Positions 1 to 33,275 of a stretch of 33,275 bases of DNA are shown piece by piece. Position numbers and translations under genes: made by a program. The notes beneath the pieces were generated by a model. That model was not told the origin of the DNA, did not search any database, and worked only from the letters and a program-made list of their open reading frames with translations. The DNA is taken from positions 1-33,275 of the forward strand of contig JAHAWU010000030.1 of assembly GCA_018383815.1 (NCBI GenBank), written 5' to 3'. Position 1 is the first letter of the stretch; each line of letters starts with the position of its first letter. This DNA comes from Candidatus Jordarchaeia archaeon (GTDB taxonomy: Archaea; Asgardarchaeota; Jordiarchaeia; Jordiarchaeales; Jordiarchaeaceae).

Positions 1-422
1 TTTTTGAGCCCTAAAATGTTTTTTTGAGGGAACATTTTTACATACCCCACAAAATCAAAAATACATACTTACTACTTTGCGCCTTCACTGCTCCATTTTT
101 TTGGTGTTAATTTAACCGTTTGTTCCTTGTTTAGTTTCTCAAATTATGATTCGGGATAGAAGAGTGCCAAGTTTACACTTCCATTATAGACACGTTATAG
201 AACAAAGATAGCTTCGAAACAATAATTCTTTACAAATAAAGCTGTGATGCTGCTGGAAATCGGAGGTCACTTTCCTGCACTTCTTAGTTTTGCTCTAGTG
301 CTTTTCGCTTCCTACCCTTCTCTTCTCTTTATTTGGAAATTGTATTTTTTACCACTTTTATGACAGAGAAGACAGAAAATAAGCACATTTCACAATGTCG
401 AGGTATTAAAAGACTTGAAACA
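1..422. other. Non-coding stretch, no gene seen
   Basis: I find no convincing open frame or RNA gene here. The only structure is a short inverted repeat at 13-20 and 31-38 (AAAATGTT / AACATTTT, 10-nt loop) near the window edge, which could be the 3' end of something lying outside the window. The stretch just downstream of the Mut7-C gene stop is T- and pyrimidine-rich on the plus strand, with no clear terminator for that minus-strand gene. Confidence 0.5.
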
Positions 423-938
423 TCAAACTCTACTTTTTAGTTTTTCCTTAGTTCTTTCAACAATTCGAGTCATTGAGCGCCACATGCGTCCACGCCAATA
501 AACTTGGCCGCAGTTTGTGCAAATCCAAAAGGCATCATAGGAATCCAACGTATTAGCTGAAACCTTATATTTTATCTCCTCTCTATCCACACTCTGAATT
601 AGACCATTGCATTCTGGGCAACGGGAGTTCTCAGGGGAAATGCTCAAATTTAAACCAAAAAAACCCGCAACTTCGAAAAATTGTTCCTCAAAAGAATTTT
701 TCTGAATGAGTTTAACTTTTAAACCACACGAAGTCGCTCGCTTAAAAAAGTCCACATCCCTGGTGAGGAGGTTCAAATCCTCCCGAATACAAACTTCTAA
801 AAGCTCATTGTCTCCAATTTTGGGAGAATAAAAAGTATAATATCCAAGAAGACGAAGCCAGCGTGCAAGACGCCCTAGCATAGCGTCACAAGCAAATCGT
901 CTTTCCCCACCGTAACTTTCCTCCTTGTAAACACTCAT
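423..938 (-). CDS. Mut7-C RNase domain protein (DUF82 / PF01927)
   Basis: 171-residue protein matching the stand-alone archaeal Mut7-C family, a PIN-like nuclease fold with a C-terminal zinc ribbon. Visible hallmarks are an N-terminal FACDAMLGRLARWLRLLGY block, LLTRD in the middle (acidic residues expected to bind metal), and a zinc ribbon made of CPEC and CTNC followed by GQVYWRGRMW. The last motif usually reads G-S-H-W, so RGRMW is a slight deviation. Family members are predicted RNases; the physiological substrate is not known. I chose ATG at 938 because GGAGG at 947-951 lies 8 nt upstream; the overlapping TTG at 941 is only 5 nt away. The Shine-Dalgarno sits in an 8-bp hairpin (separate entry). 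It lies downstream of and codirectional with S6e and aIF5B, but with its own leader. Confidence 0.85.
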   Translation of the reverse strand: MSVYKEESYGGERRFACDAMLGRLARWLRLLGYYTFYSPKIGDNELLEVCIREDLNLLTRDVDFFKRATSCGLKVKLIQKNSFEEQFFEVAGFFGLNLSISPENSRCPECNGLIQSVDREEIKYKVSANTLDSYDAFWICTNCGQVYWRGRMWRSMTRIVERTKEKLKSRV

Positions 939-947
939 CAAGAGTTC

Positions 948-982
948 CTCCTCATCCTAAAGGCTAAAAAATTTATGAGGAG
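948..982 (-). promoter_or_regulatory. Hairpin covering the ribosome binding site of the Mut7-C gene
   Basis: On the minus strand CTCCTCAT (982-975) is the exact reverse complement of ATGAGGAG (955-948), separated by 19 nt. The second arm overlaps the Shine-Dalgarno GGAGG (947-951), so the folded leader would hide it. This is seen directly; any regulatory effect is inference. Confidence 0.4.
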
Positions 983-1019
983 CAATTCAACAATTTGAAG
1001 GTTATGCTTTGGGTGCCTC

Positions 1020-1391
1020 TTATCCTTCAAAGATTTCCTTTGCACCCTTCTTAACTATCTTCAAATTTACCTGGGCTATATCCTCAGAAATCGTGTCCCC
1101 TCTAACCATCTTCATTCTACGCTGGCCCTTATAGGGCGGATGATAGCCTGGTTTGCTACCAATAAGAATCCTTTTTCTCACCGGACCGTGTACCCCTTTT
1201 CGCATGGGGAAACCATCTTTATCGCTTCCACCGGTGAGCAAAAATTCATACCCACTAAAACCCAGAGGTCCACCATCAATCTTCTGACCAATACGAGCCC
1301 CTAACAAGGCACGAGACTTTGCCTCATCAACATCAACCTGTACAGTACGGCCCTTTTCTGGATCAGAAATCACCAATTTAAATCCGGGCAT
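1020..1391 (-). CDS. rps6e: 30S ribosomal protein S6e
   Basis: 123-residue S6e, the small-subunit protein shared by archaea and eukaryotes. The start MPGFKLVISDPEKGR and the core block GGSDKDGFPMRKGVHG followed by RKRILIG and GYHPPYKGQRRMK are diagnostic, and the length is normal for archaeal S6e, which lacks the long eukaryotic C-terminal extension. The frame stays open 13 codons further upstream, but ATG at 1391 is preceded by GGAGG at 1401-1405 with 9-nt spacing and gives the conserved N-terminus. It lies 81 nt downstream of the aIF5B stop on the same strand, so cotranscription of these two translation genes is plausible. Confidence 0.97.
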   Translation of the reverse strand: MPGFKLVISDPEKGRTVQVDVDEAKSRALLGARIGQKIDGGPLGFSGYEFLLTGGSDKDGFPMRKGVHGPVRKRILIGSKPGYHPPYKGQRRMKMVRGDTISEDIAQVNLKIVKKGAKEIFEG

Positions 1392-1472
1392 GAGTAATAA
1401 CCTCCGATGGATACCAAAAAATACTATCAATAACTGCTTTTAAACTATTCGTATTTCCTTTCGTAGCTGAGT

Positions 1473-3257
1473 CTAACTTTCTTCCAGAAGATCTAATAGT
1501 TTCCTGCTTTTGAACTCCTTTATTTCATTTAAAACCTCCAGTTCATCAGGACTAAGCTCCTCCCCCAGTTCACGAGAGAGCCTATCTAGCTGAATCTCTG
1601 GAATATCTGAGTACAAAATATCCCCTTCGCGAATCTGGCGCCCCACTGTTGGTCCCCTAATACTGATAGCCACGCTTGAACCTCTGTGCGCAACCTGTCT
1701 CACTTCTCCCTCATCCTGAATTTGCATAATTTCGCCCACTCGCCGATTGTCCTTATTAACAAGCCTAGCCTTAGGAACCATTGAACCCGCCAAAACTTCC
1801 ACTCCCACAACTGCAGGCTTGCTCCTTCTAAAAACATAACCTGGCAAAATCCTAATCTTAAATGGACGCACAACTCCTGCCAAAGCTTGGCGTCGCTGCT
1901 CCTCCTTCTTTTCAGCAACCCACTTATCATAATCATCAAATAAACCATAAATTACATCACTACGAAAAATCGGAACACCATTAATTTCTGCCTCCTCTTC
2001 AGCATCCGGTAAAACACGCACACCAAATGCTAAAACCACAGCATATAAAGGCTCCCTCTCAGCAACCACCGCAGCCTCAATTACATCCCTCTTACTCACA
2101 TCACCTACATCCGCCAAACGCACCGGGACTCCCCGCTCACTAAAATAACTCATCAACGCCTCAAGACTGCCCAAGGTATCTGCCTTGAGAACCACCCCAC
2201 TCTTACTAGTTTCAATACGCACTGATTCTACCTCAGCTTGAACCTCTTTTATTACCTGGTCAAGCTGAGACGAATCCTCCACAGCGCGTAGAGGAGCACC
2301 CGCGACAGCCTTCTCCAAACCCGGCGCAACGATTTTCACACCCGCAGCAGCCACCACCTCATCAACACTATCAAAACGCTGACGTGGATCACGCATTTCA
2401 TCCAAAGGCTTAGGCAACAACAAAGCACGAATATGAGTGCCAATAGCCTTCCCCAGTCCACCTACAACTATCAAACCATCCTTGTGCAAAACACCATCAT
2501 AAATTATGGCATCTACGGTGTGGCCCAGTCCCGGTTCCTCTTTCACCTCCAAAACCACTCCCTTGGCCGCTCCTTCGCTGAACTGTAACCGCTGGCTTAA
2601 ATACTGCTGAGCCAAACCCGCTAATACGACCAGTAGCTCAGCGATTCCCTCCCCAGTCACGGCACTTGTGGGAATTATAGCAATATTGCGAGTGAAGTCC
2701 CGCACTCTGTCAAAACGGTCTCCAGAGAAACCCAAACGTGACAAGTCACCCATAATCTCATATATCCTTTCATCCAAAAAACGCAACACAAAATCCGGTT
2801 GGGCACTCAAACTCTTAAGAATGGAGAGAGAACCAGAGGGAGACCAGCCATTAATCCTATCAACCTTGTTAGCAGCAATCAAAAAGGGCGTTTTACGAGT
2901 CCTTAAAATATCAACACACTCATAGGTCTGAGCCTGAAAACCATTCAAAATATCGACAACAAGAATGGCAAAATCTGCAACCGCACCACCACGCTTCCTA
3001 AGATTAAAAAACGAACTATGCCCAGGCGTATCGATAACTAGGATGCCTGGTATGGTTAATTTCACTTTATAAGACTCAAGTAGTTTACCGCCAATAGCAT
3101 TTATGGTCTCTGTGTCAAGCATACTAGCCCCTATATGCTGCGTTATACCCTTTGCCTCTCTCTTTTGCACCGCGGTTCCTCTAATTTTGTCTAATATGCT
3201 GGTTTTTCCACTATCTATATGACCTAGCACCACGCAAATAGGCTGTCTCATGGGCAT
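1473..3257 (-). CDS. infB: Translation initiation factor aIF5B (archaeal IF2/eIF5B)
   Basis: 594-residue GTPase that promotes subunit joining during initiation. G motifs are in order: GHIDSGKTS (residues 12-20), GITQHIGAS (37-45), DTPGHSS (76-82), NKVD (130-133) and SAVTGEG. The H of DTPGH, the catalytic histidine, is present. The first G motif has S where most IF2/IF5B proteins have a second H (GHVDHGKT), a minor oddity. Domains II-IV follow, ending in the helical tail LSPDELEVLNEIKEFKSRKL typical of the archaeal protein. No intein is present. The frame extends 48 codons further, but GAGGGG at 3266-3271 lies 8 nt before ATG 3257 and only 2 nt before ATG 3263, so I use 3257. Confidence 0.95.
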   Translation of the reverse strand: MPMRQPICVVLGHIDSGKTSILDKIRGTAVQKREAKGITQHIGASMLDTETINAIGGKLLESYKVKLTIPGILVIDTPGHSSFFNLRKRGGAVADFAILVVDILNGFQAQTYECVDILRTRKTPFLIAANKVDRINGWSPSGSLSILKSLSAQPDFVLRFLDERIYEIMGDLSRLGFSGDRFDRVRDFTRNIAIIPTSAVTGEGIAELLVVLAGLAQQYLSQRLQFSEGAAKGVVLEVKEEPGLGHTVDAIIYDGVLHKDGLIVVGGLGKAIGTHIRALLLPKPLDEMRDPRQRFDSVDEVVAAAGVKIVAPGLEKAVAGAPLRAVEDSSQLDQVIKEVQAEVESVRIETSKSGVVLKADTLGSLEALMSYFSERGVPVRLADVGDVSKRDVIEAAVVAEREPLYAVVLAFGVRVLPDAEEEAEINGVPIFRSDVIYGLFDDYDKWVAEKKEEQRRQALAGVVRPFKIRILPGYVFRRSKPAVVGVEVLAGSMVPKARLVNKDNRRVGEIMQIQDEGEVRQVAHRGSSVAISIRGPTVGRQIREGDILYSDIPEIQLDRLSRELGEELSPDELEVLNEIKEFKSRKLLDLLEES

Positions 3258-3841
3258 TTTCATATCCCCTCTAACTTTAAATACACAATACCCGATCTGC
3301 ATTTTCAATTTTTCGATAAACCGCCCACCACAAAAATATGCAATAACGGCTCCCTGACAAGCCAACCTGAAAAATAGCAATTTTCTCTTACTCAAGCACA
3401 CGATTCCCTACACCAAAAGATACATCCTAAACCAAACAATAGGCAAACACCCTACAGGTAAACACTCAACCCACAATTTTAGTTCAACAATTCAAAACTA
3501 TGCTTTACTCCTCTGATTACTCGCCAAAAACAGTGCCACCAACAACTTGTTCATAATTCAGGATAACTGGATACTTTTAAATACAACAACTTTTTAGGAG
3601 TGAATAGGGAAGAAACCACAGTAAATAATCAAAATTTAGGATAATAAATAGTAAAAAGTGTTTTTCTCAGAATTGTAAAAAATTTAGAAAATAACTTGAT
3701 TCAAAATTAGACCCATAAACTTATAGTGGGTACAGTGATGTAAATCTTCCCTAAGTGGATGAACTTAACATTTAATAAAAACAGTAATAAAATAGTACAG
3801 CTCATCTTTCATTCATTTAATGAAGAGAGGAGGTGAATAAT
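3258..3841. other. Divergent intergenic region between aIF5B and rtcB
   Basis: About 580 nt without a gene, holding divergent promoters. It is A/C-rich on the plus strand up to about 3.5 kb, then A/T-rich. Two small hairpins are visible: ACCCA/TGGGT at 3711-3731 and TTCATT/AATGAA at 3808-3824. The second lies just upstream of the rtcB Shine-Dalgarno (AGAGGAGGTGA, 3825-3835). Confidence 0.5.
3771..3780 (+). promoter_or_regulatory. Possible TATA box for rtcB
   Basis: TTTAATAAAA about 70 nt before the rtcB start. Transcription would begin near 3800, leaving a leader of about 40 nt with the 3808-3824 hairpin and the Shine-Dalgarno. Based on archaeal spacing only. Confidence 0.35.
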
Positions 3842-5326
3842 TTGAGCACAAAAAACATACCGCTCAAACAAATCAGCAAAAACGTTTGGGAAATACCCAA
3901 AGATTTCCGCCCCTACATGAGGGTGCCTGCAAGAATCATTGCAAATGAGTACCTCATGAAAGACATACACAAAGACCAAACCCTAATCCAAGCAGCAAAT
4001 GTAACCAGCCTACCCGGAATAAAAAAATTCTCCGTAACCTTGCCCGACACATAAGGAGGACTACCTCCCCCGCGGGAAGCACACCAAGGCTACGGATTCC
4101 CAATAGGCGGAGTAGCCGCAACTGATTATGAAGAAGGAGTCCTAAGTCCAGGTGGCGTAGGATACGACATCAACTGCGGCGTTAGAATAATTACAACTAA
4201 TCTGGAAAGAAAAGATGTCGAAGAAAAAATAAAAGTCCTAACACAAGAAATTTTCGATAATGTTCCCAGCGGCCTAGGCTCCAAAAGAAAAATTAAACTC
4301 TCAATGAGCGAATTAGACGGCATCCTAGCCGAAGGCGTCAAATGGTCAATCAACAAAGGATTCGGCTGGGAAGAAGACGCCCTATACTGCGAAGCAAACG
4401 GAAGCCTAAAAGAAGCCGACCCCACAAAAGTATCAACAAAAGCAAAGGAGAGAGGCGTCGCACAAGTAGGAACACTAGGAGCTGGCAACCACTTTCTCGA
4501 AATCCAATATGTAGAAAAAATTTTCGACCAAGAAGCAGCCAAAGTATATGGACTAAGAGAGAATCAGGCCACAGTTATGATTCACACCGGCTCGAGAGGA
4601 CTAGGACATCAAGTATGCTCCGACTACCTACGAGTAATGGAAAGAGCCACAAAGAAATATGGAATCGACCTACCAGACAGAGAACTAGCAGCAGCACCCG
4701 GAAAAAGCCCCGAAGGCCAAGACTACCTAGCAGCCATGGCCGCAGCAGCCAACTTCGCCTGGGCCAATAGACAAAGCATAACCCACTGGGTAAGAGAATC
4801 CTTCCAAAAAGTATACGGCGTATCAGCAGAAGACCTTGAAATGCACCTAGTCTACGACGTAGCGCACAATATAGCCAAAATTGAAAAACACAAAGTCAAC
4901 GGCGAAATCAGCACAGTCTACGTACACAGAAAAGGCGCCACACGCGCATTCCCCCCAGAACACCCCGAACTACCACAAAAATACAGAACCATAGGACAAC
5001 CAGTCATCATACCTGGGACAATGGGAACCGCTAGCTACATCCTCAGAGGACGAAAAGAAGCCATGGAACTCAGCTTCGGATCCACCGCACATGGAGCGGG
5101 TAGGGTGATGAGTAGGAATGAGGCGATTAGGAGTTTTAGGGGTGAGAGTGTGAAGGGTAAGCTTTTGTCTGCGGGTATTCTTGTTAGGGCTGCGAGTATT
5201 GAGGTTGTGGCTGAGGAGGCTCCTGAGGCTTACAAGAATGTTGATGAGGTGGCTAAAGCGTCACATGATGCGGGTATTGCTTCTCTGGTTGCGCGTCTCC
5301 GTCCTCTGGGTGTTGTGAAGGGCTGA
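3842..5326 (+). CDS. rtcB: RtcB RNA-splicing ligase, gene split by a 30-nt intron (exons 3842-4048 and 4079-5326)
   Basis: 3'-phosphate/5'-OH RNA ligase that seals tRNA and mRNA halves made by the splicing endonuclease, using GTP and manganese. The first segment ends in LPD followed by ACA and an in-frame TAA at 4052. Exactly 30 nt later, in the same frame, the family continues with [11 protein letters not shown]. Deleting 4049-4078 gives a 484-residue protein colinear with Pyrococcus RtcB (about 481): [18 protein letters not shown] (metal Cys, residue 102), [25 protein letters not shown] and [10 protein letters not shown] (guanylated His, residue 407). All active-site residues are intact, which argues against a pseudogene. 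I chose TTG 3842 because AGAGGAGGTGA (3825-3835) is well spaced for it; GTG 3833 lies inside that element. Third codon positions change abruptly from A/C to G/T at 5096. Confidence 0.93.
4049..4078 (+). other. Predicted 30-nt archaeal (BHB-type) intron in the rtcB pre-mRNA
   Basis: Seen: an in-frame insert with stop TAA (4052-4054) inside an otherwise complete RtcB frame. With the usual BHB topology (exon-1 strand pairs with the intron's 3' end), CCCG (4043-4046) pairs with CGGG (4073-4076) as the 4-bp central helix. It is followed on the 5' side by AC^A and on the 3' side by AA^G. Cuts there remove exactly 4049-4078 and restore LPD-A-HQGYG. Inside, GGAGG (4055-4059) pairs with CCTCC (4064-4068) around an ACTA loop. 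Outside, CCTTG (4038-4042) can pair with CAAGG (4085-4089). The motif is relaxed: the inner helix is separated by an internal loop, and the outer pairing needs a longer 3' bulge. The tRNA-Asp T-arm intron in this window uses the same CCCG/CGGG helix and is also 30 nt. Splicing is inferred. Confidence 0.75.
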
Positions 5327-5373
5327 CACTGATGGTAACGTGTGGCTACCTCGAAGTGTTGTTACCGTTAGTG
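5327..5373 (+). terminator. Long hairpin directly after the rtcB stop
   Basis: CACTGATGGTAAC (5327-5339) pairs with GTTACCGTTAGTG (5361-5373) over 13 positions, counting two G-U wobbles, around a 21-nt loop. It starts on the base after the TGA stop and is followed by T-rich sequence (5380-5410). It could be a terminator or a 3'-end stabilising structure. No RNA family is recognised. Confidence 0.45.
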
Positions 5374-5705
5374 TGAATTCCTTTATTTTCACCATCTTCC
5401 TTTTCATTTATTTTCCGAAGTTTGCAAGGAATTTTCTAGTTTTTTCTGAAAATACGCGGGCGCAGAGTATGTTTTTCATGTAAATTGTTTTTAGGTGTGT
5501 CTAGGTTGCTTTAATGAATGCCTTTTTTAGTGGTTTTTTATAAAATGAGGATTGGACTAGATTTATGGAAACAGTTTTTTAATTTTTTGGGTTGTGGATT
5601 TCTTTTTTGTGGATTTGCTTGTTTTTTCTTTGGGTGATGCTTTTTGGTTTATAAATAAAAGGGTGGTTGGGGGAAGGTTTTCTTTTGGGTTTGTTCCTGT
5701 TTTCT
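5374..5705. other. Convergent intergenic region, T/G-rich
   Basis: The 3' ends of rtcB and the membrane-protein gene meet here. I see long T-runs on the plus strand (around 5570-5600) that could stop transcription from rtcB, but no gene, repeat or RNA. Confidence 0.4.
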
Positions 5706-6191
5706 TTATTTGAATTCTTCTTTTACGTTGCCTCTTAGGTAGAGTATGAAGAATATTGCTATTATTGCTATGAATACGCTGCCTACGACGTAGATTATTG
5801 GGAAGCCTAGTAGGTATCCTATTGCGGGGGTTATTACTAGGAATATGGAGCTGATGAAGGTGAGGTAGTATCCCCATTTTTTCCTGTAGGCGAATCCAAA
5901 CGCTGAAACAATTAGTATGATTGCTATTATTATGCAGGCGGTGAATAGTAGAAGATAATTGCTTGCATTTAGTTGTATTGAAAGTAGGTTGGGAATATAT
6001 AGCATCCATATGAATACGTTTAGAAGTTCGGGTGTGGTTGGGGGGATTCGTGAAAGAAGGTTGCTCATTGATGGTCCGGCGGATAGTGGTTTAAGGAAGA
6101 AAAGGTATCCCAGAAGTAATATGGCTATGGCTGATAGTATGAATACTATGGATATTAAATTTGCTAGTTTTGGCGGTTGGGTTTCAGACAT
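5706..6191 (-). CDS. Hypothetical membrane protein with four predicted transmembrane helices
   Basis: 161 residues, no family recognised. After a short polar N-terminus (MSETQPPKLAN) there are four hydrophobic segments: roughly residues 12-34, 67-100 (YLLLFTACIIIAIILIVSAF), 106-128 (LTFISSIFLVITPAIGYLL) and 130-150 (IIYVVGSVFIAIIAIFFILY). A basic YRKK lies between helices 2 and 3, and the tail is charged (RGNVKEEFK). A loop of about 35 residues follows helix 1. The start ATG 6191 has GGAGGTAA at 6196-6203; the frame reaches 6215 but without a ribosome site. It is a single-gene unit convergent with rtcB. Small four-helix proteins of this kind are common in archaea and mostly uncharacterised. 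Confidence 0.75.
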   Translation of the reverse strand: MSETQPPKLANLISIVFILSAIAILLLGYLFFLKPLSAGPSMSNLLSRIPPTTPELLNVFIWMLYIPNLLSIQLNASNYLLLFTACIIIAIILIVSAFGFAYRKKWGYYLTFISSIFLVITPAIGYLLGFPIIYVVGSVFIAIIAIFFILYLRGNVKEEFK

Positions 6192-6230
6192 TTTGTTACC
6201 TCCATTAGATTCCATTAGGAAACCTAAAGT

Positions 6231-6241
6231 TACTTAAATTT
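6231..6241 (-). promoter_or_regulatory. Likely TATA box of the membrane-protein gene
   Basis: AAATTTAAGTA on the minus strand, about 40-45 nt upstream of ATG 6191. Transcription would start near 6210, leaving a short leader with the Shine-Dalgarno. Confidence 0.4.
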
Positions 6242-6756
6242 TTCTTTCTTTATGAGTTGTTGTATGATTTATCTTTTATGTTTTCGTTTGTAGCTGGAAT
6301 TCTCAAAATAGGTAAATTGAAGATTTAACCATATTATTAAATGGATTTTAAAAAATTGTGATACTCTGCTTCCAGTGGGAGTGCGTATTTTGCCATGTTT
6401 TGAGAAATGCTGGTAGGGGAAATGTGTTTGCAATAACTTTTGTCTTAAAACTATTTGTTTGGATCATTAATCTCTGTTTTAGGAAAATGTTGCTGTGACA
6501 ATTTGGGTCGGTGTCTTCCCCTTTAAAACCTTTGCTTAAGAGAGGGGATAATGGATTAGAGGTAGCGGAAGTAGAGTTCCCCCACAAATCAAGCCAACAC
6601 TTTTGAGAATCCTTCTTAAGCATCAGTTAAAAATACTGTGAAACATTATTATCTTATTAATGAGGTGGCGTGGCGTCTCTTATTTACTGCAGAAAATTTT
6701 TATGCGTAAATAAGGAACAAATTTTCAGGGGATGTTCTTATTTGGAGAGTAAGAAG
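6242..6756. other. Non-coding stretch between divergent hypothetical genes
   Basis: About 500 nt. A 91-codon minus-strand frame (6348-6623) has no ribosome site and an unremarkable composition; I do not accept it as a gene. No tRNA, repeat or strong hairpin is seen. If GTG 6670 is the true start of the next gene, the last 87 nt are coding. Confidence 0.4.
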
Positions 6757-7773
6757 TTGAAAAAATTGTTTAAATTGGTTAGTGTTTCTAACATTTCTCC
6801 ACCCATAGCTAGGAACTTGAGGATTGCACCTTATGTTAAGCTTAGGGTTGGTAAGATAACTAAAGCTGTTAATCTTAACTTTAGTCTTGAGCTCTCCTTC
6901 CAAAACAGTGTTTTTCAAAGTGTCAAATATGTTCAGAGCGTTTCAAGCGAAGGAGATTATATTATTCCCCTGCCATTGGACATTAAAAAAATTCCCTCCG
7001 AAGCTAAGGAGGTTAATTTTACAATAGAATTGCGAGTAGGTAGAAATGTGGTAGCAAAGAAAACAATCTTACTATCTGCCTCGAACACCAGGAACCAGCT
7101 TGCAATGTCCCTCCCCTACGTTAAGAGAAATCGAATTATTGCGGGGAAGAGGCAAGATTGCTTTTGTGACTTGAAAAACACATCTAATTTACCCATTTCA
7201 ATGTACTTCGAGATTCTATTAATACCCCTAGGAGGAGAGGAGATTAGGGTGTTTGGTGAACCCAGGAATATTCCCCCTGGAAGACCCGACCAGATTCAAG
7301 CCAGATATGTTGCTTCTATTAATCTTCTGGGGGAGTGCTTCATAGTAGCCCGAGTTAAGTTCAAACAGGGAGAACAAGAGCTTGAGCAATGTACGGTTCG
7401 AAAAACAACAGTTCAATTATCTCCTGAACCAGTTATGGAAATTAAAATAAGTGACTCCCCGCAAATTCCTACCGCAGTTGAGGGTGGAAAAAAGGTAAAT
7501 TTTAACGTTAAAGTATTACAAAATATTGAGAAGACTAAACTAAGATTTGACGTGCTGGTAACTAGTGAAAATTGGGAAAAAAAGTTAAAAACATTTGAAA
7601 TCAAACAGCAAAAGGGAGAATATAGGAATTATGGCCCTGTAACTTGGGATACCCCCAAAGTATCTGAGAAAACAACATTTTACATTGATTTCAAAGTCTA
7701 TAAAGATGGCCAGCCACTTCCAGAGGAGGGAATTAAGAAAGAAAAAAAGAAGATAACTTTAACCCCTGCCTAA
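6757..7773 (+). CDS. Hypothetical protein with beta-rich repeated segments
   Basis: 338 residues, not recognised. It reads as three stretches of alternating hydrophobic/polar strands with proline-containing turns, e.g. NLNFSLELSFQN, VNFTIELRVG, ISMYFEILLIPLGGEE, CFIVARVKFKQGEQEL and KTTFYIDFKVYKDGQPLPEE. This is the look of immunoglobulin-like or CARDB-type beta-sandwich domains. No signal peptide or membrane helix is evident, so a cytoplasmic location is likely. The C-terminus is lysine-rich (GIKKEKKKITLTPA). I prefer TTG 6757 (GGAGAG at 6744-6749, 7-nt spacing). GTG 6670 would add 29 residues including three Cys, but its ribosome site almost touches it. The domain reading is inference from pattern alone. 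Confidence 0.7.
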   Translation: MKKLFKLVSVSNISPPIARNLRIAPYVKLRVGKITKAVNLNFSLELSFQNSVFQSVKYVQSVSSEGDYIIPLPLDIKKIPSEAKEVNFTIELRVGRNVVAKKTILLSASNTRNQLAMSLPYVKRNRIIAGKRQDCFCDLKNTSNLPISMYFEILLIPLGGEEIRVFGEPRNIPPGRPDQIQARYVASINLLGECFIVARVKFKQGEQELEQCTVRKTTVQLSPEPVMEIKISDSPQIPTAVEGGKKVNFNVKVLQNIEKTKLRFDVLVTSENWEKKLKTFEIKQQKGEYRNYGPVTWDTPKVSEKTTFYIDFKVYKDGQPLPEEGIKKEKKKITLTPA

Positions 7774-7904
7774 ATGTAAATCTTATTATAAGAGCTAAAA
7801 TTGGGTCTCAATTCTCCATTTCAAAAATTAGTACTTTAAATTTTGGTTTATCTGTAACTTGAAGAGGTTAAACTTCATAATTTTAGGCCTGATATTTCTA
7901 GTTT

Positions 7905-8864
7905 TTAGAAATTTATAGCTCCACATCTGTTACATCTTTTAGAGCCCTTGAGTATATCCTGCCCACAGAATCTACATTTTGTTACTTGTGCTTGGAGTGC
8001 TATCCATACACGTTCCTGTGGTGTTGTTAAAAGCGTGTTTTCTAATTGCTTATTTATTTCCTCCACTTCTTCTTTTAATGTTTTCGTTTCGCCCAGTTTA
8101 CCTTCTTTTGCGATGGGGCTGGCATTAGCGTTTTTCTTTACAAGTACTCTTTCGATTGGGATTCTTTTAGTCTCCGCTTCTTTTTGGTATTTTGAAATAA
8201 TGGCTTCATGGCGGAGCGTCAAGAAGCGTTGCTTAACAACATCCTCGATAGGTCGATCTAGAATCACTATTCCCGATTCTAGAGCTGGCTTTTTAAAAAT
8301 TCTGGCGGTATCCAAATCCCACTTAATTAGTTTTTTCTCCTCTCTTGAGAGGTTATAAAAAGTTATTTTGGTTTCACCTACATTTCCATGAGGCTCAAAT
8401 ATTATGTAGCTTCCAAAAATTCCGAAGGAGTACTTTTTAATTTTGTCAATGGCTAACTCAATATATACCGTATTATATCTCATCCAACCTACAGGTATAC
8501 GCCCTACGAATCTTGAAGCTCTGTCCTGTGAATAGAACTCTGAGGTTATAATCAGACGTGACTCAGAAATAAAGAGTTTAGCGGGAAACCCTTTAAAAAA
8601 CTTTAGATTACTCCTCCCATCAATTTCCTTCTGCCAATCAATATTAAGTCTCACACTGTGTCTACTAAGCAGTTTATCATCCTCGAAGGCGGTTAGAGGT
8701 AATTCAATCCTTCTTTCTATAGCTCGTTTTTCTACGGCCTCCTTCCTGTTATTGACAGATTGTTTTAGCGCAATCATGCAATATACCACCAATATCAGGA
8801 GCACTAAGTAAAGGATGACTTCCTCCAAGGTGTCAACCCCTACTCCTGGAACTGGAAACTCCAA
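7905..8864 (-). CDS. Hypothetical membrane-anchored protein with C-terminal zinc ribbon
   Basis: 319 residues, no named family. Order of parts: one N-terminal transmembrane helix (about residues 15-34, VILYLVLLILVVYCMIAL), a basic stretch, a central beta-rich domain of about 100 residues (LFISESRLIITSEF ... GSYIIFEPHG ... ETKITFYNLS) that resembles PH/GRAM-like folds, a charged helical linker (about 215-285), and a zinc ribbon CRFCGQDI-CNRCGAINF. The orientation would put the domains in the cytoplasm. The start is uncertain: TTG 8864 is the furthest possible, and another TTG at residue 13 is closer to a G-rich element. The fold assignment is inference. Confidence 0.7.
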   Translation of the reverse strand: MEFPVPGVGVDTLEEVILYLVLLILVVYCMIALKQSVNNRKEAVEKRAIERRIELPLTAFEDDKLLSRHSVRLNIDWQKEIDGRSNLKFFKGFPAKLFISESRLIITSEFYSQDRASRFVGRIPVGWMRYNTVYIELAIDKIKKYSFGIFGSYIIFEPHGNVGETKITFYNLSREEKKLIKWDLDTARIFKKPALESGIVILDRPIEDVVKQRFLTLRHEAIISKYQKEAETKRIPIERVLVKKNANASPIAKEGKLGETKTLKEEVEEINKQLENTLLTTPQERVWIALQAQVTKCRFCGQDILKGSKRCNRCGAINF

Positions 8865-9252
8865 TCCAAGCAGTAGTGCCCAGTCTCAATTCCTCAGCCA
8901 GCTGGTTTATATAAACTATTTTTAATATTTAAATATTATCTCTAAAGGCAAAATCACATTTTTCTCAGCATCTACTATTGTGGGGTGTTGTTTTGTGACT
9001 TTTCCTCGCCTTCTACGCCTTAAATTTGCATTTTCCCCTCTTTAAACGCCGATTCTGGGACCTAAACCCAGAAATTTCCAAACAAACATGCACTAATCCA
9101 CAGTAAGTGACTCCAGTTAATAGTGTCGTGATAAAAAAACCACTTATTTTAACAAAACCCCTTTTTTATACTCCTGTTTACCTTTGTATAGGTTCTGCAA
9201 ACTGATAGGAAGTTCCAGCTTATTGCCAGATTGCCCTTTACACAAATGATAA
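8865..9252. other. Non-coding stretch, nothing recognised
   Basis: About 390 nt between two minus-strand genes. It contains A/T-rich runs around 8920-8940 that may hold the promoter of the 7905-8864 gene, but no frame, RNA gene or convincing hairpin. Confidence 0.4.
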
Positions 9253-9714
9253 TCATTCCTTTAAGCCCAGATAGTTTAGCAGTCTACCGAAACCCAGTAG
9301 TGCTTCCTTCCTTGTTTTATCCATTATCTCCTCGTCAAACTTCATAACTGTTTCAGATATTATTTCTAATAGATCGTTCACTAGTTTTTGCCTCCATTTG
9401 GAGGAACTGTCTAAATGTTCTTCTATTATTTTGAAGAATAACTTTGGTTTTTTAATGAAAATTTCTTCAACCCCCTCATGGATGTATGTGATTTCCAGCT
9501 TTTCTTGATGCTTCTGGATTAGATGCTGTATTATGCGTTGCCCCCATTCAGGCTTTCTGTGGCAAATGAATTTTAACAGGCTACTTCTAACAACTTTGCT
9601 TTCTTGGGCTGTGCTGTCAAAGCATTCAATTATTTTGGACTCATTTTTTTCTAAAAAATCTATTAATTCTACTCCGTAGAACTCAGCCTTATTTGCTTTT
9701 TCAGATTCAACCAT
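9253..9714 (-). CDS. Hypothetical all-helical protein
   Basis: 153 residues, not recognised. It is composed of amphipathic helices (VELIDFLEKNESKIIECF, SSLLKFICHRKPEWGQRIIQ, WRQKLVNDLLEIISETVMKF, EALLGFGRLLNYLG) with no glycine-rich loops, signal or membrane segment. A HEAT-like or other helical-repeat fold is possible. ATG 9714 is chosen because GGTGGTGAT stands just upstream and the preceding 21 codons look untranslated. Its leader shares an exact 13-nt sequence (GGTGATTATTATG, including the start codon) with the gene at 17551-17847. Confidence 0.7.
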   Translation of the reverse strand: MVESEKANKAEFYGVELIDFLEKNESKIIECFDSTAQESKVVRSSLLKFICHRKPEWGQRIIQHLIQKHQEKLEITYIHEGVEEIFIKKPKLFFKIIEEHLDSSSKWRQKLVNDLLEIISETVMKFDEEIMDKTRKEALLGFGRLLNYLGLKE

Positions 9715-10008
9715 AATAATCACCACCAATATTTTAGATATTTTATTCCACCCATCTAAAGCATAAAATCCCAACACATTTAGCTAATTACAATTAACGC
9801 ACGATTTTTATAAATTTGGGAAGTGTTAGAACTTTAAAAACTAGAGACTCACATATCTCTATAAGGTGTCAGTTGTGTTAATTTGAGAAATGTGCCTGTG
9901 AAAATGTCAATATACCTCTCAAAAAATTCCTTAAATTAGTGGAGTTTTTAAGATAGATTCAGATATAAATAGTACCCCCCTTCCAAGAGTTCTTGCTTAG
10001 GGTCTAGT
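9715..10008. other. Intergenic region with divergent promoter-like elements
   Basis: A minus-strand TATA-like TTTATAAAAA at about 9806-9815 could serve the 9253-9714 gene, with a leader of about 70 nt. On the plus strand, AGATATAAATAG at 9961-9972 could start a short transcript near 9990-9998. No frame is seen. Confidence 0.4.
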
Positions 10009-10069
10009 AAGGAGCCAGGTAGTGTGAACCGCATCCACCCCCCTGTTTTTTCTTTTTTCCTGGCTCCTT
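9990..10069 (+). ncRNA. Possible small structured RNA with an 11-bp inverted repeat
   Basis: AAGGAGCCAGG (10009-10019) is the exact reverse complement of CCTGGCTCCTT (10059-10069). The 39-nt interval ends in a T-rich run (10045-10057). A TATA-like element lies at 9961-9972, so a transcript starting near 9990 would run through this element. It may be a small RNA or a bidirectional terminator; no RNA family is recognised. Confidence 0.3.
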
Positions 10070-10205
10070 CTCCCCTCCCTTTTTAAGTCAGCAAATTAAG
10101 ATATTTCAATTCTTAACTAGTTTATTTGCTATGAAAAATCTTGGAAGGCTTTTCATACTTTGTCTAAGAAGCGTAGCTTATGTAGGTTTTTTAAAAGCGA
10201 TATTT

Positions 10206-10484
10206 TTATCGATACCTAATACTAAAATTTTTAAACTCGCCGGTATAGTCTTCGAAGGTAACTTTTATGTCGGTCACTTTAGCAGATGGGGGCCCCTGCT
10301 TGCAAAATTTAATCATTTCTTCGACTTTTTCTTTCTCTCCTTCGAATACGGCTTCTACTCTTCCATCGCTGAGGTTTCTCACCCATCCCGTTACTCCCCT
10401 ACTATCAGCTTCATCTTTTGTGTACGATCTAAAAAAGACGCCCTGCACTCTTCCGCTGATAAATACATGGGCTCTAACTTTCAT
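10206..10484 (-). CDS. acyP: Acylphosphatase
   Basis: 92-residue small enzyme that hydrolyses carboxyl-phosphate bonds in acyl phosphates. The signature SGRVQGVFFRSYT contains the phosphate-binding Arg, and GWVRNLSDGRVEAVFEG carries the catalytic Asn; both are intact and the length is typical. ATG 10484 is preferred because GGTGAT lies 5 nt upstream; ATG 10490 immediately abuts that element. It is a single-gene unit, and its neighbours do not suggest a specific partner. Confidence 0.93.
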   Translation of the reverse strand: MKVRAHVFISGRVQGVFFRSYTKDEADSRGVTGWVRNLSDGRVEAVFEGEKEKVEEMIKFCKQGPPSAKVTDIKVTFEDYTGEFKNFSIRYR

Positions 10485-10675
10485 ACTCATCACCGTCGGG
10501 GTAAACAAGAAGCTTTTTTGATATGTTTGAATAATCAATTATAAATTTTAAACATGTATTGGATTTATTTCTAACTGTTTTACTATCTTCTTTGTGATAC
10601 TTTTGTTCTGGTTTCTATTCTTGCTTTTTTCTATTTTTTTCAAGTATTTTCTCAAAATTCTTAGATAAAATCTTT

Positions 10676-10685
10676 TTTATATATG
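10676..10685 (+). promoter_or_regulatory. TATA box of the ribbon-helix-helix gene
   Basis: TTTTATATAT about 22-29 nt upstream of ATG 10705. The expected transcription start coincides with the start codon, so the mRNA is probably leaderless; no Shine-Dalgarno is present. Confidence 0.55.
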
Positions 10686-10704
10686 TTAGCTCTTAATATT
10701 CATT

Positions 10705-10899
10705 ATGAAACCAATATCTGTCAAGCTTCCTATAGAATATATAGAGGGTTTAGAAACATTAGTGAGAAACGGCTACTATGCAAACCTTCGCGAAGCGATA
10801 AGATTTGCTATTCGAGACCTTTTGGTAAAGGAGGGGTACCCCGAGTTCAATCAAGGGATAAAACGAGGGCGGGCTTATGCTCAAACACCCCTTGTATAG
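10705..10899 (+). CDS. Ribbon-helix-helix (CopG/Arc-type) DNA-binding protein
   Basis: 64 residues. The N-terminal beta strand PISVKLPIEYIEGLETLV, followed by GYYANLREAIRFAIRDLLVKEG, is the standard RHH pattern: a basic/polar strand that inserts in the DNA groove, then two helices, working as a dimer. The tail after residue 45 is short and basic. Family members are transcription repressors or antitoxins. No toxin gene is adjacent; the next gene is aroD, 166 nt downstream with its own TATA box, so a link to aromatic synthesis is only a possibility. Confidence 0.8.
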   Translation: MKPISVKLPIEYIEGLETLVRNGYYANLREAIRFAIRDLLVKEGYPEFNQGIKRGRAYAQTPLV

Positions 10900-11008
10900 C
10901 CGTGAAGACAACCCTATCTCCAGAAGATACTCTAGCGACTAGGGTTCAAAATAAATAAGTTCTAGAAAAATTTTTGCTCTTTTTCAAAGTATTTAGTAGT
11001 TATATTGA

Positions 11009-11020
11009 AAAATATAAATG
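11009..11020 (+). promoter_or_regulatory. TATA box of the aroD operon
   Basis: AAAATATAAATG about 46 nt before the aroD start; transcription would begin near 11040-11046. It is the clearest promoter ahead of the seven-gene aromatic cluster. Confidence 0.5.
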
Positions 11021-11065
11021 GTTGTGTTAATCACAGAGCGCTTTTAGCATAGTTGGTGTATCCTA

Positions 11066-11764
11066 GTGGTTTCAATATGTGTTCCTGTAGCGGCTGAAAA
11101 TCCGGAAATATTACTGGAAAAGATTACTTCGACTGCGGAAAAGGCTCCTGATTTCATTGAGGTTAGAGTAGATTATCTTAAAGACCTGAATATTGACTTT
11201 TTAGAACTAGTCTCTAAAATATCCATTCCACTAATATTAACTGTGAGGAAAAAGAGTGAAGGAGGATTGTTTAAATTCGGAGAGAAGAAGAGGACTGAGA
11301 TTTTAGAAAAATGTATTGAAGCTAAACCGAGATTTGTAGATTTAGAGTTAAGTACAAGTAGATCCTCCTTAGGGCGGTTGTTAAAAACTGCAGAGCACAA
11401 TTCAGTGGGCGTCATCCTATCGTTTCATTCATTTAAAAACACGCCTAAAAGGGAAAAACTGGTAGAGAAAATCCGTCAAGCAGCCCAAATGGGAGTAGAC
11501 CTGGTGAAAATCGTGACTTTCGCTAGGGAGATAAAAGATAACCTCACCACACTTTCCCTCCCTCAAGAGGCCCATGATTTGGGAATCAAGATAATCTCAT
11601 TTTGCATGGGAGAAAAAGGTATAATCTCCAGGGTTTTATGTCCCTTCTTCGGCTCTTATCTAACTTATGCTTCACTAGAAACAAGTACTGCTCCGGGCCA
11701 AATAGATTTAGAGGTTATGAGAAAAATACACAAGATTTTCTATTCCCTTATGAAGTTTAACTAG
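11066..11764 (+). CDS. aroD: 3-Dehydroquinate dehydratase, type I
   Basis: 232 residues. It converts 3-dehydroquinate to 3-dehydroshikimate through a lysine Schiff base. Recognisable elements are EVRVDYL (substrate-binding Glu/Arg), ILTVRKKSEGG, SFHSF with the catalytic His, LVKIVTFA with the Schiff-base Lys, and the C-terminal TAPGQIDLEVM motif. The length fits the archaeal type I enzyme. It starts at GTG 11066, with GGTG a few bases upstream. It is the first gene of the cluster and is followed by aroE after 51 nt. Its substrate comes from the DHQ synthase II encoded at 21647-22723. Confidence 0.95.
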   Translation: MVSICVPVAAENPEILLEKITSTAEKAPDFIEVRVDYLKDLNIDFLELVSKISIPLILTVRKKSEGGLFKFGEKKRTEILEKCIEAKPRFVDLELSTSRSSLGRLLKTAEHNSVGVILSFHSFKNTPKREKLVEKIRQAAQMGVDLVKIVTFAREIKDNLTTLSLPQEAHDLGIKIISFCMGEKGIISRVLCPFFGSYLTYASLETSTAPGQIDLEVMRKIHKIFYSLMKFN

Positions 11765-11815
11765 CCAATGTTCTAAATGTTGCTAGATAAAAGTATAAAA
11801 TTGGAGGCTCATAAG

Positions 11816-12667
11816 ATGTGGAGCGGCACCAAAGTTATCTGCGTGATTGGTGATCCTATTGATCACTCATTATCCCCCAGAATGCACAATGCTGCCTTCA
11901 AACACTTGGGTCTTAACTACGTGTATGTTCCCTTTAGGGTTCTGAAAGCAGATTTGAAATATGCTGTGAGAGGGATAAGGGCCTTGAACATAAGGGGATT
12001 TAATGTCACAATTCCGCATAAGGTTTCGATAATGAAGTTTTTAGATGATGTTGACTCCACAGCCCTGAAAATAGGTTCAGTTAATACAGTGGTAAATGAG
12101 GATGGGAAACTCTTGGGATATAATACTGACGGCCTGGGTTTTTCAGAAGCTTTAAGAGAAGAGGGAGTAAACCCTGAAGGTAAAAAAGTAGTACTTATCG
12201 GGGCTGGAGGGGCTTCGAGAGCTGTCTCTTTTTACCTTGCTGGTGTGTGTTCAAAATTAACTATCTTGAACCGTACAAGGAGTAAGGCTTTAAAGCTGGC
12301 TAGAGAATTAACAAGCCTTGGTTACAAAGTTTATGGAAAAGGTTTAACAACAAAATCCTTGGAGAAGGAGATAGCTGATTGTGACTTGCTAGTTAACACG
12401 ACTTCTGTGGGTATGTATCCTAATGTGGGCGAGTCGCCTGTCCCGAGAAATTTCTTGCGCAAGGATTTGGTGGTTTTTGATATTGTTTACAATCCTTTAG
12501 AAACCTTGCTTTTAAGTTATGCTCGGGAAATCGGCGCAAAGGCTGTGGATGGAGTTGGGATGCTAGTCAATCAAGGTGCAATTGGTTTTAAAATGTGGAC
12601 AGGGGTCGAGGCCCCTAAAGACGTTATGAGAAGAGTGGTAATTGATAGTTTGCGTGGAAGGGATTAA
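11816..12667 (+). CDS. aroE: Shikimate dehydrogenase
   Basis: 283 residues, NADP-dependent reduction of 3-dehydroshikimate to shikimate. Motifs: GDPIDHSLSPRMHNAAF at the substrate site, FNVTIPHK with the catalytic Lys, NTDGLGF with the catalytic Asp, the GAGGASRA dinucleotide loop followed by NRTRSKA (Arg preferring NADP), and a C-terminal GVGMLVNQGAIGF. I use ATG 11816 because TTGGAGG (11801-11807) is ideally spaced; the earlier ATG 11777 has no ribosome site. The next gene starts 3 nt after the stop. Confidence 0.96.
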   Translation: MWSGTKVICVIGDPIDHSLSPRMHNAAFKHLGLNYVYVPFRVLKADLKYAVRGIRALNIRGFNVTIPHKVSIMKFLDDVDSTALKIGSVNTVVNEDGKLLGYNTDGLGFSEALREEGVNPEGKKVVLIGAGGASRAVSFYLAGVCSKLTILNRTRSKALKLARELTSLGYKVYGKGLTTKSLEKEIADCDLLVNTTSVGMYPNVGESPVPRNFLRKDLVVFDIVYNPLETLLLSYAREIGAKAVDGVGMLVNQGAIGFKMWTGVEAPKDVMRRVVIDSLRGRD

Positions 12668-12670
12668 AGA

Positions 12671-13531
12671 TTGAAAGGTAGAGCTTTAGCTTTCGGAGCG
12701 GGAACAGTTGTAAATGCTATTGCCACTGGTTTTGGCGCTGCTTTTGGAATCGCTCTTTGGACAAAGGCAGAAGTGGAGCTTTTGGATGAACCCGGATTTT
12801 TCGAGGGAAAAATTCTAAATGAGCCCTCCGAGAATACTAGGCTAATATGTACCACTGTTAAACATGTCTTGAATCACTTCAAACTGAGCCGGGAATATGG
12901 TGCTCGAGTGATTACTGATTCCATAATTCCCATCTCTAAGGGGCTTAAGAGTAGTAGTGTAGCCGCTAACGCAGTTGCCTTAGCCACTGTCGCAGCTCTG
13001 AAAGAAAACTTGGAGGATCTGGAAATCATTCGTATAGGCGTTGAGGCAGCTTTAGAGTCGGGAGTAACTATCACGGGAGCTTTTGACGACGCTTGTGCAT
13101 CATATTTTGGTGGGTATGTAGTCACAGATAATTTAAAGAGAATATTGATTAGTAGACAGCAACTTAAGGAAGATTTGACAGTAATGATTCAGGTGCCACC
13201 TAGAAAGAGCCACAGAGAGGGTAATATTAAAAGAATGAAATCCATCAAAAACTATGTAGAACACGTTTTTAACCTCGCTCTGAATGGAGAATACAAAACT
13301 GCAATAACTCTAAACGGTCTGCTCTACTCTGCAGCCTTGGGTTACGACACCGAAGCTACAGTCAGAGCCCTTGAAGCTGGAGCGGTTTCAGCGGGATTAA
13401 CAGGAACTGGGCCAGCGACAATTGCGCTATGCCCTAGAGACGTTTGTGACGATATCGAAACTTCCTGGAAAGAGTTAGAAGGTAGAATTATTCGCACCGA
13501 ATTTAATAACGAAAAGGCCAAAGTAATCTAG
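12671..13531 (+). CDS. aroK: Shikimate kinase, archaeal GHMP-kinase type
   Basis: 286 residues. It phosphorylates shikimate at O3. This is the archaeal enzyme unrelated to bacterial AroK. The ATP-binding loop PISKGLKSSSVAANAVALA is the GHMP motif 2, GAGTVVNAIATGFGAAFGI is the N-terminal block, and LTGTGPATIAL near residues 250-260 is motif 3. It starts at TTG 12671, 3 nt after the aroE stop, with GGAAGGGA inside the aroE end as ribosome site, so translational coupling is likely. Confidence 0.94.
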   Translation: MKGRALAFGAGTVVNAIATGFGAAFGIALWTKAEVELLDEPGFFEGKILNEPSENTRLICTTVKHVLNHFKLSREYGARVITDSIIPISKGLKSSSVAANAVALATVAALKENLEDLEIIRIGVEAALESGVTITGAFDDACASYFGGYVVTDNLKRILISRQQLKEDLTVMIQVPPRKSHREGNIKRMKSIKNYVEHVFNLALNGEYKTAITLNGLLYSAALGYDTEATVRALEAGAVSAGLTGTGPATIALCPRDVCDDIETSWKELEGRIIRTEFNNEKAKVI

Positions 13532-13544
13532 AGAGGTAATTCTC

Positions 13545-14843
13545 ATGAATCTAGTAGTTAATGGTGGAGGTAGTCTGCAAGGAGCTGTTTCTGCGCCTCC
13601 CTCGAAAAGTTATACTCACAGAGCTTTTATTATATCAACTCTTGCTGAAGGGAAGTCTAAAATTTTTGAGCCCTTAATTAGTAGAGATACTCTCGCATCC
13701 ATAAGGGCTTGTGAAGCCTTAGGCGCGGTTATTGAGAGGAGAAGCGAAAAGGTGTGGTGCGTTTCCGGCTCTCCGTCACCCAAAACACCAGAAGATGTTA
13801 TAAATGTTGATAATTCAGGAACCACAATTCGTATTATGACTGCTGTCTCCTCCTTAGCTCCAGGATTCACTGTACTTACAGGCGACGCCTCAATCAGGCA
13901 GAGGCCAATGGGCCCACTTATTAAATCTTTGGGAGATTTGGGAGTGAGATGTTTTTCTACAAAGGGTGATGACAAACCTCCTATTGTGGTGGAGGGTGGA
14001 GGTATTAAAGGAGGAAAAACAAATATTCCTGGACATATCAGCTCCCAATTTATTTCAGCTCTACTTATTGCCTGTCCTTTAGCTAAAAACGAAACAAGAA
14101 TAAGTTTTACCTCCGAACTAAAATCAGAGCCCTATCTTGAAATGACCATGGAGGTTCTAAGCCTTTTCAAGGGAAATATAAAATACTTACCAAATATTGG
14201 TGTGGTTATACCCCCAAAACAGACATACTCACCAGCCAGCGTTAGGATTCCCGGGGACTTCTCTTCGGCTGCATTTATTCTTTCAGCCGCGGCTATAACT
14301 GATTCCGATGTAAAAATCCATAATTTGGATATGGGTTCCAAGCAGGGCGATAAGAAAATTGTCGATATACTTATCAAAATGGGTGCTGAGGTCGAATTGG
14401 GAGAAAATTATGTTAGGATAATTGGAGGTCATAAACTAAAGGGCATCTCCTTTGATTGTGGCAATAACCCTGATTTGCTGCCCATTCTTGCTGTTTTAGG
14501 GTCAGTTGCAGAAGGTAAAACCGATATCTTTAATGCACAACATGTTCGTTACAAGGAGAGCGATCGCGTATCTGCCATGGCTAAAGAACTATCCAAAATG
14601 GGCATTCGCATAGATGAAAAGATAGATGGTCTTACAATCCATGGTGGGAAATTAAAAGGGGCTCATGTTGAAACTTATAATGACCATAGGATACTCATGG
14701 CTCTTGCAGTAGCTGCTTTAGCGGCAGAAGGGGAAACTATTATTTCAGGAGTGGAGTCTGTAGATGTTTCTTACCCCTCCTTTCTTGAAGATATGAATTT
14801 CCTAGGTGCGAGTTTTAGGAGAATGAATAAAAATGCCGGGTAA
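13545..14843 (+). CDS. aroA: 3-Phosphoshikimate 1-carboxyvinyltransferase (EPSP synthase)
   Basis: 432 residues. It joins shikimate-3-phosphate and phosphoenolpyruvate to form EPSP. Seen: PPSKSYTHRAFI (S3P-binding Lys/Ser/Arg), DNSGTTIRIMTAV, GDASIRQRPMGPLI, SSQFISALLIA, the basic KESDRVSAMAKEL and YNDHRILMALAVAAL near the C-terminus. All regions of the two-domain fold are present. Ribosome site GAGAGGT lies upstream of ATG 13545. It overlaps aroC by 11 nt, so the two are translated as a coupled pair. Confidence 0.97.
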   Translation: MNLVVNGGGSLQGAVSAPPSKSYTHRAFIISTLAEGKSKIFEPLISRDTLASIRACEALGAVIERRSEKVWCVSGSPSPKTPEDVINVDNSGTTIRIMTAVSSLAPGFTVLTGDASIRQRPMGPLIKSLGDLGVRCFSTKGDDKPPIVVEGGGIKGGKTNIPGHISSQFISALLIACPLAKNETRISFTSELKSEPYLEMTMEVLSLFKGNIKYLPNIGVVIPPKQTYSPASVRIPGDFSSAAFILSAAAITDSDVKIHNLDMGSKQGDKKIVDILIKMGAEVELGENYVRIIGGHKLKGISFDCGNNPDLLPILAVLGSVAEGKTDIFNAQHVRYKESDRVSAMAKELSKMGIRIDEKIDGLTIHGGKLKGAHVETYNDHRILMALAVAALAAEGETIISGVESVDVSYPSFLEDMNFLGASFRRMNKNAG

Positions 14844-15945
14844 TATATTTGGTGAAAGGTTTGTTTTAGTGTCATTTGGCGAAAGTCATGGGAGATGTGT
14901 GGGCGCCGTTATAGACGGGTGCCCCGCAGGACTAAAGCTTTCCGAGAAAGATATACAGAGAGAGTTGGATAGACGAAAACCTGGACAAAGCGGGATAACC
15001 ACTACTCGAAGTGAGGCCGACGAAGTTGAAATCCTCTCTGGATTATTTGAGGGGTATACTACAGGCGCTCCAATATGTATGGTTGTTTGGAATAAGGATG
15101 TAGATTCTACAAAATATGAAACTGTTAAGTATGAACCACGACCTGGGCATGCCGACTACACCGCGTTTGTCAGATATGGCGGTTTCAATGATCCTCGGGG
15201 GGGAGGAAGACTATCAGGGAGAACTACAATCTCTTATATTATGGGAGGCACTGTAGCTAAAAAATTGCTCCGGGAAACTCTTAATGTTGAAATTCTGGCG
15301 CACACCACTGAAATCGGAGGAGTAAAGGCGGAAAGTAAATCATTAGAGGAAATAAGACAAGCTGACAGTAATCCCGTGAGGTGTGCTGACACCGAAGCAG
15401 CAAAGCAAATGATAGCACGCATAAATGAGGCGCAGAAACAAAAAGATAGTGTAGGAGGAACTATTCAATGCATAGCATTAAACGTCCCAGCGGGATTGGG
15501 CGACCCTGTTTTCAACACTCTTGAAGGTGACATAAGCAAGGCACTCTACTCTATACCCGCAGTTAAAAGCGTCGAGTTCGGAAGCGGAGTAGACTCAGCT
15601 AAAATGACTGGTTCCCAGCACAACGATCCCTTTGTTCTGCGTGAGGGCAAAATAATTACACTTTCAAACTATGCGGGAGGAATTCTGGGTGGAATAAGCA
15701 ATGGAATGCCCATAACCTGTAGAGTTACCATAAAGCCCACGCCATCAATCCGCAAAAAGCAGCAAACAGTAAATCTGTTAAGTATGAAGGAAACCACAAT
15801 AGAAGTCGAGGGAAGACATGACCCTTGCATAGTGCCCAGAGCCATTCCCGTTGTGGAAGCAATGGTTGCAATGGTTATTCTGGATCACGCGATTTCAGCC
15901 AACCTTATTCCAAGAGTTTTAGGAAAAAAAAATTTGAGAGAATAA
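14833..15945 (+). CDS. aroC: Chorismate synthase
   Basis: 370 residues. It eliminates phosphate from EPSP to give chorismate with reduced FMN. Signatures: FGESHGRCVGAVIDGCPAG, RRKPGQSGITTTRSE, RPGHADYTAFVRYG, the GRTTISYIMGG block, GGILGGISNGMPI, KPTPSIRKKQQTV and EGRHDPCIVPRAIPVVEAM. Length and motifs are normal. It begins inside the end of aroA (AGGAGAATG upstream), and is followed by 185 nt before the chorismate mutase gene. Confidence 0.97.
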   Translation: MPGNIFGERFVLVSFGESHGRCVGAVIDGCPAGLKLSEKDIQRELDRRKPGQSGITTTRSEADEVEILSGLFEGYTTGAPICMVVWNKDVDSTKYETVKYEPRPGHADYTAFVRYGGFNDPRGGGRLSGRTTISYIMGGTVAKKLLRETLNVEILAHTTEIGGVKAESKSLEEIRQADSNPVRCADTEAAKQMIARINEAQKQKDSVGGTIQCIALNVPAGLGDPVFNTLEGDISKALYSIPAVKSVEFGSGVDSAKMTGSQHNDPFVLREGKIITLSNYAGGILGGISNGMPITCRVTIKPTPSIRKKQQTVNLLSMKETTIEVEGRHDPCIVPRAIPVVEAMVAMVILDHAISANLIPRVLGKKNLRE

Positions 15946-16130
15946 ACCGCCCGCAAGTTCCAGGTTCAAAATTACATATTTTATTCCGAATAGATGTAGC
16001 TAAAATAGTAAATGATTGTTTGTGGTGAGAATAACCCATAAAAGCTACCAGAAAGTTTTAAACAATAACCGCTTTACGAGAAAATTAAATCAGTAGATTA
16101 GTGGTGTGAAAGTTTTTTGAGGTAAACACT

Positions 16131-16400
16131 TTGGAGGACCTAGAAGCTCTGAGATTGAAAATCGTTGATGTTACAATTGAAATTTTAAAACTAGTAAAGA
16201 AACGCCTAGAACTAGCAAGAGAGGCAAAAAGAATAAAGGCACAAAAAGGGCTTCCCATAAAAGACGAATACGCTGAGAGGAGACTTCTATCCAAAGTGCT
16301 AGAGACCTGCGAAGAGCTAAATATTTTTCCTGAACTCGGCAAAGAGTTAACTAAACTGCTAATAAAATATTCAATAAAAATTCAGGAAGAAGACGAATAA
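16131..16400 (+). CDS. aroQ: Chorismate mutase, AroQ class
   Basis: 89 residues, all helical. It rearranges chorismate to prephenate. The pattern of an N-terminal helix with LRLKIVDVTIEILKLVKKR (Arg at the active site), ELAREAKRIKAQKGLPIKDEYAERRLL and a C-terminal helix is that of mono-functional archaeal AroQ. The start TTG 16131 is supported by GAGGT at 16119-16123, 7 nt upstream; no nearer ATG exists. It lies 41 nt upstream of the prephenate dehydrogenase gene, which uses its product. Confidence 0.9.
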   Translation: MEDLEALRLKIVDVTIEILKLVKKRLELAREAKRIKAQKGLPIKDEYAERRLLSKVLETCEELNIFPELGKELTKLLIKYSIKIQEEDE

Positions 16401-16441
16401 TTAAGTATAGACTACCACTCTGTGTAATAAGAGGGATAAGG

Positions 16442-17335
16442 ATGACGACTTCTAGGGTTGCAATTGTGGGTGGGTCTGGACGGATGGGTTCATGGTTTTC
16501 TCAATACTTCAAAGATAAAAAATACTCAGTAGTTCTGAGTGCCAGGAACCGTGAGAAATTAATTGCCGCAGCAAAGAAACTTGGAGTGAGCTACGCAGAA
16601 AACAATGTGGAAGCTGTGAAAAACGCGGACCTAGTAATGGTTTCTGTGCCCATTTCTAGCACGGTAAGCATTATAAAAGAGATAGCTCCCTTCTTAAACC
16701 CCAAAACAATACTCTTTGATATAGCTTCCGTTAAAGGGGATATACCCAAAACTTTAGAGGAACAGAGTTTGAAGTACGGATTCAAAGCGGTTAGTGTTCA
16801 CCCAATGTTTGGGCCAGGCGCAACAAGCCTAAAAGGTCACACCGTGGCAATTATACCAATTCCCGGCTCGGAGGATGCAGCCGCAAAACTGGAGCAACTG
16901 TTTAGTGATGATGGTGCTCGGGTAGTAGTAACTGATGGTAAGACTCACGATAGAATGATTAGTGTCGTACTTGGTTTACCTCACTTTTTGAATATACTAT
17001 TCGGAGCAGCGTTATTAGAAGTTCCGGAAGCTATTTCCCAGATTAGAGAGTTCTCAGGAACAACATTCGAATTACAGCTTCTTTTGGCCGAATGCGTTTT
17101 TGGAGAAGACCCAGAGCTATACTCCGAAATACAAATGGTTAACAAAGATTTTGTAAACTTTCTGGGAAAGCTGGAAAAAGTGTTCAGCGATTTAAAAAAA
17201 ACCATTGAACAAAATAATGAGGTAGTATTCTTCAAAAACTTTGAGAGGGTAAGAGAAAAACTAGCTCAGGACACCAAATATGCGAGCGCTTATAATAACT
17301 TATATAAGATAATCAAAATTTTGAAAAATGGTTAA
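16442..17335 (+). CDS. tyrA: Prephenate dehydrogenase
   Basis: 297 residues. It oxidatively decarboxylates prephenate to 4-hydroxyphenylpyruvate (or arogenate to tyrosine; the sequence does not decide). The N-terminal Rossmann motif is VAIVGGSGRMGSWFSQYF; VSVPISST and FDIASVKGD follow; SVHPMFGPG carries the catalytic His; the C-terminal half is the helical dimerisation domain. The ribosome site GAGGGATAAGG precedes ATG 16442. No ACT regulatory domain is attached. It is the last gene of the plus-strand aromatic run. No prephenate dehydratase or aminotransferase is seen in the window. Confidence 0.93.
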   Translation: MTTSRVAIVGGSGRMGSWFSQYFKDKKYSVVLSARNREKLIAAAKKLGVSYAENNVEAVKNADLVMVSVPISSTVSIIKEIAPFLNPKTILFDIASVKGDIPKTLEEQSLKYGFKAVSVHPMFGPGATSLKGHTVAIIPIPGSEDAAAKLEQLFSDDGARVVVTDGKTHDRMISVVLGLPHFLNILFGAALLEVPEAISQIREFSGTTFELQLLLAECVFGEDPELYSEIQMVNKDFVNFLGKLEKVFSDLKKTIEQNNEVVFFKNFERVREKLAQDTKYASAYNNLYKIIKILKNG

Positions 17336-17375
17336 GGTTATACAAAAGAAAATTAAATTGTTATCTAACCCGCGA

Positions 17376-17420
17376 CGGTGAGGGGGACGAACCTAAAAAG
17401 TACCAGCGTATTCCCCACCG
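17376..17420 (+). terminator. Hairpin downstream of tyrA
   Basis: CGGTGAGGG (17376-17384) pairs with CCCACCG and its neighbour (17413-17420), 8 bp with one bulged A and a loop of about 27 nt, 40 nt after the tyrA stop. It may mark the end of the aromatic operon. An H/ACA reading was considered and rejected. Confidence 0.3.
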
Positions 17421-17550
17421 ACACTCAAACACTTACACGCTAAACGTTCCAGATAAAATAGGTAAACTAAGTTTTTCCATAGAAGACCCGATACGCTAGA
17501 GAGTTTATGAACGTGTTTCTCATAGTGATAGTTGTGCGAATCTAATTGTT

Positions 17551-17847
17551 CTATATTTTTCCCTCTTTAATCAAATCTAGCACCTTTTCGACTTTTTTGT
17601 TGTAATTTAAAACCTTATCTCTAACCTCTTCTTTGCTGGGAGCTGCTACAATTTTTCCGTTCTCAGCGTTCACTATTATTTCTCCCACATCCCCAATGTA
17701 TTTTCCAAGGGCGATATGTTGATAGCCAAATATGGCTTTCCAGTATCTCTCATCTAAGTAGAGTTTGCGTAACTTGAAAACGAGACCATAATTATCAACT
17801 ATATATGTTCCAATGATTTTCTTAACATCAGATGTTTCAATGGGCAT
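17551..17847 (-). CDS. Hypothetical protein, possibly PepSY-like
   Basis: 98 residues, not recognised by name. The middle GKYIGDVGEIIVNAENGKIVAAPSKEEV has the strand-turn-strand pattern (hydrophobic strand, N-x-x-N-G-K-I-V) of PepSY-like domains, and the C-terminus is a lysine-rich helix. There is no signal or membrane helix, so it is probably cytoplasmic. ATG 17847 follows GGTGAT; the alternative GTG 17856 lies within that ribosome site. The gene converges with tyrA. The family suggestion is weak inference. Confidence 0.65.
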   Translation of the reverse strand: MPIETSDVKKIIGTYIVDNYGLVFKLRKLYLDERYWKAIFGYQHIALGKYIGDVGEIIVNAENGKIVAAPSKEEVRDKVLNYNKKVEKVLDLIKEGKI

Positions 17848-18199
17848 AATAATCACCGTCTCTCTGCAAATAATTAGCTAGTCAACATTAAATCTGTTTT
17901 GTTGCGACTCATTTTCTATAATTTTTTTCTAAGCATGTGGAGAAATATCCTTTTTCCCTATTTTTCGATTTTTGGTGAGTGCTGAAAAGGAAATCAACTT
18001 ATTTGAACCCTATTGAGTAATCTCTTGGAAAAGAATGAACTTTAAAAATTGGTTCATATTTCTTACCGCTTCCCAATAATTATGTTTTAGCATTCTGTTT
18101 GTGTTATAATTGAATCATTCTGGAAAACGTTTGTTCTTTTTGATACACTATTTTAAAATATACTTCTGGAAATCTATTTGTCTAGAAGGTGAAAAAGGA
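17848..18199. other. Divergent intergenic region
   Basis: About 350 nt between the minus-strand 98-residue gene and the plus-strand zinc protein. A plus-strand TATA-like TTTTAAAATATAC at about 18150-18162 fits the zinc-protein gene. The frame of that gene stays open for 30 codons upstream, but without a ribosome site. Nothing else is seen. Confidence 0.4.
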
Positions 18200-18361
18200 A
18201 TGGTAGCAGTTTGTGAGACAATAACAAAAAAGTCCTTGTGCTATTTCTGTAAGGGCGAAACAGACCATTATTGTGAAGACTGTGGGCGTCCGGTATGTGG
18301 AGCTCATAGCATAACCTGCGAGTTTTGCGGCAAACATTTGTGTTTAAACTGTGATTCTTAA
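18200..18361 (+). CDS. Small cysteine-rich zinc-binding protein
   Basis: 53 residues, of which residues 14-51 carry a dense array of ligands: CYFC, CEDC, VCGAH, CEFC, LCLNC. The spacing, with pairs alternating and one C-x2-H, suggests two zinc sites in a B-box or double zinc-ribbon-like arrangement. No other domain fits in the length, so a role as an adaptor or nucleic-acid/protein-binding module is the most that can be said. ATG 18200 is chosen because GAAGGTGAAAAAGGA precedes it. It converges with the coiled-coil gene, 38 nt away. Confidence 0.75.
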   Translation: MVAVCETITKKSLCYFCKGETDHYCEDCGRPVCGAHSITCEFCGKHLCLNCDS

Positions 18362-18399
18362 ACTGTTACCAAGCAACCTAATAAGTAACCGTCCAATTT

Positions 18400-20403
18400 T
18401 TAAGTTAGATGTTTACTGACGTATACCATATTATCTTCTACTTTTACCATTCCTGCTCTTTCAAGCCAAGCAAGATTGGCGCGTACTTGGACTGGAGCTA
18501 TTCCCGTCGCTTTAATCAGGCTATCTATGCTGATTTTTTTGAGGCTTTCAATTATAAAGTATATTTTGAACCGAGGATCAAGTACCATGGCCTCCCTGTA
18601 TTTCTCTAATTGTTCTTCGCGAATCTTCTTTTCTCTTTCAAGTTCTTCCTTCATTTTTTCCATTTCTTTAGCTTTAGTCTCAAGCTCCTTAACTTTGGCT
18701 TCTATCTCATCCTTCCTAACAAATATTTGCTTCTGGATTATTTGCATCTCGTCTTTTAGCGCTTTTATTTCTTCTTCCTTCAAGCGCAATTGGCTTTCCT
18801 TTTGTCTGATTAAAGCTGCGTTGCCCTCAATGTCACTTTTCAAGTTTTCGATTTCAGAGCGCAGTCCTGCAGCATCACTCTCAAGTTGCTCTAAGAGCTT
18901 TTGGGCGTCTCTAAGCCTATCTTCCTTAAGTTCCAAGTCTTTGCGGCTATCCTCAATTAGGCTTTTTAATCTTTCTACTTCTCTTTCTTTCAGTTTGAGC
19001 ATGTTTGCCCCTTCGGCTATGAAGGCGTCTCTCTCTTTAACCATGCTCTCCAGGTTTTTGATTTGCTGGTTAAATTTGGATAGCTCAAGCTGTGCCCCCT
19101 CTAATTTCTCTTCTAGTTCCGCTGCTCTCCCTCTTTCAGTTTCAAGTGTCATTTGAAGTTTTGACAGTTCTTTGCTTGTGGACTCCAACTCAAATCTTAC
19201 TTTTTCCAGCTCCTCCCTCTTTGCGGTTAACTCTTTTTCTTTTTCTTGAAGTTCTCTACTCTTTGCCGCAAGCTGGGTGTTAGTTACTTCTAAGGCCTTC
19301 TCCTTCTCTAAAAGATATTTGGTTCTCTCATCCAGCATCTTCTCTTTTTCTTTAAGTTGGGAGTTAAGTTCCTGTATGCGGGCTCTAGCTTCCGCCTCTT
19401 CCTCCTCAAGTTTTTTAGCCTCTAACCGTGCCTTCTCATATTTTTCTAACAGATCTCCCGAGCGACTTTTTTCTTCCTCTAATACTTTCTTTAGATTATT
19501 GTACTCCTGCCGCGCGTTCTCAAGCTCTTTTTCAATTTTCTCTAGGCTGACTCGTTTTTGGTCTAGTTCACGGGTTTTATCTTCTAATATTTTTTCTTTC
19601 TCTTTGAGCTTTTCACTAGTTTCTTTGAAAATTTTCTCTCTCTCAAGGAGCTGGTTATTTAGTTCCTCCACTCTCTGTCTAACTTCCTTCTCCTTACTCT
19701 CAAGTTTTTTAATTTCTTGCTCCGCGTTTTCGAGTTTTTCAAGAAGCGTTCGAGACTTCAGTTTTTCCTCCTCATATTTTCCTAAAGCAGCCTTCATCTG
19801 GGATTCTACAGACTCTAATTCTGCTCTTTTCTGTTCTAGGCTACTCTTTACCTCTTCTAATTCTCTTCTCCTAGTTTCCAGCTCTCTGTCTTTTTCTTCA
19901 AGTTCCTTTACCTTTTCTACTAAGGCTAGAGTGTTCTTTTTCAAAAGGGCTTCTCGCTCCGCGAGTTGCTTATCAAACTGTCTAATTGTTTCATTAACTT
20001 TTTCCCTCTCTCCTTTAAGAACGTTAGAAAAATTTTTGGCGAACTTGTTTATAGCTTCTCTAAAGACTTGCATTTCCCCTTCAATAGCATTGGAGAGATT
20101 TTGCATGGCTTGTTCTCTTACTTCATCAACAACTTCTGACACCGTGTCAACAAACGTGTTTTTTATTAGTTCTGAAGCAAATCGGATGTGAACCTTAGCA
20201 ACTAAGCGTTCGCTCACCAAATCCTTCATATTAAGGATATTATCCTTTAAATTCTCCAAACTTCCTGAAATCGCGGCGTCCAACCCAAGCCTTACATCAT
20301 CCACTGCAGATTCTAAATCACTAAGATTTTTACGCAGCAAATCAGCAGAATAAAACTCCTCAGCCTTTAAACCACCTGCTTCGGGACGATTTTCTTCCTG
20401 CAT
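18400..20403 (-). CDS. Long coiled-coil protein with C-terminal winged-helix domain
   Basis: 667 residues, function unknown. Residues about 1-150 are helical without strong heptads. Residues about 150-600 are almost continuous coiled coil rich in Glu, Lys and Leu. This part contains long imperfect repeats: comparable segments begin near residues 211 (EEEKLKSRTLLEKLE), 309 (EEEKSRSGDLLEKYE) and 421 (ETERGRAAELEEKLE), spaced 98 and 112 residues, i.e. 14 and 16 heptads. The last 60 residues (FIIESLKKISIDSLIKATG ... VQVRANLAWLERAGMVKVEDNMVYV) form a winged-helix-type module. There are no Walker motifs, so this is not an SMC ATPase, and no signal or membrane helix. ATG 20403 follows AGGAG with 8-nt spacing. 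Confidence 0.8.
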   Translation of the reverse strand: MQEENRPEAGGLKAEEFYSADLLRKNLSDLESAVDDVRLGLDAAISGSLENLKDNILNMKDLVSERLVAKVHIRFASELIKNTFVDTVSEVVDEVREQAMQNLSNAIEGEMQVFREAINKFAKNFSNVLKGEREKVNETIRQFDKQLAEREALLKKNTLALVEKVKELEEKDRELETRRRELEEVKSSLEQKRAELESVESQMKAALGKYEEEKLKSRTLLEKLENAEQEIKKLESKEKEVRQRVEELNNQLLEREKIFKETSEKLKEKEKILEDKTRELDQKRVSLEKIEKELENARQEYNNLKKVLEEEKSRSGDLLEKYEKARLEAKKLEEEEAEARARIQELNSQLKEKEKMLDERTKYLLEKEKALEVTNTQLAAKSRELQEKEKELTAKREELEKVRFELESTSKELSKLQMTLETERGRAAELEEKLEGAQLELSKFNQQIKNLESMVKERDAFIAEGANMLKLKEREVERLKSLIEDSRKDLELKEDRLRDAQKLLEQLESDAAGLRSEIENLKSDIEGNAALIRQKESQLRLKEEEIKALKDEMQIIQKQIFVRKDEIEAKVKELETKAKEMEKMKEELEREKKIREEQLEKYREAMVLDPRFKIYFIIESLKKISIDSLIKATGIAPVQVRANLAWLERAGMVKVEDNMVYVSKHLT

Positions 20404-20825
20404 CCCACTATCTCCTAGAAGCAATGTTTATTATATAATATGGGGCTTAAGACCATTTAAAGTTTTATAAAAAATTATGTGTGAACCGCGTTTTAGACGA
20501 ATTAGGGAGAGTCATTTTTATTCTGCCACATTTTATGATATTTAATCGTCTGTGGAGAAGCCGTTCTTATTTTGAGATTTTTGTCCCTTTGACGAAAAAG
20601 GTCTTTGTCTCTTTATGGTTAGACTAATGGGCGTGGGAGTAATGATAACAAAACTTAATACCTTAAAGCCTTTTAGGCAAAAGTTAATTGTGAGGATTTC
20701 AATATTTAATTCGAAAGATATTGAAAAATTCCAAATTACTTGTAGAATGCTCTCGGAAAAGGTTTAATCTCTCATAAAACAGTGTAATATGAGAAAATTC
20801 TGTTAATCAAAGAGAGAAAAGGATA
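20404..20825. other. Non-coding stretch upstream of the C/D RNA
   Basis: About 420 nt between the divergent coiled-coil gene and the guide RNA. It is A/T-rich, with TATA-like elements on both strands (for example AATATTAAT-like sequence near 20700), but no single clear promoter, repeat or frame. Confidence 0.35.
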
Positions 20826-20896
20826 CCCGAAATCGATGAAGCAAACCGGCAAGAATGACCTACAGGGATGATTGATTATAGTTACGCTGAGACGGG
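20826..20896 (+). ncRNA. Box C/D guide sRNA (two guides against 23S rRNA)
   Basis: Box C core GATGA (20835-20839), degenerate D' ATGA (20855-20858), C' core GATGA (20867-20871) and D CTGA (20887-20890). Both C-to-D' and C'-to-D spacers are 15 nt, the D'-C' gap is 8 nt counted from core to core, and CCCG (20826-20829) / CGGG (20893-20896) can close a terminal stem. The D guide contains TTATAGTTACG, complementary for 11 nt to the near-universal 23S helix 69 sequence CGUAACUAUAA. The D' guide contains AACCGGCAAG, complementary to CUUGCCGGUU, which I recall from crenarchaeal 23S rRNA about 20-30 nt downstream. The N+5 rule puts 2'-O-methylation on the second A of CGUAA (A1913 in E. coli numbering). 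The geometry is seen; the targets are from memory of conserved rRNA. Confidence 0.75.
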
Positions 20897-20954
20897 AAAT
20901 ATTCCTAACAAACTCATTTGCTTTCTTCCCATTAATCATAGATTAGTGACGATA

Positions 20955-21422
20955 ATGATTACCAAACCTGACACAAGAGGTGTTTACTCCCTACTAATAG
21001 AAATCACCAGGGGAACGCGAATTCAGGTAGGCGGCTTGGGAATAATCAAGCTTCCCGCCGGGTACTATGTGTATACTGGATCTGCCATGGGAAAGGGATC
21101 CAGTAGTTTGGAGGGCAGAATAAAGAGGCATCTTTCAGATAAAAAGAATAACTTTTGGCACATTGATTATCTCCTTGCAGACAGCAACTCAAAAATTATT
21201 GGCGTAATTTTTGCTGAAACTCTAAAGAACAGAGAGCATGATGTGGTGAGAGAGCTTAAGAACCAGGGAGAAGTGATTTGTAAAAAATTCGGTGCAAGTG
21301 ACTGCAAAAGAGATTGTGTAAGCCATTTACTTTACGTGCGTCAAAGCCTAAGCGAGATTTTAGATATTATAAGGGAAACCTACAAAAAACTTAACCTAGA
21401 ACCCATAACCATAATATTTTAA
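20955..21422 (+). CDS. GIY-YIG domain protein, DUF123 family
   Basis: 155 residues of the archaeal DUF123 group. The family blocks are all present: GVYSLLIEI, VGGLGIIKLPAGYYVYTGSAMGKG (the GIY-YIG equivalent), RIKRHL, WHIDYLLA, and the C-terminal GASDC ... CVSHLLYV. DUF123 proteins are predicted nucleases; their substrates are not established. The frame is open back to 20868, but the extra N-terminus is not family-like and overlaps the C/D RNA, so I use ATG 20955 (GTG 20946 is an alternative). It has no obvious operon partner. Confidence 0.85.
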   Translation: MITKPDTRGVYSLLIEITRGTRIQVGGLGIIKLPAGYYVYTGSAMGKGSSSLEGRIKRHLSDKKNNFWHIDYLLADSNSKIIGVIFAETLKNREHDVVRELKNQGEVICKKFGASDCKRDCVSHLLYVRQSLSEILDIIRETYKKLNLEPITIIF

Positions 21423-21646
21423 AGAAGAGGTTGGTAAAGATGCATGGACAGCTTTTATGGCTTCTGTTAGAACTGATCTCGTTGAGAATCCTTCTCCCCA
21501 ACTTCATTGCCAAAAAATGGAGGTATCCTCTCGCTTAGCACCGGTTTTAAGCTCAAACCATAGAACTTTTTATGTACTTTTGAGTACACATTAAAGGAAA
21601 TACTCGGTTGACTTTTAAGCTACAAATGCTGTGTTTTAGTTATAGT

Positions 21647-22723
21647 CTATTTTTCTACAATTGTTTCCTCTACGGATTTTCCAAAGTGTCGCCCGCCTGT
21701 AATGGTGTAAATCAGAATTTCGTCTCCCTTTTTTAGTTTTGCAACAGAAACAGGTTTTCCGTCCTTATCCACTAAGTTTACTGTTTCAGCGTTTTGAACC
21801 AACGTTTTAAAAATCTTTCTATCTAATTCCACTTTAACAATTAGTAAGGGCCTTTTTTCTATTTTTACGCGTCCCACAACAACTTCTCGGCAATTTCCCT
21901 GATAATCAACTGCAAGTACATTGTCCCCTGCTTCAAGTTCCGAAAGATACTTTGTTTTTCCATCGGCCATCAATACATATGCGTGAACCGCTCCCGCATT
22001 CACCCTGAAGGGTCTGGGTGTTGCGAATTCTGTTTGAAGTGTCTCGCTATGGATAAGGAATAAGCCCTGGGATTGGCTCCCTACTAGCATCCCTTCACCT
22101 TCTCTAAGAAGTGAGCAGGTATCTACACAGACGCGATCCCCCGATCCTACCTCATTTACCTCCACAACTTTTGCTGCTGTCAATTCCAGTCTTTTGGGCA
22201 TCTCAATTATTTTCTTTAGTTCAATTATTTCTTTGGCCGTTTTGGGTGTGAAGAGCACCCCGTCGACACCGATTTCCAGAGTTTGAAAAAGGGTTTTCGC
22301 TTCATCCAAGTTTCTGGCCTCAGCATATAGCTCTGTGGCAGATTTGTGGAGTTCTGCAATCAAGTTTTCTATGGGAATTATTTTCCAGTCTTCAGTTTCC
22401 ACAATAACATATGGAACTCCTATTTTAGAAAGTTCTGAGACCTTTTCTTCGTCCTTCTTAGTTTTTATGTTTACCCAACACGCTACTCTTTTTTCATGCT
22501 CCATGATCCTTAGAATTTTTTCAGGACTGGTCTCTGTAACAATTAGAACATCTGGTTTGGGATTCTCGGAAGGAGAAAAAACAGTCACCGAACCCAGTTG
22601 CTTGAGTTGAGATATGACTGATTTATCTGCTACAAAGGCGTTTATCCCGCTGGTCATTGAAGTTACAGCTAGCTCCTTAATGTCCTCCCAGCTACCGTTT
22701 AGTCGTATAATTATCCTTTTCAT
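21647..22723 (-). CDS. aroB': 3-Dehydroquinate synthase II (AroB')
   Basis: 358 residues. It converts ADTH (2-amino-3,7-dideoxy-D-threo-hept-6-ulosonate) to 3-dehydroquinate with NAD by oxidative deamination and cyclisation; this archaeal enzyme is unrelated to bacterial AroB. The family-specific stretches seen are GVDGVLFTP, VGSGDRVCVDTCSLL, EGEGMLVGSQSQGLFLIHSE, RPFRVNAGAVHAYV, YLSELEAGDNVLAVDYQG and the C-terminal GRHFGKSV. Its ATG overlaps the stop of the preceding ADTH synthase gene (ATGA), so translation is coupled. It is the last gene of the lysC operon, and its product feeds AroD of the plus-strand cluster. Confidence 0.95.
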   Translation of the reverse strand: MKRIIIRLNGSWEDIKELAVTSMTSGINAFVADKSVISQLKQLGSVTVFSPSENPKPDVLIVTETSPEKILRIMEHEKRVACWVNIKTKKDEEKVSELSKIGVPYVIVETEDWKIIPIENLIAELHKSATELYAEARNLDEAKTLFQTLEIGVDGVLFTPKTAKEIIELKKIIEMPKRLELTAAKVVEVNEVGSGDRVCVDTCSLLREGEGMLVGSQSQGLFLIHSETLQTEFATPRPFRVNAGAVHAYVLMADGKTKYLSELEAGDNVLAVDYQGNCREVVVGRVKIEKRPLLIVKVELDRKIFKTLVQNAETVNLVDKDGKPVSVAKLKKGDEILIYTITGGRHFGKSVEETIVEK

Positions 22724-23505
22724 CCCTTTGACCCCAAGAGTTCTAGTGCTTCCTCCACCGAGATTCCCTTTTTAACTATTTCTGATACCGCTCTTACAAA
22801 GGCTGTGGGGTTCGGGTGTTGGAATGCGTTTCTTCCCATAGCCACGCCTATGGCTCCCGCCTCCATGGAATCCTTAACCATTTGAAGCGCTTCACGGTCA
22901 GTCTCTGTTTTAGGTCCTCCCGCAATAATAATAGGTACTGGGCACCCCTCAACCACCTTTGAAAAGGTGTCTACTTTTCCTGTGAATGGCGTTTTTATAA
23001 TGTCTGCTCCTAGCTCCGCTCCTATCCTTGAAGCGTGGGCGATTACCTTTGGATCAAATGCATCAATATTTTTTCCCCGTGGATACATCATAGCAATTAG
23101 GGGCATTTGCCAATCCTCACACTCCGTTGATATCTGACCCAGATCCCTTAGCATCTCTGGTTCCCTTTCACTTCCGATGTTAATATGTATGGAAACTGCG
23201 TCTACGCCAAGTTTTACTGCTTCCTCCACTGTGCCTACAATCACCTTCCAGTTAGGATCCGGTCCTAAGGCGGTGCTCCCTGAAATATGCATTATAAGCC
23301 CACAATTGGGTGCTTTTTCTAGTTGTTTAATAATACCTTTGTGAAGCAAAACTGCTGTCGCTCCACCTTTTGAAACTAGTTCCACCATTCCTCTAATGTT
23401 TTCAAGTCCCTTAATTGGTCCGTTGGTAACTCCATGATCCATGGGAATTATGACAGATCTGTTGTTTTCCATTATTCGTCTCAATCTAAGTTCTTTTCCT
23501 CTCAT
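22720..23505 (-). CDS. aroA': ADTH synthase (2-amino-3,7-dideoxy-D-threo-hept-6-ulosonate synthase, AroA')
   Basis: 261 residues, a class I aldolase-like TIM barrel. It transfers the aldol fragment of 6-deoxy-5-ketofructose 1-phosphate to aspartate semialdehyde. Signatures: IIPMDHGVTNGP, VLLHKGII, MHISGSTALGPDPNWK, IHINIGSE, MYPRGKNI, GADIIKTPFTG with the Schiff-base Lys, IIAGGPKT, and GVAMGRNAFQHPNP. The start MRGKELRLRRI (ATG 23505, GAGTGGAT upstream) replaces the longer frame to 23550, which overlaps asd and is not conserved. It sits 10 nt after asd, whose product is its substrate. Confidence 0.94.
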   Translation of the reverse strand: MRGKELRLRRIMENNRSVIIPMDHGVTNGPIKGLENIRGMVELVSKGGATAVLLHKGIIKQLEKAPNCGLIMHISGSTALGPDPNWKVIVGTVEEAVKLGVDAVSIHINIGSEREPEMLRDLGQISTECEDWQMPLIAMMYPRGKNIDAFDPKVIAHASRIGAELGADIIKTPFTGKVDTFSKVVEGCPVPIIIAGGPKTETDREALQMVKDSMEAGAIGVAMGRNAFQHPNPTAFVRAVSEIVKKGISVEEALELLGSKG

Positions 23506-23515
23506 TTTTATCCAC

Positions 23516-24577
23516 TCACAAAAGTTTTTTTGCGTATAAAAGTTCAGCATTAAGAACTACGGCTCCAGCTGCGCCTCTAATAGTGTTATGGCTAATTAGA
23601 GTCAAAAGTAAATGATTCTCATCGAATCCCTGCCTTACTCTTCCCACTGTTACACTCATTCCTGGAACTGTACCTGCCATACGATCCAATCTTGGCTGAG
23701 GTCTATCCTCCTCGTCTCTAACTATTATGGGCTTTTTGGGGGCTGAGGGTAAATTCAGTTTTTGGGGTTCACCCTTAAATTCGCTGAGAACCTTTTTTGC
23801 TTCTTCAACATCTACTGGCTCCTTAGTTTTGATGAAAACAGTTTCTGTGTGTCCATCAATTACTGGTACCCTATTACACGAAACTGCTATTTTGAAATCT
23901 GCAAATTTGACCTCCCCATCTTTGATTTTACCCAAAATTTTTAGATTCTCAGTCATCACTTTTTTCTCTTCGTCTTTGATGTACGGAATTATGTTATCCG
24001 TAATTAGTAATCCGGAGACGCCAGGGAGGCCGGCTCCGGAAATGGCCTGCATGGTACTTACATATACTGTATCAAGCCCGAATCGGTCATAAATGGGTTT
24101 GAGAACCATAGCCAAACCAATGGTCGTGCAATTGGGGTCGGTCACTATGTAACCATCCCACCCTCTATTTTCTTTCTGGACTTCAATAAGTTGAAGATGG
24201 TCTGGGTTTACCTCTGGAATAACTAAGGGCACATCTTTTTCCATTCTGTAGGCGCTGGCATTGCTGGCAACCACACAGCCTGCCTCCGCAAAATTCTTCT
24301 CAACATCCTTTGCTATATCTGAGGGCAGGGCTGAGAAAACTAGGTGTGCTCTTGTTTCTCGGGGGTCGGTATTTACAACTGTCATATCTTTTATTTCCTC
24401 AGGAATTTCCATGGGGAGGTGCCAGTTTACAGCAGCCTCCTTGTATTTTTTACTGGCTGATCTTTCCGAGGCTGCGATGGAGACAATGTTGAACCAAGGA
24501 TGGTTGCAAACCATTTCTATTAGTCTTTGGCCCACGGTGCCTGTGCAACCCAAAATTGAGACATCTATCTTTTTCAA
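23516..24577 (-). CDS. asd: Aspartate-semialdehyde dehydrogenase
   Basis: 353 residues, archaeal/fungal-type enzyme. It reduces aspartyl phosphate to aspartate semialdehyde with NADPH. The N-terminal loop is [40 protein letters not shown] with the catalytic Cys, the GAGLPGVSG stretch and C-terminal [26 protein letters not shown] are as in the family. It starts at a TTG whose last bases overlap the TGA of lysC, with GGAGGTCAAGGA upstream. In this operon the semialdehyde goes directly to ADTH synthase, and it can also serve threonine, methionine or lysine synthesis. Confidence 0.96.
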
Positions 24578-25809
24578 TCCTTGACCTCCAGATTTGTTTT
24601 AATTAGTTCAGTTGCCTTTTCTTTTTCTTTTTGATTCACGAAAATTCTTACACTCGAGCTGATGGTCAGAATTCCAAAAATGTTGATTTTCGCCTTTCCG
24701 AGGAGACTTGCAACCGTATCAACTATGCCAGGCGAGGTTTCCAAATTTCCGCCCTTAACAGTAATCATTGAAAGATTCTCGAAGAGAGAAACCGCTTTAC
24801 CTAATCCTTTTTCTCTAATTGTCCTGTGGATTGAGTTTACTACTTTTTTAGTATTTTCGCCAGAAATGTATAATATTAGAGATAAAGGCTCCAAAGCTGC
24901 GGATAAAATTTTTCCCCCTGTCTCTCTTACCGCTGAGAGGATAGAGAACAACGCTTCGGGTTTAACAGCCTCCTCTCCAACTATTGTGACCATGGAAACA
25001 TTGGTATCGCTGGCTAAAACTTCCAGTTCTGGGAAACCTGAACCCGTTATCACTGTTCCGGTGGCTGCTAAGTCTCCATTTTGAAAACCAACAATCCTTA
25101 TCAACATATCTCGAGGCTTGAACCATAAGGCCTTGGGGTGAATTATTTTCGCTCCCGTGGAGGTGAGTCTAACTACCTCCTCTGTGTCTAGCGACTTTAT
25201 GAGAGCAGTGCTATCAATAAAGTCGGGGTCTCCCGTAAGAACGCCTTCCACATCCTTAACTAAAATTACTTCTTTGGCTGCCAAACAGTTTCCAATCAGT
25301 ACTGCAGACGTATCACTTCCACCCCGTCCTAATGTGGTGATTTGGCCCTGAAGAGTCTTCCCCAGAAATCCACATACAACTGGAACCACTTGATTCTCTA
25401 TTAAAGGAGTTAATTTTTCTACTACCGCCTTTTTTGTTTCCTTAACAAGGGGGTCTGCGTTTCCGAAGCGGTCGTTTGTAAAAATAGGCCAGTAATCGGA
25501 GTAAGGATCTATAGGAATGCTCTTGACTCCTGCAGATCTCAGCGCCGAGGCCATTAAGCGGGCCGCCACCCTTTCACCCATAGAAAGTATTTCATCCAGT
25601 TCCACTGAGCTTATATTTCCCTCAGTAGATCCTTCAGCTAACCTTAATAACTGGTCGGTAGTTCCCTTCAGAGCAGATACAACCACTACCACGTTCCTAC
25701 CCTTATTGGTTTCCGCAACTACCATCTTAGCTGCTTTCACTAAGTCCTCACTGGTGGACAAACAAGAACCGCCAAACTTAACCACGATGGTATTGTCTGC
25801 ATTCGACAT
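24574..25809 (-). CDS. lysC: Aspartate kinase
   Basis: 411 residues. It phosphorylates aspartate, the first step toward aspartate semialdehyde. The kinase domain shows [34 protein letters not shown] and [13 protein letters not shown]; the last about 140 residues form two ACT domains ([10 protein letters not shown] ... LSMITVKGG ... [11 protein letters not shown]), the usual site of amino-acid feedback. ATG 25809 follows AGAGGGAT. As first gene of a lysC-asd-ADTH synthase-DHQ synthase II operon, its ACT domains would be a control point for aromatic precursors too. The long leader upstream carries repeats (separate entry). Confidence 0.95.
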
Positions 25810-25818
25810 AAAATCCCT

Positions 25819-25872
25819 CTAAAAACAGTTTTTGTTTGAATTTTTCAGAAATCAAATCTAAACTAAAAACAG
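25819..25872. repeat. Two direct copies of CTAAAAACAG ahead of lysC
   Basis: CTAAAAACAG occurs at 25819-25828, overlapping the lysC ribosome-site region, and again at 25863-25872. It could be a pair of operator half-sites or chance in A-rich sequence. Confidence 0.3.
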
Positions 25873-25899
25873 CATGTTGGCAAGGACTTAAAGCTGAAT

Positions 25900-25969
25900 A
25901 AATTGGCAGGGCATCACCGCGCCACCATGTCCAATTTCGCTCCATAGATATTGGCAGGGCATCACCAAT
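25900..25969 (-). promoter_or_regulatory. Tandem repeat-hairpin leader element of the lysC operon
   Basis: GGTGATGCCCTGCCAAT (17 nt, minus strand) occurs exactly twice, at 25966-25950 and 25918-25902, with a 48-nt period. Each copy closes a possible hairpin with TTGG/CCAA at its base: ATTGG/CCAAT around the first copy, AAATTGG (25937-25931) / CCAATTT (25906-25900) around the second. A partial third copy (CCTTGCCAACA) follows near 25876-25886. It lies in the inferred 5' leader about 90-160 nt before the lysC start. No known riboswitch class is recognised; regulatory function is inference. Confidence 0.45.
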
Positions 25970-25998
25970 TCAAACCACCTAAGTGATAGTGGTTCATC

Positions 25999-26011
25999 TT
26001 TATATTATACA
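25999..26011 (-). promoter_or_regulatory. Possible TATA box of the lysC operon
   Basis: GTATAATATAAAG on the minus strand. Transcription from it would start near 25975 and give a leader of about 165 nt containing both repeat hairpins. Confidence 0.35.
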
Positions 26012-26548
26012 AGGTATTAAATGTTTCGCAAATGTATCTGGCATTGTTAACTAAGTGGCACCTGTCATGGGCTGTACATTTTCGGCTCAAACTCCCATCT
26101 TCTTGGGCGTATTTCGGAGTTTTTCACGTGTAGAACAACTGAGAGCAGTCTCTCGCCAGAGGCTTTAGGACTCTTTCCGAACGTGCACACAGTAGGTAAC
26201 GCCTAGCTAATTGTGCTATGTATCTCAATTCTATAAATCCAAATCAAATATTGAATATTCACCTTTAATTTTTCATATCGCCTTTTAGTTAAACTATTCC
26301 AAATTGATTTTGTAGAAAATGTCTTTGTATAGGCACTCTTAGGGTATGCGATCCGTACTTTTAATCGCAACATGCAGTTTTGTGGGACTATTTTAAGTTG
26401 GAGGCAGTCTTTTCTCTCCTATTTTTAACAACTATGTGTGATAAAAATGGGGCAATTGGAAATGCAAAAAAGTTGAGCAACGGAATTCAACTCCGCAATA
26501 GGCCAACATCCTTGGAAGCGTTGTTTAAATATGATGAACACCACAACG
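26012..26548. other. Long non-coding stretch with clustered hairpins
   Basis: About 540 nt with no acceptable frame. Between 26089 and 26185 there are nested complementary segments: AAACTCC (26089-26095) / GGAGTTT (26116-26122), CACGT (26125-26129) / ACGTG (26181-26185), and inside the latter GAGAG-CAGT-CTCTC (26141-26154) and GCC-AGA-GGC (26155-26163). This may be an unidentified structured RNA; I could not match it to SRP RNA or RNase P RNA. The remainder is plain A/T-rich spacer. Confidence 0.35.
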
Positions 26549-26558
26549 CTTTTTAAAG
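26549..26558 (+). promoter_or_regulatory. Likely TATA box of the L35Ae gene
   Basis: CTTTTTAAAG about 50 nt before the start codon, predicting transcription from about 26580 and a short leader with the GAGGTG ribosome site. Confidence 0.45.
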
Positions 26559-26605
26559 AATAATGTCAATTTATTTACGAACCTTGCTAATCAGAGGTGT
26601 CTAAA

Positions 26606-26890
26606 ATGTCCGAGAGTACTACGACTGTAAGCAGAAAATGTGTTATCATAAACTATATCCGCAGAGCAGATGACCAAAAAAACAAATTTATGGCAGTTAA
26701 AATACAGGGGGTTGATTCAGATAAAGAAGCTGCAAGATTCATTGGCAGATGGGTGGTATGGCGAACTGTTTCTGGAAAAAAATTGAGGGGGAAAATCGTC
26801 AAAGTCCACGGTAAAAACGGTTTAGTGAAAGTTAGATTCCAAAAAGGCTTACCAGGGCAAGCTATCGGGAAAGAAGCAGAGTTATCTTAG
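26606..26890 (+). CDS. rpl35ae: 50S ribosomal protein L35Ae
   Basis: 94 residues. L35Ae is a large-subunit protein shared by some archaea and all eukaryotes. The conserved core is present: CVIINYIRRADDQKN, DSDKEAARFIGRWVVWRTVSGKKLRGKIVKVHGKNGLVKVRFQKGLPGQAIGKE (quoted here only as blocks IGRWVVW, RGKIVKVHG, VRFQKGLPGQAIG). ATG 26606 has GAGGTG 6 nt upstream; the GTG at 26597 is part of that ribosome site. It is a single-gene unit with its own promoter, 188 nt ahead of the GPN GTPase gene. Confidence 0.95.
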   Translation: MSESTTTVSRKCVIINYIRRADDQKNKFMAVKIQGVDSDKEAARFIGRWVVWRTVSGKKLRGKIVKVHGKNGLVKVRFQKGLPGQAIGKEAELS

Positions 26891-27078
26891 GTGCCCCCTT
26901 CTTTTCAAATTTATTCATTAAACTCATTTTTATCAGTGCCCATTCTTCCCTCTTAGAATTAATGCAACCAGAAAAAGGTTAAGAATTTCCAGTCTTCGCA
27001 CCCTATTAGAAAAAAATCAGCTCCTCTTTACGAAAATAGAGTAAGAATTTATGCTAAAATGGATAGGGGGTAACACAA

Positions 27079-27834
27079 GTGTTGGCAGTTCCTTTTTTGG
27101 GACCCGCTGGTTCAGGTAAAACCTCACTTGCAGGAAGTTTTGGTGAATTTCTAACCGAAAAGAATTACAACGTAAAAATTTTTAATCTGGATGCCGGAGC
27201 AGAGTACCTGCCCTATACTCCGGATTTTGATATACGGGATTTTTTCAATGTTTATGACATAATGAGAACCGAACATATTGGTCCAAATGCTTCTATAATA
27301 AGGGCAAGTCAGAAAATATACGAAATGTCAGAGCAGATTTTAGAACAAATGAAAAAATCCCTAGCTGATTTTATACTAATCGACTTTCCGGGTCAACTGG
27401 AAGTTTTCGCTTTCAAACCTACTGGAAGTCTGTTTATGGAAAAACTCCAACGTAATATGCGAGTATGTGGTGTCTTTCTGTTGGGCGCAGACACCTCTCC
27501 CACCGTTTCGGGATTCGTTGTCGCTCTCCTTATGAGTATGGCGGTTCAAATACAACTTGGCGTGAGTCTAATAACAGTGCTGCATAAGTCAGATATGCTA
27601 AAATCCAAAGAATTTTTAGGAATGCTTAATAACCCGGCACTACTTAGAAAAAAAATTGCAGATACGAAGCAAGGTGGAGTAATAAATGACCTAGCGCTAG
27701 ACTCTCTTAAAATAATAAACAAAGTAAGACCCGCGGTGAGAGTAATTGCTACTTCAATAATAAATCGTGAAGGATACGAAGACCTTTTTGATCTTCTTCA
27801 CGAAATTTTTTGCAGCTGTGGAGACAACCTATAA
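27079..27834 (+). CDS. GPN-loop GTPase
   Basis: 251 residues, the archaeal single-copy relative of eukaryotic GPN1-3, which are linked to RNA polymerase II assembly and import; the archaeal role is unproven. Motifs: P-loop GPAGSGKTS, NLDAGAEYLPYTPDFDIRDF, the defining GPN tripeptide in HIGPNAS, DFPGQLEVF (G3) and HKSD (G4). It works as a homodimer in characterised homologues. GTG 27079 follows GGGGGTAA; TTG 27082 is an alternative. It lies near rpoB and L35Ae in a region of information-processing genes. Confidence 0.92.
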   Translation: MLAVPFLGPAGSGKTSLAGSFGEFLTEKNYNVKIFNLDAGAEYLPYTPDFDIRDFFNVYDIMRTEHIGPNASIIRASQKIYEMSEQILEQMKKSLADFILIDFPGQLEVFAFKPTGSLFMEKLQRNMRVCGVFLLGADTSPTVSGFVVALLMSMAVQIQLGVSLITVLHKSDMLKSKEFLGMLNNPALLRKKIADTKQGGVINDLALDSLKIINKVRPAVRVIATSIINREGYEDLFDLLHEIFCSCGDNL

Positions 27835-28004
27835 ATTGGAGGTCTATTTTTAAAGCAATCCTTCCACACTCGAATTACTTCTGACATTCTTCCTCTTTAG
27901 ATTTTTTAGCAAGATTTTTATTAACCTTAACTATAAATTTCTTTAGTTACTTATCTTGTTGGAGGTTCTTGTGATCTAATTTGTTGGCTTTGTGGGGGCT
28001 TAAC

Positions 28005-28403
28005 TTGTTTCTGGTAGCTGATTCATCTTTTCTTTACAGCCTCATTGAAGGGGACGCCAAAGCTACTGAATATTGGGGAAAAGCAAAGGCTGAAGGAAGC
28101 CGAATATTTGTGCCTACGACCTCAATAACTTTCTTTGTTTCAAAATGTTTTCGGGAAGGGAAGGGCGAATACATCGACTTGATGCTTGCGGTTTTGAGGC
28201 AAACCCTAAATGTTAGCATAATTGTATGCGATGTCGGTGTTGCCATTGATGCGGGACGAATCCTCAACAACCTAGGTACTGGCGTAGAGGAAGCTTTCGT
28301 ACTTGCTATTGCAGGTCTAAAGAAGGCTGAGGGTGTACTAACCCTTCTAAAAGACAATTATGCTAAAGCCATCCAAGATGGCCTCATAAGCAAGCTACCC
28401 TGA
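28005..28403 (+). CDS. PIN-like domain protein (divergent)
   Basis: 132 residues with the PIN layout. FLVADSSFLYSLIEGD gives the first acidic residue at the N-terminus, a helical middle follows, VEEAFVLAIAGLKKA stands where PIN nucleases have the D-x-x-x-A-A block, and GVLTLLKDNYAKA stands where they have V-T-x-D. Only some of the usual four acidic positions can be matched, so it could be a divergent or inactive nuclease. I start at TTG 28005 (GGGGG 7 nt upstream, beginning directly at the first strand); TTG 27981 is the upstream option with a ribosome site 14 nt away. No antitoxin gene is adjacent. Confidence 0.65.
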   Translation: MFLVADSSFLYSLIEGDAKATEYWGKAKAEGSRIFVPTTSITFFVSKCFREGKGEYIDLMLAVLRQTLNVSIIVCDVGVAIDAGRILNNLGTGVEEAFVLAIAGLKKAEGVLTLLKDNYAKAIQDGLISKLP

Positions 28404-28575
28404 AAACTCTCCCTAAAACTCAACACTTACCTATCAACAGACGCAATCAATTGGCGCCCCCTAATTTAAATTATTTTTGCGTTTTTACTTTTAAACCGAA
28501 TTTGCGTTTCCGTGCTATTAAAGGCGTTTTCACAAATATATAAGAAGAGTAACTTTTTGAAGAATGTCAACCATC

Positions 28576-28587
28576 AAACTTATATGC
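28576..28587 (+). promoter_or_regulatory. TATA box of the Lrp/AsnC gene
   Basis: AAACTTATATGC about 45 nt before TTG 28630, a good match to an archaeal BRE/TATA. Transcription would start near 28610, leaving the GGGGGTT ribosome site. Confidence 0.5.
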
Positions 28588-28629
28588 TCTATTAACAATT
28601 TTGATTTAGCTAAAATCGGGGGTTAAAGC

Positions 28630-29064
28630 TTGAAGACAGTGGATAACTTGGACCGGAAAATACTGGAGGCACTCGAAAAAGACTCCCGAACCTCACTTAA
28701 AGAAATAGCTATGAAAACGGGGGTAAGCGTAGGAACAGTAAATAACAGGCTCAAAAAATTGATAGATCTAAAGGTAATAAAGCAATTCATGATTTCAATA
28801 GACTGGAGAAAGCTCGACTTTGACATTCTAGCTATACTGCTGATTGAAACTAAATATCAAAAGACCGCAGAAGTCGCAAAAAAAATTGCAAAATATCCTG
28901 AAGTCATCAAACTTTATACTTGCACTGGTGGCGTCTTCGACATCATAGCTCTGGTAAAAAGCAAGAATATGGAAAGCTACTCTCTCTTCAAACAGAAGAA
29001 AGTCGACCAACTCCCCGAAATAGAAAAAGTGAGAGACCTAATGGTCACAGATGAATACGTCTAA
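28630..29064 (+). CDS. Lrp/AsnC family transcription regulator
   Basis: 144 residues. The N-terminal helix-turn-helix is complete (LDRKILEALEKDSRTSLKEIAMKTGVSVGTVNNRLKKLIDLKVIK, here named by its blocks LDRKILEALEKDSR and GVSVGTVNNRLKKL). It is followed by a C-terminal RAM/ACT-like domain (AILLIETKYQ, VIKLYTCTGGVFDIIALV) that usually senses amino acids and forms octamers. TTG 28630 follows GGGGGTT with good spacing. The gene converges with rpoB, 48 nt away. With amino-acid genes in the window it could act on them, but no shared operator was identified. Confidence 0.92.
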   Translation: MKTVDNLDRKILEALEKDSRTSLKEIAMKTGVSVGTVNNRLKKLIDLKVIKQFMISIDWRKLDFDILAILLIETKYQKTAEVAKKIAKYPEVIKLYTCTGGVFDIIALVKSKNMESYSLFKQKKVDQLPEIEKVRDLMVTDEYV

Positions 29065-29112
29065 CCAAAAAAAGAAAAAATGTTGTAAACCTTCTTAAAG
29101 TTGGAAAAAGGT

Positions 29113-32100
29113 CTAGGTCTTCTCCGCGAGCTTAAGGCGTGGAGCAATACCTAAAGCCATAAGTTCCTGCAGTAAAAGTTTGAAAGCGTAGCTCATATTG
29201 ACCTTGGCCACACGAGTGTCCTCGCCACAAAGTGGACAATAATAACGGCCTTTATTCTTGTCGTAGACTGCGAGCATACCACACTCTTCACACACAAGAG
29301 TAGTGGTCTTGTCCGACTCTTCCACCAGCTTCTCCTTCAGAAGAAGAGCTGCTCCGTGGCCAATTAGACAATCTCGTTCCATCTCTCCGAATCTAAGTCC
29401 TCCTTCTCGGGCGCGCCCTTCTGTGGGTTGTCTTGTAAGTATTTGTACCGGTCCTCTTGCTCTTGCGTGTATTTTATCTGCCACCATGTGGTGTAGTTTT
29501 TGATAGTAGACTATCCCTATGAATATATCTGCTTCGTATTTTCTTCCAGTTATCCCATTGTACATTACTTCTCTGCCGTTGTATTTGTAGCCCCTTTGAA
29601 TTAGTTCTTGGTATAGTTTTTTGACAGGTTCACCACTAAATGCAGTCCCATCGACTTTTCTTCCACCGAGTGCCCCTACTTTTCCAGCTATGGATTCTAT
29701 TACTTGTCCAAGGGTCATTCTGGAGGGTATAGCATGAGGGTTGACTATAAGGTCTGGTACTATGCCTTCCTCTGTAAAGGGCATGTCTTCTTGGGGTACT
29801 ATTAGCCCAATTATTCCCTTTTGTCCATGTCTTGTGGCGAATTTGTCCCCGAGTTCTGGGATGCGTTGGTCCCTGATTTTTACTTTGACTAGAGTGTTAC
29901 CATCTATAGTTTCAGTTATTGATACAGTGTCTACTATTCCTGTTTCCCCGTGGCGCATGCTGGTTGATGTTTCTCTTCGGATTTGGGTGGGCATTTCAAA
30001 TCCTGCTTCTTCCTCTAGGAATCGGGGTGGGCTTGTTCTCCCAATTATTATTTCGCCGCCTTGGACTTCAACTTCGGGTTCGATTATGCCATCATCAGAT
30101 AGGTGGCGATAGGCTTCTGCGGCGCGGTATCCTCTAACGCTTTTGTCTGGTACTTCAAATTTATCTTCTTGTCCTCCGGGATATTTTCTCTCCTCAGCTT
30201 CATAGCTTCTGAAGAATGTGCTTCTTCCGAGTCCTCTCTCTATAGAGGCCTTGTTAATTATTATGGCATCTTCTATGTTATACCCTTCATAGGATAGTAC
30301 TGCTACTATGAAGTTTTGTCCCGCGGGTCTTTTATCAAATCCAGTAGGCATAGTGGCTTTAGTGTTTACTATGGGTACTTGTGGATAATGCAGTAGGTGG
30401 GCTCTCGTATCTGCTCGCGTTCTGTAGTTCGCAGCGTAGAGTCCTAGAGCTTGTTTAACCATCCCTGCTTCATAGGTATTTCTGGGGCTTTGGTTATGTT
30501 CAGGATAGGGAATTATGCTGGCAGAGATTCCTAATATTGAGCTTGGCGCGATTTCTAGGTGGGTAGTTTTCTCGTTTATGTCTTTAGGATACATTGCAAT
30601 GTATGAATTCTCCTCTTCTTCTGCGTCCAAGAACTCTACGATACCTCTACGGATGAGGTCGCTGAACTTCCATTCTTTGCTTCTGAGTTTTGCAATGTGT
30701 TCAGAGGTGAGTTTCGGCACTCCGTTTTCCACTATTATCAGGGGGCGCCGGACGCGTCCAGCGTCGCAGTTAGCCTGTATCTCGTTGGTGTCGGGATAGT
30801 AAGCGATATTAACTTCGTTGGTTATTTGGCCGCTTCTTCTTCTCTTCTTAACTTCTGCAAGAAAGGCTAATGGTTGTTGATGCACTCCTATTAGTCGACC
30901 GTTAAGGTAGACTTGAGCTCCCTTAACTCCCTTCATTCCCTCTAGTTCCTCTACGGGCTGAACGCCAAGGTCTACGAAAATGCTTTCCACTTCCGCCTCA
31001 TCTGCACCTACTGATATGTAGGCTAGTAGCGCCAAGTTTTTGACCAGCCCACAGTTAGGACCTTCTGGAGTTTCGTTTGGGCATATTTTGCCCCAGTGAG
31101 TAGGATGCAGGTCACGCGCTTCAAAGTGGGGTTGGCTTCTGCTCAGAGGTGAGACCACTCTCCGTAGGTGGCTTAATGCAGACATGTAGTTGGTTCTATC
31201 TAGGAGTTGACTCACCCCCGCTTTTCCCCCGACCCAGTTGCCAGTTGCAAGTGCATGATGTAATCGATCGGTAATCACATCTGCACGAACCGCGGTCTTA
31301 ATGTTTCTACGTCTGCCTCTAACAGCGTTTCTCTCCAACTGGTATTTTATATCCCTGCAGAGGCTAAGAAAGGCTACCCGGAACAAACTCATTAAAAGGT
31401 CTCCCGCGAGCTTCAACCTCTTATTAGAATAGTGGTCTTTGTCATCCTCGCTTCTCCTACCAAGAGCCAACTCTATAATACGTGAGGCCATCTGGCCCAG
31501 GTAGAATGCCTTTCTTAATCGATCCTTAGATGTGGTGCCGATATGTGGGAGAAGGTAACGGTCTAACACTTGCTCCGCTCTCTTCAAACGATAGTCCCTA
31601 GTCTGGCCCACAGCCACACGTTTACCAATAAAGTCTAGTGCATCATCACGAGAAATAATGGGAGCCGCCATCTCAATCGAGGGAATAAGCTCCCGAATTA
31701 TCTCTTCATCGTCAGAAATAATGTCTACAATTTGCTTATCTGTTTCCAGTCCAAGGGCGCGAATCAAAACAAATAGTGGAATCTTCCCCGGAACAGAGGG
31801 AAATGAAACCCTTAGAGAACCGTCACGCCGCCGCTCCATAGTAACAGGTGCTCTGAAACCCTGAGCTGTACTAAACACTTTAGCTACATGGGTAGACGAG
31901 CTACTCTTATTGGCCACCTCAATGAGAATACGGTTAGGCGCCAGATCCTCCTGAGTAACCAGAACTCTTTCACTGCCATTAATAATAAAGTAGCCTCCCG
32001 GATCATCTGGATCCTCGCCTAGAGTGATGAGCTCCTCTCTACTCAACTGGGATAGAGGACACTTTTCGGACTTGAGCATAATAGGAAGGCGACCAATATA

Positions 32101-32454
32101 AACCTCGGTTGTCGCGTCCTCAGTCCCACCTCCCCTATCATCATTATAAACTATGGTCATTTCCAAATGTAAATTAGACGCGTAGGTCAAATTGCGGATC
32201 CTAGCCTCGTTGGGAAAAACAGGCATGGTGGAGCCGTCAGCCTCTTTTATGGTAGGTTTCCCCACATCAATCTTACCCAGTTTAACGTAGTAGTTCTCAC
32301 CCTCAGGCTCAATTTTGCCAACTTCATCCACAATCTGCTGCAAGCCATGTTTAATGAACTCATTGTAAGAATCTAAATGTTGACGAACCAGGCCATTCTC
32401 CTCAATAAAAGCCTCAATAACACGCCAACCATCAATCTGCTCAACATCAGACAT
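29113..32454 (-). CDS. rpoB: DNA-directed RNA polymerase subunit B (unsplit)
   Basis: 1113 residues, the complete beta-like subunit in one chain; methanogens and haloarchaea split it in two. It shows the N-terminal lobe, CPLSQLSREEL and GSERVLVTQEDLAPN, HFEARDLHPTHWGKICPNETPEGPNCG in the fork region, SYEGYNIEDAIIINK, ATRHGQKGI and the hybrid-binding GGLRFGEMERDCLIGHGAA. A C-terminal zinc site CEECGML ... CPLCGED follows. ATG 32454 is preferred over GTG 32463, which is the 5' side of its ribosome site. The usual neighbours rpoH (upstream) and rpoA1 (downstream) are missing: the gene is followed by a convergent Lrp gene. Third-position base preference changes along the gene (see findings). Confidence 0.97.
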   Translation of the reverse strand: MSDVEQIDGWRVIEAFIEENGLVRQHLDSYNEFIKHGLQQIVDEVGKIEPEGENYYVKLGKIDVGKPTIKEADGSTMPVFPNEARIRNLTYASNLHLEMTIVYNDDRGGGTEDATTEVYIGRLPIMLKSEKCPLSQLSREELITLGEDPDDPGGYFIINGSERVLVTQEDLAPNRILIEVANKSSSSTHVAKVFSTAQGFRAPVTMERRRDGSLRVSFPSVPGKIPLFVLIRALGLETDKQIVDIISDDEEIIRELIPSIEMAAPIISRDDALDFIGKRVAVGQTRDYRLKRAEQVLDRYLLPHIGTTSKDRLRKAFYLGQMASRIIELALGRRSEDDKDHYSNKRLKLAGDLLMSLFRVAFLSLCRDIKYQLERNAVRGRRRNIKTAVRADVITDRLHHALATGNWVGGKAGVSQLLDRTNYMSALSHLRRVVSPLSRSQPHFEARDLHPTHWGKICPNETPEGPNCGLVKNLALLAYISVGADEAEVESIFVDLGVQPVEELEGMKGVKGAQVYLNGRLIGVHQQPLAFLAEVKKRRRSGQITNEVNIAYYPDTNEIQANCDAGRVRRPLIIVENGVPKLTSEHIAKLRSKEWKFSDLIRRGIVEFLDAEEEENSYIAMYPKDINEKTTHLEIAPSSILGISASIIPYPEHNQSPRNTYEAGMVKQALGLYAANYRTRADTRAHLLHYPQVPIVNTKATMPTGFDKRPAGQNFIVAVLSYEGYNIEDAIIINKASIERGLGRSTFFRSYEAEERKYPGGQEDKFEVPDKSVRGYRAAEAYRHLSDDGIIEPEVEVQGGEIIIGRTSPPRFLEEEAGFEMPTQIRRETSTSMRHGETGIVDTVSITETIDGNTLVKVKIRDQRIPELGDKFATRHGQKGIIGLIVPQEDMPFTEEGIVPDLIVNPHAIPSRMTLGQVIESIAGKVGALGGRKVDGTAFSGEPVKKLYQELIQRGYKYNGREVMYNGITGRKYEADIFIGIVYYQKLHHMVADKIHARARGPVQILTRQPTEGRAREGGLRFGEMERDCLIGHGAALLLKEKLVEESDKTTTLVCEECGMLAVYDKNKGRYYCPLCGEDTRVAKVNMSYAFKLLLQELMALGIAPRLKLAEKT

Positions 32455-32555
32455 AATAACCACTTCTCAAAAATAAAAACTACAAACAATAGACGACCAG
32501 CATTCAAACAACCACAGAGACCAACAGATAACACTAACAAACCTTTGAACGAAAT

Positions 32556-32568
32556 ACTTTATATTTTT
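32556..32568 (-). promoter_or_regulatory. TATA box of rpoB
   Basis: AAAAATATAAAGT on the minus strand about 100 nt upstream of ATG 32454, predicting transcription from about 32530 and a leader of about 75 nt. Confidence 0.5.
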
Positions 32569-32656
32569 TATTCCTACCTACTCTCATTCAACACTATTTT
32601 AAGCCCAAATCCATCAGAATTATAGCAAGGTGGTGGCGGGCTGCGCGAGATTTGAA

Positions 32657-32686
32657 TTCGCAAGCCCTGACAAGGGTCAAGGGCTA
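32657..32686 (-). other. tRNA-Lys intron 3 (T arm, between 53 and 54), 30 nt
   Basis: Central helix CGCG/TGCG (one G-U), bulges AG^T and AA^T, inner stem AGCCC/GGGCT extended by TGA/TCA. Removal restores GCGAG-TTCAAAT-CTCGC. Confidence 0.85.
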
Positions 32687-32709
32687 CTCGCGACCACCTG
32701 GTTAAAAGC

Positions 32710-32738
32710 ATCACCCTTCGAGGGAAAACCTGCGAAGT
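32710..32738 (-). other. tRNA-Lys intron 2 (anticodon stem, between 30 and 31), 29 nt
   Basis: Textbook bulge-helix-bulge: central helix CGCC/GGTG (one G-U), bulges TG^A and AT^G, inner stem CTTCG/CGAAG, outer AGAG/CTTT. Position 30/31 is not the canonical 37/38. Confidence 0.88.
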
Positions 32739-32754
32739 CAGGCGCTCTACCTAG

Positions 32755-32784
32755 CTCCTCGGCTAAACGTTTTCCGTCACGCCT
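32755..32784 (-). other. tRNA-Lys intron 1 (D loop, between 15 and 16), 30 nt
   Basis: Central helix GCTC (exon) with GAGG (intron 3' end), three pairs plus one mismatch; bulges AG^A and AG^C; inner stem GGC/GCC plus ACG/CGT with loop GAAAA; outer CTA/TAG. Non-canonical position. Confidence 0.8.
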
Positions 32785-32833
32785 CTGAGCTAGCAGCCCG
32801 CACATTCAGAGCAAAGTAAAATAATCTTTAGTA

Positions 32834-32843
32834 ACTTATATTC
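32834..32843 (-). promoter_or_regulatory. Possible TATA box of tRNA-Lys
   Basis: GAATATAAGT on the minus strand, about 35-44 nt upstream of the mature 5' end, implying a leader of about 10-15 nt. Confidence 0.35.
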
Positions 32844-32988
32844 TTTATCCTTTTAATATTCTAACGCGTTATTTCTGAGTTTCTGTTTCGTCCTAGAACC
32901 ATTGAAATAGTCCTCATTCTAAAAAATAATTTTTTGTCAGATTTTTCTTGAGGAGAATTAAGTATTGGCGCCCAAGCCGAGATTTGAA

Positions 32989-33018
32989 TTCCCGCCACAA
33001 TACACGTATTGTTGAGGT
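32989..33018 (-). other. tRNA-Asp intron 2 (T arm, between 53 and 54), 30 nt
   Basis: Central helix CCCG/CGGG, bulges AG^A and AA^T, inner stem CC/GG then ACAATA/TATTGT. Same position and length as tRNA-Lys intron 3, and same central helix as the rtcB intron. Confidence 0.87.
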
Positions 33019-33025
33019 CTCGGGT

Positions 33026-33053
33026 TCCCGCCATAAAACGACCCGTTTTATGT
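33026..33053 (-). other. tRNA-Asp intron 1 (variable loop, between 45 and 46), 28 nt
   Basis: Central helix TCGT/GCGG (two G-U), bulges GG^A and GA^A, and a strong 8-bp inner stem CATAAAAC/GTTTTATG with loop GGGTC. Removal leaves a 4-nt variable loop. Confidence 0.82.
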
Positions 33054-33130
33054 CCACGACGTGACAGGCCGCGATGATAGGCCGGGCTACACCACTTGGG
33101 CGCTTGCGTGATTGACTAGTTTTAGTGTAA

Positions 33131-33140
33131 AAATATAAAT
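33131..33140 (-). promoter_or_regulatory. TATA box of tRNA-Asp
   Basis: ATTTATATTT on the minus strand, 30-39 nt upstream of the mature 5' end, in a strongly A/T-rich context. Confidence 0.5.
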
Positions 33141-33275
33141 TTTTCTATCGTATTGTCCGGCGCAATGTAATATGTATGTGTTTTTTGTTTATGGGAATGG
33201 TATGTCTTGTGCGTGGAGGATTTCCATCCTCGACTTGAGGAAAGTTAACGTCTTCCCCTTGAGGAAACAGAAGGC
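33141..33275. other. Window end, possibly the 3' end of a gene cut by the edge
   Basis: CTTGAGGAAA occurs twice (33234-33243, 33258-33267) and GAGGA/TCCTC (33216-33231) can form a small hairpin. On the minus strand two frames are open to the window edge for about 28 and 40 codons; either could be the end of a gene outside the window, but neither is recognisable. Confidence 0.25.

Follow-up and report, generated by a model that had tools for sequence, protein, structure and literature searches.

The rtcB locus and its interrupted reading frame

The window, a 33,275-nt stretch of DNA from Candidatus Jordarchaeia archaeon (assembly GCA_018383815.1, contig JAHAWU010000030.1), carries on its forward strand an RNA ligase gene, rtcB, whose reading frame is broken by a short insert. 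PMC11291895 names this Asgard class Freyarchaeia. Translation from the TTG at 3842 confirms what an earlier note, made from the sequence alone, had claimed, namely that a TAA at 4052 interrupts RtcB between LPD and HQGYGF, and the 70-residue product that it gave for the unspliced message agrees in length. Its further claim that removal of 30 nt repairs the protein also held; with 4049-4078 deleted the frame reads SVTLPDAHQGYGF, LPD|AHQGYGF is restored exactly, and the result is a 484-residue RtcB. When aligned over its whole length with Pyrococcus horikoshii RtcB (1uc2/4dwq, where the motif is PDGHQGYGF), the insert-free protein shows no gap at the insert site. A second intact rtcB was not found in the genome, the copy in the window being the only one. 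The features of the locus, all on the + strand, are as follows.

3829..3835, +, Shine-Dalgarno-like GGAGGTG 5' of the TTG start (from the sequence; a similar site precedes the TTG of congeners)
3842..4048, +, rtcB exon 1, with a TTG start and 69 codons, ending in ...LPD (from translation and five-species comparison)
4032..4042, +, predicted outer helix, 5' strand CCGUA.CCUUG, in exon 1 (across the species, one pair is doubly changed from U-A to C-G)
4043..4046, +, predicted central helix, 5' strand CCCG, in exon 1
4047..4049, +, predicted 5' bulge AC^A, with the predicted cut after 4048
4049..4078, +, putative 30-nt BHB intron (PDAHQG restored on its removal; a 30-nt insert in five species, missing from the sister family)
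4052..4054, +, in-frame stop TAA in the insert (TGA or TAA in congeners)
4055..4068, +, predicted inner hairpin GGAGG-ACUA-CCUCC within the intron
4073..4076, +, predicted central helix, 3' strand CGGG, in the intron (AGGG in two congeners)
4077..4079, +, predicted 3' bulge AA^G, with the predicted cut after 4078; it runs into an 8-nt loop
4079..5326, +, rtcB exon 2, 415 codons and a stop, beginning AHQGYGF
4085..4095, +, predicted outer helix, 3' strand CAAGG.UACGG, in exon 2

Elsewhere the window holds a shikimate-pathway cluster (11066-17335; aroD, aroE, aroA, aroC and prephenate dehydrogenase) and, at 21647-25809, genes for an archaeal DHQ synthase II, a DeoC/LacD-type aldolase and an aspartate-kinase-like protein.

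Conservation of the insert and its predicted fold

We found rtcB in 92 of the 99 relatives searched. Among these, the four genomes of the window's genus, a Jordarchaeum-like Asgard one, each have exactly one in-frame stop in the gene (TAA, TGA, TAA and TGA), and a fifth species (L056) also has a stop-bearing insert; in the other 88 genomes with rtcB there is no such stop. Because five species have it, the insert is not a product of chance. In each of the five it is 30 nt long and lies in phase 0 between an Asp codon and an Ala codon. In the sister family (G004, G006 and G007) LPDAHQGYGF is uninterrupted, so that intron-less relatives lack exactly this segment, as the earlier note had predicted. 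Among the loci read, the spacing before HxGYGF is 14 residues in 68 matches and 24 residues, including the stop, in 10 inserted matches (five species, some counted twice), with none intermediate. The exons are under strong purifying selection (dN/dS 0.04-0.08), and the inserts are identical among species at only 17-24 of their 30 positions.

Folding of 4030-4100 gave a stable structure (minimum free energy -25.7 kcal/mol, z = -3.7), matched by none of 200 shuffles, in which the central helix CCCG/CGGG is recovered with a pair probability of 0.99. The 4-bp central helix and 3-nt bulges (ACA and AAG) of a BHB are present in the window species. The helix has four pairs in three of the five species and three pairs plus a G-A in the other two (G001 and L056), where the G-A takes the place of the fourth pair and the minimum-energy fold moves the bulge by one base. 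A cut after the second bulge residue gives PDAHQG in all five species, and this is the sole register that the protein permits. When a 30-nt excision was slid along the window, a 4-bp central helix arose at 2.1% of positions; with the inner helix also counted, the four congeners stand at 0.0003-0.001 and the window only at 0.019. One outer pair changes from U-A to C-G among the five species and one inner pair from G-C to A-U, covariation that is not significant alone.

The flanking helices depart from the strict hBHBh' form. Only two outer pairs adjoin the motif, and on the 3' side the strong outer helix begins only past an 8-nt loop. In the four congeners the inner helix lies at or adjoining the bulge, but that of the window species (GGAGG/CCUCC) is offset from it. 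Of the endonuclease-substrate topology proposed in the earlier note, the central helix and the predicted cut sites AC^A and AA^G stood, with the correction that the flanks are not strict. In the folding model the rtcB motif is of the relaxed BHB type, and many cbf5 introns likewise have a relaxed motif (PMC2738675).

Comparable inserts in other genes of the lineage

Besides rtcB, we found seven sites in five genes with a like architecture, some of them with lengths indivisible by three, such that only removal from the RNA (or from the DNA) can repair the frame. Across all eight sites (24 sequences) a BHB in the canonical register restores the expected protein, and four central pairs form in 22 of the 24 sequences. 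At every mRNA intron site, A is the first residue of both bulges. Like inteins, the inserts sit in motifs that are highly conserved and in many cases catalytic.

In cbf5, a 29-35-nt insert occurs in all six Jordarchaeia genomes read at sequence level, from both families (G000, G002, G003, G004, G006 and G007; L109-L114). It forms an almost ideal BHB (GGGA-CACT-AG^A ... AGTG-AA^A-TCCC) and separates the first letter of the catalytic Asp codon from the other two. The crenarchaeal cbf5 intron lies in the same codon and the same phase (PMC2738675), which raises the question of whether mRNA introns of this type predate the split between Crenarchaeota and Asgard archaea or arose twice at a single site. 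In adenosylhomocysteinase (SAHH), a BHB insert of 27-34 nt with a TGGG/CCCA helix lies at TKWE|FDN in G000-G003 (L250-L254 and L256); the G001 gene has a second insert, of 188 nt, with GCGC/GCGC, and the sister family has neither. In NAD synthetase (NadE), 33 nt that include a stop are inserted in G001 and G002 (L265 and L266), and the insert is cleanly absent in G000 and G003 (L263 and L264). The EF-2 genes of the sister family (G004, G006 and G007; L274/L278, L275/L279 and L273/L277) are shifted out of frame at DTPGHV|D|FTG by a 29-nt BHB insert, which G000, G001 and G003 lack. Lastly, in an Fe-S protein of G004 (L284) a stop-bearing insert of 30 nt lies at TRCGY|C; the fold at this site shows no excess stability (z 0.0), and the site rests on its register and on intact relatives.

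Presence and absence of these introns are clade-specific, even within the genus, and with NadE interrupted in two of its four genomes the lineage offers a natural system for following the gain and loss of mRNA introns between close species. The SAHH, NadE, EF-2 and Fe-S sites came out of a two-way survey, in which 259 genes of G004 were compared with part of G001 and 297 genes of G001 with part of G004 (stretches of 0.76 Mb from G004 and 1.45 Mb from G001); antisense open frames were removed by overlap and stops at alignment ends were disregarded as end effects. About 1% of the conserved genes sampled were affected (3/259 and 2/297). This is a lower bound, since introns common to both families escape such a survey. 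Taken together, the sequences suggest that the lineage habitually splices mRNA by way of the tRNA pathway, and the set of eight sites lends support to reading the rtcB insert as an intron. Gene callers will wrongly annotate such genes as broken or short.

Splicing enzymes and readings of the rtcB insert

Splicing endonuclease is encoded twice in each genome of the genus, by one gene with the catalytic His and one without. In L045 the three residues expected of a catalytic subunit (Tyr, His and Lys) appear to be kept, and L050 presumably lacks the His. The pairing of one subunit that has this residue with one that does not suggests an endonuclease of the alpha-beta type, a type that has been linked to relaxed motifs and to mRNA introns (PMC2738675). 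The genome also has a gene for archease, and thus encodes endonuclease, RtcB and archease together, with rtcB itself interrupted. Frames matching PF09414 in these genomes measure about 580-630 aa, and both of the two scanned are ATP-dependent DNA ligases. Given this, and the presence of RtcB with archease, RtcB is the likely enzyme for joining exons. Introns are found in 9 of the 20 tRNAs predicted from part of G001, and the genomes of PMC11291895 have them in 92-95% of their tRNA genes.

Comparison and predicted fold together indicate that the BHB intron reading of rtcB is very probably right. It is supported by the insert in five species and the lack of a stop in 88 genomes, by the register, the conserved stop, the constraint on the exons and the single copy, and by the enzymes encoded. 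In our model, CCCG at the end of exon 1 would pair with CGGG at the intron's 3' end, exposing two bulges. Cuts at AC^A and AA^G would be made by a splicing endonuclease that is probably alpha-beta in type, and RtcB with the help of archease would ligate GAC to GCA, giving the 484-residue protein. Unspliced mRNA would be a dead end. RtcB therefore probably has to help make its own mRNA, and its synthesis would need earlier RtcB, which mother cells could pass on; as we analyze it, such a dependence would form a positive loop, bootstrapped by inherited protein. No special regulatory reason is required for the intron, since unrelated housekeeping genes of the lineage carry like ones, and autoregulation of rtcB, a possibility that the earlier note raised from this logical dependence, is not needed to explain it. 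We consider it highly likely, overall, that the rtcB pre-mRNA contains, in the 30-nt insert, a BHB intron like those of archaeal tRNA and cbf5, belonging to the lineage's set of introns in protein genes and probably serving no regulatory purpose.

A bolder view would be that Jordarchaeia have genome-wide, actively gained and lost mRNA introns processed by the tRNA enzymes, and that the one in rtcB ties ligase output to free ligase, letting the burden of tRNA splicing feed back on every spliced mRNA; we regard this combination as rather unlikely. Somewhat less favored again is that a real intron has been retained in rtcB because the level of RtcB follows its activity, as a feedback switch tied to tRNA-splicing load. 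The dependence would be inevitable if RtcB does the joining, and tRNA introns are so common in the class that competition for the ligase is plausible, but the simple loop would be positive and not homeostatic, like introns occur in genes unrelated to RNA processing (SAHH and NadE), the sister family manages without an rtcB intron, and beyond the BHB we saw no conserved regulatory element.

The remaining alternatives do away with the intron. One is a split gene, in which translation, having stopped at the TAA or TGA, begins again at an in-frame ATG or GTG (M/V-R-E-A-H-Q-G) that follows a GAGG in the insert, the two chains then assembling. Four of the five species do have such a start codon, with a GAGG-like site between stop and start, yet the window species has CCG there, and its first in-frame ATG, GTG or TTG is at 4304, past the DINC metal site. 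The ATG or GTG is accounted for by inner-helix pairing with CATR at the 5' end of the intron, and a split rtcB would leave the frame-shifting inserts of cbf5, EF-2 and the G001 SAHH unexplained, making this very improbable. We give still less credence to ribosomes reading through or hopping over the insert, by stop recoding or translational bypassing. An insert that is divisible by three and forms a hairpin would suit either process, but no single recoded stop fits a position at which both TAA and TGA occur, the take-off codon (GAC or GAT) differs from the codon that ends the insert (GAA), and related inserts, of 27-35 nt and 188 nt, are often indivisible by three. Least credible is that the gene is decaying into a pseudogene or that assembly or binning went wrong. 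Every genome here is metagenome-assembled, but recurrence in five separate assemblies, exons constrained at dN/dS 0.04-0.08, no second rtcB in the genome and an rtcB in 92 of 99 relatives argue against this reading.

The crenarchaeal cbf5 pre-mRNA intron offers the closest parallel to the putative rtcB intron, being likewise a short intron in a protein gene, with a BHB and cuts between the second and third bulge residues, that interrupts a critical motif, often has a relaxed motif and is linked to a hetero-oligomeric endonuclease (PMC2738675). The rtcB case differs in that the ligase gene itself is affected, in that the host is an Asgard lineage, Jordarchaeia, and in the further intron-bearing genes of the same genomes. 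Nor does its intron lie in the catalytic Asp codon of cbf5, where the lineage's own cbf5 has one. The BHB pre-mRNA intron of crenarchaeal cbf5 reportedly goes back to work by Watanabe in 2002; PMC2738675 is a 2009 paper by Yokobori. Archaeal tRNA and rRNA introns share the predicted signal and enzymes, while rtcB presents them in an mRNA, outside the tRNA context. An mRNA substrate of the endonuclease with a processed 5' UTR is also a message that is cut, but in rtcB the coding frame is split and needs rejoining. According to a 2020 paper (PMC7714728), the sole other BHB intron described for an archaeal mRNA is that of cbf5, at that date the one case known of a coding frame interrupted in archaea and repaired by the tRNA-splicing system, and we found neither an rtcB intron nor an Asgard mRNA intron in the full-text literature, with preprints and most subscription papers outside the scope of the search. 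What appears new is the gene concerned, the lineage and the breadth, within a kind of intron already known. An Asgard lineage would have tRNA-type introns in several housekeeping genes, including the gene for a ligase that the pathway needs.

Other classes of intervening sequence fit poorly. At 30 nt, the insert compares with a self-splicing core of hundreds of bases in group I and group II introns, and its stop and length set it apart from an intein, which would be an open in-frame insert of at least 130 codons with intein motifs. RtcB inteins are known in Pyrococcus. Like the insert they lie near conserved active-site motifs, but they are spliced at the protein level, span about 500 codons in an open frame and occupy another position. 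In two Asgard relatives (G051:C1:1674331-1677159 and G072:C130:813-3653), an open frame of about 1000 codons holds an rtcB that is divided, in intein-like fashion, after approximately profile position 50-76.

Follow-up and report, generated by a model that had tools for sequence, protein, structure and literature searches.

The minus strand at positions 32634-32799 of the window, the whole 33,275-nt stretch of Candidatus Jordarchaeia DNA analysed here, holds a tRNA-Lys(UUU) gene with three predicted introns, an encoded CCA end and a mature product of 77 nt. We consider it very likely that this is the tRNA-Lys(UUU) gene on which the genome relies, with a transcript that would be spliced by the endonuclease EndA and the ligase RtcB. 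The gene for the ligase lies in the same window and appears to be interrupted by an intron of the same type.

A tRNA-Lys(UUU) gene with three predicted introns

Positions 1-73 of the tRNA correspond to 32637-32799 and the encoded CCA to 32634-32636, both on the minus strand. The exons and introns, the latter with the base pairs of their bulge-helix-bulge (BHB) motifs, are arranged as follows.

32785..32799, minus strand: exon 1 (positions 1-15)
32755..32784, minus strand: intron 15/16, 30 nt; BHB with 3 of 4 central pairs, 3 outer and 3 inner pairs
32739..32754, minus strand: exon 2 (D loop to position 30)
32710..32738, minus strand: intron 30/31, 29 nt; full hBHBh' (4 central, 4 outer and 5 inner pairs)
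32687..32709, minus strand: exon 3 (positions 31-53, anticodon UUU)
32657..32686, minus strand: intron 53/54, 30 nt; HBh' (4 central and 6 inner pairs, no outer pairs)
32637..32656, minus strand: exon 4 (positions 54-73)

This arrangement was recovered by an unsupervised solver that places BHB-like introns at any position, in sets of up to four, and scores the joined product against a cloverleaf template. The top of its 4,438 solutions combines 30 nt at 15/16, 29 nt at 30/31 and 30 nt at 53/54, which is the set put forward in a preliminary description of this DNA; the solver, the gene ends and the CCA also place the gene exactly where that description had it, to the base, and the solver run supplies the BHB-aware search that it had proposed. 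The joined exons have the anticodon TTT and score 31.0, the maximum of the scale, and ARAGORN calls them tRNA-Lys(ttt), in agreement with the earlier claim that removal of all three introns leaves a standard tRNA. The expectation that standard scanners would miss the gene was likewise borne out: given the genomic sequence of the locus, ARAGORN returns no tRNA with or without its intron options, and Rfam at the gathering score finds no tRNA anywhere in the window.

The motif at 30/31 is a strict BHB, that at 53/54 is of the HBh' form and that at 15/16 is relaxed, with one central mismatch; no intron in this gene depends on another for its BHB. When the interior of the gene was dinucleotide-shuffled 600 times with the acceptor ends fixed, the best shuffled score was 25.0 versus 38.75 observed (z = 9.2). 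Shuffling of the intron letters alone reached the observed BHB scores at rates of 0.004 (15/16), 0 (30/31) and 0.0001 (53/54), and the summed BHB score of the three introns was matched by none of 20,000 such shuffles. These grades and shuffles, together with the pairing kept in three congeners, support the earlier assignment of each intron as BHB-like. A ViennaRNA fold of the bare precursor contains the hairpins in part and lacks three clean BHBs; the program misses the ideal cloverleaf even for the mature tRNA-Lys, and its folds were set aside as evidence.

Conservation of the tRNA-Lys(UUU) introns within the genus

We compared the source genome (G000) with the congeners G001, G002 and G003, a comparison with relatives that had also been proposed at the outset. 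Orthologues of tRNA-Lys with the same anticodon (TTT) are present in 3/3 congeners, with joined scores of 30-31 of 31, and all three share the introns at 15/16 and 30/31.

G003: introns at 15/16, 30/31 and 53/54
G002: introns at 15/16, 30/31 and 37/38
G001: introns at 15/16, 30/31, 37/38 and 53/54 (four)

For G002 the solver had placed the third intron in the variable loop, misled by a one-base asymmetry in the inner helix of this intron; placement at 37/38 gives a complete anticodon stem and was adopted instead. The introns of these orthologues keep their pairing, and at 53/54 none of the six inner pairs is lost despite divergence, one of them having changed from U-A to C-G on both sides. The preliminary description had noted that no intron occupies 37/38, which is true of the gene in the window but does not extend to the genus, as two congeners carry a 37/38 intron in the same gene. 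Because they do, its absence from the window gene is probably a local loss. Codon differences in rtcB group G000 with G003, then with G002, and leave G001 most distant; on this order, the shortest account would be a tRNA-Lys(UUU) ancestor with four introns, followed by two losses. In the full precursor only 1 or 2 pairs form the outer helix of the 37/38 BHB, a number that rises to 7 or 5 once the 30/31 intron is removed, and the order of splicing is therefore probably constrained at this site in the congeners.

A tRNA-Lys(UUU) gene upstream of rpoB is also found in Ca. Jordarchaeia RPF2, G002 and Borrarchaeota, and tRNA-Asp adjoins it in RPF2 and Borrarchaeota too. The Borrarchaeota gene in this position is likewise interrupted three times, though some of its intron sites differ (22/23, 37/38 and 59/60).

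Host genome and other interrupted tRNAs

The 1,116-aa neighbour protein is an archaeal RpoB, which shares 99% identity with the RpoB of Ca. Jordarchaeia RPF2 and 88% with its counterpart in Ca. Jordarchaeum madagascariense. The host is an Asgard archaeon (Jordarchaeia = Freyarchaeia), not a member of the Thermoproteales. Its genome is a 3.79-Mb draft in 234 contigs, with 5.1% contamination, and because it is a draft (95.6% complete), a second copy of tRNA-Lys(UUU) or of rtcB could be missing from the assembly.

At E = 0.001, tRNA matches number 9 in the source genome and 7-21 in the three congeners, versus 24-40 in many other Asgard genomes; the low counts in the genus are in line with intron-broken tRNAs. 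At least one intron is present in eight of the nine tRNAs resolved in the source genome, and three introns in two of the nine, as counted from the stretches around candidate matches. Within the window, a second interrupted tRNA lies beside tRNA-Lys(UUU).

32969..33101, minus strand: tRNA-Asp(GUC) with two BHB introns; same gene in RPF2
33026-33053, minus strand: tRNA-Asp(GUC) intron in the variable loop, 28 nt
32989-33018, minus strand: tRNA-Asp(GUC) intron 53/54, 30 nt

Elsewhere in the source genome, tRNA-Arg(GCG) has three predicted introns (D loop, 29/30 and 53/54). The tRNA-Lys(CUU) genes of G000 and G003 have introns at 15/16 and 53/54, and those of G001 and G002 have, by eye, a 37/38 intron, a pattern as in tRNA-Lys(UUU).

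Splicing machinery and proposed mechanism

Each of the four genus genomes carries two EndA genes. The alpha subunit can be aligned with A. pernix EndA over its whole length and keeps the Tyr, His (HAP) and Lys (RKKF) segments as well as the lysine of the Crenarchaea-specific loop, which falls on A. pernix K44 in the alignment; the catalytic His is missing from the beta subunit. Relaxed BHBs are known to be cut by (alpha-beta)2 EndA with a Crenarchaea-specific loop (PMC6379350), and we infer that the EndA of this genus could cut relaxed BHBs. By gene presence, the host thus has both EndA subunits and one rtcB for the processing of BHB introns, and no stop was found in the genes for archease, the RtcB cofactor.

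The tRNA-Lys gene, its predicted intron boundaries, their pairing and conservation in the congeners, both EndA subunits and one RtcB are read from sequence; transcription, cleavage and ligation would be expected to follow. The transcript would fold into three local BHB-like hairpins, each straddling one intron, a two-subunit (alpha-beta)2 EndA would cut each BHB site, and RtcB would join the exons into the standard 77-nt tRNA. The same EndA/RtcB pair would also splice the rtcB mRNA.

Two features count against a working gene, namely the G-G or G-A mismatch in the 15/16 central helix in all four genus genomes and the lack of an outer helix at 53/54. The locus might be a decayed pseudogene with insertions, its function being served by an intact tRNA-Lys(UUU) at another site, and the source genome is indeed a draft. 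A decayed gene is, however, hard to reconcile with a perfect joined cloverleaf and with the same exons and BHB-compatible introns, including compensated changes, in four genomes. Moreover, a search of the draft genome with the 77-nt mature sequence turned up no second, intact tRNA-Lys(UUU), the presence of which, with this locus silent, the preliminary description had named as contrary to its reading; the matches were only the gene's own exons, tRNA-Lys(CUU) and pieces of other tRNAs. We therefore regard a pseudogene as extremely unlikely. Only slightly less remote is the idea that the three introns are a chance reading and that other boundaries give the true tRNA-Lys. The 15/16 boundary is the least certain of the three, because a 28-nt alternative, which lengthens the D loop by two nt, comes close to it in score (38.25 versus 38.75), but the shuffles and the conservation in orthologues fix 30/31 and 53/54, so that the D-loop boundary alone can move, by a base or two. 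A working, spliced tRNA-Lys(UUU) gene remains our strongly preferred interpretation.

An interrupted gene for the splicing ligase

The ligase gene is found near the other end of the window.

3842..5326, plus strand: rtcB (tRNA-splicing ligase), interrupted; sole RtcB match in the draft genome
4049..4078, plus strand: predicted 30-nt EndA-type intron in rtcB; removal restores LPD-AHQGYGF

The insert contains an in-frame TAA at 4052-4054, which would end translation of the unspliced message early. In each of the four genus genomes, the source included, rtcB is present in one copy with one stop (TAA, TGA, TAA, TGA), located in a 30-nt insert. The insert sits between LPD and AHQGYGF, and its sequence differs among the four separate assemblies, the congeners reading LPDS*EETPFMREAHQ, LPDP*EAPPPMREAHQ and LPDT*RESPPMREAHQ. 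At the same place, LPD(G/A)HQGYGF or MPDAHQGYGF is found in other Asgard genomes, free of an insert, and among the matches listed from 196 Asgard genomes searched, no other Asgard rtcB has a stop-bearing insert of the genus type. A stop in the rtcB of G114 was considered as an insert and rejected; the match length is as in relatives, and we read it as a point change or error. As would be expected of a pre-mRNA intron, the genus insert is absent from intron-less Asgard orthologues and its removal restores the protein, the joined product matching the full-length RtcB profile.

The best BHB in the neighbourhood coincides exactly with the 30-nt insert in 4/4 genus genomes. Its central helix, CCCG/CGGG, has four Watson-Crick pairs in three genomes and three in one (a mismatch in G001), its 3' bulge is AA^G, and among the congeners one inner G-C pair is replaced by A-U, with both of its sides changed. 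The BHB lies at the insert edges in the window copy as well, with a weak inner helix: the inner pairs beside the central helix are largely broken, with an internal loop in their place and a 5-bp hairpin that stands apart. In the codons flanking the insert, synonymous and non-synonymous differences versus the three congeners stand at 13:1, 24:10 and 36:14, and by these counts both sides of the insert are under purifying selection.

A second protein gene is similarly affected. In 7/7 genomes of the order (G000, G003, G004, G006, G007, G001 and G002), cbf5 is interrupted inside GTLDP, by inserts of 31, 31, 32, 32, 29, 35 and 30 nt, and of the joins that give back GTLDPKVTGVLP, the best in every genome has all 4 bp of the central helix. 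The insert is absent from two outgroup Asgard genomes (G008 and G009). Given that every one of the seven genomes of the order has a comparable cbf5 intron, the enzymes that process tRNAs probably also splice mRNAs there.

The rtcB insert might instead not be an intron at all, its stop being read through or bypassed, or the result of an assembly error or a degenerating gene. Its length is a multiple of three (30 nt) in 4/4 genomes, as such a reading would have it, and TGA has been reported as a selenocysteine codon in Jordarchaeia (PMC9723677). However, TAA does not encode selenocysteine, and selenocysteine read-through was rejected because TAA is the stop in 2/4 genomes. The presence of the insert in four separate assemblies with differing sequences, the BHB at its edges in all four and the purifying selection on both of its sides also argue against a non-intron, as do the cbf5 inserts of the same order, which at 29-35 nt are mostly not multiples of three and whose BHB joins restore GTLDPKVTGVLP. 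We consider a non-intron unlikely and a spliced intron likely, in which case EndA and RtcB would have to splice the ligase's own mRNA, because the genome's only rtcB carries the stop-bearing BHB insert. It seems fairly probable, if less so, that in Jordarchaeia the synthesis of RtcB has to await EndA cleavage of the rtcB pre-mRNA and ligation of its exons by RtcB itself. Such a self-dependent loop could match the level of the ligase to the demand for splicing that a heavily interrupted tRNA set creates. The rtcB intron may derive from a T-arm tRNA intron, because it shares with the tRNA-Asp 53/54 intron the CCCG/CGGG central helix and the CGGGAA 3' end; a transposition between these two sites is hinted at.

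Significance and comparison with known systems

Taken alone, the tRNA-Lys gene is one more well-documented example of a trait already known from Asgard archaea. If the rtcB intron is real, a ligase required by every interrupted tRNA is itself interrupted across the genus (4/4 genomes examined), which would provide a testable case of a splicing enzyme required for its own expression, and EndA-type mRNA introns would extend to Asgard archaea (rtcB and cbf5). The congeners form a small set for tracing how introns were gained and lost. In practice, automated gene calls for rtcB and cbf5 will be too short here, and standard scans miss most of the tRNAs.

The preliminary description had regarded multi-intron tRNAs as chiefly a feature of Thermoproteales, a view that gives way before an Asgard host whose lineage had already been reported as rich in interrupted tRNAs. 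According to the main text of PMC11291895 (2024), which equates Freyarchaeia with Jordarchaeia, 92-95% of tRNA genes in Freyarchaeia and Atabeyarchaeia are interrupted, many at non-canonical sites and over half by multiple introns. A tRNA-Lys(UUU) with three introns is thus of a kind already known in this same lineage. That main text makes no mention of rtcB, cbf5 or the splicing endonuclease, and the tRNA-Lys of a relative may appear in its per-gene supplement. We found no description of a four-intron tRNA or of an interrupted rtcB in the main texts of open-access papers.

A 2021 survey gives up to three introns for archaeal tRNA genes (PMC8450103). In Thermoproteales (Sugahara 2008, as reviewed in PMC4090602 and PMC8450103), tRNAs with two or three BHB or relaxed-BHB introns are described, and 30/31 and 53/54, both used in the present tRNA-Lys(UUU), are among the sites known there; that group belongs to another phylum, however, and the maximum published in these reviews is three introns per tRNA, versus four in the G001 orthologue. 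The closest parallel to the protein-gene introns is cbf5 of Crenarchaeota, a known archaeal gene with EndA-type BHB pre-mRNA introns that show lineage-specific gain and loss (PMC2738675). Both cases involve an EndA-type BHB intron in a protein gene, but the crenarchaeal example concerns a pseudouridine synthase gene, whereas here the predicted introns affect an Asgard cbf5 and, in one genus, the splicing ligase itself.
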